This document shows positions 1 through 64,000 of a stretch of DNA of 64,000 nt, piece by piece; within the stretch, counting starts at the first letter, position 1, and every line of letters starts with the position of its first letter. A model generated the notes under the pieces. That model was not told where the DNA came from and searched no databases. It saw only the letters and a program-made list of their open reading frames with translations. Source of the DNA: Chthoniobacteraceae bacterium (GTDB lineage Bacteria; Verrucomicrobiota; Verrucomicrobiia; Chthoniobacterales; Chthoniobacteraceae); NCBI GenBank assembly GCA_947479475.1, contig CANJZW010000007.1, positions 1 through 64,000 on the forward strand, read 5' to 3'. Made by a program: the position numbers and the translations under genes.

Positions 1-642
1 GCGAACCTCCAAAAACACGGCTGTTCAGAGGTCCTGATCAATCTGCACCACCATGCCGACCAGATCCGCTCAGGGCTTGAGCCCTGGGCAGACCGCGGCG
101 TTGCCATCACCTACTCCCTCGAAGAAACCCTGCTCGGCACCGCAGGCGCCCTCAAAAACGTGGAGGCTTTTTTCGCTCAGGAAGAAGCCTTCGTCGTCCA
201 TTACGGCGATATCGTCACGGACCTGGATCTCACAAAAATGCTCCTGTTCCACTGGGAACGGAGTGTCGCAGCGACACTCCTCGTGCACTCCCGTCAGAGG
301 TCAAACAGCGCACTCCGTTTTGACGAAAATTATTGCATCCAAGAATTCGTAGAGCGCCCGCCAGAAGCATTTTGGAAGACCGTCGACACGACCTGGGTGA
401 ATTCCGGCGTCCTGATTTTGTCGCCCCGCGTAATGGACCTCATTCCAGCCTCAGGCCCCTCCGACTGGCCGCGCGACATTTTCCCCCAACTCATCCAGTC
501 CCGAAGCCTGTACGCTTATTGTCTGGATGCTTACCGGATTGCCGTCGATTCGCCGGAGCGGTTAGCGCAACTGGAAGCCGATATTCAGACGCAGAAATTC
601 ACGAGTGGCGTCTCTAACCCCAGAATCGGTGCTGTGGATTGA
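1..642 (+). CDS. Sugar-phosphate nucleotidyltransferase, 5' end cut by the window edge
   Basis: The reading frame is open from base 1, so the N-terminus with the nucleotide-binding GxGTRL loop lies outside the window. The visible part contains INLHHHADQI, the LLGTAGALK block and YGDIVTDLDL, which match the NTP_transferase fold of mannose-1-phosphate guanylyltransferases and glucose-1-phosphate nucleotidylyltransferases. These enzymes make NDP-sugars in the cytoplasm from a sugar 1-phosphate and an NTP. About 213 residues are visible and no left-handed beta-helix domain follows, so this is a short, single-domain form. Base and sugar specificity cannot be read from the fragment. No partner gene lies downstream; the next gene is on the other strand. 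Confidence 0.85.
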   Translation, partial: ANLQKHGCSEVLINLHHHADQIRSGLEPWADRGVAITYSLEETLLGTAGALKNVEAFFAQEEAFVVHYGDIVTDLDLTKMLLFHWERSVAATLLVHSRQRSNSALRFDENYCIQEFVERPPEAFWKTVDTTWVNSGVLILSPRVMDLIPASGPSDWPRDIFPQLIQSRSLYAYCLDAYRIAVDSPERLAQLEADIQTQKFTSGVSNPRIGAVD

Positions 643-744
643 CTGCGCCTTCAACACGTCCAGCCGCTCCTATTTCAAAGTCCCGCCTAAATTTCCGCTC
701 CTTCTCCGCACCGTGTCCAAGCCTGTCCCACGTCTGTTTCGCGA

Positions 745-1362
745 CTATTCCCGCGCCAGATTGCTGTGCTTGTAGGCGGGGAGGTCGCTCACCTCGCGCG
801 TAAACCACGGCGGCGGTGTGAACGCCTCGGCGGCCGTGGGCCCGGGAAATTCAGCCTCTGCGATCTTCAACCAGTCCAGCTGCCCTTCGTACATGTCCAA
901 TGTGAAGGGCACGTCCGCTACATCCACTTTGTGGGAAACTTTGCTCATGCGCCGGCCCTCCGTCAGCGGCCACAGCGCCGCCGTCTGCTCCGCAGTGAGG
1001 ACGACCTCCACCGCCACCTGCCCGGGACCCGCCGCGTTTTTGACAAAAAGCGACGCACTCTTGGGCGCCTTGCGAAGGCGCACTTCAGAGCCGTCCTTCT
1101 CCACGGCCAAATACCCCTGCTCAATGCGGCTCCCCGCAGCCAGCCCAAGCACTTTGGGAATCTCCCCCACCAGAAACTTCCGCTCCACCTTCGCCGGCGG
1201 AAGATAACCGCTCGGAAGCGGCTCGCCGCTTTTGGCACGCCTCTCTTTTAAAGATTCCAGCCGCTGGGATTCCGTTTTGTGGGATTCCATTTCGGCCATC
1301 GCTTCCAGTTCCACTTCGCGGTCGCTGTTTTGCTTGGTTTGAGCGGAGGATTGCATAGTCAT
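745..1362 (-). CDS. CYTH domain protein (triphosphate tunnel metalloenzyme family)
   Basis: The product has 205 residues. A charged N-terminal stretch of about 55 residues precedes a CYTH domain that starts at KVERKFLV. Later blocks are EVRLRK, VEVVLT, KVSHKVDV and LKIAEAEF, the alternating charged strands that line the tunnel in this family. Members hydrolyse inorganic triphosphate or, in some lineages, cyclise ATP. The canonical ExExK signature is altered: the first Glu is Lys (KVERK), so activity is uncertain. A second Met two codons in is an alternative start. The gene converges on the nucleotidyltransferase and is divergent from the dienelactone hydrolase gene. Confidence 0.8.
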   Translation of the reverse strand: MTMQSSAQTKQNSDREVELEAMAEMESHKTESQRLESLKERRAKSGEPLPSGYLPPAKVERKFLVGEIPKVLGLAAGSRIEQGYLAVEKDGSEVRLRKAPKSASLFVKNAAGPGQVAVEVVLTAEQTAALWPLTEGRRMSKVSHKVDVADVPFTLDMYEGQLDWLKIAEAEFPGPTAAEAFTPPPWFTREVSDLPAYKHSNLARE

Positions 1363-1482
1363 CGCAGAGTCGTGGGTCGTGTCTCACTATAACACGAATG
1401 CGCAAGCGGCGCACCCGACTTTGCTGCGGAATCGTTGCAAACGAGTTCCCTCCCTGGCCCCCCTCCTGCTTTACAAATTCAT

Positions 1483-2292
1483 ATGACCATCATCGACAAC
1501 GAGTACGAAGATCTCTCCACCCCCTCCGGCCTTATGCGCACCCACGTATTCCGGCCCTCAGCGGGGGGCCACTACCCAGGACTGATCCTCTTCTCAGAAA
1601 TCTTTCACGTCACAGGCCCCATCCGGCGGACCGCCGCTTTTTTGGCCGCGCAGGGGTTCATCGTGGCAGTGCCCGAAATTTTCCACGAATTCGAACCCCT
1701 GGGCAAAGTTCTCGCCTACGACACCGAAGGCACCGACCGGGGCAACTGGTGCAAGGTCCAGAAGCCTCTCGCTGCCTATGATGCCGACACGCGTGCAGTC
1801 ATCGCGTTTTTGCAGGCGCATCCGCTTTGCACGGGGCGACTGGGCTCGCTGGGAATCTGCATTGGTGGGCACCTGAATTTTAGGGCCTGTTTCAATCCCG
1901 AGATCCTCGCCGGCGTGAGCTTTTACGCCACCGACATCCACAAACTGGACTCCCACCCGCGGGGCCTGGGGACGGGCATGGCGGACGACTCCCTTGAACG
2001 CGCCCGCCACAAGGCGATCTCTGGAGAGTTGCTGATGGTCTGGGGGCGACAGGACCCGCACGTTCCCTTCGAGGGCCGGATGCAGATCCATCAGGCGCTG
2101 GAAGAGGCTGGCACACATTACCAGTGGCTCGAATTTAATGGCGCCCACGCGTTCCTGCGGGACGAGGGCCCGCGGTATAACCCCGTGCTCGCCCAGCAGT
2201 CGCTGAGCATCGCGGTGGAACTGTTCCACCGCAAACTGGGCCAAGGCGGACGGGCAACCGCCGCCACCGGAAGCACCGAGACGCGACATTAG
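1483..2292 (+). CDS. Dienelactone hydrolase family protein
   Basis: The product is a 269-residue alpha/beta hydrolase. The nucleophile Cys sits in GICIGG, the family form of the nucleophile elbow. The Glu of LFSEIFHVTG, the Asp of WGRQDPHVPF and the His of FNGAHAFLRD complete the usual Cys-Asp-His arrangement. Dienelactone hydrolases open lactone rings in chloroaromatic and related catabolism, but most genomic members have unknown substrates and the neighbours give no clue. I chose ATG 1483 because MTIIDNEYEDL begins the conserved domain; the frame is open 16 codons further upstream. There is no signal peptide, so it should be cytoplasmic. Confidence 0.85.
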   Translation: MTIIDNEYEDLSTPSGLMRTHVFRPSAGGHYPGLILFSEIFHVTGPIRRTAAFLAAQGFIVAVPEIFHEFEPLGKVLAYDTEGTDRGNWCKVQKPLAAYDADTRAVIAFLQAHPLCTGRLGSLGICIGGHLNFRACFNPEILAGVSFYATDIHKLDSHPRGLGTGMADDSLERARHKAISGELLMVWGRQDPHVPFEGRMQIHQALEEAGTHYQWLEFNGAHAFLRDEGPRYNPVLAQQSLSIAVELFHRKLGQGGRATAATGSTETRH

Positions 2293-2401
2293 GGAAGACG
2301 CACCAATTGGACCGTTGGGCCTCGGCGGAACTTCGGGGCTCAATGGACCCATTGGGTTTCCATAAGCGCCTTCGCCTTTTCAGACGGCCTGCTCAGGCGA
2401 C

Positions 2402-3520
2402 TCAGGCGGCGGTAAGCCGGATCACCAACTGCTGCAAAAGACCTTCGGGGTCCTGCGCAGAACTTACCAGCGCGACATTCGCTTCCAGCACGTTTTTCTG
2501 GGCGGCGCGCAATTCGGGCAGCGAAAAACGGTGGGCGTGCTGCGCTGCAATCCCGAGGGCGTAGGCGTTGACCGTTCCATCCTTTTTACGCGGCAAATGT
2601 TCCGTCGCGTGGGCAGGCAGTTTCTCTAGTGTTTTGCCAAAGAAAAAAGGCTGCGCCGGCCGCGTGAGCTTGTGGCGCTCCATCAAATCTTTTACAGCCA
2701 ACAAATTGCGGAACGTCGGAATGATGGCCACCAGCAAAATCGCAATCGGACTCTCCTTCTGCCCCAGAAGCTGTTGAAGCAATCCCAGGGCGTTGCGGGT
2801 GTTCCGGGAAGCCAGCGCGTTGCCGAGTTCGAAAATCACAGCCTCCGCTGTCATCGGAACCAAAAGCGCGACGTCCTCGACCGTCGCCTCCCGCTGGGCT
2901 GAGCCCACATACAACGCCAACTTTTCCAGCTCCGAGGTGATCGTGCGGCGCTCGCCTCCGGTGCGAATGGCCAGCAATTCGAGCGCGTCGTGCCGGAGCC
3001 GGACGCCGGTGGTTTCCGCGATCTGCCGGGCAAGTTCCATGGCGGCCTCCTCCCAGCCCGATTTCGAGGTATCCAGCGTGTCGAATACGGTGACCTTCGC
3101 CAATTTTCCAAGCGCCTTGTAGAACGAGCGCCGCTTGTCGACCTCAGAAGCACTCAGCAAAAAGCGCACTCCGTTTGGCAGTCCGGCGCTCAGCGATTCC
3201 ACGAGAGCCTCCAAGCCCTCCAAGACATCCGCCGCCCGGCCCGTGACGGTATCGCCCAGGAAGTTTGCATTTTTGAGCCAGACGAGTTTCTCCCCTCCAA
3301 AAAATGGAAAAGTCTGGAGTGCGTCGATCGTTTGCCGGATCCGGGAGGCGGCTTCTGAAGCGTTGGCCGCTGTGCCGTCAACGACCTCGAGCCCGAAATC
3401 TCCCCCGCCGGCGGGCGTCATTTCGTCGGCGCGCTCCCGCGCGACCCTCTTGACTTCGGACTCATCGGAGCCAAGCACGGCTTGGAACGCGGCACTGGCA
3501 ATCGCTTTGGCGGCAGACAT
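2402..3520 (-). CDS. holA: DNA polymerase III subunit delta
   Basis: The product (372 residues) matches the clamp-loader delta subunit, which opens the beta sliding clamp during replication. Visible features are the N-terminal segment with FFGGEKLVWLKNANFLGD, the central RLRHDALELLAIRTGGERR and LEKLALYVG, and a helical C-terminal collar domain. The length is close to the usual 340-370. I placed the start at 3520 (MSAAKAIASAAFQ). An upstream in-frame Met would overlap the preceding TPR gene, while the chosen start leaves 31 bases. The two genes are co-oriented and probably cotranscribed. Confidence 0.88.
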   Translation of the reverse strand: MSAAKAIASAAFQAVLGSDESEVKRVARERADEMTPAGGGDFGLEVVDGTAANASEAASRIRQTIDALQTFPFFGGEKLVWLKNANFLGDTVTGRAADVLEGLEALVESLSAGLPNGVRFLLSASEVDKRRSFYKALGKLAKVTVFDTLDTSKSGWEEAAMELARQIAETTGVRLRHDALELLAIRTGGERRTITSELEKLALYVGSAQREATVEDVALLVPMTAEAVIFELGNALASRNTRNALGLLQQLLGQKESPIAILLVAIIPTFRNLLAVKDLMERHKLTRPAQPFFFGKTLEKLPAHATEHLPRKKDGTVNAYALGIAAQHAHRFSLPELRAAQKNVLEANVALVSSAQDPEGLLQQLVIRLTAA

Positions 3521-3551
3521 GGAATGAGAGTGTAGAAGTCGGGCGGGAATG

Positions 3552-4292
3552 TCAGCGCCCCAATTCGGTAGCGAGTTGCTGGGCATGAAGACGAGCGGCG
3601 TGCCACATGTAACCGGGACCCCCGCGATCCGCGGCCTCCGGGGGAAAGATGGCGACCGCTTCCTGCACCCACTTCAAGCCCGCTTCCTTGTGACCGGTCA
3701 CCGACTCGTAAAGGCCCGCGTAATACTTTGCAAAAAAGACCACCTGCGTCTCCTTTTGGAGCCCCTTGCGTTCGAGCTCCTCGAGGACACCGGCGGGGGT
3801 CTGCTCGCCGGCCAGCATTTTGTAGACCGAGGGAAACGGTTCCCGGTCAAACTGGGTGTAAACAAGGAGCCCCTTGCGCGCCGCCTCCAAACCTTCGCCG
3901 CGCACCTGGGAGAAAAACTTCCACACGCCGTTCTCGCGGTCGCGCGCATCGTAAGCGTGGTATTTCTCGAACTGTAGGGCGGCTTTGGAGAATTCCCCGG
4001 CGAAGTAGTAGGCGATTCCCAGACGCCAGTGTGGGGCGTCCAGGGAAGCGTCCAGGGCGATCATGCCTTCGTAATCGGCGATGGCTCCCTTGAAGTCCCC
4101 CAAAAACACCCTGGTGTCCCCGCGACGCGAAAGCAGGTTTGGGGATTTGGGCATTTTTTCGAGTACGGCCCCGATGGCCTTTTCCTGGGTTTGGAGGGGT
4201 GCGGGATCAAAGAGAGGCGCCGGCGCGGCCTGGGCGGCGAGGGTTGTGAGGACGGCCAGACAAGGAAGAAACCTGAGAGGGAGAAGGCGCAT
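3552..4292 (-). CDS. Secreted tetratricopeptide-repeat protein
   Basis: The product has 246 residues. A signal peptide is clear at the N-terminus: two Arg, then a hydrophobic run ending AAQAAPAP. The rest is helical with TPR-like units, for example AIADYEGMIALDASLDAPHW and LGIAYYFAGEFSKAALQFEK. TPR proteins mediate protein-protein contacts, and the signal peptide places this one in the periplasm or envelope. No enzymatic motif is seen. It precedes holA by 31 bases and is divergent from rnr; the 175-base gap to rnr should hold both promoters. A specific function cannot be assigned. Confidence 0.75.
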   Translation of the reverse strand: MRLLPLRFLPCLAVLTTLAAQAAPAPLFDPAPLQTQEKAIGAVLEKMPKSPNLLSRRGDTRVFLGDFKGAIADYEGMIALDASLDAPHWRLGIAYYFAGEFSKAALQFEKYHAYDARDRENGVWKFFSQVRGEGLEAARKGLLVYTQFDREPFPSVYKMLAGEQTPAGVLEELERKGLQKETQVVFFAKYYAGLYESVTGHKEAGLKWVQEAVAIFPPEAADRGGPGYMWHAARLHAQQLATELGR

Positions 4293-4467
4293 GCCTTAGA
4301 CGATCTCCGCAAACAGCCAGGGCTCAAGACAGAACCTCTCGAAGCGGAGGTTTCCTCCGATCCCGCTGCCGCCGGGTTGCGGAGATTTTCGCAACAAAGC
4401 GCAGGCCAACTCCTCCTTGGCCGGCCACACCGGCAGGTGTACAGTGTTTGCGATAGGGGTCGGCCTT

Positions 4468-6759
4468 ATGAAAAATCTAAAAAAAGAAATCCTCCGCCTC
4501 CTCGCCAGGCCCGACTATCAACCCTTGGAAAAAGTCGGTCTTTCCCGGGCGCTGGGTCAGCCGGCTGCCGACCGGCGCAAGATTCGCGAGGCCCTCGCCG
4601 AGCTCGAAGAAGAAGGCGCCATCGCAAGAATCCGCCGCAACTATTTCATTCTACCAGCGACCGCAGACTTGGTGACGGGGACGGTTCTGGCCTTCCCCGG
4701 GGGGAATGCGAAGCTGATCGACACGGAAGGTGGGGCCGGGGACTTTTTCCTGTCCGCCGTGAATGTTGGCACCGCGATGCACGGCGACCGCGTACTCGCG
4801 CGCCAGGTGCACGAGGGGCGGGAACAACCGCAGGGCAGAAGCACTCCGGAGGCCCGCGTGGTGCGTATCCTGGTGTCCGCCAACCAGACGGTCGTGGGCA
4901 CGGTTGCCGCCACGAAAGGGTTTCAGTACGTCATCCCCGACGATCCGCGTCTGGGACACGACATCTATCTGCGCAAACCGCAGAAGCCTTTGACCGCGCC
5001 CCCGCGCGAGGGGGACAAGGTAGTGGTCCGGCTCGACCCGTGGGAAAGCCGGCACGTCAATCCGGAGGGGGAAGTGCTCGAAGTGCTCGGGCCGGCTCTG
5101 GCTTGCGGGGTGGATCTGCTCGCGCTGATGCGCCGTTACAACCTTCCCGAAGAATTTCCTGCCGCCGTGCTTGAGGAAGCGGAGGCGATCCCTGCCGTCG
5201 TCCCGGCCTCGGATTTTGACGGCCGCGAAGACCTCCGCGAACAGCCCGTGCTGACGATCGACCCTGACGACGCGAAGGACTACGACGATGCCATCCACGT
5301 TGAACGCAAGGGCAGCGGCTGGCGGCTGGCCGTCCACATCGCCGACGTCGCCCATTACGTCAAACGGGGATCCGCACTAGACAAGGACGCGCGCCACCGC
5401 GGCAATTCGACATATCTTTGCGGACGGGTGGTGCCGATGCTGCCGGAGCGGCTTAGCAACGGGGTGTGTTCGCTAAAGGCGGGGGTGGACCGGCTGGCTT
5501 TTTCGGCATTTCTGGAATTCAACGCACAGGGCGAACTCCGCTCCTCACGGTTTGCCCGGACGGTGATCCGGAGCGTGGCGCGCCTCACCTACCGGCAGGC
5601 TTTTGCAATTCTCGAAAACAAAGTGAAAGGGCGCGAGGATCTGCCTCGCGTGCCCGAGGGCTCGTTGTGTTACACCGATGCCTCCGTTCAGGAGCGTGTG
5701 CGAGCCGCTTGGGAACTGGCACAGGTTCTGCGGAAAAAGCGGTTCGCCGGCGGTTCGCTGGATTTGGATTTTCCCGAAGTCAAAGTATGGCTGGATGATG
5801 AGCGCCGCCCTGTGCGGTTGGAGAAGATTGAGAACGACCCGTCCCATCAGCTCGTTGAAGAGTGTATGCTTGCCGCTAATGAAGCGGTCGCGACCGCTCT
5901 CAAGAGGGCAAAGGTGCCCGTCGTGTACCGCATCCACGAGGTACCGGACCCAGAACGATTGAGGGAGTTTCGCGAAAAGGCGGGGCGTTATGGCTGCCGG
6001 GTGGGGGACATGACCAACCGGAACGAGGTGCAGCGGATGTTGGCCGCTATCCGTGGCCAACCGGAGGAGTATCTCCTCAAGGTGGAGTTTCTCAAAAGCC
6101 TGAAGCGGGCGACCTACGGGGTGGCACCCCTGGGACACTACGGCCTTGCCAAGGCAAACTACACGCACTTCACAAGCCCCATCCGGCGCTATGCCGACTT
6201 GCTTGTGCACCGCTCGCTCGCGGGCGGAGGGCCTCCGGGCCGGGCCGGCGATTTGGCCGACGCTGCGACACACATTTCGGCCACGGAGCGTACTTCTGCG
6301 GAAGCCGAAAAAGACTCCGTCCAGCGCAAGAAGTTGGAGTACTTTGAACTGCAACTCCGGTCCCGCAACCCGGACAAATTCCGAGCGACCGTCATCGATG
6401 TCCGTAGCCACGGCCTGGTGATTGAACTACCGGATGTGTTGTTCACGGGGATGATCCACGTCAGTCGCCTGCCGGACGACTTCTACACTTTTGACGCCGT
6501 GCGCCTCCAGTTCCGGGGGCGTCGTGGGAAAAATGCGTTCGGACTGGGAGCGGTACTGCAAGTGAAGGTCTGCAGGGTGGATCCGTTTAAGAAACAGGTA
6601 GACTTCGAGCCCACGGGCGAGATCCAGAGCCGCGAGGTTCCGGGGAAACGCACGGTGCCGCGGACTACCAAGCGGCCCGCTCAAGAGAGTTCCAAACGCA
6701 CGCAGGGCCGCTCGACGCGTGGCCCGAAAGAAAAAACACGCCGGCCCAAAAAGCGATGA
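4468..6759 (+). CDS. rnr: Ribonuclease R (3'-5' exoribonuclease, RNB family)
   Basis: The product has 763 residues. It begins with a winged-helix segment (KKEILRLLARPDYQPL), typical of RNase R rather than RNase II, followed by cold-shock-type OB domains. The RNB catalytic core carries DPDDAKDYDDA, whose Asp residues bind the metal ions, and later THFTSPIRRYADLLVHR. A C-terminal S1 domain (FRATVIDVRSHGLVIEL) and a Lys/Arg-rich tail follow. The enzyme degrades structured RNA processively. I chose ATG 4468 (MKNLKKEI) because it starts the conserved domain; the frame is open 17 codons upstream. rlmH begins 67 bases downstream on the same strand. Confidence 0.95.
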   Translation: MKNLKKEILRLLARPDYQPLEKVGLSRALGQPAADRRKIREALAELEEEGAIARIRRNYFILPATADLVTGTVLAFPGGNAKLIDTEGGAGDFFLSAVNVGTAMHGDRVLARQVHEGREQPQGRSTPEARVVRILVSANQTVVGTVAATKGFQYVIPDDPRLGHDIYLRKPQKPLTAPPREGDKVVVRLDPWESRHVNPEGEVLEVLGPALACGVDLLALMRRYNLPEEFPAAVLEEAEAIPAVVPASDFDGREDLREQPVLTIDPDDAKDYDDAIHVERKGSGWRLAVHIADVAHYVKRGSALDKDARHRGNSTYLCGRVVPMLPERLSNGVCSLKAGVDRLAFSAFLEFNAQGELRSSRFARTVIRSVARLTYRQAFAILENKVKGREDLPRVPEGSLCYTDASVQERVRAAWELAQVLRKKRFAGGSLDLDFPEVKVWLDDERRPVRLEKIENDPSHQLVEECMLAANEAVATALKRAKVPVVYRIHEVPDPERLREFREKAGRYGCRVGDMTNRNEVQRMLAAIRGQPEEYLLKVEFLKSLKRATYGVAPLGHYGLAKANYTHFTSPIRRYADLLVHRSLAGGGPPGRAGDLADAATHISATERTSAEAEKDSVQRKKLEYFELQLRSRNPDKFRATVIDVRSHGLVIELPDVLFTGMIHVSRLPDDFYTFDAVRLQFRGRRGKNAFGLGAVLQVKVCRVDPFKKQVDFEPTGEIQSREVPGKRTVPRTTKRPAQESSKRTQGRSTRGPKEKTRRPKKR

Positions 6760-6826
6760 GGGCTTCTCTTTTCCACAGCGCGACCGGAGGACACCGGCCA
6801 CGCGCGTTGCCCCTGCTCACAACGCG

Positions 6827-7270
6827 ATGCATCTGAAGATTTTCGCGATCGGGAAACCCAAGCTGGCCTTCGCTAAATCGGGCGTAGAGGAATACGCGGG
6901 TCGCTTGCGGCCCTGGACGGCCTTCAGTCTCGAGTACCTGAAGTGCGGCACGCGGGAAAATGAAAGCGCCGCCCTTTTGGAACGCAGCGCGGGCATGCTC
7001 CGCATCGTTCTCGACGAGCGGGGGGAGCAACTCACGAGCAGGGCTCTGGCCAGAAAGATCTCTGCCTGGGAACAGTCCGGCACCGTGAAGGGTATTGCGA
7101 TTTTGATTGGCGGCGCCGACGGACACTCCGAGGAATTGCGCCGTTCGGCTGACTGGCTCTGGTCGTTGAGCAAGCTCACCCTGCAGCATGAGATGGCGCT
7201 GGTTTTGGTTCTAGAGCAGGTTTACCGAGCGTACACCATCAAGGCGGGAACACCCTACCACCGCGACTAG
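6827..7270 (+). CDS. rlmH: 23S rRNA (pseudouridine1915-N3)-methyltransferase
   Basis: The product has 147 residues, near the usual 150-160. It is an SPOUT-class methyltransferase that modifies pseudouridine 1915 in helix 69 of 23S rRNA. The knotted SAM-binding region reads AILIGGADGHSEELRR, followed by LSKLTLQHEMALVLVLEQVY and the C-terminal YHRD, all diagnostic. I started at ATG 6827 (MHLKIFAIGKPK), which matches the family N-terminus; the frame stays open upstream into the end of rnr. The position directly after rnr suggests one RNA-processing transcription unit. Confidence 0.94.
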   Translation: MHLKIFAIGKPKLAFAKSGVEEYAGRLRPWTAFSLEYLKCGTRENESAALLERSAGMLRIVLDERGEQLTSRALARKISAWEQSGTVKGIAILIGGADGHSEELRRSADWLWSLSKLTLQHEMALVLVLEQVYRAYTIKAGTPYHRD

Positions 7271-7339
7271 CGGGCCGGCTGGGGCGCCTGTACGCGATTA
7301 AAGCGGACAGGCCCTGAGTCGGCTTACGGCGGGAAGGCC

Positions 7340-8224
7340 TTAGCGGCTTAGGGCATTCGCCAGGACCCACTCGGCAAACACGGCTGGCTCCAGCGGTCCG
7401 TGCGGATGGTGGTTGAGGCCGGGCTTGCGGAACAACTTTACGGTGCCGCCAAGGGCCTGCACTTTGTCGGCAATGAGCTTCGTGTTTTCTTCCCACGGCA
7501 CGACATCGTCGGCGTCTCCGAAGGAATGCACTAGGGGAATCCCCGCCTTGACGAGGGGGGCGACATTGTCGACCGGGTTCTTTGTCCATGCGAGCGCCTC
7601 TTCCTCAGACTGGAACTCGTAACATTTGAGAAGGGCCGTCCAATCATTGCGGCTGCCCTTCCCCTTGCCTTTCCCACCGGGCCAGCTCTTAAAGTCGCAG
7701 ACCGCGTTATCCGCGTAGACGGCGCCCACTTTGTCTGTGTTTTGCGCGGCCCAGTTGTAGACGTACAAACCACCGCGGCTGAGTCCTTCGAGGACCGGAC
7801 GTTTGTGAAAGCCGTGCTTGGTTGTGAGCTCGGCGTAGAAGGCGTCGAAGCGCCGCATTGCGCTGGGACAGCCAAAGGTGTTGCCGACGCTCATGTGCGC
7901 GACAAACCAGCCGCGCTCGAGCATCTCCTGGTCAAACGCAGGGAAGGCGTCGAAAAATTCCGCCTTCCAAACCCAGCGTTTTCCAGGCGCCTCGGTCTTG
8001 GGGTGGACGATGATGACTTTGTTTTCGCCTAGTTTAAATTCGTACCGGTTGAAACCGCGGGAAACGCTGGCAACCGTGGACTCCGGGTAGCCGTAAGTTG
8101 AGGGCGCTGGCGGCGTGATGGCCAAGGCGGCTCCTGCGGGCACGGGTGCCGCATTTTGGGCAGGGAGCGCGCTTGTCGACAAGGCGAACGCAGAAATCCA
8201 AAGACAGAGAGAGCGTGTGTTCAT
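7340..8224 (-). CDS. Secreted alpha/beta hydrolase (putative esterase)
   Basis: The product has 294 residues with a signal peptide (MNTRSLCLWISAFALSTSALPAQ). The nucleophile elbow is GLSRGG, the acid is probably an Asp in GDADDVVPWE, and the His lies in NHHPHGP near the C-terminus. This gives a complete serine hydrolase triad in a secreted protein. Similar proteins are frequent in Verrucomicrobiota and Planctomycetota and are generally assumed to be esterases acting on acylated sugars; the substrate here is unknown. The gene converges on rlmH and is divergent from the response regulator-phosphatase gene. Confidence 0.8.
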   Translation of the reverse strand: MNTRSLCLWISAFALSTSALPAQNAAPVPAGAALAITPPAPSTYGYPESTVASVSRGFNRYEFKLGENKVIIVHPKTEAPGKRWVWKAEFFDAFPAFDQEMLERGWFVAHMSVGNTFGCPSAMRRFDAFYAELTTKHGFHKRPVLEGLSRGGLYVYNWAAQNTDKVGAVYADNAVCDFKSWPGGKGKGKGSRNDWTALLKCYEFQSEEEALAWTKNPVDNVAPLVKAGIPLVHSFGDADDVVPWEENTKLIADKVQALGGTVKLFRKPGLNHHPHGPLEPAVFAEWVLANALSR

Positions 8225-8413
8225 AGGGAGATTTGAGGAAACGGGAAATGGGGGGGAACGTCAACGCAGAGCATTTCAACCAGTGCCGTGGTCCGTTTTC
8301 TGTCGGTTATTTGAGCCGCCACACCAGCTTCGGCGTTTAAACTGTGAAGAAAATTGCAGTTGAAGCGCTTTTTTTCAGCAGCGCGTGAAAATCGCTTTAT
8401 ATTGGATCCTGCT

Positions 8414-9694
8414 ATGAGCTTGCCGTCGACTGCCATTCGGATTTTGCTGCTTGAGGATTCGGACTTGGACGCTGCTCTGGTGGAGGCCGAACTGCGGCGA
8501 AACAAGGTGGAGTTTCTCTTGCAAAGGGTGGAGACGGCGGAGGCGTTTAAAGAGGGGCTGAAGAGGTTTCGGCCGGCTATTATTTTCTCGGACTACAAGC
8601 TGCCAAGTTTTGATGGCGGACAGGCTTTACTTCTCGCCAAGGACGTTTCGCCTCACGTTCCATTTATTGTCATCTCAGGTGCGGTGGGGGAAGAGACCGC
8701 CGTGGAGTTACTGAAGGCTGGGGCGACAGATTTTGTGCTCAAGGACAAGCTGTTGCGTCTGGTCCCCGCGATGCACCGCGCGCTGCGCGAAGTGCAGGAG
8801 CGGCTTGCGCTAGACCAGGCACAGGCGGAGCTCTACAGCTGCAACAGCGAACTGGAGCAGCGGGTGCGAGACCGGACCAGGGAACTGAGTGAAAAAAACA
8901 AGATCATGGAAGAGGACCTGAGGATGGCGCACGAATTGCAAATGGCGTTGCTTCCGAGTCGTTTTCCAACCCTCCCAAAGGGTTGTCGAGAGGCGGATAG
9001 CGCGGTTCGAATTTGCAGTTTATACCGCTCCTCCCACAGCGTCGGAGGGGATTGCTTCAACGTGACACCCCTTTCGGACACGGTCCTGAGCGTGTTCATC
9101 TGTGATGTCATGGGCCACGGAGTGAGGGCCGCTTTGGTCACCGCTATGCTCCGGGCGCTCGAAGAACAACTGGGAGAAAAAGCGGCTGATCCCGGACTTC
9201 TTTTAAGCGAGATGAACCGGGCCCAATGCCATATTTTTGAAGCCTCAGAAACGCTCGTGTTTGCCTCGGCGTGTTCGCTCACGGTGGACGTTGCGAAGGG
9301 CACGGTGACATTCGCCAACGCGGGCCATCCTTCACCCTTGCTCGTACACCGAAGAACGCACCGGGTGGAGGTGCTCAGCCTTCCGGAAAGCCGCGGCCCT
9401 GCTCTCGGAATTTTTCCGGAGGCGATCTACCAAAGCCACACGCAAAAGCTCGAGCCAGAGGATTTTATTTTGCTGTTCACGGACGGCTTGTTTGAGGTGG
9501 AAAACACCCGCTCCGAGCTTTTCAGCGAAGAACGTTTGCGGGAGGCGGTGGAGCAGCATGCGGAGCTGGCGCCAGAGCCACTCGTTCAGGCGGTTTTGCA
9601 CGATGTAGAGGCCTTTACAGAAGGGGGTGCTTTTACGGACGATTTGTGTGTAGTGGGAGTCCACATCGCTCGCGTGGAATCAAGCGCGGCATAA
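8414..9694 (+). CDS. Response regulator with SpoIIE-type PP2C phosphatase output (RsbU-like)
   Basis: The product has 426 residues in three parts. A receiver domain spans about residues 5-125: LLLEDSDLD carries the acidic pocket, SDYKLPSFDG has the phospho-acceptor Asp, and FVLKDKLLR has the conserved Lys. A coiled coil follows (about 130-190), then a SpoIIE/PP2C phosphatase domain with GGDCFNV, CDVMGHGVRAAL, FANAGHPSPLL and LFTDGLFEV, which hold the metal-binding Asp and Gly residues. In RsbU-like systems such proteins dephosphorylate an anti-anti-sigma factor in response to a sensor kinase. Neither a kinase nor anti-sigma genes are adjacent. ATG 8414 starts the receiver domain. Confidence 0.9.
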   Translation: MSLPSTAIRILLLEDSDLDAALVEAELRRNKVEFLLQRVETAEAFKEGLKRFRPAIIFSDYKLPSFDGGQALLLAKDVSPHVPFIVISGAVGEETAVELLKAGATDFVLKDKLLRLVPAMHRALREVQERLALDQAQAELYSCNSELEQRVRDRTRELSEKNKIMEEDLRMAHELQMALLPSRFPTLPKGCREADSAVRICSLYRSSHSVGGDCFNVTPLSDTVLSVFICDVMGHGVRAALVTAMLRALEEQLGEKAADPGLLLSEMNRAQCHIFEASETLVFASACSLTVDVAKGTVTFANAGHPSPLLVHRRTHRVEVLSLPESRGPALGIFPEAIYQSHTQKLEPEDFILLFTDGLFEVENTRSELFSEERLREAVEQHAELAPEPLVQAVLHDVEAFTEGGAFTDDLCVVGVHIARVESSAA

Positions 9695-9785
9695 GACGTC
9701 GCGTGAAATCATGCGACAGATACGACCCATGCGCGGTCGCTTCTTTTCCGGGAGCGAGGCCGGGAGGCTTTGTCTTTTACTGCAC

Positions 9786-11474
9786 TTACTCAAACCAAGC
9801 AAACGCCTCCAACAATACCGCTGGATCGTCCAGCTCACTGCGCTGGAATTTCTCCCGAGTGCTTTGAACATCCTCCCACGCGCAAACCTCCCACCGCACG
9901 TGATCACCCGGGCGGAGGCGGGCGGCCCCGCTCAACTGCTGTTCCCGCATACTCCACGTATACACCAGACATTCCCCGCCAACGCGCGCGCCTTCCGCCA
10001 CGACATCTGCCAAACGCACACTCATGATATGCTCCTTGTACGGAACCGAACCTGGACGCGGCACCGAAGACACACCCACTACCGTTCCCTCGATCAACAC
10101 CCTTTTTCCCTTGGGCGGACAGTAAAACCCGGACGCCACAGACGCCAACGGCTGACCTAGTTTCAACGGCAGTAGCTTCCAATCACCGAAGGACAGCTCC
10201 CTCACCGCAAACTCCCACACGACCACTTTTTTTCCTGCCAACCGGTCCCTCCCCAGGGCGAGCTCCTGCTGCAGCATCTGCCGCGTTGCGAAAGCGCCGT
10301 CGCTGTTGCGTAGGATCGCGTCCACAGGCTGACCCAACGCGGCGCTAAGCTGCTCCGCAAAACCCGCGCCTTCGCCCCAGCCCATCTGGCCCAGCGAATA
10401 AATATTGGAAAAACTGTCCCCCAGCAAAAGCACCTCCGCCGAAGGCGAGGATTGCCACCGATCCGCTCCACTCAAGACGGGGTGAATCTCCACGGATTCC
10501 GCCGGAAAAACAGTCTGCTCTTTAGACAGGCCCAGAAGCGCGACCGTGTCTCCGTGCGCCCTCACACTAAGGCCCGCAGGAGCCTCCGGCGGGGGATTTT
10601 TGGGCGGCAGTATTTTACCCGCAACCGCCCGCGCCACGGCCTCCATCGCATCCGGAGTCCAGTGCGTGTCGGTGGCGAGGTATTGCGAACGCGCACTTTT
10701 TTTCAACCGCTCAAACAGAAGCGGGCCCGCATCAAACACCTCAATGCCCCTCGTGCGTAGCGTGTCCAAGCATTGGGCAAACGCGGCGTTCTGGCGGAGG
10801 TGAAACCCTGGCGTTTGCGTCGCTCCGAGCTGGTGCCCTTCCACGCATGGCTTCACAGGGACAGGCACCAGAATCAGGCGGATTCCCCGCGCAGCCAACT
10901 CCTTTTGAAACTCGTAAATAGCGGGTAAAGGATCGCCCGCAACGTGTTCGTTAACAAAGCGCTCCCGAATATGGTGTGTATCAAGAAAAGACTTCCCGTT
11001 GACGTAATCAAGGTCTTTACGGAAAAAGAGCCCGCCGCCTCGGGCGATGACCACCTGTTGGTTTCCCTCCCGAAAGACGCGCACCAAAAAGGACTGCATG
11101 AGTGGGCGCAGTTTACCCACAAGGACCGAATTTTCCTCGAGCGCTTTTTCGGCGGCGCGTGTCGCCGCAGGTGAAGGCAGCAAACGCCACAAATCCCCCG
11201 GAGATCTCACCTGGCCCAACGCAGCGGCGGACGGGAACAGGCTCGCACAAGGCGACGCCGGTTTGTCTTCACGCGGGAGCGCGCGGGCTCCGCCAGAAAT
11301 CCAGGCCGCACCCATGCCCGCACAAATCAAAATGAGAAACCCGAACAGCAGCAGAAATCTGGCACCCGGTGCAAAGATCGACGTCCCAAGATCTCGCTGC
11401 GCCTCCTCTTCGCGGGAGAGAACGGAGCGCGTCGGCCTGGGTTGCTGGAGCGGATCGGCTAGTGGCGTGTTCAT
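9786..11474 (-). CDS. AlgJ/AlgX-like polymer O-acetyltransferase with an extra C-terminal domain
   Basis: The product (562 residues) has one N-terminal membrane segment (about residues 30-55) and a periplasmic SGNH-like domain of the AlgJ/AlgX family. Visible motifs are ARGGGLFFRKDLDYVNG, the catalytic Asp-His in ATDTHWTPDAM, and GDSFSNIYSL with the nucleophile Ser. Such proteins transfer acetyl groups, passed across the membrane by an MBOAT protein, onto an exopolysaccharide. After the domain ends at AVRELSFGDWKLLPL, about 110 residues follow that resemble the C-terminus of the SGNH protein at 14051. ATG 11474 leaves one base after the MBOAT stop, so the two genes are tightly coupled. Confidence 0.87.
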   Translation of the reverse strand: MNTPLADPLQQPRPTRSVLSREEEAQRDLGTSIFAPGARFLLLFGFLILICAGMGAAWISGGARALPREDKPASPCASLFPSAAALGQVRSPGDLWRLLPSPAATRAAEKALEENSVLVGKLRPLMQSFLVRVFREGNQQVVIARGGGLFFRKDLDYVNGKSFLDTHHIRERFVNEHVAGDPLPAIYEFQKELAARGIRLILVPVPVKPCVEGHQLGATQTPGFHLRQNAAFAQCLDTLRTRGIEVFDAGPLLFERLKKSARSQYLATDTHWTPDAMEAVARAVAGKILPPKNPPPEAPAGLSVRAHGDTVALLGLSKEQTVFPAESVEIHPVLSGADRWQSSPSAEVLLLGDSFSNIYSLGQMGWGEGAGFAEQLSAALGQPVDAILRNSDGAFATRQMLQQELALGRDRLAGKKVVVWEFAVRELSFGDWKLLPLKLGQPLASVASGFYCPPKGKRVLIEGTVVGVSSVPRPGSVPYKEHIMSVRLADVVAEGARVGGECLVYTWSMREQQLSGAARLRPGDHVRWEVCAWEDVQSTREKFQRSELDDPAVLLEAFAWFE

Positions 11475-11475
11475 T

Positions 11476-12957
11476 TTAGAAAATGAAGTAAATGAACGGG
11501 TTGTAGTCTTGGGTGAGCAGCGCCACCACGGCCATCCAACCGAGCGCCAACACAACGAACGCCTTTGGCAGGGTCAGGGTTTGAGTCCAATCCCACGTCT
11601 GTCGGCCGAAGCAAACGACGACTCCTGCGAGAACGAGGTGCACCTGCAAGTAGGGTTGTTGCGCCAGGCCGCCAAGCGCCGCAGGAAGGCCGTTCGCAGC
11701 AAAGACGCTTGTCATAGCGCCCAGATAATTCAGGGCGTCGGAAAGAGTTGCCGCCCTAAAAAACACCCATCCCACCAAAACAACGCCGAGGGTGAGAAAA
11801 CGTGAAACCAATGGCGGCAAACTCCATTTTGGAAACAGATGTCGGCCAAAGCGTTCGCCCGCTAGCACACTGCCGTGCAGGGCGCCCCACACGATGAAGT
11901 TCCAAGAAGCGCCGTGCCACAGACCGCCTATGAGCATTGTAATGAATACGTTCAGACAAGCCCGGCCTTCACCTAACCTGTTTCCTCCCAATGGAATGTA
12001 GAGATAGTCGCGGAGCCAGGAGGAAAGCGAGATGTGCCAGCGGCGCCAGAAATCAGCCAGGGACGTGGCGGCATAGGGTGAATTGAAATTGCGGGCAAAA
12101 ACGAACCCGAAAAGCAGCCCCAGTCCGATGGCCATGTCGGAGTAACCGCTGAAATCAAAATAGATCTGCATCGAATACGCCACCGCTCCTGTCCAGGCTT
12201 CGAAGGCGGTGCGAGAAGCCGCGTCGAAGGCGGCATCGGCGATTTTTCCACAAGGATTGGCGAGGAGCACTTTTTTCGAAAGGCCAAGGAGTAAAAAGGC
12301 GGTGCCTCGCGCGAATTTATCGAGGGTTAAGGTGCGGGATTTGAGCTGCTCAGCGAGGAAGGAAAACTTCAAAATCGGGCCGGCGACAAGGTGCGGAAAC
12401 ATGGAGACAAAACAGGAGAAGTCGACGAAGTTTTCCATGGCCTCGGCCTCGCCACGGTAGACGTCGATGATGTAACTCAGGGCCTGAAATGTATAGAAGC
12501 TAATCCCCAGTGGCAAAACAACATGCAGCGTTGTCTCAAGCGCGGCTGACGGTGTGCCGAGTGCAGAAGCGAGCTTGTTCCAGCTGTCGATTCCGAAGTT
12601 GAAGTACTTGAAAAAACCAAGCGCCGTGAGATTGCTGAGCACTGAGAAAAGCAGCGCCTTCTTCCGCGTTTGACTTGCCGGGTTTTGAGCGGACGGCGGC
12701 TCGAGGCAACACACAGGCCCAACGACCTTCCAAAAGCACCACCGGTCGCGGGCGATCACGAGGCTCAGGAGCCAGTCCAGCGTCGTCGTGGCAAACATGA
12801 GGACGATAAAGCGGGGTTCGGCCCATCCATAAAAAACGTACCCCGTAAAAACCAGCCATAGATTACGCATCCGCTGAGACGCCTTTGCCAGCAGGTAATA
12901 TCCCACCAGAGCGAATGGTAGGAAATAAAAGAGGAAAAGATGCGAACTGAAGACCAT
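11476..12957 (-). CDS. MBOAT-family membrane O-acyltransferase (AlgI-like)
   Basis: The product (493 residues) is a polytopic membrane protein. It starts with VFSSHLFLFYFLPFALVGYY, contains FDFSGYSDMAIGLGLLFGF and WRRWHISLSSWLRDY, and has the catalytic His in GGLWHGASWNFIVWG. These are the hallmark segments of AlgI-type MBOAT proteins, which move acetyl groups across the inner membrane for polysaccharide modification. The adjacent AlgJ/X-like gene starts one base after its stop codon. The 95-base gap to the divergent AlgX-like gene at 13053 should contain promoters for both arms of the locus. Confidence 0.93.
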   Translation of the reverse strand: MVFSSHLFLFYFLPFALVGYYLLAKASQRMRNLWLVFTGYVFYGWAEPRFIVLMFATTTLDWLLSLVIARDRWCFWKVVGPVCCLEPPSAQNPASQTRKKALLFSVLSNLTALGFFKYFNFGIDSWNKLASALGTPSAALETTLHVVLPLGISFYTFQALSYIIDVYRGEAEAMENFVDFSCFVSMFPHLVAGPILKFSFLAEQLKSRTLTLDKFARGTAFLLLGLSKKVLLANPCGKIADAAFDAASRTAFEAWTGAVAYSMQIYFDFSGYSDMAIGLGLLFGFVFARNFNSPYAATSLADFWRRWHISLSSWLRDYLYIPLGGNRLGEGRACLNVFITMLIGGLWHGASWNFIVWGALHGSVLAGERFGRHLFPKWSLPPLVSRFLTLGVVLVGWVFFRAATLSDALNYLGAMTSVFAANGLPAALGGLAQQPYLQVHLVLAGVVVCFGRQTWDWTQTLTLPKAFVVLALGWMAVVALLTQDYNPFIYFIF

Positions 12958-13052
12958 GTGGCGCTGGCGCTAAAAGGACGTGAAATGAGGAGCAAAAATG
13001 AATGCGCTTGGGGCGATTTGTTTATACTGTGTGGCGTGCTTTTGAAATAAAG

Positions 13053-14054
13053 ATGACAACGCTAGTGAAACATACGGGACTTTATCTAACCGCCTTTGCC
13101 ACGCTGGCCCTGCTGGCGTTGGGCGCCGCCGCCGCCCCGCCCGCTTCCAGCCCTGTTGTGGAGGGCAAGAATGGTTGGCTCTTTTTTGAGCCGGAACTGC
13201 GTTTTCTAAATTTCACCTGTTTTTGGGGGGAGGCCGCCGCCAAAACAGCGCGCTCCCCAAAACCGGAAAACGCGGATCCAATCCCCGCCATCGTTGATTT
13301 TAATAACCAGTTGGCAGCAAAAGGGATCCGGTTGTTTCTGGTGCCAGTGCCTCCCAAGGCGTGGAATGAGGCCCACACGCCGGACCTGCCTCTGGAAGGG
13401 CGCAAAGCAGACTCCCTCACCCAGTTTTACAGCCGCCTGAGTGCGGAGGGCGTGCAGGTGGTGGACCTGCGCCCCGATTTCAAAGCCCGGGAGGAAGCCG
13501 GCGAAGCGATGTATTGCAAAACGGACTCCCACTGGTCCGGAGAAGGCTGCGTCGCGGCCTCAAAAGCGGTCGCCAAGGCACTGGCAGCCGCCGGACTCCC
13601 CACGCGTCCTGCGAGCGGGCTGCACACGGCTTGGACCGAGGTCCATTTCCGTGGGGATCTGCTGGAGCTCAAACGCGCCCCGGCGAACCAGGAGGAGCGC
13701 CTCAAAACCCGCCAGGTCAGCGACGCTTCAAATGCCGCGCTGCAGCCAAATGCCGCGAGTTCGACCCTGGTTCTCGGTGACAGCCACACGCTTGTTTTCC
13801 ATGACTTCCTTGCGGAACGGGCCGGTTTTACAGACCAGCTCGCCTACGAAACGGGCGTGATTCCCGACTGGATCGGCACCCGCGGTTCAGGCGCCAATGC
13901 CGTGCGAATCAGCCTCCTACGGCGCGCCACAAAGGACGCCGGTTATCTGGCCTCCAAAAAAGCCGTGGTTTGGTGTTTTGCCGCCCGTGAATTCACGGAG
14001 GCCGACCAGGGCTGGCAACGCCTTCCGCTGACAGCCCCATCCTCCTCCAAATGA
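13053..14054 (+). CDS. AlgJ/AlgX-like secreted O-acetyltransferase (second copy)
   Basis: The product (333 residues) has a signal peptide (LTAFATLALLALGAAAA). Its SGNH-like domain reads VEGKNGWLFFEPELRFL, then the Asp-His pair in CKTDSHWSGEG and the nucleophile Ser in VLGDSHTLVFHDFL. It is related to the protein at 9786 in order and spacing of motifs (KAVVWCFAAREFTEADQGWQ against VVVWEFAVRELSFGDW) but lacks the C-terminal extension. It ends with a 4-base ATGA overlap with the next SGNH gene, so the two are translationally coupled. ATG 13053 was chosen because it gives a proper signal peptide. Confidence 0.85.
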   Translation: MTTLVKHTGLYLTAFATLALLALGAAAAPPASSPVVEGKNGWLFFEPELRFLNFTCFWGEAAAKTARSPKPENADPIPAIVDFNNQLAAKGIRLFLVPVPPKAWNEAHTPDLPLEGRKADSLTQFYSRLSAEGVQVVDLRPDFKAREEAGEAMYCKTDSHWSGEGCVAASKAVAKALAAAGLPTRPASGLHTAWTEVHFRGDLLELKRAPANQEERLKTRQVSDASNAALQPNAASSTLVLGDSHTLVFHDFLAERAGFTDQLAYETGVIPDWIGTRGSGANAVRISLLRRATKDAGYLASKKAVVWCFAAREFTEADQGWQRLPLTAPSSSK

Positions 14055-15403
14055 GTTTGTTGCCCCGATTTTTAGCGGTCTTTTTGGCGCTGACACTCTG
14101 CGTTCTGGGAGCGGATAACAATCCCGCTCAAGAAGAGGACGACGACGCGCAGTGCCCCTGCGCAAGCTCTGCTCCGGCGGAACCCAGAGCTTCAGAGCCG
14201 GTTCAGCAGGCGAAACTTAAGAAGCCAGCGCCGCAGGCGCCCACGACTCCTGCAAAAACAGAACCGCGCGCCAAAGTCCTTGTGATTGGAGATTCCCTGG
14301 GGCTTTGCGGCTTTGGAAAAACGCTGGATTCAAGGCTGCGGAAAGACCCCAGCATTGCTGCTGTTTACACCTATTTGGCGTGCGGTACCGTCCCGATTAG
14401 CTGGCTGAAAACCGGTGCTCTCGCAAAGGCCCACACCGGATGCGGTTTCTGGACAATCGAAGGTAAAAGCGGGGAGCACGCTGCCGAGTATCAGGACACG
14501 TTCGGAATGCAGCGCGGCAAACGCCCCGAGTCGCATCCTGTGCCAAAGCTCGAAACCCTTTTGGAGGAGCATCATCCGGATATTCTGGTGATTCAAAACG
14601 GCACGAATTTGCTGAGCCTCTTTAGCGATGGAAAAACCATCCTGCCCGCGAGGCACGACGCTCAGATCCGGGCCTATCTCAGCCCGATGATGCAGCTCCT
14701 CGCTCAGAAGGCGCCCAGCTTAAAAAAGGTGTACTGGGTGAGTCCTCCGGTTTCGGGGCGGGTCACTCCCGACGTTCAGGATTTTTTACTCCACAGGATT
14801 GCCGCCTATGAATGCGCGTTTTTGAACGTCATCGATAGCCGGGGGCTGATTAAGTATCCGTATCGCAATACGATGCCGGACAAGGAACATTTCATTGGCC
14901 GGGACATGGACGCGTGGGCGGAGGGCGTTTTACAGCGCATCTCCAAGGACCTCTCCGAGGGCCTGCTAACCTCCGCTCCGCTTCCCAAGCAGGCTCTGCT
15001 GAGTGCGGTCGCCAAGACGGCTGGAAAAACGGCCCTGACAGCTCCAAAGGAGCGGCCTTCGGTGGTGGTCCGGGCAAAACTCATTGCGAAATCCGAGCCG
15101 CTCTCTACGGAAAAACTGCACCCCTATCAGGAGTCGATGGTGAGTTTTGTGTACCAGGTGGAGGAGGTTGTTTCAGGCGAGTATAAGGACTCCGAACTCG
15201 TGGTGATGCACCCGGCTCACATCCGCCTAAAACCCGAACGTCTGGAGACTTACAATGTGGGTGATTCCTTTAGGTTGGAGCTCCTGGATTTTGAAGGCTC
15301 CCCGTGGGAGGCCATCAAACGCAATGAAGAGACCGGTCGCATAGAGCTCCGCCCCTTCATCCGTAAAGAAGATGAAGCGCGTTTTCCTTCGCTCGGCCGA
15401 TAA
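14051..15403 (+). CDS. Secreted SGNH/GDSL-like hydrolase with a C-terminal domain shared with the AlgJ-like protein
   Basis: The product (450 residues) starts with a signal peptide, then an acidic Cys-containing stretch and a Pro/Ala-rich linker to about residue 75. The SGNH domain follows: VLVIGDSLGLCGFGKTL (nucleophile Ser), LVIQNGTNLLSL (the GTN block) and DKEHF (Asp-His pair). From about residue 335 a separate all-beta-looking domain begins (VVVRAKLIAK, HPYQESMVSFVYQ, NVGDSFRLELLDFEG) that resembles the tail of the protein at 9786. A role in adding or removing acyl groups on the same polymer is inferred from the locus. The Ser-His chemistry is consistent with an esterase or acetyltransferase. 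Confidence 0.8.
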   Translation: MSLLPRFLAVFLALTLCVLGADNNPAQEEDDDAQCPCASSAPAEPRASEPVQQAKLKKPAPQAPTTPAKTEPRAKVLVIGDSLGLCGFGKTLDSRLRKDPSIAAVYTYLACGTVPISWLKTGALAKAHTGCGFWTIEGKSGEHAAEYQDTFGMQRGKRPESHPVPKLETLLEEHHPDILVIQNGTNLLSLFSDGKTILPARHDAQIRAYLSPMMQLLAQKAPSLKKVYWVSPPVSGRVTPDVQDFLLHRIAAYECAFLNVIDSRGLIKYPYRNTMPDKEHFIGRDMDAWAEGVLQRISKDLSEGLLTSAPLPKQALLSAVAKTAGKTALTAPKERPSVVVRAKLIAKSEPLSTEKLHPYQESMVSFVYQVEEVVSGEYKDSELVVMHPAHIRLKPERLETYNVGDSFRLELLDFEGSPWEAIKRNEETGRIELRPFIRKEDEARFPSLGR

Positions 15404-15415
15404 GTGAGAATCCAT

Positions 15416-16156
15416 ATGCTCACGCCCCGACTGCTTTTCCTTTGTTTATTCGGCCTCTGCCTGTCCTCCGCGCACGCCAATTACAGCACTCCGCCCCCGG
15501 GCAGTGCACGCAGGGTTTTGTTTGTCGGAGACTCTCTCTCGGTCGGGCCTTTCGGCAGGGAGATGCAGAATTTTTTGTGCGATCAAGCCGGTGAAGGGCG
15601 GGTGTATGTCGTGGCTTCCTGCGGCTCCTCCCCGGAGCACTGGTTGGAGGGTGAGACAACCTTCGTTTCCAAATGCGGCAGCCGGGTCAAAACTCCGAAT
15701 ACTTTTGCACATCACGAGTTTGAAAAGGGCCGACCGCCGGAACCCTTTACGACCCCGAAAATCGCCCCGCTTCTTGAGCGGATCCGGCCCGCAACCGTGG
15801 TGGTGCAACTCGGCACAAACTGGTTTGACCTGGTTGAAGCACACCCCGGGCCCGAAGAGTTGGCGCGGCTGGGGGCGATTCTGGAACGCTTCGCGGACAC
15901 CGTCCAATCCGCCCCCGGACGGCCGCTCCTCGTGTGGATCACGCCCCCGGATTCCGCCCGTTTCCGCAAGGTGCAGGAGAGCGTTACCAAGCTTCTCCTC
16001 TCCGCAGGAAAACGGAAGCGCTTCGCAGTCATAGACTCCTCCAGCATGGTTCGCTACGAGACAGGTCAGTCTGGAGGCGATGGCATCCACTACTTCGGAG
16101 CGGACGCCGTCAAGTGGGCGGATGGGGTTAAAAAGCGGCTCCGGCTTCTGCTCTAA
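15416..16156 (+). CDS. Secreted SGNH/GDSL-like hydrolase
   Basis: The product (246 residues) has a signal peptide (LTPRLLFLCLFGLCLSSAHA) and one SGNH domain: VLFVGDSLSVGPFGREM with the nucleophile Ser, VVVQLGTNWFDL, and DGIHYFGADAVKWADG with the Asp-His pair. The motifs closely parallel the gene just upstream, pointing to a duplication within the locus. A GTG codon at 15404 lies directly after the upstream stop and is an alternative start. I prefer ATG 15416 because it gives a compact signal peptide; neither start has a strong ribosome binding site. It is the last gene of the plus-strand arm. Confidence 0.82.
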   Translation: MLTPRLLFLCLFGLCLSSAHANYSTPPPGSARRVLFVGDSLSVGPFGREMQNFLCDQAGEGRVYVVASCGSSPEHWLEGETTFVSKCGSRVKTPNTFAHHEFEKGRPPEPFTTPKIAPLLERIRPATVVVQLGTNWFDLVEAHPGPEELARLGAILERFADTVQSAPGRPLLVWITPPDSARFRKVQESVTKLLLSAGKRKRFAVIDSSSMVRYETGQSGGDGIHYFGADAVKWADGVKKRLRLLL

Positions 16157-16174
16157 AACGCAGCTTTTGACGCC

Positions 16175-17179
16175 CTAGCCGCTGCTCCGGAGGCTCTCGG
16201 CGGCGACCTCCGGCCACACGCCGTTCACCCAGGAACCCGTGGCGATTTCCAGCGGGCTGCTGGGGTATAGTCGGGGGAGCAACTCCAGATGCCAGCGGAA
16301 ATCGCGGTCAATGGTGCCCCAATGATCAAGCCGCTGCGTGCGCGTGGGGGCGGTGAGAAGGGCCAGATGGTAGGGCGGATGGTCCAATGCCCCGTTGAGC
16401 CTGAGGAGGGCCGCCTGGAGGGCGTCTGCGAGCTGCACAACCTCTTCATCGGTGATGGCGTGGAAATCAGCGCTCTGCCGCTTCGGGTACAAGGCCATTT
16501 CGAAAGGCACCCGGGAGGCGTAGGGGCAGAACACACAAAACCCGTGGTTTTCATAAACCACGCGCGCTCCAGTGCGGACCTCCTCGCTCAAAATATCCTC
16601 GAAAATAGCCCTCTTTTTTTGGCTGTAAAACGCCCGGGCCACCCCCAGTTTCCGCTTCAATCGGGCGGGGATGACTGCCAAAGCAACGAGCTGGCTGAGC
16701 GCGTGGGGCACCAGCGCGCCGGCAGAACGGCCGACCGCCTTGACGATTGAAAAAGAGCGCAACCGGGTGTCGTGCATGAGGTCAAGGATGCGCAGTTTCC
16801 AGGCTTGGATCACCTGCTCGATTTGCCACAAATCAAGCGCTTCCAGCGCCCGCCGGTCGCTGGTTTCCACAATCACCTCGTGCGCCCCGACACCATCCAT
16901 GTGGTCGTAAAAACCATCCCCGTGGCACGTCGGATCTCCCTCAACCCGCACCACGGGCGCGCGATTGGGAACCACCCGCACGCTCCATTCCCCCCCCTTT
17001 TCTGCCTGATAGAGGGTGTGCGCCGCGTACTTCTCCATCCCAGCGAGAAACGGGTTGCTGGCTGCCAAATCGTCCCTTTCCTCCAGAACAGAGGCGGCCG
17101 TGGGCTGATGCGCCCGCGCTTCTGAAAAAAGCGTCCACTCGTCCGTGAGCGGGTCCAAACGCATCTCGTTTTTGTGCAT
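16175..17179 (-). CDS. GalT-like (HIT superfamily) protein lacking the usual catalytic residues
   Basis: The product (334 residues) aligns in outline with galactose-1-phosphate uridylyltransferase: RLDPLTDEWTLFS, VVPNRAPVVRVEG, GAHEVIVETSD and, in the second half, the HLALLTAP and WHLELLPRLYP blocks. The central motif, normally H-P-H-x-Q with the second His as nucleophile, reads HALSQ, so a Leu replaces the nucleophile. The zinc-binding C-x-x-C of GalT reads NPFLAG and is also lost. It may be a related nucleotidyl-transfer or binding protein rather than a true GalT. Start 17179 (MHKNEMRLDPL) fits the family N-terminus. It lies 63 bases after yjbQ on the same strand. Confidence 0.7.
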   Translation of the reverse strand: MHKNEMRLDPLTDEWTLFSEARAHQPTAASVLEERDDLAASNPFLAGMEKYAAHTLYQAEKGGEWSVRVVPNRAPVVRVEGDPTCHGDGFYDHMDGVGAHEVIVETSDRRALEALDLWQIEQVIQAWKLRILDLMHDTRLRSFSIVKAVGRSAGALVPHALSQLVALAVIPARLKRKLGVARAFYSQKKRAIFEDILSEEVRTGARVVYENHGFCVFCPYASRVPFEMALYPKRQSADFHAITDEEVVQLADALQAALLRLNGALDHPPYHLALLTAPTRTQRLDHWGTIDRDFRWHLELLPRLYPSSPLEIATGSWVNGVWPEVAAESLRSSG

Positions 17180-17242
17180 GCCTGATTCTAACGGACTCCT
17201 GCAACCCACACAAGACGCTCTCCAAACGCGGCCGGGGCCGGT

Positions 17243-17659
17243 TCAACCGATCACGCTCACAACCACCGTGCGGCGGTGCGGCGCGCGGCGGTGTTCGAAT
17301 AGGAAAATCCCCTGCCAGGTTCCCAGTTGAAGACTCCCCTGAGCCACAGGGATCGCCTCACTCGTGCGCGTCAGCACCATGCGCAAATGAGAGGGCATAT
17401 CGTCCGGCCCCTCGTCGGTGTGGACGAAATACTCGGTGTTTTCGGGCACCAGTTTCTCAAAAAAGGTATGCAGATCGACCCGGGCGGAGGGGTCGGCGTT
17501 TTCGTAGATGACCAGGCTGGCGCTCGTGTGCTGAACGAAGACGGTGACAAGCCCTGTTTGAACGCCGCTTTCCCGCAGGATGTGCGCGACGGCTTCGGTG
17601 ATTTCCGTGGTGCCCTTGCCCCGGGTTGCGACGGTGAAGGAACTGGTAAAGGCGCTCAT
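17243..17659 (-). CDS. yjbQ: YjbQ / UPF0047 family protein
   Basis: The product has 138 residues, the usual length for this family. It contains VFVQHTSASLVIYENADPS, DEGPDDMPSHLRMVLT and GTWQGIFLFEHR, the blocks that form the conserved active-site pocket with its His and Glu residues. Members were annotated as secondary thiamine-phosphate synthases from a weak suppressor activity; the physiological role is unsettled. I chose ATG 17659 (MSAFTSSFTVATRGKG) because the family starts there; the longer frame upstream is not conserved. yebC is divergent, 81 bases away. Confidence 0.9.
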   Translation of the reverse strand: MSAFTSSFTVATRGKGTTEITEAVAHILRESGVQTGLVTVFVQHTSASLVIYENADPSARVDLHTFFEKLVPENTEYFVHTDEGPDDMPSHLRMVLTRTSEAIPVAQGSLQLGTWQGIFLFEHRRAPHRRTVVVSVIG

Positions 17660-17740
17660 GCACCGCATCCCAAGCCAACAACACCCCTTTGGCAAATGCT
17701 GTTTACGCGGGGCGGCAGATCCGTTAGTTTCCATTCACTT

Positions 17741-18472
17741 ATGGGTCGTCAGTGGTTACTCGCCAAACGTCAGGTCAACGCAAAGAAACGCTCCGCCGCC
17801 ACGGGTAAAATCGTGAAGGAAATTTCGGTCGCCGCCAAAATGGGCGGAGCCGATCCGGATGGGAACCCCCGGCTTTTCGCCGCGATTGAAAAGGCGCGCA
17901 GGGACTCTGTCTCACGCGATGTCATCGAGCGCGCCGTCAAAAAGGGAGCCGGCGTGGGAGAAGAAAAAATGCTCATGGAGGAGGTCGCCTTCGAAGGCTA
18001 CGCCCCCCACAAGGTGGCCGTCATCGTGGACGTGCTCACGGACAACAACAACCGGACCGCCCCCGAGCTCCGGGTCCTTTTCAAAAAGGGCCAGCTTGGC
18101 GCCCCGGGCAGCAACAAGTTTTTGTTCGACCATGTAGGTCTCGTCGAAGCCCACCACGCCCCCGACGGCGTTGATCCGGAGGAGGCCGCCATCGAGGCCG
18201 GGGCCCAGAATTTCGAGCCCCTCACCCACGAGCAAAACGACGATATCCCAGCCGACGCTTTGGGCATCCGTTTCATCACGGAGCGCGCCGATCTGCACGC
18301 GGTCTCCAAATGGTTGGGAGCCCATGGCTGGACCATCGTCACGTGTGAGATGGGTTATCTGCCCAAGAATTTTCCCGAGCTGACCGAAGCGCAGCAGACG
18401 GAGGTGGCGGAGTTTTTGGAAAGCCTGGATGAACACGACGACGTCCACCGGGTGTGGGCGGCGGTCCGCTAA
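17741..18472 (+). CDS. yebC: YebC/PmpR family protein (translation/transcription factor)
   Basis: The product has 243 residues with the full three-domain YebC layout: an N-terminal basic helical segment (NAKKRSAATGKIVKEISVAA), the middle block FEGYAPHKVAVIVDVLTDNN followed by NRTAPELR, and the C-terminal DDIPADALGIRF. The N-terminus reads MGRQWLLAKRQV rather than the usual MAGHSKWANIKHRK, a divergent version of the same segment. YebC proteins bind nucleic acid; some relieve ribosome stalling at proline runs and others act as transcription regulators. A strong terminator hairpin follows immediately, so the gene is probably monocistronic. Confidence 0.93.
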   Translation: MGRQWLLAKRQVNAKKRSAATGKIVKEISVAAKMGGADPDGNPRLFAAIEKARRDSVSRDVIERAVKKGAGVGEEKMLMEEVAFEGYAPHKVAVIVDVLTDNNNRTAPELRVLFKKGQLGAPGSNKFLFDHVGLVEAHHAPDGVDPEEAAIEAGAQNFEPLTHEQNDDIPADALGIRFITERADLHAVSKWLGAHGWTIVTCEMGYLPKNFPELTEAQQTEVAEFLESLDEHDDVHRVWAAVR

Positions 18473-18484
18473 AGCGGAGTTTTT

Positions 18485-18524
18485 AAAAAAAGAGGGCGCC
18501 GCCGGAAAGCGGCGCTCTTTTTTT
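18485..18524 (+). terminator. Intrinsic terminator after yebC
   Basis: An A-run and AGAG (18485-18494) pair with CTCT and a T-run (18515-18524), and CGCCGC pairs with GCGGCG around a short loop, with a two-base GG bulge on the left arm. The hairpin starts 12 bases after the yebC stop. The A-run/T-run symmetry means it could also stop transcription arriving from the opposite strand, where mnmG ends at 18746. Confidence 0.85.
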
Positions 18525-18611
18525 GGGTGCGGACGGCTGGTGTAAGGGTTCCGACGGTTTGAGGTTCGCGGACGAAGACGCTTCGGGCGTTGGAAGGGCT
18601 TGAAACAGGCT

Positions 18612-18672
18612 TAAAACGCCGGAAAGGGCCCTTAAAGCCCCCTCATCCCTTTCCCGAGGGTCACGATAGCGG
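18612..18672 (-). repeat. Left arm of a 61-bp inverted repeat flanking mnmG
   Basis: Read on the minus strand, this 61-base block matches 20723-20783 on the plus strand at 54 of 61 positions without gaps. The outer 19 bases (CCGCTATCGTGACCCTCGG) and the inner 16 (CCTTTCCGGCGTTTTA) are identical; the seven mismatches lie between them. The block sits between the yebC terminator and the mnmG 3' end. I found no further copy by eye in the window. Confidence 0.85.
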
Positions 18673-18702
18673 AAGATGACCAAAAAAACGGGCTTTCGCG
18701 CA

Positions 18703-18720
18703 TTGTTCCACGTGGAACAA
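18703..18720. other. parS-like ParB-binding palindrome 1
   Basis: TTGTTCCACGTGGAACAA is a perfect 18-bp palindrome. Its 16-bp core TGTTCCACGTGGAACA closely matches the known bacterial chromosomal parS consensus (TGTTNCACGTGAAACA type). It is intergenic, 26 bases downstream of the mnmG stop. ParB binding here is inferred. Confidence 0.8.
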
Positions 18721-18745
18721 CACCCCTCCACCCCCGCCGACCCGC

Positions 18746-20623
18746 TCACTCCCCCTCGTGCCAGGCCGCCTTCGGTTTTTCCAGCAACAGCGCCAGCAAC
18801 GCCACATCCGCCGGCGTCACCCCGCTGATCCGCCCCGCCTGACCCAACGTCGCCGGCCGCAGCTTCGCCAGCTTCTGCCGCGTCTCCGACCGCAGCCCCC
18901 GCACCCGGGTGTAGTCTAGCTCTCCAGGCAGCGCCTTGCCGTCCATCCCCCGCAGCTTTTCCACCGCCGCGTGCTGGCGCGTGATGTACCCCGCATACCG
19001 CAAATCAATTTCCACCGCCTCCCACGCCTCCGCCGGATAACCCGCGCGAATTTCCTCCGGCAGTTCCTCCCAATGCGTCTCCGGCCGGCGCAGCCATCCA
19101 GCCACCCGGCCCTCGCCAAAACGGGTCTGCTCGGCGTATCCCTTCAACGCCTCCAACTGCAACCGGCGCGCCTCCGCCTTCTCCGCGCGCCCGGCGTCCA
19201 CCAGACCCGCCGCATGCGCAAGCGGGGTGAGGCGCAGATCCGCGTTGTCGTGCCGCAGGAGCAGACGATGCTCGGCCCGGCTGGTGAACATCCGGTAGGG
19301 CTCCTCGGTGCCGCGCAACACCAAGTCGTCCACCAGCACTCCAAGGTAGGCGTCCGCACGGCTCAGGATAAGGGGCGGCCGCCCCAGGATTTTGAGCCCT
19401 GCATTGGCCCCTGCCAGCAGACCCTGTCCCGCGGCCTCCTCATAGCCGGAGGTGCCGTTGATCTGTCCGGCGAAATAAAGGCCCGGCAGCCGCTTCGTTT
19501 CCAGGGTAAGTTCCAGCTGGGTCGGGGGGCAGTAGTCGTATTCCACCGCGTAACCGGGGCGCAAAATCACGGCTTTTTCGAGGCCGGGGACGGTGTGCAG
19601 GAAAGCGTACTGGACCTCCAGGGGGAGCGAGGTGGAGATGCCGTTCACGTAGAACTCTTCGGTGTGGCGCCCCTCCGGCTCGAGGAAAAGCTGGTGGCGG
19701 TCCTTCTCGGCAAACTTCACCACCTTGTCTTCAATGGAGGGGCAGTAGCGCGGGCCCACCCCCTCGATGCGGCCGGAATAGAGGGGGGACTGGTGGAGGT
19801 TTTCGCGGATGATATCGTGGGTGCGGGTGTTGGTGTAGGTGCTCCAGCAGGGCATTTGTTCCACGTGGAACACGCCGTTTTCCCAGCGGTTCAGCGTAAA
19901 GATATCGTTGGGCCCGCCCTGGATCCGCTCCGGCACACTCGAAAAAGGCAGGGGCACTTCATCCCCACCCTGCACCTCGCACTGCGAAAAATCGACGCTC
20001 CTTCCGTTCAGCCGGCAGGGTGTCCCCGTCTTAAACCGGCCCACTTCAAACCCGATCTCCCGCAGACTGTCGCTCAGCGTGGACACCGTATCCCCCAGTC
20101 TCCCCCCCACGGCGTTTTGCAGACCCACATGGAGCAGCCCCCTCATGAAGGTCCCGGTCGTCACCACCACCGAACGCCCCAGGATCCTCAACCCCAGACT
20201 CGTCTCCACCCCCGAAACGCCATCCCCGTCCCGCAAGATCCGGACCGCATTGCCCTGGCAGAGGGTCAGGTTCGCAGCGCGCTCCAGCTCCACCTTCGCC
20301 CGAAACTGGTACGCCTTCTTGTCGCACTGCGCCCGGGGCGAACGCACGCTCGGACCCTTCCGCGCATTCAGCATCCGGAACTGGATCCCCGTCGCGTCCG
20401 TATTCAATCCCATGAAGCCCCCCAGCGCGTCAATCTCCCGGACGATCTGCCCCTTCGCCTGTCCACCGATCGCCGGATTGCAGGACATCTGCCCGATCGA
20501 GTCCAAGTTCTGCGTCAGCATCAAGGTCGAGCAACCCAGCCGCGCCGCCGCCAGAGCCGCCTCGATCCCGGCATGCCCGGCGCCTAGGACAATGACATCG
20601 TAATGGGTCGGGAGCGTGTACAT
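18746..20623 (-). CDS. mnmG: tRNA uridine-5-carboxymethylaminomethyl modification enzyme, FAD subunit
   Basis: The product (625 residues) is the GidA/MnmG flavoprotein, which with MnmE forms cmnm5U or nm5U at wobble position 34 of certain tRNAs. It shows the Rossmann motif [18 protein letters not shown], then [51 protein letters not shown] and the C-terminal helical MnmE-binding domain. ATG 20623 ([14 protein letters not shown]) is the family start. A parS-like palindrome is embedded in the coding sequence at 19857-19872 and encodes VFHVEQ. In many bacteria mnmG lies close to oriC and parAB, which fits this region. Confidence 0.96.
19857..19872. other. parS-like ParB-binding palindrome 2 (inside mnmG)
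   Basis: TGTTCCACGTGGAACA is identical to the 16-bp core of the sites at 18704 and 22075. It is embedded in the mnmG reading frame, where it encodes FHVEQ in what I take to be a variable region before the PCWSTYTNT block. Location of a parS site within a coding sequence is common. Confidence 0.8.
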
Positions 20624-20679
20624 GAAAACAAGCCTACCACAGCCCGGTATCGGGTGGGCAGTTCCTTTTGGCGGCACAC

Positions 20680-20701
20680 CGCGGCGGAAAGCCGCGTTTT
20701 T
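20680..20701 (+). terminator. Hairpin followed by five T residues upstream of mnmG
   Basis: CGCGGC (20680-20685) pairs with GCCGCG (20691-20696) around GGAAA, followed by TTTTT on the plus strand. It lies 57 bases upstream of the mnmG start, and no plus-strand gene precedes it closely. It could stop antisense transcription running out of mnmG or act in the leader on the opposite strand. The function is uncertain. Confidence 0.4.
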
Positions 20702-20722
20702 GGGGCAAAAAAGCACCCGCCG

Positions 20723-20783
20723 CCGCTATCGTGACCCTCGGAAGAGAGGAGAGGGGCCTTTAAGGGGCCTTTCCGGCGTTTTA
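20723..20783 (+). repeat. Right arm of the 61-bp inverted repeat flanking mnmG
   Basis: This is the plus-strand partner of 18612-18672 (54 of 61 identical). It lies in the 281-base gap between the NifS-like gene and mnmG, both on the minus strand. The rest of the gap holds the hairpin at 20680-20701 and no recognisable gene. Confidence 0.85.
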
Positions 20784-20904
20784 GGGGGTCAAAAGCAGGT
20801 TTTGCGGCGCGATCTTGGCTGCCGCCGACAATCTATAAGGAACCCGCTCCCTCCCGCTTCCAACACGTCCATTTCTGCGCTTAAAAATCACCCCACCCAC
20901 CGGG

Positions 20905-22059
20905 TCAGCGCCACCGCGCCAAAACCCCGCTCATCCGCTGCACCACCTCCGCCCAATCCGCCGGCCCGGTTTCCCACCCACCGCTCAAACGCAGCACCCG
21001 GTCACTCACCCCGGCGGACACACCCATCGCCGCGAGGACGGCTGAGGGTTTCTCTTTTCCACTGGCACAAGCCGACCCACTCGACGCCGCAACTCCAGCA
21101 GCGTCGAGACGCACCACCCATCTCTGCCGGCAATCCGACAACTCCGGTGCCACCACACTAATCGTATTCCAAAGCCGCGGACTCCCGGCTCCCAGGATCT
21201 CCGCCCCCGGCAGCGCGGCCAATAAGAGCCGCTCCGTTTCCGCCCGCTCTTCCAACCGCCGGGTGATTTCCCCAAAGCGCCCCTCACACGCGCGCAGCGC
21301 GCCCGCGAGAGCTGCGACCCCCGCCACATTTTGAGTCCCGGCCCGCCGGCCTTCCTCCTGCGGCCCTCCCTCCAAAAGGCCCCTGAACCCTCCGGGCGCC
21401 TTTAGAAAACCCACTCCCACGGGAGCCCCGCATTTGTGTCCACTCCCGAAGAGATAGTCGCAATCCCCAAGGCCGCTGGCAGGCAGACGACCCAGCCACT
21501 GGGTGGCGTCGCAAATCAGCGGCACGTTTTGCGCCCGGCACAAGGCGAGCGCCTCAGCCCAGGGTTGGAGCACGCCGGTCTCATTGTTTGCGGCCATCAG
21601 CGCCAGGGCAGCCGGTTTCGCACTGGCCAAGAGGGCCTCCAGGAGCTCCAGATTAAGCACGCCCGCCTGGGTTACCGGCAATTCTCGGACCCTCTTTGGA
21701 AAGTACCGGGCGGCGGCCTCAGCCACACACGGGTGTTCAATGGCGGAAATCCAGACCTCCGGGAAGCTCTCGGAGCAGCCAGAACGGCCAGAACCCCCAG
21801 AACCCCCGGAACCGTTTGCGAGGTGGGCGAAAACAGAATTTGCAGACTCTGTGGCTCCGCTCGTCCAGACAAGGGAGGAGGGGGCGCAGGAAAGATGCCC
21901 GCCCAGAAATTCGCGGGCTGCTTCGAGAGCGACCTCGGCGCGTTGACCGGGCCGGTGCTGGCTGGAGGGATTGGCGGGATAGCGCTCCTGGGCTTCGAGC
22001 CAGGCGTCCCTCGCCGCCGGGAGCAGGGGGGCCGTTGCGTTGTGATCGAAATAAAGCAT
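20905..22059 (-). CDS. NifS-like cysteine desulfurase / aminotransferase class V
   Basis: The product (384 residues) is a PLP enzyme of the NifS/IscS fold. It has MLYFDHNATAP at the start, the PLP lysine in FGSGHKCGAPVGVG, and the catalytic loop Cys in SSGSACASG. These enzymes release sulfur from cysteine as persulfide for Fe-S clusters or tRNA thiolation. A Gly/Ser-rich insertion (GSGGSGGSGRSG) encoded by 9-base tandem repeats lies between the PLP-domain blocks SVFAHLAN and VWISAIEHP. ATG 22059 fits the family start; the frame is open far upstream without conservation. A second desulfurase is at 37783, so this one may serve a specialised pathway. Confidence 0.85.
   Translation of the reverse strand: MLYFDHNATAPLLPAARDAWLEAQERYPANPSSQHRPGQRAEVALEAAREFLGGHLSCAPSSLVWTSGATESANSVFAHLANGSGGSGGSGRSGCSESFPEVWISAIEHPCVAEAAARYFPKRVRELPVTQAGVLNLELLEALLASAKPAALALMAANNETGVLQPWAEALALCRAQNVPLICDATQWLGRLPASGLGDCDYLFGSGHKCGAPVGVGFLKAPGGFRGLLEGGPQEEGRRAGTQNVAGVAALAGALRACEGRFGEITRRLEERAETERLLLAALPGAEILGAGSPRLWNTISVVAPELSDCRQRWVVRLDAAGVAASSGSACASGKEKPSAVLAAMGVSAGVSDRVLRLSGGWETGPADWAEVVQRMSGVLARWR
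21779..21814 (+). repeat. Four 9-bp tandem units inside the NifS-like gene
   Basis: The plus strand reads CCAGAACGG, CCAGAACCC, CCAGAACCC, CCGGAACCG in succession. On the coding strand these keep frame and encode a Gly-Ser-Gly run in a surface loop. Exact 9-base periodicity suggests expansion by replication slippage. Confidence 0.8.
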
Positions 22060-22074
22060 GCGTTGGAGAGGCTG

Positions 22075-22090
22075 TGTTCCACGTGGAACA
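22075..22090. other. parS-like ParB-binding palindrome 3
   Basis: TGTTCCACGTGGAACA, identical to the other two sites, lies 15 bases upstream of the NifS-like start codon and 7 bases after the CPBP protease stop, so it is squeezed into the intergenic gap. ParB occupancy here could affect expression of the NifS-like gene. Confidence 0.8.
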
Positions 22091-22097
22091 ATCCCAC

Positions 22098-22991
22098 TCA
22101 AGCCGGGGAGTTCCCCCCTTGCGGACGGACCCGGGTCACACCCCATACCACCACTCCCGCCAGAAACAGGACAAGCACCGGCGCCAGCCCGATTTGAAGC
22201 TCCGGCCCCACCCACGGCCACTTGAGCGCAACGCGCTCCGTGCCCCGTGAAAACAGCGCCTTCACAAAAACAAGGCCCGCGTGTAACCCAATGCTCATCC
22301 ACAGCGAACCCGTCCGCATCGCCGCCAGGCCCAGCACCAGCCCGAAAACCAGAAGCGTGCCGAACCCTCCCAGCAGCAGCAAAGGCTCTGAAAACTGATG
22401 AAACATATGCGGCACCAGTTCAAACCCCGAGGCCCATCCCACCGCAGCCACCTTTACCGAGGGGTCCGGTTTGAGAAAATGCACCACCGCAAACAACCCG
22501 CTCGTCCACCACAAGGCCGCCCACGCCCCCTGCCGGCGCTCGATTAAACCCGAGATCGCCCCCCGAAAAAGAGTCTCCTCCAGCAACCCAACCACCACCC
22601 CGGAACACAACGCCTTCACCCAACCCGGCCATCCAGGCACCCCCTCCAAACGATAACACCCCTCCCACACGTACCCAGCGCCCAGGAACGCCATCACCCC
22701 GGCACCCAGAACAAAGCCCCCCGAGAACCGCACCCAGCGTCTTGAATCCCTCCCAAACACCGCTGGCGCCCAGTCCCTCACCCCCAGCCAGCGCACCAAA
22801 GGCCAAAGCAAAACCACGGCCGATACCAGCAGGCTCCGGTTGAAATATTTCTGAAAAGCGTACTTCTTTAAAAACAGCAGCCAACCCGCATCCATCAGCC
22901 CGTGCGCCGCCCAGTACAAAGGCGGAGCCAGAAGCGCTCCCCCCGCAAGCACTGCGCACAAATACACCAAGATTTTTCCAAACTCTTTCAC
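22098..22991 (-). CDS. CPBP-family intramembrane glutamic endopeptidase
   Basis: The product (297 residues) is a polytopic membrane protein of the CPBP (Abi/CAAX protease) family. The first catalytic motif is LLEETLFRGAISGLI (the EExxxR Glu pair); the His-containing helices are FAVVHFLKPD and MSIGLHAGLVF. Bacterial members cleave prenylated or other membrane substrates; some give immunity to bacteriocins. I set the start at GTG 22991 because GGAGG lies at ideal spacing just before it; the ATG further upstream has no such site and would add a non-conserved Gly-rich tail. It is co-oriented with the NifS-like gene. Confidence 0.82.
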   Translation of the reverse strand: MKEFGKILVYLCAVLAGGALLAPPLYWAAHGLMDAGWLLFLKKYAFQKYFNRSLLVSAVVLLWPLVRWLGVRDWAPAVFGRDSRRWVRFSGGFVLGAGVMAFLGAGYVWEGCYRLEGVPGWPGWVKALCSGVVVGLLEETLFRGAISGLIERRQGAWAALWWTSGLFAVVHFLKPDPSVKVAAVGWASGFELVPHMFHQFSEPLLLLGGFGTLLVFGLVLGLAAMRTGSLWMSIGLHAGLVFVKALFSRGTERVALKWPWVGPELQIGLAPVLVLFLAGVVVWGVTRVRPQGGNSPA

Positions 22992-23094
22992 GCAGCCTCC
23001 ATTCTTACCGTTTCCCAGCCCCGCTCCACACCAAAACCACCCACCACCACCGTTTCCCGTGGAAACTCGGGCCACTCACAGGCAGGGTGGGGGC

Positions 23095-23385
23095 ATGCGA
23101 AATGTTCACGTGTGGAAAACCGTCGGCGAAGACGGTGAAAAAAGGGAGGCCCGCGCCGAGCGCTTTGGAGGCAAATGGCGCTTCCAAGCCAAACGCCGCT
23201 CCGAGGCCGTCTGGACCTACTACGACTCCCCAAGCGTCGAGGACCTCGAGGCCCTGCGCGATATTCTCTGGCGCAAATACCAACGCAAACGCCTCCCATG
23301 GGACGACGTCGAGGACCTGGACCGCATGCTGGAAGAAAGGCGCACACAAAGCCTGGACACTACGGAAACACCGGAAACCCACTAA
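23095..23385 (+). CDS. Conserved-looking small cytoplasmic protein of unknown function
   Basis: I do not recognise a named family. The product has 96 residues, is rich in charged residues and aromatics, and has no signal peptide or membrane segment. A short beta-rich start (RNVHVWKTVGEDGEKREAR, WRFQAKRRSEAVWTYYD) is followed by a helical half (VEDLEALRDILWRKYQRKR, WDDVEDLDRMLEER). The run AGGGTGGGGG directly precedes ATG 23095. The codon pattern and lack of an alternative frame support a real gene. It is divergent from the CPBP gene and converges on the ThuA gene. Confidence 0.6.
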   Translation: MRNVHVWKTVGEDGEKREARAERFGGKWRFQAKRRSEAVWTYYDSPSVEDLEALRDILWRKYQRKRLPWDDVEDLDRMLEERRTQSLDTTETPETH

Positions 23386-23394
23386 GGCTTCCCA

Positions 23395-24189
23395 CTACTT
23401 CGTCCCCCCCTCCAGACGCCCGCAGGTCCAAAGCAGCCCGCGCGTCACAAGATCCAAATATTCAGGAGCCGCCATCACCGCGTTTGTGTGCCCCAGAGAG
23501 GTCGAAAAGGTGCGCAGTTTCCCCACCGTGTTCACCCATATCACGGGATTCTGCACCTTGAGTTTCTCCGTATAGGAGTGCGCCAGAACCGTCGCGCTAT
23601 CGTACACCTTTTCCAAAATGTAGAGCTCATCCTTCTCCGGCGTCGTGAACTCCGCAGGGAACCCGCGCATCACCGGATGCGTCCCCTCGGCCGTTTTCAC
23701 CGTCAAAACCGCCCCGGGCTCGTGGTACATGCTTTTCGCCCCGATCAACTCCCTCCACAGGTTCGCGTCCTCATCAGCCGCCATCCGATAGCTGTGCATA
23801 GCGCAGTGCAAAAACACCGCCGGTACGTTCCCCTCGGTGTGCGCTTTCGCAATCCGCTTCAACGTTGCAGAATCCTTCATCGCTCCATAGCACTCGTTGT
23901 GGACAACCACATCGTAACCTTCTGCCCAGTTGTCTTTTGCATAAGCCGTCGACAAGTGCTCCCGGGACGCCGCCACATCCTTCCCATCCACCATTTCGAC
24001 GTCGTGAACGATCGTCCATTCCACAGGGGCCCGCGCTGAAATGCCCTCGGAGAGAATTCGCTTTTGATTGCTGTAGTCGTGGCAGCAACCGCCGGTGATC
24101 ATCAGAGCCCGCAGAGGCCTGGCAGGCTCGGCAAAAAGGCTGCCCGCAAAGAGGGCACCAATCAGGAAAAACTGGGTTAATACGCGCAT
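23395..24189 (-). CDS. Secreted ThuA-like domain protein
   Basis: The product (264 residues) has a signal peptide (VLTQFFLIGALFAGSLFA) and a ThuA-like fold of the class I glutamine amidotransferase type. Visible blocks are ALMITGGCCHDYSNQKRIL, YDVVVHNECYGAM, AVFLHCAMHSYR and THPVMRGFPAEF, followed by VIWVNTVGKLRTFSTSLGHT. ThuA was linked to trehalose utilisation in rhizobia; secreted relatives are abundant in Verrucomicrobiota and Planctomycetota, with undefined sugar-related roles. The gene is divergent from the ABC transporter genes. Confidence 0.88.
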   Translation of the reverse strand: MRVLTQFFLIGALFAGSLFAEPARPLRALMITGGCCHDYSNQKRILSEGISARAPVEWTIVHDVEMVDGKDVAASREHLSTAYAKDNWAEGYDVVVHNECYGAMKDSATLKRIAKAHTEGNVPAVFLHCAMHSYRMAADEDANLWRELIGAKSMYHEPGAVLTVKTAEGTHPVMRGFPAEFTTPEKDELYILEKVYDSATVLAHSYTEKLKVQNPVIWVNTVGKLRTFSTSLGHTNAVMAAPEYLDLVTRGLLWTCGRLEGGTK

Positions 24190-24315
24190 CCTTCACACGT
24201 TGCCCAAGCCTGAAAAAAAGGCACGCGCAGAAACGCTCCGCCTCACAGAAAAACACCCCCTCATCTTTGATATGACAAGCCCCTCCAGAACCTCTAAGAT
24301 TCCACCTACCATCCC

Positions 24316-25194
24316 GTGAGTACTTCTGCCATTTCCATCCAGAATCTCTCCAAGGAATTTCACGTGCCGTTCCGGCGTGAACCAGTTCGTGCCGTCCAAA
24401 ATCTTTCACTGGAAGTTCCTGCTGGCGAGGTGTATGGACTCCTTGGTCCGAACGGCTCAGGCAAGAGCACGACCATGAAAATCCTGCTGGGGCTCGTCTC
24501 CCCAACCGCCGGCTCCAGCTTCATTTTCAACGTCAATTCAAAGCAGGTGGAAAGCCGCGAAAGCGTCGGTTTCCTCCCCGAAAACCCGTATTTTTACAAA
24601 TATTTGACCGGCCTGGAGACGCTCCTTTTCTTTGGCAAACTCTGCGGTCTCCAAGGAAAACCGCTCCAGGAAAAAGCCCGCCACATGCTTCAAACCGTCG
24701 GACTCTCCGACGCCGCAGACCGTCGCCTGGGCGGCTACTCCAAAGGCATGCTCCAGCGCATCGGGCTCGCCCAAGCGCTCATCGGAGACCCGCACCTGCT
24801 CGTGCTCGACGAACCGACGGCAGGCGTCGACCCCGCCGGCTCGCACGAGATCCGGGACCTCATTCTACAGTTTAAGTCTCAGGGCATCACGGTTTTGCTT
24901 TGTTCACATATGCTCAACCAGGTGCAGGAAATCTGCGACCGTATCGGCGTGATGAACCACGGCAAACTCGTCGCCGAAGGCCGCCTCGACGACCTCATCT
25001 CAGCCCCCAACCAGACTGAACTGGTCCTGGAAAACGCCTCCCCCTCGCTGATCGAGGCCTTCGGTCGCCTCGCCACCGACTCCGGGGCGCGCCTCCTCGA
25101 CCAACGCAAACCGCACGCGGATCTGGAACGCTTCTTCCTGAAAATCACGCAACCCAAACCCGAGGCGCCCTCAACCCCCGGCCGCACATCATGA
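24316..25194 (+). CDS. ABC transporter ATP-binding protein (ABC-2 type exporter)
   Basis: The product has 292 residues. The nucleotide-binding domain shows Walker A (GPNGSGKST), the signature (GGYSKGMLQRIG), Walker B (LLVLDEPTAGVDP) and the switch His in LLCSHML. The C-terminal part carries a regulatory extension typical of NatA/CcmA-like exporters. The start is GTG 24316 (STSAISIQNLSKEFHV). The stop overlaps the permease start by ATGA, so the two subunits are coupled in translation. The substrate is unknown; no periplasmic binding protein is present, which fits an exporter. Confidence 0.93.
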   Translation: MSTSAISIQNLSKEFHVPFRREPVRAVQNLSLEVPAGEVYGLLGPNGSGKSTTMKILLGLVSPTAGSSFIFNVNSKQVESRESVGFLPENPYFYKYLTGLETLLFFGKLCGLQGKPLQEKARHMLQTVGLSDAADRRLGGYSKGMLQRIGLAQALIGDPHLLVLDEPTAGVDPAGSHEIRDLILQFKSQGITVLLCSHMLNQVQEICDRIGVMNHGKLVAEGRLDDLISAPNQTELVLENASPSLIEAFGRLATDSGARLLDQRKPHADLERFFLKITQPKPEAPSTPGRTS

Positions 25195-26072
25195 CAGCCG
25201 CTCCAAAACACAGCCTGTTTTCCTCGCGCAGGGTGCTCGCGCTCGCGCACAACACTCTTCTGGAACTAATTCGGCTCAAGGTGTTTTACTTCATCCTGCT
25301 CTTCGCACTTCTGATCATTGGCAGCTCCATTTTCACCATCCAATTCAGCTTCCAAAACCCTCTTCAAGTCCTCAAAGATGTCGGCCTCGGCGCGATGAGT
25401 ATCTTCAGCTGGCTGCTAGGCCTGCTCTGCACTGCCGGCCTTCTTCCAAAGGACCAGGAGGACCGCACCCTCTACACCATTCTGGCGAAGCCTGTTTCGC
25501 GCTTTGAATACCTCCTGGGCAAACTCAGCGGCGTCTTCCTCCTGATCACACTCGCCGTGTTGCTCATGAGCGTGGTCTTTGCGGGCGTGCTCGGCATCCG
25601 GGAACAGCAGGAAATCGCGGCCGCCATGCAATCTTCATCGCCTCAGACACTTGCGTTGGACCTCGAAGCCATCCGGTCCGCCGCCTTCCAGGCCAACCTC
25701 ATTCCGGGGATTCTCCTCATCCTGCTCAAAGCTCTGCTGTGTTCCACACTCACGCTGCTGCTGTCAACGGTGGCGACTTCCTCGGTTTTCACCATTTTAA
25801 CCTCCGTCGTCATCTACCTGATCGGCCACGTTCAGGGTATCGCCCGCGAAGCCTGGCTGGGCGGCTCCGAGACAGCCGCCGCTCTCAAAGTCCTTTCAGC
25901 AGGCGTTTCGCTCGTCTTCCCCGACTTGCAGCTCTTCAACGTGGTCGATGAAATCGCGGTGGGCACGGCCCTGCCCATGGCCCTTTTCTGGCAGGTGAGC
26001 GGGCTCGGGCTCTTCTACATCCTCGTGTATTTTCTTCTTGCCCAGGTCATTTTCGCCTCGCGAGAACTCTAG
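25191..26072 (+). CDS. ABC-2 type transporter permease
   Basis: The product has 293 residues with about six hydrophobic segments, for example VFYFILLFALLIIGSSIF, MSIFSWLLGLLCTAGLL and LFYILVYFLLAQVIF. The segment DRTLYTILAKPVSRFEYLLG is typical of ABC-2 permeases (the coupling region after the first helices). It overlaps the ATP-binding subunit by four bases and presumably forms a homodimer with it. A TPR gene follows 28 bases downstream and may be part of the same transcription unit. Confidence 0.9.
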   Translation: MTAAPKHSLFSSRRVLALAHNTLLELIRLKVFYFILLFALLIIGSSIFTIQFSFQNPLQVLKDVGLGAMSIFSWLLGLLCTAGLLPKDQEDRTLYTILAKPVSRFEYLLGKLSGVFLLITLAVLLMSVVFAGVLGIREQQEIAAAMQSSSPQTLALDLEAIRSAAFQANLIPGILLILLKALLCSTLTLLLSTVATSSVFTILTSVVIYLIGHVQGIAREAWLGGSETAAALKVLSAGVSLVFPDLQLFNVVDEIAVGTALPMALFWQVSGLGLFYILVYFLLAQVIFASREL

Positions 26073-26100
26073 GCGGTGCTTTTAAAAAGCCCCAACGCCC

Positions 26101-26895
26101 ATGAAAAAAGTGCTGCTCACCCTCGCCTTGCTGCTTGGTTTCGGCCTCGTCAAAACGCCTCTGGAGCGGCGCCTGCACCTGGCTCAAACCGCGCAGGGCT
26201 TCCAACTGGCCCGCCTCCATTTGGGCACCCGCCAGCAGCTCGGGCAGGGCGGTTTTATCGCCGCCCTCAGCGGTTTCCGCGCCCTGATGGCCGACCTCCT
26301 CTGGATCCGCGCCGGCGTCGCCTTTGAACAAACCGCCTGGTCGCGCATGGAACTGCTGCTCCACTCCGCCACCCAGCTCCAACCGCGCGCCGTGTTGTTC
26401 TGGGAAATGGCGCACTACCACATGGCCTACGACGCGGCCACCGCCATGCGTTCAGGCTCCAACGCCGCCCCCACAGCCGCCTTGCGCCGCAAGGCGGAAG
26501 TCGCGTTCCTGCGCATCGGCGAAACCTTTCTCCAGGACGGGATCACCTTCAATCCCGAGAGCTCGCGTCTTTGGGAACGGCTTGGAGACCTCTACGCCAA
26601 CCGACTCTCAGACCACTCCCTTGCGGCGGAAGCTTACGAAAAGGCGGCTCAACTGCCTAAGGCGATGACCTACCTGCGCCGGTTCGCTGCCTATGAACTG
26701 GCCAAGGTTCCCGGCCGCGAAAAGGAAGCCTACGCCAAACTGCGCGCCCTTTATGGAGAGGGTAAGGTGCAACAAATGCCAACTCTTTTGCATCTCTTAG
26801 GACAATTGGAGGAAAAATTGGCTGTTCCCCAAGCCCAGCGCGCTTACATTGAGAAAACCGCCTCTGAAGGAAGCGAACCGCCGGTTGTCCGATAA
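26101..26895 (+). CDS. Tetratricopeptide-repeat-like protein with an N-terminal signal or anchor
   Basis: The product has 264 residues. A hydrophobic start (KKVLLTLALLLGFGLVK) suggests a signal peptide or membrane anchor. The remainder is helical with TPR-like units: PRAVLFWEMAHYHMAYDAAT, SSRLWERLGDLYANRLSDH and SLAAEAYEKAAQLPKAMTY. The block ALSGFRALMADLLWIRAGVAF precedes the repeats. It follows the ABC permease closely, so a role around that exporter is possible but not shown. No catalytic motif is visible. Confidence 0.7.
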   Translation: MKKVLLTLALLLGFGLVKTPLERRLHLAQTAQGFQLARLHLGTRQQLGQGGFIAALSGFRALMADLLWIRAGVAFEQTAWSRMELLLHSATQLQPRAVLFWEMAHYHMAYDAATAMRSGSNAAPTAALRRKAEVAFLRIGETFLQDGITFNPESSRLWERLGDLYANRLSDHSLAAEAYEKAAQLPKAMTYLRRFAAYELAKVPGREKEAYAKLRALYGEGKVQQMPTLLHLLGQLEEKLAVPQAQRAYIEKTASEGSEPPVVR

Positions 26896-26971
26896 CCCGT
26901 AGGCTCGCCGCCCAGTGCCTCTGCGGTAAACCCCCACCCAAACTGCGACTGCCCCTTTAGGCCTCCACCTC

Positions 26972-27694
26972 ATGCGCTACGCGATCTTCGGCGATATTCA
27001 CGCCAATCTCGAAGCCCTCCAAACCGTTCTCGAAGACGCTCGAGCCAACGGCGCCACGGACTTCATTTGCCTCGGTGACATCGTCGGCTATAACGCGGAT
27101 CCAGTCGCCTGCCTGGAACTGATTCGCGACATGAAATGCCCGGTGGTCAAGGGCAACCACGACGAACAGGCCGCCGAGCAGACCGACCTCGCCTACTTCA
27201 ACCCGCTCGCCGCCCAGGCCATCCAATGGACGCGCGACCAGCTCACCCAAGAGCAAAAGGACTGGCTGCGCTCCCTCAAATTTAACCGCCTGGTCCGAAA
27301 CTTCACGATCGTCCACGCTACCCTCGATTCGCCCAGTTCCTGGGGCTACATCATTTCGGATCTGGATGCCTCAGCCAGCTTCAGCTACCAGCACACCCAG
27401 TTGTGCTTCTACGGGCACACGCACGTCCCCCGCGCCTTCGTGCGCGACCTGCGTGTCAACGAAGTGCCGCCCACTTCGCTCGTCATCGAGCCGGGCAAAA
27501 AATATTTCATCAACGCAGGTTCCGTAGGCCAGCCCCGCGACCACGACTGGCGCGCCTCCTACGTGCTCTACACGCCCGCCACGCAAACCGTGGACTGGCG
27601 CCGTCTCGAATACGACATCGCGACGACCCAGAAAAAGATCATCGCCGCAGGACTCCCAGAACGGCTCGCTAGCCGCCTCTCCGAGGGCCGGTGA
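26972..27694 (+). CDS. Calcineurin-like metallophosphoesterase (YfcE/MJ0936-type)
   Basis: The product has 240 residues with the complete metallophosphoesterase motif set: GDIHAN, GDIVGYNADP, GNHDE, a His at IVHATLDSP, and GHTHVPRAF. These residues bind two metal ions. NAGSVGQPRDHD near the C-terminus is typical of the small bacterial YfcE-like phosphodiesterases, some of which cleave 2',3'-cyclic or other phosphodiesters. There is no signal peptide. Its stop overlaps the start of the glycosyltransferase gene (GTGA), indicating one operon. Confidence 0.9.
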   Translation: MRYAIFGDIHANLEALQTVLEDARANGATDFICLGDIVGYNADPVACLELIRDMKCPVVKGNHDEQAAEQTDLAYFNPLAAQAIQWTRDQLTQEQKDWLRSLKFNRLVRNFTIVHATLDSPSSWGYIISDLDASASFSYQHTQLCFYGHTHVPRAFVRDLRVNEVPPTSLVIEPGKKYFINAGSVGQPRDHDWRASYVLYTPATQTVDWRRLEYDIATTQKKIIAAGLPERLASRLSEGR

Positions 27695-28683
27695 CCATGG
27701 CTCTGCCGCCTGCCTTTCTCCCGTTTGCCGGGCGTGAGCCAGAGTCGATTCTTATCCTCAAGCCCAGTTCGCTCGGGGACGTCATCCACACCCTTCCAGC
27801 CGTCGCCGCGCTCCGAAGCCACTGGCCTAAGGCGCAGCTCCGCTGGTTAGTGAACCCCGAGTGGGCTCCGCTGCTTCAAAACAACCCTGCCGTCGACGAC
27901 GTCGCGATCTTCCCCCGCCAGTCCTTCCGGGGCACGCTCGCTCCGCTCCGCCTGGTTTCCTGGGCACGCCGCTTCGGACGTTCCGCCCAGTCAGACCTTG
28001 TCCTCGATTTCCAGGGCCTCTTCCGCTCTGCTCTCATCGGGCACTTCTGCAAACGCTCCGCCTTCTACGGCCTCTCAGACGCCCGTGAAGGCAGCCGTTT
28101 TTTTTACAACGCCACCGCCGCAGTCTCCCAAGCCCAGCACGCCGTAGACCGCTATCTCGCGCTCGTACGCGCGCTCGGCGTTCCCGTCTCCAACCCCCTC
28201 CAGTGGCCGCTCCCACCCGCCGCGCCCCCGCCCGGCTTCAACGCCTCCTCACCGTTTATCGCGCTCCACCCCTTCTCCAGAGGCAAAGGGAAATCTCTCT
28301 CCCTCGCTGAGGTCCACACGCTGTGCGAGGCCCTCGCTCCCGCTCGCATCGTCCTGCTCGGCCGCTCCGACTCCACGCCAACGCCTTTACCACACGTCGA
28401 AAACTGGCTCAACCGTACGTCCCTTTTGGAGCTCTCAGCTCTCCTCAAACTCGCCAACTGGACCCTCAGCGTCGACAGCGGCCCCATGCACCTCGCCGCC
28501 GCCCTTTCCCCGCGCGTGCTCGCCCTACACACATGGAGCGACCCGCAAAAAGTCGGCCCGTATCCTCCCGAAGCCTGGGTCTGGAAGGCGGGCGCACTCT
28601 TCCAGCGTGGCAAGCCCGAAACACGCCTGCACGCCCCGAATCTGGTGGACATCGCCGCCTGGCTCACGCGACAGACGCCTTGA
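27691..28683 (+). CDS. Glycosyltransferase family 9 protein (heptosyltransferase-like)
   Basis: The product has 330 residues. It shows ILILKPSSLGDVIHTLPAVA, the signature start of GT9 heptosyltransferases such as WaaC/WaaF, then DLVLDFQGLFRSAL, FIALHPFSRGKGKSLSLAE and the donor-binding block VDSGPMHLAAAL. These enzymes add heptoses to the lipopolysaccharide inner core at the cytoplasmic face. The start may be GTG 27691, overlapping the upstream stop, or ATG 27697. No other LPS gene is adjacent, so the exact acceptor is open. Confidence 0.88.
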   Translation: MTMALPPAFLPFAGREPESILILKPSSLGDVIHTLPAVAALRSHWPKAQLRWLVNPEWAPLLQNNPAVDDVAIFPRQSFRGTLAPLRLVSWARRFGRSAQSDLVLDFQGLFRSALIGHFCKRSAFYGLSDAREGSRFFYNATAAVSQAQHAVDRYLALVRALGVPVSNPLQWPLPPAAPPPGFNASSPFIALHPFSRGKGKSLSLAEVHTLCEALAPARIVLLGRSDSTPTPLPHVENWLNRTSLLELSALLKLANWTLSVDSGPMHLAAALSPRVLALHTWSDPQKVGPYPPEAWVWKAGALFQRGKPETRLHAPNLVDIAAWLTRQTP

Positions 28684-29141
28684 TCTTCTCTCCCGCTCAT
28701 TAGATACCTTTCGCCCTGCGCCGCAGGCCAACCGATGGGGCGCCCCTACAAGGAGCATTCTAGGTTAGCCAAGGGCAACGCCCTGCGGATGAACATTCAA
28801 AAACGGAGAAAGCCCTGAAAGGGCGTCCCAATCACCCCGAAACAACAGGTCAGCTCTATCCGTCTCTATCGACTCAGACATCCTCACCTCTATGAAGAGC
28901 CCCCCAAAGACCGGGAATCTTCCCAATCTCAACTTTCTGTCTTCTCCACTGAGGTCACACTAGCAGATTGCTCTGGGTGAATTCAGGTACGAGCAGCTCA
29001 ATTCCCGTGACCTCAGTGAAAAAACCCAAAATTGAGAGCAGCAAGATTCCTTTTCGAGCGAGATGGTTCAGGTAGACGTCGGGATGTCTGAGGCTCTATC
29101 TATCTAAAGATATCTAACCCACCAAAAACCAACTCGAAACC
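28684..29141. other. 458-base intergenic region with small hairpins and a structured leader
   Basis: No coding frame is supported. The left half contains three short hairpins: CCTGCG/CGCAGG near 28716, GGGCAACGCCC near 28773 and GCCCTGAAAGGGC near 28812. This is the kind of sequence seen in degenerate interspersed repeats, though I cannot match it to a named family. The right half carries the larger inverted repeat listed separately and leads into the porin gene. The final stretch before ATG 29142 is AT-rich and probably contains the ribosome binding region. Confidence 0.5.
28947..29018 (+). promoter_or_regulatory. Candidate structured RNA leader of the porin gene
   Basis: CACTGAGGTCAC (28947-28958) and GTGACCTCAGTG (29007-29018) form a perfect 12-bp stem. 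The 48 bases between can form AGCA/TGCT and GAATT/AATTC stems with an inner GAGC/GCTC, giving a branched shape. The right arm is followed by A residues, so it is not a plus-strand terminator. It lies about 120 bases before the porin start. It could be a leader RNA or a large operator; I do not recognise a known riboswitch class. Confidence 0.4.
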
Positions 29142-30422
29142 ATGTCGCTTTCCTTACACCCGAAAATCGCCGTCGTCTTTCTGGGCGGCTTCCTGGCCCT
29201 CTCGGCTCAATTTCTCGCTGACGACGCCTGCTGCAAAAACGGAGCCTGTGAAAAAGCAGCTCCCGAGATTCCCTTTGGCCTCACTGGAGACTGGGGTGGC
29301 TTTCGCTCCACCCTCAGGGAGCACGGCTACGAACTGAGTGCCACCTACACCTCCGAACTCTTCGCCAACCTCAAAGGCGGACAGAAACGCAGCGCTGTAT
29401 TCGACGGTCTCCTCAAACTCTCACTAGACGTTAACCTCGAAAAAGCCGCCGGCCTCCCTGGCGCCACCTTCCGCCTGAGCGGCCTCTATCCGCACGGAAC
29501 CAGCGGGACCCTCCACAACGTGGGCGATGCGTCCGTTTATTCGAACATAGACTCCTACGACTCCTACCGACTTGTGGACTTTTGGGTCGAACAAAAGCTC
29601 CTCGAAGGCAAAATATCTCTCAAGGTCGGCCAAATGCGGGTGGACGACGAATTCGGAGTCACGGACTCCGCCGCCGCTTTCATCAACTCCTCCTTTGGTG
29701 CCCCGACTCCACCCGCAACGCCTATGCCCACGGGTATCTACCCCACTGCGGCTCTCGGCATCCGCCTCCGTTTTGAACCCCTGGAGGGCCTCTACGGCAT
29801 GGCCGGCATTTACGACGGCAACCCTTCCCCGGGAGACTTGAAAGACCCCTCCACGGGCCTCACAGGAAACGCAGCGCGCCACGGCACGGACTGGGCCCTC
29901 CACAAAAGCGAAGGCACGCTCACCACTGGCGAGATCGGCTACCAACGCCTCACCGGTTCGTACCCAGGGGCGGTGCGGCTCGGCGTACTGCATCACTCCG
30001 ATGACTTCATGGACAACGCAGGAGGGGCAAACCACGGCTCCAGCACCTCGACCTACTACGTCCTCGACCAGACCCTGTGGCAAAAATCGCCGGATTCCAA
30101 AGAAGGCCTGTCCGCCTTTCTACGCGGGACCTTCGCGCCGCAAGCCAGCAGCATCATAGACCAATCCACACAGGCGGGTTTCGTCTTCACCGGCTTGGCC
30201 ACCACGGAAGACAAAGTGGGCCTGGCCTATGCCCGCAGCCACTTCAGCCCCAACCAGGCAGGAAATCCCGGCAGGGAAGCGATCTCTGAGCTTTTTTATC
30301 AACTTCCCGTCACTCCGTATCTCAGAGTCCAGCCCGACTTCCAATACATCAGCCACCCCGGAGGAACCACGGTGAACAACAACGCCTGGGTCGTGGGCAT
30401 CCGAGCCATTCTCGAGTTTTAA
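29142..30422 (+). CDS. Carbohydrate-selective porin, OprB family
   Basis: The product (426 residues) has a signal peptide, then a short Cys-rich stretch (ACCKNGACEK), followed by the OprB start GLTGDWGGFRSTLREHGYEL. The rest is beta-strand-rich with family blocks such as VDFWVEQKLLEGKISLKVGQ, ALGIRLRFEPLEGLYGMAGI and, at the end, YLRVQPDFQYISHPGG with a C-terminal Phe expected for outer-membrane barrels. OprB porins form sugar-permeable channels in the outer membrane. A 458-base upstream region with a branched inverted repeat suggests regulated expression. Confidence 0.9.
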   Translation: MSLSLHPKIAVVFLGGFLALSAQFLADDACCKNGACEKAAPEIPFGLTGDWGGFRSTLREHGYELSATYTSELFANLKGGQKRSAVFDGLLKLSLDVNLEKAAGLPGATFRLSGLYPHGTSGTLHNVGDASVYSNIDSYDSYRLVDFWVEQKLLEGKISLKVGQMRVDDEFGVTDSAAAFINSSFGAPTPPATPMPTGIYPTAALGIRLRFEPLEGLYGMAGIYDGNPSPGDLKDPSTGLTGNAARHGTDWALHKSEGTLTTGEIGYQRLTGSYPGAVRLGVLHHSDDFMDNAGGANHGSSTSTYYVLDQTLWQKSPDSKEGLSAFLRGTFAPQASSIIDQSTQAGFVFTGLATTEDKVGLAYARSHFSPNQAGNPGREAISELFYQLPVTPYLRVQPDFQYISHPGGTTVNNNAWVVGIRAILEF

Positions 30423-30563
30423 GCCTCTTCGGATCTCCTCCAAGCCCCAAGGGTCTGCAGCCAGGCCCCACTGCTTGCCCCCCGGGATGACCGCCTTCTC
30501 TTCAAAATCCAAATTCCCACTTTGCAGGCGCCCACGCAGGTGTAGCTTTCAGGGATCTCTTTT

Positions 30564-31604
30564 ATGGCACAAAAATCAGACGCTACTCCAGACGACAGCA
30601 AGGCAATCGCCGCCCGCAACAAAAACCTCGACCTCGCTCTCCAGCAAATCCACAAGGACTTCGGCGACGGAGCCATCATGCGCCTCGGTTCCGCGCAACA
30701 GATGGACGTGGAAGTCATCCCCACGGGGAACATCCTGATTGACCGCGCACTGGGCGTGGGCGGCTTCCCTCGCGGCCGAATCATCGAAGTCTTCGGGCCC
30801 GAATCCTCAGGGAAGACCACTCTGACACTCACCGTCATCGCCCAAGCCCAGAAACGGGGCGGCCTAGCCGGTTTCATCGACGTCGAACACGCCTTGGATC
30901 CAGCCTATGCTAAAAAGCTCGGCGTCAATGTGGACGAACTTCTCGTCTCCCAGCCTTCCTCTGGTGAAGAAGCGTTGCGCATCTGCGAAACCCTCGTGCG
31001 CTCCAACGCTCTGGATGTCATCGTCCTCGACTCCGTCGCGGCGCTCGTCACCAAGGCGGAACTCGAAGGAGAGATCGGCGACACCACTGTCGGCGCTCAG
31101 GCGCGTCTCATGAGCGCCGCATTGCGCAAACTCACCGCCCTGATTTCCAAGGCCAGCACCGTGGTTATCTTCACCAACCAGATCCGCGAAAAAATCGGCG
31201 TCATGTTCGGAAACCCCGAAACAACGCCAGGCGGCAAAGCGCTCAAATTCTACGCGAGCGTGCGATGCGACATCCGCCGGATCGGTGCCATCAAGAATGC
31301 CGACGGCACCGTCACGGGCAACCGCACGAAGTTGAAAATGGTGAAGAACAAAGTCGCACCTCCCTTCACCGAAGCGGAGTTCGACATCATGTATAACGAA
31401 GGCATTTCGTCCACGGGCGCTTTGCTGGATCTTGCTCTGGAACAGGGCGTTGTCGAAAAACGTGGCTCCTGGCTCTCCTACAAGGGCTCCCAACTTGCGC
31501 AGGGCCGCGATGCCGCCAAGGAAGTCATTAAAAACAACGCCGAGCTCTACGCCGACATCGAAACCGCAGTCAAAGCCAAGCTCGACGAACCCGCCGCCAA
31601 GTAA
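30564..31604 (+). CDS. recA: Recombinase A
   Basis: The product has 346 residues, the usual length. Walker A is GPESSGKTT, preceded by [15 protein letters not shown]; Walker B is [11 protein letters not shown]; and the L1/L2 DNA-binding loops include [20 protein letters not shown] and [12 protein letters not shown]. RecA forms ATP-dependent filaments on single-stranded DNA for recombination and SOS induction. No LexA-type operator was evident to me in the 141 bases upstream. recG follows 77 bases later after a strong hairpin. Confidence 0.98.
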
Positions 31605-31621
31605 CAAGCCCCGCCTTGCTA

Positions 31622-31666
31622 GAAGGCACGTGAATCCCAGGCCACCGCGCCTCTTCACGTGCCTTC
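31622..31666 (+). terminator. Long perfect hairpin after recA
   Basis: GAAGGCACGTGAA (31622-31634) pairs perfectly with TTCACGTGCCTTC (31654-31666) across a 19-base loop, starting 17 bases after the recA stop. No T-run follows, so it may be a factor-assisted terminator or an mRNA-stabilising 3' end. It contains CACGTG twice but is not a parS palindrome. Confidence 0.55.
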
Positions 31667-31681
31667 CTCCGGGCCTCTCCT

Positions 31682-33796
31682 ATGCGCTGGGACACGCCCC
31701 TCAAAGAACTCCCCTGGGTCGGCCCACAGCGCTCGCGACAACTCACGCGTTTCGGCTTGGAAACCCTGGGCGACCTCGTCTCCCATTTCCCAAAACGCTG
31801 GGAAGACCGATCCCGCTTCGACCGTTTTCCTCAAGAAGAGTCAGACCTTCCTGTCTGCGTCTGCGGCCTCGTCCAAACTGCAGCCGTCCAACGGCGCGGC
31901 CGCGCCCGCAACTTCGAAATCCGCCTCGTCGAAGAAAAAAGCCATGCTCTAGCCGGTCAGATTACCGTGCGCTGGTACAACTTGTATTGGGTTGAAAAAG
32001 TCGTCGCCGCTGGGGTCCGCCTCGTGGTGTACGGCAAACCAAAACGGCGCGGCCGACAGATTGTTTTTGAACAACCCGAGTTTGAAATTCTCGAAGAAGA
32101 ATCTGCGGACTCCCTCCATCTGCAACGCATTGTTCCCATCCACCGGGCCACCGAGGGCCTTTCCACGCGAATACTCCGCTGGCTGATTTGGGAGGCGCTC
32201 CAACAGTTGGAGGGCCATGACCTGCCCTCCCTCATCCCTGCCTCCCTTGACACCACGCCCCGCATCGAGGCCCTCCGCCAAATCCATTTCCCGGATTCCT
32301 TCGAATCCCTTTCCCGCGCACGCAAGAACCTCGTCCTGACGGAGTTCTTTGGCATGCAACTTTGCATCGCCCAGCGCCGCGCCCAGCAGCAAGCAGAACC
32401 CGGCCTCTGCCACGCCTCCTCCACGCGCCTGATCGAACAACTCCACTCCAGCCTGCCTTTCCCACTCACCGGCGCTCAGATCCGCTCCATCGCCGAGATT
32501 CAAACCGACATGGCTTCCGAACGCCCCATGAACCGGCTCCTTCACGGGGACGTGGGCGCGGGAAAAACGCTGGTCGCCTTGTCCGCCATGCTCCTGGCGG
32601 TGGAAGCCGGCTTTCAGGCGGCTCTGATGGCTCCCACACAGATCCTGGCAGAGCAACACTACCTCCAGTTCCAGCGCCTCTGCACCCCTCTGGGCCTTCG
32701 CGTATGCCTCCGCACCGGCACCCGCCGCGAGGAGTCCGGGCCACTGCCTCTTTTCGATCACGACCGCTGGCAACAGGCCGTCGCAACGGGCTCCGCAGAT
32801 AAACCGCCCATTCCCGTTCAGGACCAACCCGAGATCATCGTCGGCACCCACGCGTTGCTTCATCACCCCGAACTCTTCTCCCGCCTCGGCCTTGCCGTCA
32901 TTGACGAACAACACAAATTCGGCGTCCTCCAAAGAGCCACCTTACGCGCCCAGGGCCGTTGCCCGGACATGCTCGTCATGACCGCCACACCCATCCCCAG
33001 AACGCTCACAATGAGCCTGTACGGTGATCTGGATGTTTCTACTCTCGACGAACTTCCAAAGGGCCGTGGAAAAATAATCACCGGAGTCCGGGACAGCGCC
33101 AAAGTACCCGAAGCCGCCAAGTTTATCCGCGAACATCTCGAAGCCGGAAGACAAGCCTACATCGTCTACCCTCTCATCGACGCTTCCGAAAAAACCGAAG
33201 CCAAAGCCGCAGCCGCGGAATTTGAGAAGTGGCAGACCCTCCTGGCACCCATGCCGTGCGCGCTCCTCCACGGGCGTATTCCTCCGGAGCAAAAAGACTC
33301 CATCATGGAGCAATTTCGCCTCGGCCACACGAAGGCCCTTATCGCCACAACCGTCATCGAAGTAGGCATCGACGTCCCGAATGCAACCGTAATGCTCATT
33401 GAAAACGCTGAACGTTTCGGCCTCGCCCAGCTCCACCAACTCCGCGGCCGCGTTGGCCGGGGTATCCATAAAAGTTACTGCATCCTTCTCACAGGCGTCG
33501 CAGAGCCCGAGTCGCTCAAAAAACTCGAAGTCCTCGAACGCACGTCCAACGGCTTCGATATCGCAGAGGCGGATTGGGAGCTGCGCGGCCCAGGCGATCT
33601 CCTTGGCACCGCACAGAGCGGCCTGCCGCCGCTCCGGATTGGCAACCTGACAAAAGACTTTGCTCTTATGCAACAAGCTCGGGGCGCTGCTTTTGTCGTG
33701 ATCGAAAAAGACCCGCTCCTCGAACAACCGGCCCACCGTATCTACCGCACCCTTCTGGCGACCGGTCCCAAGGCGGACCTTTCCCAAGTCAGTTGA
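31682..33796 (+). CDS. recG: ATP-dependent DNA helicase RecG
   Basis: The product has 704 residues. An N-terminal wedge/OB domain (IRWYNLYWVEK region preceded by VCGLVQTAAVQRRGR) is followed by superfamily 2 helicase motifs: HGDVGAGKT (I), MAPTQILAEQHY (Ia), VIDEQHKFGV (II), MTATPIPRTL (III) and, in the second RecA-like domain, ATTVIEVGIDVPNA and QLRGRVGRG (VI). RecG remodels stalled replication forks and branched recombination intermediates. ATG 31682 starts RWDTPLKELPWVGP, which matches the family. Adjacency to recA fits a recombination function. Confidence 0.96.
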   Translation: MRWDTPLKELPWVGPQRSRQLTRFGLETLGDLVSHFPKRWEDRSRFDRFPQEESDLPVCVCGLVQTAAVQRRGRARNFEIRLVEEKSHALAGQITVRWYNLYWVEKVVAAGVRLVVYGKPKRRGRQIVFEQPEFEILEEESADSLHLQRIVPIHRATEGLSTRILRWLIWEALQQLEGHDLPSLIPASLDTTPRIEALRQIHFPDSFESLSRARKNLVLTEFFGMQLCIAQRRAQQQAEPGLCHASSTRLIEQLHSSLPFPLTGAQIRSIAEIQTDMASERPMNRLLHGDVGAGKTLVALSAMLLAVEAGFQAALMAPTQILAEQHYLQFQRLCTPLGLRVCLRTGTRREESGPLPLFDHDRWQQAVATGSADKPPIPVQDQPEIIVGTHALLHHPELFSRLGLAVIDEQHKFGVLQRATLRAQGRCPDMLVMTATPIPRTLTMSLYGDLDVSTLDELPKGRGKIITGVRDSAKVPEAAKFIREHLEAGRQAYIVYPLIDASEKTEAKAAAAEFEKWQTLLAPMPCALLHGRIPPEQKDSIMEQFRLGHTKALIATTVIEVGIDVPNATVMLIENAERFGLAQLHQLRGRVGRGIHKSYCILLTGVAEPESLKKLEVLERTSNGFDIAEADWELRGPGDLLGTAQSGLPPLRIGNLTKDFALMQQARGAAFVVIEKDPLLEQPAHRIYRTLLATGPKADLSQVS

Positions 33797-33925
33797 CACC
33801 GTTAAATCCACGGGCGTCCACTTCGCCACGCCCACCGCCCACGCAGCCTCAATGACAGAATTCCCGTTTCCTCCCATTGATTCCCCCCGCTGCATTCCCT
33901 AGACTGACTCTCTTTTTCGCACCCC

Positions 33926-36673
33926 ATGATGACGAGCGCACAGATCCGCCAAAGCTTTCTCGATTTCTTTCGAGGGAAACAACACACCCTCGTACCCTCC
34001 TCCAGTCTGCTTCCGGACTCCCCCAACCTGCTCTTTACCAACGCAGGGATGAACCAGTTCGTCCCGATTTTCCTTGGCCAGCGCCAGCCCGACGTCACCC
34101 GTTGGGCCTCCGCGACGCCCGCGCTCGACACCCGCGCCGCCGACACCCAAAAATGCATCCGCGCCGGAGGCAAACACAACGATCTCGAAGATGTTGGCTT
34201 AGACACCTACCATCACACCTTCTTCGAAATGCTGGGAAACTGGTCCTTTGGAGATTACTTCAAAAAGGAAGCGATTCAGTGGGCCTGGGAGCTCATCGTT
34301 GAGATCTGGAAATTCCCTCCGCAGCGCCTCTACGCCACGGTTTATCAGCCTGACCCAGCGCTTGGCGACCCCGCTTCCCGCGATCAGGAAGCCTGGGAAC
34401 TCTGGGCGGAACTTTTCCGGAAAGCGGGTTTAGATCCCTCCGTTCACATCGTTAACGGCAACAAAAAGGACAACTTCTGGATGATGGGTGACACCGGCCC
34501 CTGCGGCCCGTGCTCCGAATTACACGTCGACCTCACTCCCTCCGGCGACACAGGAGGCGCTCTCGTGAATAAGGGTTCCGCAGAATGCATCGAAATTTGG
34601 AACCTCGTTTTCATCCAGTTCAACGCCAACCCCGACGGCTCCTTTTCACCGCTCCCAGCCCAGCACGTCGACACCGGCATGGGCTTCGAACGCGTCTGCT
34701 CCATCATCCAGGGGACACGCAACTTTGAAGAATTCAGCAACGTTCGTATTTCCAACTACGAAACCGACGTCTTCCGCCCCATTTTCGACGAACTCGAAAA
34801 ACTCAGCGGCAAACACTACGCCAGCACGTTGCCTCAACAGACGGCAACAGGCCACTATGTGGCTATCACGCCGCAAGAGCAACTCGATGTCGCCTTCCGC
34901 GTGATCGCCGATCACATCCGCACCCTTTCCTTCGCCGTCGCTGATAGCATTCAACCCGGCAACACCGATCGCAACTACGTGCTGCGACGCATCCTGCGCA
35001 GGGCCATTCGTTACGGGCGCATCCTCGGCTTCCGGGAGCCTTTCTTTTATAAACTCGTCCCAGTCCTCTCCCGCACCATGGGAGATGTGTTCCCTGAAAT
35101 ACGGTCCCGGCAAGCTTTTGTGGAGGAAGTCCTCAAACGCGAAGAAGTCGCCTTCAACAAAACTCTCGACCGCGGGATCACCCTTTTCAACGACGAAATC
35201 AACCGCCTTCAGGGTGCCGGTTCCACCGCTGTTTCAGGTGCCTTCGCCTTCCAACTCTACGACACCTCTGGCTTTCCGCTGGACCTCACAGAACTCATGG
35301 CGCGCGAACGCGGCTTCTCCGTGGACACCGCTGGCTTTGAAATCCTCATGGATCAGCAGCGAGCCAGAGCTCGCGCCGCCCAGAAAAAGGAAATCATCGA
35401 ACTCTCTCAAATTGAGACAATCCTCCCCACAAGGTTTGTCGGATACGACGCCCTTTCCACAGCCGCTTCCGTCGTGGAAGTCGTCTCCGTCAAAAACAAA
35501 ACCGCTGTGATTCTGGACGTATCCACCGCCTATGCGGAGATGGGCGGCCAAATCGGGGACTCCGGAGTCCTCGAAGCTGGAGCCGACTACTGGCAGGTCA
35601 CGCACACCACAAAAAGCGGACCCGTCTGGTTACATTTCATTGAGGGCGACCATGCCCCTGCTCTCGGCCAAAACGTTTCTCTTTTCGTCCATACCGATCG
35701 TAGGCGCTCCGTGGAACGGCATCATTCGGTGACGCATCTTTTGCACTGGGCGTTGCATGAGGTTGTCTCGAAAGAAGCCTCTCAAAAGGGCTCCTTTGTT
35801 GGCACGGATAAACTCACCTTCGATTTTTCAAGCGGTCCTCTCTCACAATCGCAACTTCATGATGTGGAGCAACTCGTGAATGAACGCGTACTCGAAAATG
35901 CGCCTGTTTTCTGGCGTGAACTAGAGTTCACTGAAGTTAAAAAAAATCAGGACATTCTTCAATTCTTCGGTGAAAAGTACGGAGACATTGTTCGCGTTGT
36001 GCAGGTCGGAGGAACCTCCGATGGTTTGAACGGTTATTCAATGGAACTCTGCGGAGGCACCCATGTGCGCAGCACCGGCGAGATCGGTCTCTTTCGCATC
36101 GTTTCCGAAGGCGCTGTAGCTGCAGGCATTCGCCGCATCGAAGCTGTTGCAGGCCTGCCCGCCTACCATAGCTCCGTCGCTGAGAACCACCGTCTGAAGG
36201 CACTTGCTGCGCTTGCTGGAAGCCCGCTCTCAGACTTGGAACGGAAAATTGAGACTCTGCTACAAAATCAAAAAGACCTCGAAAAAGCTCTCAAAGCCGC
36301 GCAGCAACGCGAAGCTTCTGTGGCCGCTTCCCGGCTCGTTACCCAGATAGAAACGCTCTCAAACACGCCCGTGATCATCGCGGAAGTCCACGACGTCACA
36401 GGGGAAGCGCTCCAAGACATCGCAGACGCTCTTAAAGGACATTTCGAAGGGGTTGTCTTCCTAGCAAGCGCCCATGCTGAAATTGTTTCCCTCGTCGCCA
36501 CGGTGAGTCCATCTTTCACAGGGCGTTTTGCTGCCGGCAAACTCGTCCAAACCGCCGCTCCCATTGTAAACGGAAAGGGCGGAGGGCGGCCTGACACCGC
36601 ACGCGGAGCAGGTAAAAATTCCTCTGCTATTCCTCAAGCGCTCGCGTCTATCAGGCAGCTTATTTCAGGCTAG
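33926..36673 (+). CDS. alaS: Alanyl-tRNA synthetase
   Basis: The product has 915 residues. Class II motifs appear in the N-terminal catalytic domain (FLDFFRGKQHTLVPSSSL, TFFEMLGNWSFGDYFKKEA, FWMMGDTGPCGPCSELH). The editing domain has the zinc-binding HHSVTHLLHWAL and, later, CGGTHVRSTGEIG. A coiled-coil/C-Ala region with GGGRPDTARGAG completes the chain. The enzyme charges tRNA(Ala). The start could be ATG 33926 or the adjacent ATG 33929. rnc follows 38 bases after the stop on the same strand. Confidence 0.97.
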   Translation: MMTSAQIRQSFLDFFRGKQHTLVPSSSLLPDSPNLLFTNAGMNQFVPIFLGQRQPDVTRWASATPALDTRAADTQKCIRAGGKHNDLEDVGLDTYHHTFFEMLGNWSFGDYFKKEAIQWAWELIVEIWKFPPQRLYATVYQPDPALGDPASRDQEAWELWAELFRKAGLDPSVHIVNGNKKDNFWMMGDTGPCGPCSELHVDLTPSGDTGGALVNKGSAECIEIWNLVFIQFNANPDGSFSPLPAQHVDTGMGFERVCSIIQGTRNFEEFSNVRISNYETDVFRPIFDELEKLSGKHYASTLPQQTATGHYVAITPQEQLDVAFRVIADHIRTLSFAVADSIQPGNTDRNYVLRRILRRAIRYGRILGFREPFFYKLVPVLSRTMGDVFPEIRSRQAFVEEVLKREEVAFNKTLDRGITLFNDEINRLQGAGSTAVSGAFAFQLYDTSGFPLDLTELMARERGFSVDTAGFEILMDQQRARARAAQKKEIIELSQIETILPTRFVGYDALSTAASVVEVVSVKNKTAVILDVSTAYAEMGGQIGDSGVLEAGADYWQVTHTTKSGPVWLHFIEGDHAPALGQNVSLFVHTDRRRSVERHHSVTHLLHWALHEVVSKEASQKGSFVGTDKLTFDFSSGPLSQSQLHDVEQLVNERVLENAPVFWRELEFTEVKKNQDILQFFGEKYGDIVRVVQVGGTSDGLNGYSMELCGGTHVRSTGEIGLFRIVSEGAVAAGIRRIEAVAGLPAYHSSVAENHRLKALAALAGSPLSDLERKIETLLQNQKDLEKALKAAQQREASVAASRLVTQIETLSNTPVIIAEVHDVTGEALQDIADALKGHFEGVVFLASAHAEIVSLVATVSPSFTGRFAAGKLVQTAAPIVNGKGGGRPDTARGAGKNSSAIPQALASIRQLISG

Positions 36674-36711
36674 CCCTGGCCGCCCCGTTTCCACCCCATC
36701 CCTATGTCGCT

Positions 36712-37455
36712 ATGAATCCGTTAGAGGAACGCATTCAGTATAAGTTTCGTAACGCACTGCTTCTTGCAGAGGCTCTAACCCATCCAAGCCTGGGTTATGA
36801 AACGCAGCGCCATCATTTCGACAATCAACGCCTCGAGTTTCTCGGGGATGCCGTTCTACAGCTCATCTTCACCGAGTTTCTTTTCGACTCCTATTCCGAA
36901 CTTCCCGAAGGAGAACTTACCAAACTCCGCGCCAGACTTGTTTCCAGAGACGGGCTCCGTATCAACGCAGAAGCTCTGGATCTTGGGAAATATTTGATGA
37001 TGGGCCGTGGCGAGGAAGCCACTGGCGGCCGCAGCCGCGCGTCTGCCCTTGCTGACGCCTACGAGGCGCTTATAGGCGCCCTCTATCTGGATTCCGACTA
37101 CGTCACCGTGCGCCGCATTGTTCTGACAGAAACTCGCTCCCGCCTTGAAGAACTGATTGTGGAAGACCCTTCTGCCAATCCCAAAGGCCGATTGCAGGAG
37201 ATTCTTCAATCTGTCACTCCCCACAGTCCTATTTACGAAGTGGTCGAACAATTCGGCCCGGAACATATGAAACAGTTCATTTCAAGAATTGTCTGGGAAG
37301 GCGCTGAGTTAGCTCGCGGCTCAGGTCGCAGCAAAAAGGACGCTGAAGTGCAGGCTGCACGGAAGGCGATCGAACTGCGTTCCTGGGAAACCTTGTCCCT
37401 TGTGAATGAAGCCAAGCCAACATCGCCTGCCAACAACCAGGCCGAGAACCTGTGA
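36712..37455 (+). CDS. rnc: Ribonuclease III
   Basis: The product has 247 residues. The catalytic domain holds the signature NQRLEFLGDAVLQLIFTEFL with the metal-binding Glu and Asp, and LADAYEALIGALYLDSDY with the second acidic pair. The C-terminal double-stranded RNA-binding domain runs from PKGRLQEILQ to GSGRSKKDAEVQAARKAIE. RNase III processes rRNA precursors and structured mRNAs. It is followed by the 306-base gap holding the candidate replication origin. Confidence 0.97.
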   Translation: MNPLEERIQYKFRNALLLAEALTHPSLGYETQRHHFDNQRLEFLGDAVLQLIFTEFLFDSYSELPEGELTKLRARLVSRDGLRINAEALDLGKYLMMGRGEEATGGRSRASALADAYEALIGALYLDSDYVTVRRIVLTETRSRLEELIVEDPSANPKGRLQEILQSVTPHSPIYEVVEQFGPEHMKQFISRIVWEGAELARGSGRSKKDAEVQAARKAIELRSWETLSLVNEAKPTSPANNQAENL

Positions 37456-37507
37456 ACAACCTCCCACAAGTCCCAACAACCCTCGCCCCTCGCTCTTTTC
37501 GAGTCGG

Positions 37508-37516
37508 TTATTCACA
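37508..37516 (+). other. DnaA box TTATTCACA
   Basis: Perfect match to the TTATNCACA consensus, in the rnc-cysteine desulfurase gap, direct orientation. Confidence 0.8.
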
Positions 37517-37594
37517 GCCTCTCTTAGGTTGTTGGCCGTTCAAAATCCGCCTTATCATCCGCAAAACAAACGGGATCCCTATTATCTTTGCTAG

Positions 37595-37603
37595 TTATTC
37601 ACA
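37595..37603 (+). other. DnaA box TTATTCACA
   Basis: Perfect match to TTATNCACA, direct orientation, immediately left of the AT-rich stretch. Confidence 0.8.
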
Positions 37604-37653
37604 TTCTTAAGAAGAAGGAGAATGATTTAATTTTTCTCTCTTTCTTAAAGAGC

Positions 37654-37662
37654 TGTGAATAA
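37654..37662 (-). other. DnaA box TTATTCACA (inverted)
   Basis: The plus strand reads TGTGAATAA. This box faces the one at 37595 across the AT-rich stretch. Confidence 0.8.
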
Positions 37663-37782
37663 CTCGCCCCTCGGGCAAATAGCGGCACCGTCTATCTACG
37701 CCTCATTTTAACCTGCCACGATTCACACATCTTCTCTTGGAACCAGCCAGCACCTGAGCGTATGCTGAAAAACTTTCCTCTG

Positions 37783-38934
37783 ATGAGTGCTTCTGACCCA
37801 TTGATCTACCTCGACAACAACGCGACCACAGCCGTGGATCCAGCCGTTGTAGAGGAGATGCTGCCGTTCCTTAACCAATTCTATGGAAATCCTTCCAGCC
37901 CCTATCGGATTGGCAAAATAGCGGCCCAAGCTCTGGAAATCGCCCGTGAACGCGTAGCCATGTTGCTTCAAGCGGAGCCAGTGGAGATCATTTTCACCGG
38001 AAGCGGAACGGAAGCTACGAATGCCGCCATTTATTCGGCCCTGGCTGCAGATCCCGATAAACAGCACATTGTCACAACAAGAGTGGAACACTCTGCGACA
38101 CTGAAAACATGTGAGGTGCTGGCGAAAAAAGGCGTGGAAATCACATGGATCGGGGTTGATTCAAAGGGACAAGTCGATCTCCAAGAGATGGAAAAAGCGG
38201 TACGTTCAGACACAGCTCTACTGAGCGTGATGTGGGCGAACAATGAAACAGGGACAATATTTCCGATTGAAGAACTGACAGCCATCGCTAGGAGCAAAGG
38301 GATTTATTTTCATACCGATGCTGTGCAAGCGGTGGGAAAGGTGCCGGTGAAAGTGGGCAATACAGGAATTCAATTCGCTTCAATCTCAGGGCACAAACTC
38401 CACTGCCCTAAGGGAGTAGGCGCCCTTTACGCAAATAAGAGAGCCAGATTTGTGCCGTTTTTAACCGGGGGAAGCCAAGAAAATGGAAGACGCGCCGGTA
38501 CGCAAAATGTGGCGTCAATTGTAGCGTTCGGTAAAGCCTGTGAGATCGCTCACCAAGAATTAGAGCAGAACAAAAAGAAGGTTCTGTCTCTCAGGGATGC
38601 CTTTGAACAAAGGCTTCTTTCTCGCATTACAGGCGTGGAGGTAAATGGTGACCCGCAGAACCGTCTTCCGAACACCACAAATCTCGCTTTTGAAAATATA
38701 GAGGGAGAAGGGCTGCTCATTCTGTTGGATGAAAACAACATAGCTTGCTCAGCAGGATCTGCTTGTACGGCAGGATCCATCCACCCTTCGCACGTGCTCA
38801 AAGCCATGGGATGTTCCGATAAGAAAGCCAGGGCGAGCCTGCGGTTTTCTTTTTCCCACTTAAACACCGAAGAAGAAACACAAAGGGCTGCCGAAATCAT
38901 CGAAAGCAAAATCACAAAACTGAGGGCTACCTAA
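37783..38934 (+). CDS. Cysteine desulfurase (IscS/NifS)
   Basis: The product has 383 residues. It begins with IYLDNNATTAVDP, has the PLP lysine in SISGHKLHCPKGVGALY and the catalytic Cys in CSAGSACTAGSIHPSHVL. The enzyme moves sulfur from cysteine to Fe-S scaffold proteins or tRNA-modification enzymes. ATG 37783 (MSASDPLIYLDNN) was chosen over an in-frame ATG at 37762 because it is closer to the family start; neither has a strong ribosome binding site. No iscU or iscA follows; recJ starts four bases after the stop, so the two are cotranscribed. Confidence 0.93.
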   Translation: MSASDPLIYLDNNATTAVDPAVVEEMLPFLNQFYGNPSSPYRIGKIAAQALEIARERVAMLLQAEPVEIIFTGSGTEATNAAIYSALAADPDKQHIVTTRVEHSATLKTCEVLAKKGVEITWIGVDSKGQVDLQEMEKAVRSDTALLSVMWANNETGTIFPIEELTAIARSKGIYFHTDAVQAVGKVPVKVGNTGIQFASISGHKLHCPKGVGALYANKRARFVPFLTGGSQENGRRAGTQNVASIVAFGKACEIAHQELEQNKKKVLSLRDAFEQRLLSRITGVEVNGDPQNRLPNTTNLAFENIEGEGLLILLDENNIACSAGSACTAGSIHPSHVLKAMGCSDKKARASLRFSFSHLNTEEETQRAAEIIESKITKLRAT

Positions 38935-38938
38935 AACA

Positions 38939-40645
38939 GTGCTTAACAAAGCCATAGCTCGGTGGGTTTTGCCAGAACCAGCAGCACCTCAACTTGTTCA
39001 AGGTCTTGTAAGCGCCTTGGGACTTCCTAGAATCGTTGCAGATCTCCTTGTCCGCCGCGGATACCAAGAACCCGCCGCCGCCCAACGGTTTCTATATCCC
39101 CGCTTGAATACATTGAGCGATCCATTTTTGTTACCAGACATGGAGATCGCCGTGTGGCGTATTCTTCAGGCCATCGATCAAAAACAAACGATCGTCTTGT
39201 ATGGTGATTACGATGTCGATGGCCTCACTTCCCTGACTCTCTTGCATCGCATCTTGGCTCTCTATCAGGCCGACGTGCATTGTTTTTTACCGCAACGCAA
39301 AGATGAAGGGTATGGTCTGAGTGCTAAAGGTGTAGCCCGGTGCGTAGACGAGTATGCTCCAACCCTGCTGATTGCTATTGATTGCGGCACGTCGTCCGTA
39401 GCTGAAATACAGCAGTTAAAGGATGTTGGTGTAGATGTCGTTGTGCTGGACCATCACGAATGTCCTGAACAGCTGCCGCCGTGTGTCGCCCTTGTGAACC
39501 CGAAAAAGGGACAGGTCTTTCACTATCTTTGCAGTGTTGGAATCGTTTTCAAGGTCGCTCATGCCCTCCTTAAACAGCGGCCAAACGCAGCGGTTCAATT
39601 AAAGGATTACTTAGACCTCGTCGCCTTGGGGAGTGTTGCCGACCTCGTCCCATTAGTTGAAGAAAATCGCGTGTTGGTTCAAAAGGGCCTCGAACAACTT
39701 GCCGTCACAAAGTGGCAGGGAATTAAAACCCTGGCTGAAAAAGCAGGAGTCAAACCGCCGTGGGCTGCCTCAGACGTTGGGTTCAAACTCGGACCGAGAC
39801 TCAATGCGGCAGGGCGCCTGGGAGAGGCGAAACGGGCCTTTCACCTATTAATGAGTGAAAATGAAGTCGACGCTGCGAGCCTTACGGAGGAGCTCGAAGA
39901 AGAGAATCAAAACCGCAAGGTCATCGCGGAAGACGTCTACCAGCTTGCCGAAGCCCAGGTCGCCGAAAAATTTAACATCGTAAAGGACTTCGCAATCGTC
40001 GTTGGCGGAGATGGTTGGCATGAAGGAGTGATAGGGATCGCGGCTTCTAAACTGATGCACAAGTACAATCGGCCGGCGATTGTGATTGGGTTTGACGCAC
40101 AGGGCTGTGGAAAAGGAAGCTGCCGAAGCATCCCCGGGTTTTCGTTGGTCAGTGCGCTGAGATCTTGTGGAGCTTATTTGGAGAAAAGTGGGGGCCATGA
40201 AATGGCGGCTGGCCTCTCAATCCGGCGTGAACAGTTCGAAAACTTTCGAACCGCATTCGTCCGCGAGGCCGGAGAGCTGATCCGCGAGGAAGAATTGACG
40301 CCTCTGATCGTTCCAGATGCCGAGGTACACATTCACGAATTAAATCTGGTCTTGCTCGAACAACTCGCAAAGCTGGGCCCGTTTGGGATCGCTAACGCCT
40401 CGCCAGTATTTTTACTTAGAAATGTATTTCCAGCGGGTCAACCCCGCGTGATGAAAGAAAAACACCTCAGCCTGGAAATCCGGCAGGACAAGGAGACCGC
40501 GCGGGCGATTTGGTTTAACGGCGCGACGGACCCCGTTCCGAAGGCGCCCTGGGATGTTGCTTTTGAGCTCGTCCGAAATGAATACCAAGGCCGCGTGCAG
40601 CCCCAAATTCAAATCCGGGCCCTCCGTTCAGCGGCCGGAACCTAG
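38939..40645 (+). CDS. recJ: Single-stranded-DNA-specific exonuclease RecJ
   Basis: The product has 568 residues, near the typical 550-580. DHH-family motifs are YGDYDVDGLTSL, a central IAIDCGTSS, and VVLDHHECPEQLP; the DHHA1 part holds GSCRSIPGF and SGGHEMAAGLSI. RecJ digests single-stranded DNA 5' to 3' in mismatch repair and RecF-type recombination. The start is GTG 38939, four bases after the desulfurase stop. An OB-like C-terminal part ends with FELVRNEYQGRVQPQIQIR. Confidence 0.95.
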   Translation: MLNKAIARWVLPEPAAPQLVQGLVSALGLPRIVADLLVRRGYQEPAAAQRFLYPRLNTLSDPFLLPDMEIAVWRILQAIDQKQTIVLYGDYDVDGLTSLTLLHRILALYQADVHCFLPQRKDEGYGLSAKGVARCVDEYAPTLLIAIDCGTSSVAEIQQLKDVGVDVVVLDHHECPEQLPPCVALVNPKKGQVFHYLCSVGIVFKVAHALLKQRPNAAVQLKDYLDLVALGSVADLVPLVEENRVLVQKGLEQLAVTKWQGIKTLAEKAGVKPPWAASDVGFKLGPRLNAAGRLGEAKRAFHLLMSENEVDAASLTEELEEENQNRKVIAEDVYQLAEAQVAEKFNIVKDFAIVVGGDGWHEGVIGIAASKLMHKYNRPAIVIGFDAQGCGKGSCRSIPGFSLVSALRSCGAYLEKSGGHEMAAGLSIRREQFENFRTAFVREAGELIREEELTPLIVPDAEVHIHELNLVLLEQLAKLGPFGIANASPVFLLRNVFPAGQPRVMKEKHLSLEIRQDKETARAIWFNGATDPVPKAPWDVAFELVRNEYQGRVQPQIQIRALRSAAGT

Positions 40646-40742
40646 AAAAAAAGACTGGGGAGCACAGAATACACGCGTTTCCTGCGTGGTGTGTGGCTGA
40701 GGGGTTGACCCGCCAGACTCTGGAAGCCATCTTTTTACGCTT

Positions 40743-42131
40743 ATGAATTACGATCTCATCGTCATCGGCGGAGGACCTGCCGGCTATGTGGCAGCTATCC
40801 GTGCGGCGCAATTGGGAAAAAAAGTGGCCTGCGTCGAAAAAGAACGGGCCGGAGGCACCTGTTTGAATTGGGGCTGCATCCCGACGAAGTCTCTTTTGCG
40901 CAACGCAGAACTGTACCACATTTTCGCGCACCGAGCCTCAGAGTTCGGCATCAAGGCCGACAACGTTTCCTTTGATTGGAGCAAGATCATTGGTCGCTCC
41001 AGAGATGTGTCGGATAAGAACGCCGGCGGCATTGAGTTCCTTTTCAAAAAGAACAAAGTCGACTACATCCGTGGCGAAGCGACATTGGAAAAAGCGGGTT
41101 CTGTTTCCGTTAAACTGACGGACGGCACGCCGCAAACTCTCTCCTCTCCCAAGATCCTTGTGGCGACAGGCTGTCTCCCGCGACCCATGCCAGGGTTCGC
41201 TTTTAATGGCAAGACAGTCATCTCCAGCAAGGAAGCGATGATTCTGCCGGAACAGCCCAAAAGCCTGATCGTCATCGGCGCCGGAGCAATCGGTGTGGAG
41301 TTCGCCTACTTCTACAACGCCTTCGGCACCAAAGTAACCGTCGTTGAAATGCTCCCGAATCTCCTTCCTGTCGAGGATACCGAAGTATCCCAGGCACTGG
41401 AAAAGTCGTTTCAAAAGCAGGGCATCAAAGTGCTCACCTCTCACAAAACGGTCAAAACTCAAACCTCCGAAAAAGGGGTCTGCATTACGGTGGAAGACGC
41501 CAAGGGAAAAACACAAGACATCGAAGCGGACGTCTGTCTCGTGGCCATAGGGGTCCAGCCTCTGATGCCCGGCGGGAGCTTGCGCCTCACGCTCACGGAG
41601 CGCGGCTACATCCAGACAAACGACCGGTATGAAACCAACGTTCCGGGAGTGTATGCGGCTGGAGACATCATCGGGCCACCGTGGCTCGCACACGTCGCCA
41701 GTTTCGAAGCGATTCAAGCCGTGAATGGAATGTTTCAGCCAGGGTTCAAACCCAAAAAAGTGGGAAACTTTCCCGGCTGTACTTACGCACAGCCGCAGGT
41801 TGCGAGCGTGGGCCTCACAGAGCGCGCGGCAAAGGAAAAGGGCATCAAGTTCAAGGTTGGAAAATTCCCTTACGCTGCGAGCGGCAAAGCGCGCGCCATC
41901 GGCGAAATCGAGGGGTTTGTGAAGCTGATCCTGGGCGAACCACACGGTGAAGTGTTGGGCGCTCACATCATCGGCTCCGAAGCCACCGAACTCATCGCGG
42001 AACTCGGGTTGGCCATCACGTTGGAAGCAACCATCGACGAGATCGAAGGCACCATCCACGCACACCCCACGTTGAGCGAAATGATTCACGAAGCTACAGC
42101 GCAAGCAGAAGGCCACGCCATTCACATCTAA
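40743..42131 (+). CDS. lpdA: Dihydrolipoyl dehydrogenase (E3)
   Basis: The product has 462 residues. FAD-binding [20 protein letters not shown] is followed by the redox disulfide [14 protein letters not shown], the NAD-binding [15 protein letters not shown] and the C-terminal dimer motif [13 protein letters not shown] with the His-Glu pair. E3 reoxidises dihydrolipoamide in the pyruvate and 2-oxoglutarate dehydrogenase complexes and the glycine cleavage system. No E1 or E2 gene is nearby. The transaldolase gene starts 19 bases downstream. Confidence 0.95.
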
Positions 42132-42150
42132 TCCCCACAGAAAAACACTT

Positions 42151-43113
42151 ATGAGCAATGCATCTCAACTCGAACAACTGAAGCAGTTCACAAAAGTCGT
42201 TGCAGATACCGGCGACTTTGAGTCCATCCGCGAATTCAAACCGCAGGACGCGACGACCAACCCCTCCCTCATCCTTCAGGCCGCTACAAAGCCCCAGTAC
42301 GCGCCGATTCTCGAAAAAGCCATCGCCGACAGCAAGCACAGCGGCCTGACGGGAGCTAAACTCGTCGACAACATCATGGACCATGTCCTGATCGCGTTCG
42401 GCCTGGAAATTCTTAAAATCGTCCCAGGGCGCGTTTCGACGGAAACCGATGCACGCCTTTCTTTTGACGTCGCAGGAACTGTCGCCAAGGCCCATCAGCT
42501 CATCGCCCTCTACGAAAAAGCGGGCATCTCACGGGACCGCGTCCTGATCAAGATTGCCTCGACGTGGGAAGGCATCAAGGCGGCTGAAATCGTTCAGAAG
42601 GAAGGCATCCATTGCAACCTGACGCTCCTCTTTTCCCTGCCACAAGCCATTGCCTGTGCGGATGCGAAGGTGCAGCTCATTTCCCCATTCGTGGGCCGCA
42701 TTTATGACTGGTACAAAAACGCCAACAAGCGCGATTACACCGGTGCGGAAGATCCAGGGGTTCAGTCTGTAACGACGATCTTCAATTACTACAAACACTT
42801 CGGCCATCAGACGGAAGTCATGGGAGCAAGCTTCCGCAACGTTTCCCAGATCGTCGAGCTCGCTGGTAGCGATCTGCTTACCATCTCTCCTGATTTATTG
42901 GCGAAACTTGCAGCGTCCCACGATCCCATCTCGCTTAAGCTGGACGCGGCCGCCGCTAAAACAGCGCACATCGAAAAAATCCAACTCGATGAAAAAGCGT
43001 TCCGCTTCCTGATGAACGAAGATGCGATGGCCACGGAAAAAACAGCGGAAGGTATTCGCAAGTTCGCCGCTGACATCGTCAAACTCGAACAGGTCGTTTC
43101 GTCGCATCTCTAG
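42151..43113 (+). CDS. tal: Transaldolase
   Basis: The product has 320 residues and is of the TalB type. It begins with [20 protein letters not shown], contains [10 protein letters not shown], has the Schiff-base Lys in [17 protein letters not shown] and the phosphate-binding [10 protein letters not shown]. Transaldolase moves a dihydroxyacetone unit between sugar phosphates in the pentose phosphate pathway. It lies 19 bases after lpdA and is followed by a strong terminator, so lpdA-tal probably form the end of one transcript. Confidence 0.96.
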
Positions 43114-43142
43114 GCGCTGAAGAAATAGCGTTAATCAATGGG

Positions 43143-43173
43143 GCCCCGGTCTTTTCGAAGGCCGGGGCTTTTT
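43143..43173 (+). terminator. Intrinsic terminator after the transaldolase gene
   Basis: GCCCCGGTCTT pairs with AAGGCCGGGGC (one G-T pair) around a TTCG tetraloop, followed by TTTTT. This is a textbook rho-independent terminator; the gene reading from the other side ends at 43228. Confidence 0.93.
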
Positions 43174-43227
43174 GATGATACGCTCTGCGCGACGCTCAAA
43201 ACTTCGGCCCCTCCCAACAGAGGATGT

Positions 43228-44166
43228 TCACACTCCAGAGCTACGCTTTTTTCCCGTCGCCAAAAGTGTCTGAAAAACAGGGTTCTGCTCGTCCCTTGAA
43301 ACCACTTCCGCGTCCACGTCGATAAAACCGGCATCGGATAACAGCCCCCCGAGCTCCGACTCGGTGAATCCCAGCCAAGTGTCGGCGTATAATTCTCGCG
43401 CCTGCTCAAACTGGTGCGCCAAAAGGTCTAGAACGGCCACCTGCCCGCCTGGGCGCAGAATCCGGTGGGCGGCCGCCAAAGCGCGTCCCGGGTTGCTGGC
43501 GTGGTGCAGGGCTTGAGAAAGCAATACAAGGTCCACCGTTTCCGGTTCAATGGGCGGGCTCTCAATATCCCCGAAACGGTATTCCAAATTGTGAATGCCA
43601 TTCTCCCTCGCGAGACTCGCCCCGTACTCCACCATCTTTTCCGAGTTGTCCACCGCGATGACGCGACTAGCCCGCTTTGCCAGCAGTTGAGACAAATGGC
43701 CTTCCCCCGCCCCTAGATCCGCGATCACAAGCGAAGGAACCAGCGTAAACAACATCCGCGAAACACCCTGCCAGGTCCGGCCGGGGCAATAGGTGCGTCC
43801 AAAGCGCCCTGCCATGCGGTTGAAATACTCCCGGCTCAGGTCCGCCCGCTTGCGCCGCACCGCGTCCAAGCCGCGTGCGTCAGACTTGGTATCCGGTAAT
43901 TCCAAGGCCGCTGCGTCCAGCACGCTCCCGACCTCCGGGGGCAAAGCACTGTGATCCACCGCGTAGTAGATGTTTTTTCCAGCCCGACGATCCGTCACCA
44001 AAAGACCGAGGCGCAGCTGGGCGAGATGGGAGGAAATGCGAGACTGGCCCATCCCGAGAATTTCCTGAAGCTCAGCCACCGAGAGTTCCTCTTGGCGCAG
44101 GAGGAGCAGCAGGCGCAGGCGTGTATCGTCGGAAAGGAGGCGGAGAGATTTGAGGATTGACGCCAT
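43228..44166 (-). CDS. ArsR-type regulator fused to a SAM-dependent methyltransferase domain (SahR-like)
   Basis: The product has 312 residues. The first 85 form a winged-helix ArsR domain (LSVAELQEILGMGQSRISSH is the recognition region). From about residue 130 a class I methyltransferase domain follows: VIADLGAGEGHLSQLL (SAM loop), IAVDNSEKMVEY and VDLVLLSQALHHASNPGRAL. SahR regulators of the methionine cycle have this architecture and sense S-adenosylhomocysteine. The gene is divergent from metK-ahcY with 91 bases between, so control of those genes is likely. ATG 44166 (MASILKSLRLLSDDTR) fits the domain; longer starts would run into the shared promoter. Confidence 0.85.
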   Translation of the reverse strand: MASILKSLRLLSDDTRLRLLLLLRQEELSVAELQEILGMGQSRISSHLAQLRLGLLVTDRRAGKNIYYAVDHSALPPEVGSVLDAAALELPDTKSDARGLDAVRRKRADLSREYFNRMAGRFGRTYCPGRTWQGVSRMLFTLVPSLVIADLGAGEGHLSQLLAKRASRVIAVDNSEKMVEYGASLARENGIHNLEYRFGDIESPPIEPETVDLVLLSQALHHASNPGRALAAAHRILRPGGQVAVLDLLAHQFEQARELYADTWLGFTESELGGLLSDAGFIDVDAEVVSRDEQNPVFQTLLATGKKRSSGV

Positions 44167-44186
44167 GGGAAAAAAATACATCCTCC

Positions 44187-44217
44187 CATCATGATGCGTC
44201 AATACATCCGGTGACGC
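44187..44217. promoter_or_regulatory. Candidate operator between the ArsR-methyltransferase gene and metK
   Basis: CATCATGATG (44187-44196) is a perfect 10-bp palindrome. Partly overlapping it, GCGTCA (44196-44201) and TGACGC (44212-44217) form a second inverted pair with a 10-base spacer. Both lie in the 91-base divergent gap, where a regulator would control both directions. Binding is inferred from position and symmetry only. Confidence 0.4.
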
Positions 44218-44257
44218 GTCCTTAAAATCGAGATCTCATCCTATCCAGCCACCCGCC

Positions 44258-45427
44258 ATGTCACGCCGTTACATCTTTTCTTCCGAATCCGTCGGTGAAG
44301 GTCACCCCGACAAAGTTTGCGACACTATTTCCGATGCAATCCTAGACGCCTGTCTGGCGGAGGATCCCCATAGCCGCGTGGCTTGCGAAGTCTACGCGAA
44401 GAGCAATGTTGTTGTTGTCGGTGGGGAAATCACTACCAGCGGCAAACCCGACTACACGACGCTGGTGCGCGAGTCCATTCGCGGGATCGGCTACACGAAC
44501 GATGACGATGTCTTCCATGCGGACAAAGTTTTCATCATGAACATTGTCACAGCGCAGTCCCCGGACATTGCGCAAGGTGTGGACGCTCGCGCGGCCGATG
44601 GCAAAGACACCGCCGAGCAGGGCGCGGGAGACCAGGGTCTGATGTTCGGTTTCGCCTGCAATGAAACCCCGGAACTCATGCCTGCTCCAGTCATGTTCGC
44701 ACACCGCCTGGGCCGGGCCTTAACACACATCCGCAAGAGCGGCGTGGTGAACTGGCTGCGTCCCGATGCGAAGTCGCAGGTCTCGGTAATTTATGAAGGA
44801 CACCGGGTCGTCGGAATTTCCAACGTCGTCATTTCGACCCAACACGCGGAGTCCGTTTCCAACGCGACGCTTCGCTCTTTTCTGATTGATGAAGTCATCC
44901 GCAAAGAGCTCCCTGCGGAGCTTCTGACGGCGGACACGCAGTTCCTGATCAACCCGACTGGCCGCTTTGTCGTCGGAGGACCGCAGGGCGATACTGGGCT
45001 CACGGGGCGCAAAATTATCGTCGACACCTACGGCGGAATGGGCCGCCATGGCGGCGGCGCTTTCTCTGGGAAGGATCCCTCGAAGGTAGACCGTTCGGCC
45101 GCCTACATGGGCCGTTACGTTGCCAAGAACGTCGTGGCCTCGGGCCTTGCAGACCGCTGCGAAGTCCAGTTCGCCTACGCGATTGGATACCCCGATCCCG
45201 TCAGCATTCACATCGACACTTTCGGAACGGCCAAAGTGTCTGAAGAGCGTATTGAAAAGGCGGTAGCCGAGGTTTTCTCCTTCAAACCCGCACAGATCGT
45301 GAAGCAGCTGAATCTGCTGCGCCCGATTTATTCGAAGACCACGAACTACGGTCATTTTGGGAAGAACGATCCGGAAATCACCTGGGAAAACACCGACAAG
45401 GTCGAAGCCCTCAAAAGCGCCGTTTAA
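44258..45427 (+). CDS. metK: S-adenosylmethionine synthase
   Basis: The product has 389 residues. It shows [38 protein letters not shown], and [19 protein letters not shown] followed by [20 protein letters not shown], which carry the methionine, ATP and metal-binding residues. MetK makes SAM from methionine and ATP. It is followed by ahcY after 36 bases, forming a two-gene methyl-cycle operon, and is divergent from a SahR-like regulator. I looked for a SAM riboswitch in the short leader and saw none. Confidence 0.98.
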
Positions 45428-45463
45428 TTTTAGTCGAGACAACTACAAACCGAACAGAATCTT

Positions 45464-46888
45464 ATGCTGACACAAACACAGACCAATTCCGATTTTAAAG
45501 TACGGGATCTTTCCCTCGCTGAATGGGGCCGCAAGGAAATCTCTATCGCTGAGCAGGAAATGCCGGGCCTCATGTCGATCCGCGAAAAGTACGCACCGCA
45601 GCGTCCCCTCGCCGGAGTGCGCATCACGGGTTCATTGCACATGACCATCCAGACCGCCGTGTTGATTGAAACACTGGTTGATCTCGGCGCGCAGGTTCGC
45701 TGGGCGAGTTGCAACATTTTCTCCACACAGGATCATGCAGCCGCAGCCATCGCCGCCGCGGGTGTCCCGGTGTTTGCCTGGAAAGGGGAAACGCTCGAGG
45801 AGTACTGGTGGTGCACCCGCCAGGCGATCACCTTTGCCGACGGCAAGGGACCAGAAATGGTTGTCGACGACGGCGGTGATGTGACCCTGCTCATCCACAA
45901 AGGCTACGAGTTGGAGAACGGAGACGAATGGGTAAACACCGCGTCTTCCAACGTTGAAGAGCAGGTGATCAAGGACCTTCTCAAGGACATGAACCGCGAG
46001 AATCCCCTGCACTGGCATGAAGTGGTGAAGGAATGGCGCGGCGTTTCAGAAGAAACAACGACAGGCGTGCACCGCCTCTACAAGCTTCAGGAGTTGAACC
46101 GGTTGCTTGTGCCGGCTTTCAATGTGAACGATTCCGTCACCAAGTCCAAATTCGACAACCTGTACGGCTGCCGCCATTCGTTGGTGGACGGGTTGAACCG
46201 CGCCATCGACGTCATGATCTCCGGCAAGGTTGCTGTGGTTTGTGGCTACGGAGATGTGGGCAAGGGCTCTGCACAGTCCCTCCGGGGACAGGGCGCCCGC
46301 GTGATCGTCACGGAAGTGGATCCCATCAATGCACTCCAAGCTGCGATGGAAGGTTATGAAGTCACCACGATCGAAGACACTCTCGGCCGCGGTGACATCT
46401 ATATCACGACCACTGGCAACGTGGACGTCATCACCTTCGATCATATGAAGGCGATGAAAGACCAGGCGATCATCGCCAATATCGGCCACTTCGACAACGA
46501 GATCCAGGTGGACATCCTCAACACCGCAGCCGGCGTGACCCGCGTGAACATCAAACCGCAGGTCGACAAATATCGCTTCCCAGACGGTCGCGAAATTTTC
46601 CTTCTGGCGGAAGGCCGTCTTGTGAACTTGGGCTGCGCCACTGGGCACCCCAGTTTTGTAATGTCGGCAAGTTTTTCGAACCAGGTGCTTGCGCAGTTGG
46701 ACCTTTGGAAAAACCGCGACCTGTACAAACCCGCCGTTTATGTCCTGCCCAAAAAGTTGGACGAAGAAGTGGCGCGTCTCCATTTGGAAAAGATCGGCGT
46801 GAAACTCACGACGCTCTCGACCAAGCAGGCGGAGTACCTTGGAGTCGCCCTCGAAGGCCCTTACAAGCCGGAGCACTACCGCTACTAG
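45464..46888 (+). CDS. ahcY: Adenosylhomocysteinase
   Basis: The product has 474 residues. It contains [20 protein letters not shown]-type sequence near residue 55, [19 protein letters not shown], the NAD-binding [20 protein letters not shown] and the C-terminal [10 protein letters not shown], which is diagnostic. The enzyme splits S-adenosylhomocysteine into adenosine and homocysteine, removing the product inhibitor of methyltransferases. The length includes the insertion found in many bacterial forms. It is cotranscribed with metK and ends at a strong terminator. Confidence 0.98.
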
Positions 46889-46931
46889 GCGCTGGAAGTT
46901 GCGCCAGTAAGGCGTGATATTGTGTACCAAG

Positions 46932-46980
46932 GACGGTGAGGCAGTCTTCGAAAAGACCGCCCACCGTCTTTGGTTTTTTT
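46932..46980 (+). terminator. Intrinsic terminator after ahcY
   Basis: GACGGTG (46932-46938) pairs with CACCGTC (46962-46968), and inside it GTCTT pairs with AAGAC around CGAA; a T-run follows (46974-46980). It starts 43 bases after the ahcY stop. The longest possible start of the next gene (GTG 46936) lies inside this hairpin, which argues for the later start at 46996. Confidence 0.9.
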
Positions 46981-46995
46981 AAACAACCTCCTTTT

Positions 46996-47571
46996 GTGCT
47001 CCTGGCCTTCCACAAACCTTACGGCGTTTTATCGCAATTCACCCCGGAGCCGGGCTCTCGGTGGGGGACTCTTGCGGACTTCGGGTTCCCGCCGCGTGTG
47101 TATCCCATCGGGCGCCTTGATGCGGATAGCGAGGGGCTTCTTTTGTTGAGCGACGAACCGGAATGGAACGCGCAGTTGCTCCACCCCTCGCGCGCCCATG
47201 AGCGCGAATACTGGGCGCTCGTGGAAAGGGAGCCCACGGCGGAAGCCTTGAGTACTCTCAGCCGAGGGATTGTTCTGGGCGGCCAGCGTACGCTCCCGTG
47301 CAAGGCGCGACTGTTGGAACCGCAGCCCGTGGTCGAAACGCGCAACCCGCCCGTCCGGCTTCGCAAGACAGTGGTCGACCGCTGGATTTCACTGGAGCTT
47401 GTGGAGGGCAAATACCATCAGGTGCGTAAAATGACTGCGGCTATCGGTCATCCCACCGTCCGCCTGTTGCGTATCCGCATTGGGGCCTTGGAACTGGGGG
47501 ACCAGCCGCGTGGCGTTTGGCGGGAGCTTGGAGACGCTGAACGCAAACTGGTAGCCCGCGCCGCAGGATAG
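46996..47571 (+). CDS. Pseudouridine synthase of the RsuA/RluE family
   Basis: The product has about 191 residues. It starts VLLAFHKPYGVLSQFTPEPG, has the catalytic Asp block YPIGRLDADSEGLLLLSDE, and ends with EGKYHQVRKMTAAIGHPTVR and LLRIRIGALEL. The short length without an S4 domain resembles RluE, which modifies U2457 in 23S rRNA. I chose GTG 46996 because the upstream GTG at 46936 falls inside the ahcY terminator hairpin and the family starts at this block. The protein is complete. Confidence 0.87.
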   Translation: MLLAFHKPYGVLSQFTPEPGSRWGTLADFGFPPRVYPIGRLDADSEGLLLLSDEPEWNAQLLHPSRAHEREYWALVEREPTAEALSTLSRGIVLGGQRTLPCKARLLEPQPVVETRNPPVRLRKTVVDRWISLELVEGKYHQVRKMTAAIGHPTVRLLRIRIGALELGDQPRGVWRELGDAERKLVARAAG

Positions 47572-47781
47572 TAAAGGCTCAGCCGATACGGCCTTCCGCT
47601 GGGCTTTTGGCGGCGTGACACGCTCTGCGGTCGCCCCTCCAATGCCCGCCGTATGAGGAAGAGGGCGGTGTCTAGAATGTGGCCGGATTTCGCGGCTTCT
47701 ACTTTCGCGAGGGGTCCCAAAACACGAAGGCCATGTTGGCCCTCCCCTTTCGTGGAGGAGTTGTGTTAAAGTTCGCGTCCC

Positions 47782-48405
47782 ATGTCAGCGCCCGACTCCG
47801 TCTCCAACGCCCCTACACCGGACGATATCCAGTGGATCCCGTCTTCCATCCTTGAATCGGTACGCACGGCGGACTTGTTTTCCAACGAAGCGCCGCTGAC
47901 GGTAGACTACGGCTGCGGGGAGGGAGCGTTCGTCCTGGCGATGGCGGAGCGTCATCCGGAGCGCAACTTTCTAGCGACGGAACGGCTCGTCGGGCGCGTG
48001 GAAAAAGTATGCAAAATCGCCGCCCGGCTGGGGTTGCGCAATCTCCGAGTGTTACGACTCGAGAATTTGTACGCAGCGCGCTTTATCCTTCCTCCGGATT
48101 CGGTGTCGACGAGCTATGTTTCGTTCCCCGACCCCTGGCCAAAGCGGGCCCATCAAAACCGGCGGTTGGTGCAGCCTGATTTTTTAGACGCTGTCAGAGC
48201 CACGCTGGTGAGTGGCGGTGAGTTGCGCCTCAAGACCGACGACCTCCCTTATTTTCAGTGGATGGAGAAAATCATTGCAGATTCCAAAGGCTGGGAAAGG
48301 GTGGCTTGGGATGACGACGCAAGTCATCCGCTTACAAATTTCGAGGCGCGTTTCATCGCGCAGGGGCTACCGATCCACAAGACGATTCTTCGCAAGATAG
48401 CGTAG
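47782..48405 (+). CDS. trmB: tRNA (guanine-N7-)-methyltransferase
   Basis: The product has 207 residues. The SAM-binding motif is VDYGCGEGAFVLAMAERHPE, followed by FLATERLVGRVEKVCKIA, the signature VSFPDPWPKRAHQNRRLVQ and LRLKTDDLPYFQWM. TrmB makes m7G46 in the variable loop of tRNAs. The family usually has GxGxG in motif I; here it reads GCGEG, which is normal. The 210-base gap before it shows no gene. It converges on the large flavoprotein gene. Confidence 0.93.
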   Translation: MSAPDSVSNAPTPDDIQWIPSSILESVRTADLFSNEAPLTVDYGCGEGAFVLAMAERHPERNFLATERLVGRVEKVCKIAARLGLRNLRVLRLENLYAARFILPPDSVSTSYVSFPDPWPKRAHQNRRLVQPDFLDAVRATLVSGGELRLKTDDLPYFQWMEKIIADSKGWERVAWDDDASHPLTNFEARFIAQGLPIHKTILRKIA

Positions 48406-48453
48406 CCGCGCGAATGGCCAGACAAGGCCGGTTTGCGGTCCGATGTTGGGCGT

Positions 48454-51015
48454 TTATTCCGGCCGCTTAAAGAGGCCCTTGGTATCCAGAATCCATACCG
48501 TGAGGCCTTCACGTCTCGCGAGCGGCTCTGCTTCGGGAAGGCCGGTGGCGATCACGGCTGTGGACCAGACATCGGCTTCCAAGCAGGTCGGGCGTTGTAC
48601 GGAACAGGCTTCAATTGTTTGCGCGACTGGACGTCCGGTCTTTGGAGAGATGATATGGGAGACGGGTTGTCCCTCGAGTCTCTTCCGGGCCCGAGCCAGC
48701 CCAGACGTTGCTAGAGCCGAATCTTTCAACTCAATGACCGCCAGAGGGTTTCTGGCATCAGCTGGGTTTTCAATCGCGACGGACCAGGCGTTTTTGGCGC
48801 GAAACTCGCCTCCGACTTCGACGAGGTAGTCGTTGCATCCTGCCCGCACAAGAATGCCGCAGAGCTTGTCTACAGCATACCCTTGGAGGAGAGAGCCGAG
48901 ATCCAGAGCCAGCGCAGGATGAGACTTCCGGAGCCCTGTTCCATTGGAGCTGAGGGTAAGTTTTTCCGAGCCCACAGCAGCCAGCAATTTTTTTAAATCA
49001 TCGTTCGACGGCCCGATGGATACTTCTCCAGCCGGGCCATATCCCCAAGCCGAGACCAGTGGGGAGACGGTGATATCGTAAGCCCCGGAGGTAGCCTGAT
49101 GGGCACGCAGAGCGAAGGCCACAAGACGCCCCAGCTCTTCGGGTATGGCCTGTTCTTCGGTCGAGGTACTCACGTTAAACCGGCTGGTTGCCGAATCCAT
49201 GGACCAGTGAGATAGCGTCGACTCGATGCGTTTCACTTCGGCAGCAAGCGAAGCGTGGAGGGAAACGGCGTTGGCGGGCTTGTCGCGTAGCTTGACGCAC
49301 CACGTCGTTCCGAAGCCCGTGCCGCGCATTACGGCGATGGAACCATCCGCAGGCAAGATTGTTCCGGAGGGAGCCAGAATCCAGGCCACGAAAAGAACGA
49401 GCGCCGCAAAAGTATCGCGTTTCGTGAAAACCTCGCGGGAAGAAGAAGAGCGAATGAAGCCGAGTAGTGCGCCCGTGGGACAGCCATAACGGCAATACGC
49501 CATTGGTACAAAGGCCGAGAGTGCTAACCCACCGAGGGCCAGTACAGCGGGTATTGCCACGGCTTTTCCAAGGCTCCAAAAGTCGAAGGGTTCCAGATTA
49601 CCGAGAGGGAAAAAGGGAAAACGAACAGCCCCCAGAAAAGCTGCGGAGAGCAACAGGCCCGGGCCGAGCCGAAGGGCCGCATGAAATTTTGGAGGCAGTT
49701 GATAACTGTGCTTCGAAAGACGACCCAGCCACTCTTGGGCGGCGCCGTGGGGACAAACGTGGTGACAATAAATTTGGCGGCGCGTTCCCCACGGGACAAG
49801 GAAGGCCGCAGCGGCCAACGCCACGAGGGGGGCTGCCTGCCTCCATGGGGCACCGTGTTGGGCCCAACCAGCCAGCAGGCTCAGGGATAAAAACTGCCCG
49901 AGCCAAAGCCCTAAAACGCCGATAAGAACAGCCTGCCAAAGGACCCGTACCCATTGGGTGCCTCTGAGGCCCGTGAATGCCTGTAGCCCTGCAAGCAGGA
50001 GTAACAAAACTAACGCGCCGTTCTTGATTTGAGAAAACTGAAAACCCTGCCCCAAAGGAGTCACGTCCAACTTGAAACGTTCCCTCAGACCTTCGGCTAT
50101 ACCTGCGCTGGTGAGCGTCGCTCCTGCGACACCCTCGATTTTTTCCGCAGCAAAATCGAGGGTCGGCCATTGAGAGACTTTCCATTGGGAGAGCGATTTC
50201 AAATAGTCTCTGTCCATCACCACGCGATCCACGTATTCGTCGGAGTCGTAGGATTTTCGAATACGCACCTCGCGGAGTGTTTGACCGTCGGGCTCGACGC
50301 TTGCCAGACATTCCGTGGGTCCGGCGTAGCCTGTGATGCCGTCCGAGGCGGGGGCCGTGCGCACCACATAGCCCGCGAGGCTTCCGGCTGGGGTGATGAC
50401 GCGGTGCCACCCCTGCCGCGGATTGTCGGTGAGGAAGGAGGCGGCGCCTGGAAAGAGGTCGCGCACCTCCCCAAGGGAAAGGCGTTCGGGAAAACGCAGG
50501 GAACCGTGTGTCCCGCCGATTCTTGCGGCGATGCCCTCAACCATGGCAAGCCCGGTCAGGGTGGAGCCGCTGATGCCCTCGATTTTTGGCGGCGGCTCGG
50601 TCGAGGGTTTCCAGCCTATGATACTATTTGAAAATCCCACGCGCTGTCGCAGCGATTCTACGTGTGCGGGCGTGTCTTCGCTTTCGATAATTTTCGAACC
50701 CAGGATTCGACCGTCTTTGCCCAAGGCAACAAGCAGGTTACTCGGGCCGCTGTACCCCGTAATGTGATCCGCTTCGGGAGAGGTTGTGACAACCATTCCA
50801 AGGGTTTCGTTGTCGCCGTCCCGCACCGTGGCGGCTCCGGAAGGCTCCATATGCAGGCGTGCCGCTGAGGGGAAAAACTCACGCGCCCCCGCGAGGCTGA
50901 TTTTTGCGGAGCCACTGTTTAGCGGGACGGCAGCGCGGTGCAAAAGCAGGGCGGCGGCGGCAAGCGCTGCGAGGCGCCAGACGCGAACCAGTAGGTTGGA
51001 CAGGCGGGGGCTCAT
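48454..51015 (-). CDS. Fusion of FMN-binding domains, NosR/NapH-like iron-sulfur membrane part and ApbE flavinyltransferase
   Basis: The product has 853 residues. After one N-terminal membrane segment come two FMN-bind domains with flavinylation-type motifs GISGSTLTG (about residue 148) and GVAGATLTS (about 296). A polytopic part follows with two CX3CP motifs (YCHHVCPHGA near 417, YCRYGCPTGA near 508), as in NosR/NapH polyferredoxins. From about 562 an ApbE domain follows: GTGFGTTWCVKL, LDLGSLLQGYAVDKL, HIISPKTGRPV and ADVWSTAVIATG. ApbE attaches FMN covalently to Thr in such motifs. The Lys of the usual GxxKGYAVD is Gln here. Substrate and enzyme in one chain suggest a self-flavinylating electron-transfer protein. 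Confidence 0.88.
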   Translation of the reverse strand: MSPRLSNLLVRVWRLAALAAAALLLHRAAVPLNSGSAKISLAGAREFFPSAARLHMEPSGAATVRDGDNETLGMVVTTSPEADHITGYSGPSNLLVALGKDGRILGSKIIESEDTPAHVESLRQRVGFSNSIIGWKPSTEPPPKIEGISGSTLTGLAMVEGIAARIGGTHGSLRFPERLSLGEVRDLFPGAASFLTDNPRQGWHRVITPAGSLAGYVVRTAPASDGITGYAGPTECLASVEPDGQTLREVRIRKSYDSDEYVDRVVMDRDYLKSLSQWKVSQWPTLDFAAEKIEGVAGATLTSAGIAEGLRERFKLDVTPLGQGFQFSQIKNGALVLLLLLAGLQAFTGLRGTQWVRVLWQAVLIGVLGLWLGQFLSLSLLAGWAQHGAPWRQAAPLVALAAAAFLVPWGTRRQIYCHHVCPHGAAQEWLGRLSKHSYQLPPKFHAALRLGPGLLLSAAFLGAVRFPFFPLGNLEPFDFWSLGKAVAIPAVLALGGLALSAFVPMAYCRYGCPTGALLGFIRSSSSREVFTKRDTFAALVLFVAWILAPSGTILPADGSIAVMRGTGFGTTWCVKLRDKPANAVSLHASLAAEVKRIESTLSHWSMDSATSRFNVSTSTEEQAIPEELGRLVAFALRAHQATSGAYDITVSPLVSAWGYGPAGEVSIGPSNDDLKKLLAAVGSEKLTLSSNGTGLRKSHPALALDLGSLLQGYAVDKLCGILVRAGCNDYLVEVGGEFRAKNAWSVAIENPADARNPLAVIELKDSALATSGLARARKRLEGQPVSHIISPKTGRPVAQTIEACSVQRPTCLEADVWSTAVIATGLPEAEPLARREGLTVWILDTKGLFKRPE

Positions 51016-51207
51016 GCCTGGAATGGGTGTCGCACGGGTGGGATGAGGGTCGACTTGCGAACGGTCAGTGAGGATTCTTGCAAGGGAAGCCGCTGGGGAA
51101 GTTTTTGTTTGGGAGTGTGTTGGAGAGAGGCGTTTTCAAAAACTGGGGAAGGGTTCTGGAGCTAGCGGCTCGCCAGTTGGGAAATGTAGTCTAAACTGGG
51201 CGCCTCT

Positions 51208-51657
51208 ATGAAGGCTGTTTCTTGTTTTCTAGCACTGCTATCCTTAGTTCCACAGTATGCAGGCGCTGTTGATCTTCCTTCGGTGACTGTGGAGCATTTG
51301 TATTACCTCCGCGCCCGCGCTCAGCGACTTCAGGAATTTAAACCGGACGAAATGGTGGACTATTGTCTGGGGTTAAAAATAGGAGGGCCTGCTTTTGATT
51401 CTGTGTACGCGCAGGTCTTGTGGTTGCGCACTGAGCTCGTGAAGGTCACCAAGGTGGACATTCTGCCGGCTTCGGATCCCTACGTGAGGTGGCTCAACAG
51501 GGCGCTAGAAGCGCACATCGGGGTGCTGCGGGAGGAGGCGATGCATGTGCAAAGCGGGCTCCTCAAGGAAGGCAGCGTGGCCTTTGACACGCTGGATGCC
51601 ATCAGCAAGGCGCAAAAGGCGGTGGAGAATGCGGCGGAAAACTCCGCTCGGAAGTAG
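51208..51657 (+). CDS. Small secreted protein of unknown function
   Basis: I do not recognise a family. The product has 149 residues with a signal peptide (KAVSCFLALLSLVPQYAGA). The mature part looks all-helical: VEHLYYLRARAQRLQEFKP, VDYCLGLKIGGPAFDSVYAQ, YVRWLNRALEAHIGVLREE and AFDTLDAISKAQKAVENAAE. It has one Cys and no catalytic motif. It is divergent from the large flavoprotein gene (192-base gap) and converges on the HNH gene. The clean signal peptide supports a real gene. Confidence 0.6.
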   Translation: MKAVSCFLALLSLVPQYAGAVDLPSVTVEHLYYLRARAQRLQEFKPDEMVDYCLGLKIGGPAFDSVYAQVLWLRTELVKVTKVDILPASDPYVRWLNRALEAHIGVLREEAMHVQSGLLKEGSVAFDTLDAISKAQKAVENAAENSARK

Positions 51658-51700
51658 GCGACGTTCGGTGGGTGCGAGATCGCGGAGAAAGGGAGGCGGC

Positions 51701-52303
51701 TCAACCCAGTTCGACATGCCAGTAGGCGAGGTCGATGAAATGCCGCCAGCTGTCGTGGGGCTTGTGATCAAAGGTGATGTGCAAAAACGGCTGCCAACGA
51801 GGCCGTTCCGGTTTGCGTTTGAGTTTCATTCCCACCTCGTGTGGCATCCTGTTCGCCTTCCGTGAATTGCAGCGAATACAGGAGCAGACGATGTTTTCCC
51901 AGCTTGTCTCGCCGCCTTTGTCCCGCGGAACGACGTGATCCAGGTTCAGATCTTTCCGGTCGAAAACCTTTCCGCAATACTGGCAGGTGTTTTTGTCCCG
52001 CTCGTAAATATTGTGCCGGGTGAACTTCACCTCCTTGCGCGGGACGCGGTCAAAAAGCATGAGCACAATGACTTGCGGCACGCGGATTTTCAGGGAGACG
52101 GTGGCGACCATTTCGTCGGTCGGTTGGCGTTCGGAGAAATCGCGCCAGCTGGCAAAGTCGTGGGTGAGAAAGTTGCCATCTTCAGAGTGAACGACCTGGG
52201 CCTGCCCAGCGCAAAGAAGGACAAAGGCCCGCCTGGCAGAGCAAACATTGACTGCCTGCCACAGACGGTTGAGGACGAGGACGGTACGTTCCAGCATGTG
52301 CAA
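51701..52303 (-). CDS. HNH endonuclease family protein
   Basis: The product has 200 residues. The second half has a zinc-type HNH domain: DKNTCQYCGKVFDRKDLNLD, HVVPRDKGGETSWENIV and CSCIRCNSRKANRMP, with the C-x2-C pairs and the His-Asn-His residues in order. The N-terminal half (VLVLNRLWQAVNVCSARRAF) is the part typical of stand-alone chromosomal HNH proteins rather than of restriction enzymes or homing introns. The cellular role of this group is unknown. ATG 52297 (MLERTVLVLN) is an alternative start. No mobile-element features surround it. Confidence 0.88.
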   Translation of the reverse strand: MHMLERTVLVLNRLWQAVNVCSARRAFVLLCAGQAQVVHSEDGNFLTHDFASWRDFSERQPTDEMVATVSLKIRVPQVIVLMLFDRVPRKEVKFTRHNIYERDKNTCQYCGKVFDRKDLNLDHVVPRDKGGETSWENIVCSCIRCNSRKANRMPHEVGMKLKRKPERPRWQPFLHITFDHKPHDSWRHFIDLAYWHVELG

Positions 52304-52355
52304 AAAATGGCAAAACCCGAACGGGGTACTACCAAATCATGCCGGTCCTCCGGAG

Positions 52356-52770
52356 TCAACGCGCCCCGTGGATTGTCACGAATTTGTCAGGATTCAAAAG
52401 GCCCTGCGGGTCCAGGGCGAGCTTGAGAGATTCGTGAACGGAATGGCCAACTTCGGAGACGGCTTGCGGCCACCAGCGTTGTTTGGCGATCCCGATGCCG
52501 TGTTTCCCTGTGATGGCGCCACCCCTGGCGAGAACCTGGGTAAACCATTCGTCCAGAGCTCCCTGGACCTTTTCTTGTACGGCTGGATCCTCTTTGTAAC
52601 CGGAATGCCCGAAACAGGCGATGGGATAACCCGTCCTCAGTGGAGGAGGCCAACACGACGGCTTCGGGAGTGCGGCTGGCAAACCAGCGGTCCGCCGCAT
52701 GGGTCAGGAGCTAGGCGTCGCCGTCGGTCACGCGTTCCGGCCTGAGCAGGCGGCGCAGGTCAGCTGCTAG
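52356..52770 (-). pseudogene. Decayed FAD-linked oxidase (glycolate oxidase GlcD-like)
   Basis: Two remnants lie in different frames. The first, read from 52770, gives LAADLRRLLRPERVTDGDA, a stop codon, then THAADRWFASRTPEAVVLAS, which resembles the start of FAD_binding_4 oxidases. The second frame (to 52356) gives YPIACFGHSGYKEDPAVQEK, ITGKHGIGIAKQRWW and LDPQGLLNPDKF, the family's C-terminus. The roughly 300 residues between are missing, the GHxGDGN motif is deleted after GHSG, and the usual GEHGIG has Lys for Glu. It overlaps the end of the polysaccharide deacetylase gene. The protein cannot be functional. Confidence 0.82.
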
Positions 52771-53900
52771 CGTTGGCTCATGCTTTGGAGCCATTTCTTC
52801 CGGAGTTCTTCCTGGCTGAGGGCGACGGGCTTGCTCTGCGTCCCGTCCTTCGGGGCGTCTCCTTTTTGGGCCGGCGGGCTGGCTTTGGAAGCCGTTGGAG
52901 CCGGGGTGGAGGGTTTGGCTTCCGTCACTTGTTTCTTAGCGGGAGACTGTTCTGCCACTGTTTTTTGGGCGGGCTTTGAGTCCTGCGGGGCGGGCGTCTT
53001 TACGGTGGGCTTGGAAGCCACGGGCGCCTTGGGAGGCGACGGCCGGTCCAGGGCGAGGAGTTCGGAGACGGTTACAAATTTGAATCCTTTGGCGGCAAGG
53101 GCGTCGAGGGTGGATGGCATCGCGTCCACGGTGGATTTGTGGATGTCATGGGAAAGAACGATCGAGCCGGACTTGGCGCGGGCCAGGATTTCAGTTTCAA
53201 CGCGGGCAGCGTCGCGAAACTTCCAGTCCAGAGGATCGACGTCCCAGAGAATGGTGCGGTATCCAAAGTTGGCGTGTGTCCAGCGGCGCTGCGGCTCGCT
53301 GAGGGCCCCGTAGGGCGGGCGCATGATCTTCATGGTGACGCCTGTCGCCCTTAGAACGGCTTGGTGTGTTTTGTCCAACTGGTCTCGCAGCGCTGCCTCA
53401 CCAAGGGAAGCGAGGATCGGGTGCGTGTAGGAATGGTTGGCGAGCTCGTGCCCCTCGGCGACGATGCGTTTGAGAATGTCGGGGTACTCCGCCGCGTTCT
53501 GGCCAACCACGAAAAACGTGGCTTTGACACCCCGCTGCTTGAGGATGTCGAGCAGTCTGGGGGTGTTCTGAGCGTGGGGGCCGTCGTCGAAGGTCAGCGC
53601 GAGAACGTGTCCTTCCACGTTGCAGGAGGAATAGGAAAGTTTCGTCGGGGAACCCGCCGGAGCCGGGGCTTGCGTTTCTGGCGCAGGCGCCGCTGCTAGG
53701 GCGGGAGCGGTTGCGTCTGCGGGTTTTGTCACCGTATCAGCCGCCGTATCGGGAGCCTTTGAAGGCGCCGGAGCCAAGTCGGGTGCGTTGGCTGGCGCCT
53801 CGGCGAGGATCGGTTGCAGGGGAGCCTGCGCGAAAAGAGAGGTCACCGGGGTGCCGACTTGCAGGAGGATAATGAGGGATGGAAGCAACAGGCGACGCAT
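52767..53900 (-). CDS. Secreted polysaccharide deacetylase (NodB homology domain)
   Basis: The product has 377 residues. A signal peptide is followed by an Ala/Pro-rich linker to about residue 85. The NodB domain then shows LALTFDDGPHAQNTP (catalytic and metal Asp), ANHSYTHPILASL (the two metal His), RPPYGALSEPQRRW, LWDVDPLDWK and IVLSHDIHKSTVDAM. Such enzymes remove N- or O-acetyl groups from peptidoglycan or other polysaccharides. A second low-complexity Pro/Lys/Ala tail of about 80 residues follows the domain and ends LRKKWLQSMSQR. trpS lies 71 bases upstream on the same strand. Confidence 0.9.
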   Translation of the reverse strand: MRRLLLPSLIILLQVGTPVTSLFAQAPLQPILAEAPANAPDLAPAPSKAPDTAADTVTKPADATAPALAAAPAPETQAPAPAGSPTKLSYSSCNVEGHVLALTFDDGPHAQNTPRLLDILKQRGVKATFFVVGQNAAEYPDILKRIVAEGHELANHSYTHPILASLGEAALRDQLDKTHQAVLRATGVTMKIMRPPYGALSEPQRRWTHANFGYRTILWDVDPLDWKFRDAARVETEILARAKSGSIVLSHDIHKSTVDAMPSTLDALAAKGFKFVTVSELLALDRPSPPKAPVASKPTVKTPAPQDSKPAQKTVAEQSPAKKQVTEAKPSTPAPTASKASPPAQKGDAPKDGTQSKPVALSQEELRKKWLQSMSQR

Positions 53901-53971
53901 ACGAAATGTGGATCTACTTCACGCTAGAGCAGTGCGAAACGCAACCGCACTTTAGCGGGCGCTGCGAATTG

Positions 53972-54943
53972 CTAGCGCAGCCCCATGGCCTTGCGGACCC
54001 GCTCCATCGTGGGAACCGCGACGGCTCGGGCGCGCTGGGCGCCATCCCGAAGGATAGCGTCGATGGTTGAGGGGTCTGCGGCAAGTTCGGCGCGTTTGGT
54101 GCGGAAGGGGGCGAACTTTTGCCAGAGAGCCTCAAACAGACGCTTCTTAAATTCACCGTAGCCCAGACCGCCGGCCCGGAACTGCTCTTCCATAAGCGCC
54201 ACGGAGTCGGCATCCGCGCAAAGTTTGTACAGCGCGACGATGGAGGAGGAGGCTGGGTCCTTGGGGTCTTCGACGGCCGCCGAGTCGGTGACGATGCTCA
54301 ACACTTTTTTGCGGAGCACTTTTTCTTCTTCAAAAAGGGCGATGGTGTTGTCGTAACTTTTGCTCATCTTCTGCCCATCCAGCCCGATTACCGTGGCCAC
54401 CTCGGAAACGATGCTCGGCTGCGGCACGGTGAAGATCGGGCCAAAAAGGCGGTTGGCTTTTTCGGCGAGATCACGCGTGACCTCAACGTGTTGCTTTTGA
54501 TCCCTGCCTACGGGAACGACGTTGCTATCGTAGAGAAGGATGTCAGCCGCCATGAGGACGGGGTAGGCGAACAGCCCGTGGGAGGGGACCTTGCCCTTTG
54601 CAAGGTGATCCTTGTACGCGTGGCAGTTCTCGAGCATCGGCATCGGGGTGAGGCAGGTCAGCAGCCACGCCAGCTCGGTCACTTCGGGGACGTCGCTCTG
54701 GCGGAAGAGGACGGCTTTCTGCGGGTCAAGGCCACACGCCAAAAAATCCAGCGCCACGCCGCGTGTATGTTCGCGCAGGGCGGCGGGGTCTTGCACCGTG
54801 GTGAGGGCGTGATAGTCGGCGATGAAGTAAAACGCCTCCCCACGGTCCTGCCAGTCGATGCTGGGGCGCATCATCCCGAAGTAGTTTCCGAGATGAAGAC
54901 GGCCTGTCGGTTTGATGCCGGAGAGAATGCGGGGCGCTGCCAT
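53972..54943 (-). CDS. trpS: Tryptophanyl-tRNA synthetase
   Basis: The product has 323 residues. It is a class I synthetase with the HIGH-like motif PTGRLHLGNYFGMM and the KMSKS motif GQKMSKSYDNTI, plus YPVLMAADILLYDSNVVPVG and GRDQKQHVEVTRDLA for tryptophan binding. The start at 54943 (MAAPRILSGIKPTG) fits the family; an in-frame ATG at 54955 has a GGAGAG too close to it. Genes on either side are on the same strand but encode unrelated secreted proteins. Confidence 0.95.
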   Translation of the reverse strand: MAAPRILSGIKPTGRLHLGNYFGMMRPSIDWQDRGEAFYFIADYHALTTVQDPAALREHTRGVALDFLACGLDPQKAVLFRQSDVPEVTELAWLLTCLTPMPMLENCHAYKDHLAKGKVPSHGLFAYPVLMAADILLYDSNVVPVGRDQKQHVEVTRDLAEKANRLFGPIFTVPQPSIVSEVATVIGLDGQKMSKSYDNTIALFEEEKVLRKKVLSIVTDSAAVEDPKDPASSSIVALYKLCADADSVALMEEQFRAGGLGYGEFKKRLFEALWQKFAPFRTKRAELAADPSTIDAILRDGAQRARAVAVPTMERVRKAMGLR

Positions 54944-55008
54944 AAGAAAGCGCATTCTCTCCGGAAAAGCGCCCCCTGCACAAGACGCGGCGTTTAAAAA
55001 GACGTCGA

Positions 55009-57369
55009 CTAGGGCGCCGGCACGATCTGGATCGCGTCGGCAACGATGTTTCCATCAGCGCCCGCAGTTCTGAGAATAACGGCGTTTTTGGCTCCCGCCG
55101 CGAAATCAAACAGACCGAGGACATTCATTCCCTTGGGGGCGGTGATTCTCTGGTTGAGGCGCTGGGCCGCTTCTTTCTGTCCTGGCCGCTCCAGAGCGCA
55201 GCTTGTTTGGGAGGAGCGGTTTTCATGGCCTGCCCAGTACAGGCGCACTTCGTATTTGCCGGCGCTCGGCACCGAAAACTCGAAGCGGGCTTCCGCGTTG
55301 GCTTTGGGGCCGGCGATTTTCGCGCCGCCCCCGAGGCATGGGGTCAGTGATGTGGAGGACCAGGAGCCGGTGAAAACGGCCTTTGTGTCGTCGACGACGA
55401 TGCCCGATAAAACTTCACTTGGAGCTCCGTCTCCCGGATTGAGACGGTTTGCGAATTGCGGCAGGTCGCGGTTCATCGAGCCCACCGTCATCTTCGAGGG
55501 GTCGGCGATGTTGGGATCCAAACGGGTTTCGCCGTTGAGGGAGTCGCGCCGGATGGCGCCGGGTTGCTCGGCGAGCTGGATGAGTTCGGGCAGATGTTTT
55601 TCATACACACCCCGGGGACTGGTTCCATGCAGCACGGCGAGGTAGGCGGCCTTGCCCACGATTTCACCCATCATTCCGCAAGTTCTCATGACGCGGATGG
55701 TTCCGAGGGCCTGATGGGTGACGCTGATGTTACGGCCTGCCATGAAAAGGTTGGGCACGTTTTTGGAGTAGAAACACCGGTAGGGCACGGGATAGCCGTT
55801 TTTGCGGTCGACGTGACGTCCGAATTCGGCGCGGGAGATGAAAGGGTTTTCGGGGAACTTCTTGGCGAACTGCTCGCGCGGATAGTGCAGGTCGATGTCC
55901 CAGGTGGTGGGAACGAAGCCGTCGGCGAACTCGCGTTTTTCGACAATATCTTCCTGAGTGAGGACGACGTCGCCTTGCAGCAGTCGGCTTTCGCGCGGGC
56001 CGCCCACGTGCGAAACCCACTTGAGGGAGGCGTTGGTGTTTTCGTCTTTTTTCCCGCCGTGTTTCAGGGCGCTAAACGCTCCGAAAACAGCTCTCAAATT
56101 CCAGTCGCGAATCAGCTCCAGATCGTTCAGAGGATGCTTTCCAAAGCCCGATTCCCAGAACCATTCGCCTTTGTAAAAGGGTTTGCCTTCGATCAGTGAA
56201 CGGCTCTTGGGCGTGTTCGGAAAATCATCCGCTTCCAAGGCGAGCGCCCATGGCGTCGGCTGCCAGGCCTGCGGAGTTTCAGCCTGCTGATAGTACCACA
56301 TGTTGGACATGCCCATGTGCCCGGTTTCTTCCATTGTAAACGCCGCGCCGGCAAGGCCGCCCACGGTGCCGTGCCCGGTGCAGTCGACGAAAAGTTTGCC
56401 GCGGAAAACACGTTCCCGGCCGGAGCGAACATCCAGTGCGGTGACGGCCTTGATGGCGCCGCCTTGTTGTTCCTGCAGCACACCTTGCACGAAGTGACCC
56501 AAAAACAGGGAAAGCGTTTTTTCGTTCCGGCAGACCGTTTCCTTTTTGTCGTCTACAAAGTCCGCAGCCGCCCCGGGACTGTCCGGCGAGCGGTCTGCAA
56601 ACTCCTCCACAATTTCGCCCACGTGCGGGTATTTTCCGCGCATGGTTCCACCTTGGGCCCAGACGCCGATTTCGCTGCTACCGTTGCCTCCGAGGACAAA
56701 GCGGTCTTGGATCAGCGCAACGCGCAGGGACTGCCGGGCAGCGGAAACGGCGGCGCCCAGACCCGCGTAACCGCCGCCAATGACCACGAGATCGTAGGTG
56801 CCGGCCTCTGCGGAAGCGCCTTCGGGATTGAGCCACTTTTTGCGCGCGTCAGCGAGGGCGGCGCCGTCGGGCGGGGTGAACTTCGGATCGTTGCTGAGTA
56901 GGATGGCGTCGCAGCGGCCGTCGAAGCCGGTGAGGTCGTGGAGTGCGAGCGTGACTTCGCCCGGTTTGAGTTCGAGGCTGCCACCCGCCTGCCAGTGCCA
57001 CTCAGCGCCTTCTGTGCCGAATTCGGCGGCCAGCGCTTTCCCGTTCACGACCAGCTGGAAGCGCCCCGGCGTACCACTTGCTTTCCACGGTGCCACCCAG
57101 TCTTTGGTGCGCACCCAAACGCGGTAGTTGCCCGCCTCCAAGACCTGGATTTTTCCCTGGGCGTCAGACACGGGTTTTCCGAGGCCGTGTGCCAGTAAAT
57201 AGGGGGAGCCCATGATGGGGATGAAGGAGGTGTCCAGCATCCAGCCGCCGTGGGTGGAGAGCGACTCGGCTTCCACAAAAAGGGGTTCTCCGGCGGAGGC
57301 GTTTGAGAGGCTGGAGCAAAGCAGGGCAGAGCCGGTGAGCAGCAGGGAAAAAGACTGGCGGATTTTCAT
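55009..57369 (-). CDS. Secreted FAD-dependent oxidoreductase (xanthan-lyase-like) with a C-terminal carbohydrate-binding-like domain
   Basis: The product has 786 residues. It has a signal peptide, an N-terminal beta-rich domain to about 180 (FVEAESLSTHGGWMLD, YRVWVRTKDWVAPWK), the FAD-binding core YDLVVIGGGYAGLGAAVSAA with LGGNGSSEIGVW, and KNVPNLFMAGRNISVTHQAL later. The last 150 residues look like a second beta-sandwich (ARFEFSVPSAGKYEVRLYW). Verrucomicrobiota and Planctomycetota encode many such proteins, thought to oxidise or process polysaccharide-derived sugars; the substrate is unknown. A PafA-like phosphatase gene lies just upstream on the same strand. Confidence 0.85.
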   Translation of the reverse strand: MKIRQSFSLLLTGSALLCSSLSNASAGEPLFVEAESLSTHGGWMLDTSFIPIMGSPYLLAHGLGKPVSDAQGKIQVLEAGNYRVWVRTKDWVAPWKASGTPGRFQLVVNGKALAAEFGTEGAEWHWQAGGSLELKPGEVTLALHDLTGFDGRCDAILLSNDPKFTPPDGAALADARKKWLNPEGASAEAGTYDLVVIGGGYAGLGAAVSAARQSLRVALIQDRFVLGGNGSSEIGVWAQGGTMRGKYPHVGEIVEEFADRSPDSPGAAADFVDDKKETVCRNEKTLSLFLGHFVQGVLQEQQGGAIKAVTALDVRSGRERVFRGKLFVDCTGHGTVGGLAGAAFTMEETGHMGMSNMWYYQQAETPQAWQPTPWALALEADDFPNTPKSRSLIEGKPFYKGEWFWESGFGKHPLNDLELIRDWNLRAVFGAFSALKHGGKKDENTNASLKWVSHVGGPRESRLLQGDVVLTQEDIVEKREFADGFVPTTWDIDLHYPREQFAKKFPENPFISRAEFGRHVDRKNGYPVPYRCFYSKNVPNLFMAGRNISVTHQALGTIRVMRTCGMMGEIVGKAAYLAVLHGTSPRGVYEKHLPELIQLAEQPGAIRRDSLNGETRLDPNIADPSKMTVGSMNRDLPQFANRLNPGDGAPSEVLSGIVVDDTKAVFTGSWSSTSLTPCLGGGAKIAGPKANAEARFEFSVPSAGKYEVRLYWAGHENRSSQTSCALERPGQKEAAQRLNQRITAPKGMNVLGLFDFAAGAKNAVILRTAGADGNIVADAIQIVPAP

Positions 57370-57427
57370 AAAAAAAGAGAGGACGCGGTGCCGTGAAGGA
57401 AAGACGCAGGGATAAAGATTCTTAGGC

Positions 57428-59056
57428 TCATTGTGAGTCGGGGCGCAAAATGCCGAGGATGGGTTTGCCCATGTTCAGGGCGGGCTCCGTCATGCGGAGC
57501 GCGACGCAAAGTGTGGAGGCGATGTCGGTGATGGAGACGTCATCGGCGCAGCGGCCGGGTTTGAATGGGGCGCCGTAAAAGAGGATGGGCACGTGAGTGT
57601 CGTAGGCGAAGGGGGCCCCGTGGGTGGTGCCGCCCTTTCCGCCGCCGGGGATTTGGAAGGGTTTTTGGACGAGGACCACATCTCCGCTGCGTTCGGCATT
57701 GAAGCCGTTTTGGATCCGCTGGCCGAGGGGGCCGGGAGCCCGGCCGTCAAGCAGTTGGGAACGCGTGTAGCCGGCTTGGAACTTGCCCGTGTCCAGGGCC
57801 CAGTCGCGCACAAAAGCGGCCACGTCTTCGGCGTTTAAATGGCGCTCAGCGAGAGCGGCGTGATCGAAATAAACGTTGCCTTCCACGATTTTTGGGGTGA
57901 GCAGAAACCGCCCGGCTCCAAAGCGTTGCTCTAGTTTGGCGAGGAGGTCGGCGGTGAGGGCGTTCATGTCCGCGCGCAGCCCGTCCAGCCCGTTGGCTTG
58001 GGCGAACTCTGGCGTCGGCGCCACGCCGTGGTCAGCGGTCAGAACGACCCAGACGTTGTGCAGGCCGAGGCGCTGGTCGAGCCCTTGCAAAAGGCGTTCC
58101 AGTTCGAGGTCCAGCCGCAGCACCATGTCCTGGATCTCGTGGGAATAAGGGCCGAAGCGGTGGCCGCAAGCGTCGAGGGAGGAAAAGGAAACGCTCAGGA
58201 GGTCCGGTTGGGGGCCGGAGCCCATCTTTTCGCCGTCCACGGCGGCCAGCGCCAAATCGGTGAGTAATTGGTTGCCAAAAGGGGTGGGAACGAGGGTTTC
58301 AAAGCCTTCGGTCGGAGAGGGGACGACGGTGTGGTCGAAGGCGGCGATTTTTTCGCCCGGAAGGGGGGAGGCTCCCAAGGCCTGGGCCGGTCCGGTATAG
58401 ACTTCGGGGCTTTTAAGACGTGTCCATTTTTGCCCGGTGAAGGACTGCGGAAATTGCCGGGCGTTGAAGTCGGAGAGCCAGGCGGGCAGTTCGGGGCGGT
58501 AGTAGGTGCTGGTGATGAAACGGCCGCTGGTGGAGTCGAACCAGAACGCGCCTTGAGGTTTGCGCCCGGCGGGCAGGATGGCGCCGCGGTCTTTGAGGGA
58601 GATGCCGACGACTTTGGAGCCGAACCGGAGGCGCATGCCATCGGCAAAATTATCCCCGATCATATTCCGCGGGGAGCGGCGGGCGGCGGCTTCGCCGGCT
58701 CCCACGGGGGCGGCGTCTGGGTCGCCAACGCAGTTGACCATGGTGCGAGAGCGTTTGTCGAACCAGTCGTTGCCGATGATTCCGTGCATGGCGGGGGACG
58801 AGCCGCTCAGGAAAGAGGCGTGGCCGGGACCGGTGACGGTGGGGGCGTAATTGTAATGGGCGAAGGTGAGGAAAGCGCCTTTTTGAGAGAGAAAGCGGAA
58901 GCCGCCGGGCGACATTTGGCCGTGGAGGGACTCCAGGTAGTCGTAGCGCAATTGGTCGACGAGGATGGCGACGACGAGTTTCGGCGGGGTCGCGAGGGCG
59001 CCGAGCGGAACTGAGGCGAAGCCCAGAAAGAGGAAAAGGCAGGGGAGGAAACGCAT
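57428..59056 (-). CDS. Secreted alkaline phosphatase / type I phosphodiesterase (PafA-like)
   Basis: The product has 542 residues with a signal peptide (RFLPCLFLFLGFASVPLGALA). It shows VVAILVDQLRYDYLESL with the first metal Asp, TVTGPGHASFLSGSSPAMHG, where the nucleophile Thr and His are placed, GNDWFD, and later SVSFSSLDACGHRFGPYSHE and VVLTADHGVAPTPEF with metal-binding Asp and His. PafA-type enzymes are periplasmic phosphate-scavenging phosphomonoesterases of low substrate selectivity. ATG 59056 gives a compact signal peptide; a longer frame starts at 59092. No Pho-box was recognised. Confidence 0.88.
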   Translation of the reverse strand: MRFLPCLFLFLGFASVPLGALATPPKLVVAILVDQLRYDYLESLHGQMSPGGFRFLSQKGAFLTFAHYNYAPTVTGPGHASFLSGSSPAMHGIIGNDWFDKRSRTMVNCVGDPDAAPVGAGEAAARRSPRNMIGDNFADGMRLRFGSKVVGISLKDRGAILPAGRKPQGAFWFDSTSGRFITSTYYRPELPAWLSDFNARQFPQSFTGQKWTRLKSPEVYTGPAQALGASPLPGEKIAAFDHTVVPSPTEGFETLVPTPFGNQLLTDLALAAVDGEKMGSGPQPDLLSVSFSSLDACGHRFGPYSHEIQDMVLRLDLELERLLQGLDQRLGLHNVWVVLTADHGVAPTPEFAQANGLDGLRADMNALTADLLAKLEQRFGAGRFLLTPKIVEGNVYFDHAALAERHLNAEDVAAFVRDWALDTGKFQAGYTRSQLLDGRAPGPLGQRIQNGFNAERSGDVVLVQKPFQIPGGGKGGTTHGAPFAYDTHVPILFYGAPFKPGRCADDVSITDIASTLCVALRMTEPALNMGKPILGILRPDSQ

Positions 59057-59423
59057 GGGGTAGGATGTCGCTTTGACCAGGCGCGAAGGCAAGTCAGGAA
59101 GGGTGGGAGGGCAGTGTTTCTCAAAAGTGAGAAAAGCGCGTCGCTTTGGAGCAATTGCGGCCAGCCCGCTTCTCTGTAAATGGAAGAAGAAACGGGTAAG
59201 ACAAACCGGAGTGGAGCTTCGTATTAGAAACTTTCAATGATCGCACGTTTTCTGCTACTCATCCGGTGTTCCCTTTTGCGTCAGTTCTCCGGCCTTCAAG
59301 CTGCGAGCACCCCCCATGACTGTGCCACCCTCCACCACCCGAGACCAGCGCGCTCCGTTGTCCCCAGACAACGCGGGAAGGGACGGCGCGGGTGCATCTG
59401 GCAACAGACTGCCAGGGAAAGGG
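59057..59423. other. 367-base divergent region between the phosphatase and the beta-strand repeat gene
   Basis: No gene is supported. It should hold promoters in both directions. TTTCTCA (59117-59123) and TGAGAAA (59128-59134) form a 7-bp inverted repeat with a four-base spacer, 61 bases upstream of the phosphatase start, that could be an operator or small hairpin. The plus-strand frame of the next gene is open from 59240, so its true start may lie within the last 110 bases of this region. Confidence 0.5.
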
Positions 59424-62400
59424 ATGGAGCTCGACGGTACGGTGCCGGAGCTGCGGGTGAGCGGCTTCGGAGGCGTCAAACCCCTTTGGGTGCGTTGCAC
59501 GAGCATTTTGATGCTGTGTGTGTATTTCTGCAGTCTAGGCAGCGCGCTTGGCCAAGGCGCTTTCCCTCCGGCCGTTACTTTGCAGTGGGGTTTGGGGGTG
59601 GATGGTTTCCATGAACGGTCTGTTATTTGGGAAACCGAGGGCGCTGAGGTGTTTAACCCAAAGTTTGCGGCGTTCGATCCCTTGAATCCCGGTTACCTAG
59701 GGACTCAGGGTAGGTTGTCCAGCGATGGCTCATCGGTGTTGGGTTTTGGAGCTCTGGTGAGCGCTAGGTTGGGCGATAAATACGAGGTTGTTTTATGGAG
59801 TGGATTAACGGGGGGATTTATTCCTCAGGTGGGTGTTTTAGATTTTGGTTGGCAAAACTACACATTGAAGGGCTCCGACTTTCTGGGTGGGACACTGGTT
59901 TTGGGGGGAGTCGGGTTAGTCGGGTTTTCTTCCGGAATCAATGTCCATGATGGCGCTAACTCCCGCCTTGGAAATGGTTCCCCCTGGCTCAATTTAATTC
60001 TCGGGGCAGACAACACCTGGCGCAACGTCTCTGGGAACGTCTTCACAGTGGACACGCCCATTCAAACGCGGGGTTACTCTGTGACCATTGCAGGATTCAG
60101 TCCGATCGTTCTTGCGGGAACGTTAATTGGAAGTGCGTCCGGAACGCTTCACGTGGGATCTGGCAGTAACCTGATCATTGGAAACAGAGCGCTGGATACT
60201 CTGGGAGAGTTTGGAGGAGGCATTTTTCTCGAGGGAGGGATCCTGGGTCTGGCCGCGGATGTAGATCGGGGCTCGACCAAGTCTGTTCTCACTCTGTTTT
60301 CGAATACAACAATCGTGCCCCAAAGGTTTTCCATCGGCGGCGAAAATCACAAAAGCCAGGTTGGAATGGTAAATGCGGGCACCTCGAATCTGTCTGTCTT
60401 ATCGTTGGATGGATCCGGCATGGTGGTCAGCGGCACGTACAATCTAGGTACCGCGCAGTTTGTCAACGTCTCATCGCCCGGCGGATCAGGGTCCAATTTG
60501 ACTCCCGGACTGACGCTTGGGGGTGCGGTGACTGCTGGGACAAACCAGTTTCTCAAAACTGGAGATGGGGTGTTGCTGCTCACCGGAACTTCAGGCACGG
60601 ATATCGGCGGAAGTGAGGCAGGGGTTTTTATGATCAACCGCGGGGTTTTGGCTGTGAATAGCGATTTGGCGTTAGGAACTCCGACGACTATAGTGGACCA
60701 AAGCGGGAGTGATCCGACGGCGGGTTTTCGGGCGACGGGAAGTTTTTCGACCTTCCGGTCTTTCAGGTTTGGCTCGGTGGCGAACAATGGGATGGGTGTT
60801 ACTGGCGGCAATACACTAACGCTAACTTCGCCTTTCATTTTCAACTTCGGATCTGGTGCCTCGATGCAAAAAAACGATGCAGGAACGCTGGAACTCGCAG
60901 TGGCCAACGGTACTTGGAGCGGTCCGATAACGGTAGCCGGGGGTGGCCTTTTGCTTTCCGCCGGCACCGCCGCCGGCACGGGCTTGATCACGGTGCAGAC
61001 TCAGGGAGCGGCCCTGCAGCTCAGGGGGGTGAGCCTGACCCAGCCCCTTTCTTTAAATGCCTCCGGAATCAATTCCGCCGGAGCGCTGGAAGCTGTTTCG
61101 GGAACCAGCACGGTTTCGGGATTGATCACTCTTGCCTCTGGGGTTCCGTCTTTTATCGCGGCTGATGCAGGAGCGACCCTACTCATGGCAGGCACGATTC
61201 AGGTGGCCAATCCGTTAACATTGGCGGGGGCGGGTAGTGTGATCCTGGGGCCCAAAACCGTTCTGTCGGGATCCTGGCCTGGCACCGTCAACAAACTGGG
61301 GACTGGAACGGCATTTCTTTTGTTTGCTGGCACCAATTTTTTTGGGGCGCTCAATGTCAATGGGGGCAGTCTGATCCTGGGAGGATCTGGGATCATCGGC
61401 GGCGCTGCAAATGCAGTCACCATCCAGCCAGGGGCCACTCTTGTGGTGGACAATTTAGGCGCCAATGTGGCCAACCGTTTGGGAGGCAGCCTCAGGCCCC
61501 TGAACCTCTCTGGCGGCTTGCTGTTTTCGGGCACCACAAGTTCAGGCACCCTTTCCGCTGAGAACTTGGGCGCCCTAACATTGGCATCCGGAAACAGCGT
61601 TATCACCCTCAATCCAGGAAGCGGGGGTTCGTTCACTGTCTCCCTGGCGAGTCTTACCAATAAAACTGGGGCAACACTTCTCTTACGGGGGGGCAGTGTG
61701 GGCTCTGCGCAGGGTGCCAATACGGGCACCTTTACCAGTGGTACCGCCGCAGTGACGCTGTTCGGCGGCACGGTGAATGATGGCGTGTTCAACAAAGGAA
61801 TCCTGCCCTACACGCTGATCGACCCAAGCGGCAACGGCACCGGGACGTCCTTCGCAACGGTGGACAGGTCGGGCACCCTGACCGTCGCCGCCGGCACGTT
61901 CCGGGCGCTCAAAGGAGGTGAGTATTTTACGATAGCCTCTTCTACCGCGACGCTTACAGCCGATAGAAACACATTGCTCAGCGCAAATCTGACGCAGCCT
62001 TCCACGGTCAAACTAACCTCCTTGACCCTCAGTGACGGCTCAGTCTTGTCCGTAGGGAGTAGTGCGTCTTCCGTAGTTCTGACGCTCAGCAGCGGAGGCT
62101 TGCTGCTGTCTGGCGATGGCTCTGGGGTTCTGGGGGGCACGCTGAATTCAGGGGCGTCCTCACTGTGGATTTTCGCGCCGCAGGCAGGTAGCACGCACAC
62201 CATCAGCAGCGCTTTGAGGGCCACCACTGGAACTCCCAACTTTGGGTTGGTCAAGGCCGGACAGGGCACCTTGCTCTTGAATGGCACCCAGGTGACTGGA
62301 GTTTCGTCAAACTTACTCATTGGGGCCGTGACGGTTAACGAAGGCACGCTGCAGCTCGGGGTTAGAAATGCCTTTAACTATAGGAGCCCCCAGCCACTCG

Positions 62401-64000
62401 TGGTGAATGGGGGCGGAGTCTCCGGCGCCGGAGGCGTGCTGGATCTCAACGGATATGCTCTGACGATCGGATCCCTCGCCAGCCAAGGCGCCGCACCGAA
62501 CGCCGGGGTCGCAGGAGGGCGCATCACCTCTTCTGTTTCCTCTGGAACGTTCGCCAGTCTGGTGTCTAGCAGCGGCATTGGTACGGATAGTGCGTTTGCC
62601 GGCATCATCTCAGGCTCGCAGCTCTCCTTTAGTAAGGTCGGTTTTTCGACGCTAACGTTACTTTCGAAAAACACGTATGGGGGCCCCACACTGATTACCG
62701 GCGGAGGGATTACCCTTAACGACTATGGAGCGCTTTCGGCCACGAGTGCGATCACCCTTAAATTTGGAACTCTGACCTTGGACAACCGGACCGGTCTGAC
62801 GGATTTGGGCAATCGTGTTTCGGACACCGCCCCATTGATGCTCACCGGCGCCGGTCTCAATGTGATTGGGCGGGCGCAGACCCAGACGGCTGAGACATTG
62901 GGTCCATTGGTGCTTGGGGCAGGTTTATCCACGATCACACTCACGCCGGGAAATACAGGGGTGAATTCGGTGGATTTGACTGTGGGAAGCTTCTCTGCAA
63001 ATTCCAGCCAGGCCTTCTTGAACATTGTGGCTGGCAATCTGGGTGTCATGGGGAATTTCTCGCGTTTGCGCGTTTCCGCAGGGGCTGAAGCCGCCGTTGT
63101 TTCTCAACTCAAAAATGGCATCCTGCCGTGGGTGGTGGTGAACGGGGTGGAGTTTGCCAGTTACACGGCTAATTCTGGCAGCCTGACTTACGGGGGCTTC
63201 GGGGCGCTTAACTCGACGGGGTTCATCAGCACGGACCAGGTTGTCGCGGGCACGGCGCAGATCGTCGGCGGGTCTTCCCCTCTAGCGGGCATAGGGTCGT
63301 TTATATTTTCGGGGACCTCGAACACAAAATGGTTTACGCCCGCCACATCCCCAAGTGTCACCATCACTTCGGGTACGGGGGACGCGGGGGTTATGCGCCT
63401 GAATTCTCTCAACATCGTCTCCACGACCACAGCGGATACACAACTGAGTTTTACCGATTCTACAAACACTTTAAATCTGACTTCCGGAGGGCTTATTCAT
63501 TCGGGGAGCCTCAGCAACCTCACTTTGGGAGGGTTTGTGGACAACGGCTCTTTGACGGCGGGGGGCTCACTAGCCTCTCAGCAATTGTTTTGCTGTGATT
63601 TTGTGGCTGCCACTCCGGTGTATATCTTTAACAACAGTTCAACGTTGACGTTGAATTCTCGAATTATTGATAACCCGGCTGGAGGCACTGTCCAGTTGGT
63701 CCTCTCCGGCACAGGAGCCGCCGCTTACGTGCTTGCCAGCGGAAAAAATAGTTATACGGGCGGGACTGTTTTGGACGCCGCCACGCTGACCTTAGCCCAG
63801 GGAGCGAAGCTGCCCGGCGGCGGCCTCACTCTGAATGGAGGTGCCACCTTTAATCAGTTAGATGGAAGTTTCATGGACTCCTCGAACGCGATCACGCTAA
63901 ACGGCTCCACGTTGACGCTTGTAGGAAACAACCGATTTGCGAGCTTGACGCTGAATAATGTGGGGGCCCAGCAGGCCACTCTGGCGTCTGAATCGGGAAC
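59424..64000 (+). CDS. Giant secreted protein with autotransporter-associated beta-strand repeats, cut by the window end
   Basis: I traced the frame codon by codon to base 64000 without a stop (at least 1525 residues). A signal peptide lies at residues 30-48 (STSILMLCVYFCSLGSALGQ-like hydrophobic run) after a hydrophilic lead. The rest is Gly/Ser/Thr/Leu-rich with recurring GGTL-x-LxG and SGKNSYTGGTVLDAATLTLA units, the PATR repeat of passenger domains that fold as a beta-helix; NTYGGPTLITGGGITL and GTNFFGALNVNGGSLIL are others. The C-terminal barrel or sorting signal is outside. ATG 59424 follows AGGGAAAGGG; ATG 59316 is in frame upstream. Function is probably cell-surface adhesion or polymer contact. 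Confidence 0.85.
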   Translation, partial: MELDGTVPELRVSGFGGVKPLWVRCTSILMLCVYFCSLGSALGQGAFPPAVTLQWGLGVDGFHERSVIWETEGAEVFNPKFAAFDPLNPGYLGTQGRLSSDGSSVLGFGALVSARLGDKYEVVLWSGLTGGFIPQVGVLDFGWQNYTLKGSDFLGGTLVLGGVGLVGFSSGINVHDGANSRLGNGSPWLNLILGADNTWRNVSGNVFTVDTPIQTRGYSVTIAGFSPIVLAGTLIGSASGTLHVGSGSNLIIGNRALDTLGEFGGGIFLEGGILGLAADVDRGSTKSVLTLFSNTTIVPQRFSIGGENHKSQVGMVNAGTSNLSVLSLDGSGMVVSGTYNLGTAQFVNVSSPGGSGSNLTPGLTLGGAVTAGTNQFLKTGDGVLLLTGTSGTDIGGSEAGVFMINRGVLAVNSDLALGTPTTIVDQSGSDPTAGFRATGSFSTFRSFRFGSVANNGMGVTGGNTLTLTSPFIFNFGSGASMQKNDAGTLELAVANGTWSGPITVAGGGLLLSAGTAAGTGLITVQTQGAALQLRGVSLTQPLSLNASGINSAGALEAVSGTSTVSGLITLASGVPSFIAADAGATLLMAGTIQVANPLTLAGAGSVILGPKTVLSGSWPGTVNKLGTGTAFLLFAGTNFFGALNVNGGSLILGGSGIIGGAANAVTIQPGATLVVDNLGANVANRLGGSLRPLNLSGGLLFSGTTSSGTLSAENLGALTLASGNSVITLNPGSGGSFTVSLASLTNKTGATLLLRGGSVGSAQGANTGTFTSGTAAVTLFGGTVNDGVFNKGILPYTLIDPSGNGTGTSFATVDRSGTLTVAAGTFRALKGGEYFTIASSTATLTADRNTLLSANLTQPSTVKLTSLTLSDGSVLSVGSSASSVVLTLSSGGLLLSGDGSGVLGGTLNSGASSLWIFAPQAGSTHTISSALRATTGTPNFGLVKAGQGTLLLNGTQVTGVSSNLLIGAVTVNEGTLQLGVRNAFNYRSPQPLVVNGGGVSGAGGVLDLNGYALTIGSLASQGAAPNAGVAGGRITSSVSSGTFASLVSSSGIGTDSAFAGIISGSQLSFSKVGFSTLTLLSKNTYGGPTLITGGGITLNDYGALSATSAITLKFGTLTLDNRTGLTDLGNRVSDTAPLMLTGAGLNVIGRAQTQTAETLGPLVLGAGLSTITLTPGNTGVNSVDLTVGSFSANSSQAFLNIVAGNLGVMGNFSRLRVSAGAEAAVVSQLKNGILPWVVVNGVEFASYTANSGSLTYGGFGALNSTGFISTDQVVAGTAQIVGGSSPLAGIGSFIFSGTSNTKWFTPATSPSVTITSGTGDAGVMRLNSLNIVSTTTADTQLSFTDSTNTLNLTSGGLIHSGSLSNLTLGGFVDNGSLTAGGSLASQQLFCCDFVAATPVYIFNNSSTLTLNSRIIDNPAGGTVQLVLSGTGAAAYVLASGKNSYTGGTVLDAATLTLAQGAKLPGGGLTLNGGATFNQLDGSFMDSSNAITLNGSTLTLVGNNRFASLTLNNVGAQQATLASESG

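Follow-up and report, generated by a model that had tools for sequence, protein, structure and literature searches.

The stretch of about 230 bp that follows rnc in this member of the Chthoniobacteraceae is very probably the chromosomal replication origin, oriC, as judged from its own sequence and from that of its relatives. It carries DnaA boxes held at fixed spacing around a gap of low stability, it keeps this layout independently of the genes that adjoin it, and it coincides with a switch in strand composition. Its membership among oriC elements is well supported, and the arrangement of boxes and gap is distinctive. A first-pass annotation of the window, i.e., the whole 64-kb stretch of DNA that was analyzed, had put the site forward as a candidate origin; the conserved element of fixed spacing, the strand switch at that element and the lack of one at dnaA all uphold the proposal.

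Box cluster and anatomy of the rnc-nifS gap

The features of the region are listed here with their coordinates in the window.

36712..37455, + strand: rnc, ribonuclease III, flanking gene (TIGR02191 above cut-off)
37401-37409, − strand: further box-like match, TCATTCACA
37431..37663, + strand: proposed minimal oriC, the conserved origin element (from alignment A1 and profile R1)
37431..37482, − strand: helically phased degenerate half-boxes, A[TC]AAC every ~10-12 bp (GTTRTT on the − strand)
37451..37459, − strand: DnaA box 0, TTGTTCACA, one mismatch, overlapping the rnc stop codon (37453-37455)
37508..37516, + strand: DnaA box 1, TTATTCACA, exact match
37595..37603, + strand: DnaA box 2, TTATTCACA, exact match, facing the AT-rich gap
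37604..37653, no strand: AT-rich gap flanked by convergent boxes 2 and 3, the proposed DNA unwinding element, 50 bp, 72% A+T
37609..37617, + strand: AAGAAGAAG run, kept within the genus, not a canonical DnaA-trio
37654..37662, − strand: DnaA box 3, TTATTCACA, exact match, inverted, facing the AT-rich gap
37762..38934, + strand: NifS/IscS-type cysteine desulfurase, flanking gene (PF00266; NCBIfam NifS just under cut-off)

Three exact TTATTCACA boxes, two direct and one inverted, span 155 bp downstream of rnc, and their coordinates agree with those first reported, as does the one-mismatch box over the rnc stop. Apart from the three exact boxes, the 64-kb window has no exact TTATNCACA site. The genome as a whole has 62 such sites in 5.07 Mb on 214 contigs, about 0.8 per 64 kb; were they placed at random, about 1e-4 triplets as close as 155 bp would be expected in the entire genome, so that the cluster is indeed unlikely to have arisen by chance. 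Nowhere else in the genome do three boxes lie so close together, and the only other close pair of boxes is found at dnaA (C50:3680/3691). The half-box array overlaps the 3′ end of rnc.

The AT-rich stretch noted earlier proved more pronounced than had been claimed. By nearest-neighbor energy, no other 50-bp segment of the 64 kb is as unstable as positions 37580-37629; these overlap box 2 and the AT-rich gap, and the boxes bracket them. The site has both a box cluster beyond chance and adjacent AT-rich, easily melted DNA, as expected of an oriC, and the latter is found in the relatives as well as in the window.

The AAG triplets at 37609-37617 had been likened to DnaA-trio elements read from the inverted box. 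The run itself is present, but the DnaA-trio reading fails on spacing: published work calls for three or more 3′-NAN-5′ trios on the correct strand, no farther than 16 bp from a box (PMC8287927), and the GAA run, whose polarity suits box 3, starts 27 bp away from it. As a trio run of box 2 it lies on the wrong strand. The longest trio run within 16 bp of box 2 or box 3 in the window is 2, and the family mean within that distance is 2.55, compared to 2.64 in shuffled sequences; a box paired with DnaA-trios, as in the basal unwinding system, was not found at this site. Since the run is conserved across the genus, it may matter in some other way.

The other genes identified in the window include recA (30564-31604), alaS (33926-36673) and recJ (38939-40645). 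Farther along, a gene for a protein with a helix-turn-helix and a SAM-methyltransferase (43228-44202, − strand) is divergent from metK (44258-45427), which is followed by ahcY (45464-46888). A search of the 64-kb window, this region (43228-46888) with metK and ahcY included, turned up no Rfam riboswitch.

Conserved layout and changing neighbors

The first-pass annotation had suggested that the gap be compared in related genomes. The relatives used here were Chthoniobacteraceae and other Chthoniobacterales of the phylum Verrucomicrobiota, and rnc loci were fetched from 30 genomes, our own included. The stretch after rnc aligns as a single element in 29 of the 30 (alignment A1), and the contig of the 30th ends too soon. 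The element is 234 bp long in most of the 29 genomes, despite a mean column identity of 57%. Its parts come in a set order: five half-sites 10 to 12 bp apart, box 1, box 2, the AT-rich gap and the inverted box 3. The A[TC]AAC half-sites begin at element positions 2, 14, 25, 35 and 45 across the 29 genomes, and box 1 occupies the same place in many relatives, +50 to +53 past the rnc stop. Box 2 is among the best conserved columns of the alignment, and at box 3 the motif TGTGAAYAA is kept in most relatives. The distance between boxes 2 and 3 is 50 to 53 bp in all 29 genomes, about five helical turns, and this gap averages 65% A+T, compared to 48% upstream of it. The relatives' boxes are frequently TTGTTCACA or TTATTCGCA, and the layout is therefore better conserved than are exact matches. 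Most family members outside our own genus also have two TGGAAC motifs between boxes 1 and 2. A fixed layout with drifting letters fits the pattern of an ordered protein-DNA complex.

A sequence-only profile built from the element (R1) finds it again in our window at 37432-37663 (E=3e-29) and matches 177 of the 213 genomes of the order, mostly at one site per genome. The profile has no match in the other 36 of the 213, some of which are nearly complete (G066 and G114); laxer filters on a sample of these negative genomes gave weak candidates only, and part of the misses are assembly gaps, as in G024, which is without rnc too. In a phylum-wide sample, R1 matches 33 of 289 genomes, chiefly of the same class. 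In genome G020 the whole element is repeated, four copies in tandem filling some 1.5 kb downstream of rnc (L208:8909-10423, − strand, equivalent to G020:C39:111608-113122), with profile scores of 112, 68, 92 and 94 bits.

The genes around the element differ among families. rnc adjoins it only in our own family (f1) and in some genomes of family f4; elsewhere, the neighbors are a deoxyhypusine synthase-like gene, pyrF, an ABC ATPase gene, homoserine dehydrogenase/lpd, a cyclase/glycosyltransferase pair or mnmG. The start of mnmG (gidA), the classical neighbor of oriC in other bacteria, is about 180 bp away from the element in family f13 (L233:9935-12136 and L234:7867-10067). Even where rnc is the neighbor, the gene downstream of it varies, and in L042 the desulfurase gene sits upstream of rnc. 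One conserved site per chromosome, independent of its neighbors, is the rule in most of the 177 genomes, with G020 as an exception, and the comparison of sequences shows an apparent origin that moves between gene neighborhoods as a unit, with its internal spacing kept.

Strand composition and the position of dnaA

The change of strand composition that had been described at the site is borne out: the best single GC-skew change-point of the 87-kb contig falls at 38,000. The raw cumulative skew of the contig reaches its minimum in a shallow basin between 38 and 46 kb, the lowest value being at 45,756, and skew data of this kind locate a switch only to several kb. Third-codon skew in same-strand genes moves from about −0.43 (recA, recG and alaS) to values between 0 and −0.25, and a shift seen within same-strand genes means that gene orientation is not its cause.

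Skew is weak in many of the genomes compared. In 33 of 41 genomes, GC skew is higher to the right of the element than to its left (Wilcoxon p=1.8e-6), and 16 of 21 genus means show the same difference (p=0.003); at dnaA, taken as a control, 7 of 20 genomes do (p=0.29). The local switch is absent or reversed in 8 of the 41 (G018, G016, G040, G090, G048, G056, G017 and G209). Genus g14 (G097, G040 and G056) has a high-scoring element, yet no local negative-to-positive switch; in G097 the skew is strongly negative on both sides of the element with almost no switch. Either a recent inversion or a moved origin may account for this genus. G042 is ambiguous, with a local cumulative minimum 40 kb off the element. 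With g14 and a few others as exceptions, the element sits at a strand switch, as an oriC should.

The longest assemblies give a wider view, with the element at the skew minimum both in a 3.76-Mb contig (G091) and in a complete genome of another family (G459). In G091, the element is at 75 kb; ahead of it the skew is negative, beyond it mostly positive up to ~2.6 Mb, and after 2.9 Mb negative, and dnaA at 3.58 Mb lies inside the negative arm. G459 is a closed, single-contig genome of 6.4 Mb in which all matches of a polar 9-mer were listed. The 9-mer switches strand near 2.65-3.0 Mb, with the element at 3.03 Mb, and switches back near 5.9-6.2 Mb, diametrically opposite the element; dnaA is at 1.04 Mb. 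In G052, it is at the element (340 kb) that 20-kb samples flip sign, neither rnc (628 kb) nor dnaA (91 kb) marking such a change; the signal is weak and noisy. In G462, a strand maximum near 2.8-2.9 Mb, among the matches listed, fits an origin near 0.4 Mb, which is the position of the element.

In our own genome, dnaA lies on contig C50, a different contig from that of the element, and among the genomes of the order in which both were mapped, none has the element beside dnaA. Where the two share a contig they are 45 kb (G121), 249 kb (G052), 495 kb (G042) or ~2 Mb (G459) apart, and a distant R1 match in G287 lies 33 kb from dnaA. The element is not the kind of origin that adjoins dnaA or dnaN. 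The earlier suggestion of an oriC away from dnaA and beside rnc, offered as a guide for the phylum, thus stands as to dnaA; the linkage to rnc extends to our own family and part of f4, not to the phylum. A stronger box cluster next to dnaA had been named as evidence that would count against the site. What lies upstream of dnaA is a tandem TTATTCACA pair 11 bp apart (L002:3680-3699, G000:C50), with no skew switch. Many relatives have one or two boxes there, 160 to 290 bp before the start of the dnaA frame, and the pair likely serves dnaA autoregulation.

Two reduced, single-contig genomes of 0.9 Mb in the same order (G041 and G050), which we take from their size to be probably Xiphinematobacter-like endosymbionts, have no DnaA match (PF08299, PF00308) and no element; their larger congeners G211 and G212 have both. 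The joint absence was probably one evolutionary event, and it is consistent with a dependence of the element on DnaA.

These observations bear on four other readings of the element. It is improbable that it is a DnaA titration or regulatory site, either datA/DARS-like or an origin-proximal cluster, with the real origin within tens of kb. Titration sites also have DnaA box clusters, and the 38- to 46-kb basin of the cumulative skew, at a resolution of several kb, would leave room for such an origin. However, the least stable DNA of the window lies within the box cluster, no other exact box occurs in the window, and it is the element that is conserved across the order and that follows the skew switch whatever its neighbors. 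datA and DARS sites lie away from the skew switch and are without an unwinding element; the present element follows the switch and has a proposed unwinding element. Still more improbable is an origin at dnaA, with the element serving some other role: the tandem exact pair there is conserved in many relatives, and the origin of Methylacidiphilum infernorum has been placed 250 nt upstream of dnaA (PMC2474590). Against this, the skew switch is absent at dnaA in the 20 genomes compared, dnaA lies inside one replichore in G091, G052 and G459, and the box pair suits autoregulation.

Two local roles are extremely unlikely. A DnaA-controlled promoter or operator for the desulfurase gene or for rnc would suit the place of the cluster, between rnc and nifS and 100 bp ahead of the nifS start, but the downstream gene changes among relatives, neither gene adjoins the element in other families, and a fixed 234-bp layout with an AT-rich core is unlike a promoter. 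We give as little credence to the reading that the 3′ end of rnc carries a structured RNA or a terminator. The single window sequence does fold better than its shuffles (z −4.2), owing to boxes 2 and 3, which form inverted repeats on either side of the gap; the 29-genome alignment supports no base pair, Rfam gives no match to the element, and in other families the element occurs away from rnc.

Comparison with known origins and proposed opening

The element, read as an oriC, has much in common with that of E. coli, a dnaA-unlinked gammaproteobacterial origin flanked by mnmG. Both are compact (~230-245 bp), unlinked from dnaA, and built of high-affinity boxes, phased low-affinity sites and an AT-rich unwinding region, and in family f13 only they share mnmG as a neighbor. 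They differ in that the AT-rich gap is bracketed here by two convergent boxes and lies at one edge in E. coli, and in their flanking genes, with rnc in our own family. Like the element, datA and DARS are intergenic DnaA box clusters; the element differs from them in following the skew switch. With the basal unwinding system of the B. subtilis type it shares boxes beside an AT-rich region and a GAA run of the right polarity for the inverted box; the run lies at least 27 bp from the box here, compared to at most 16 bp in that system (PMC8287927). Within the phylum, the origin of Methylacidiphilum was likewise found by GC skew, and it was placed upstream of dnaA, by 250 nt in V4 and by about 6.6 kb in SolV (PMC2474590; PMC4210602); here the element is far from dnaA or on another contig. 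No oriC description for the order was found in the papers searched (DoriC automatic predictions being outside this scope), and Verrucomicrobiota origins beyond Methylacidiphilum are apparently undescribed in them.

From known DnaA biology we infer how such an origin would work. DnaA would bind the high-affinity boxes 1, 2 and 3 together with box 0 and would fill the phased low-affinity half-sites upstream cooperatively to form an oligomer. The AT-rich 50 to 53 bp between convergent boxes 2 and 3 would then melt, the helicase would be loaded, and upon firing two forks would depart in opposite directions. A broader proposal, which we advance tentatively and consider rather doubtful, is that the order and much of the class Verrucomicrobiae use an unwinding element clamped by convergent boxes at a rigid 50 to 53 bp, fed by half-boxes and without canonical DnaA-trios. 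If true, melting would start from two sides, an opening geometry unlike that of the one-sided E. coli and B. subtilis models.

Pipelines in common use search for the origin beside dnaA. The source of the present sequence is a soil/freshwater verrucomicrobial relative of Chthoniobacter, from a group that has been little studied, and profile R1 would place oriC in most genomes of this abundant, largely uncultured soil and freshwater order. Since the element is shared by most of those genomes and is distant from dnaA, origins in the group can now be located and tested. This would enable growth-rate estimates from read depth and the correct orientation of genomes, as well as tests of how DnaA may open an origin without canonical trios.
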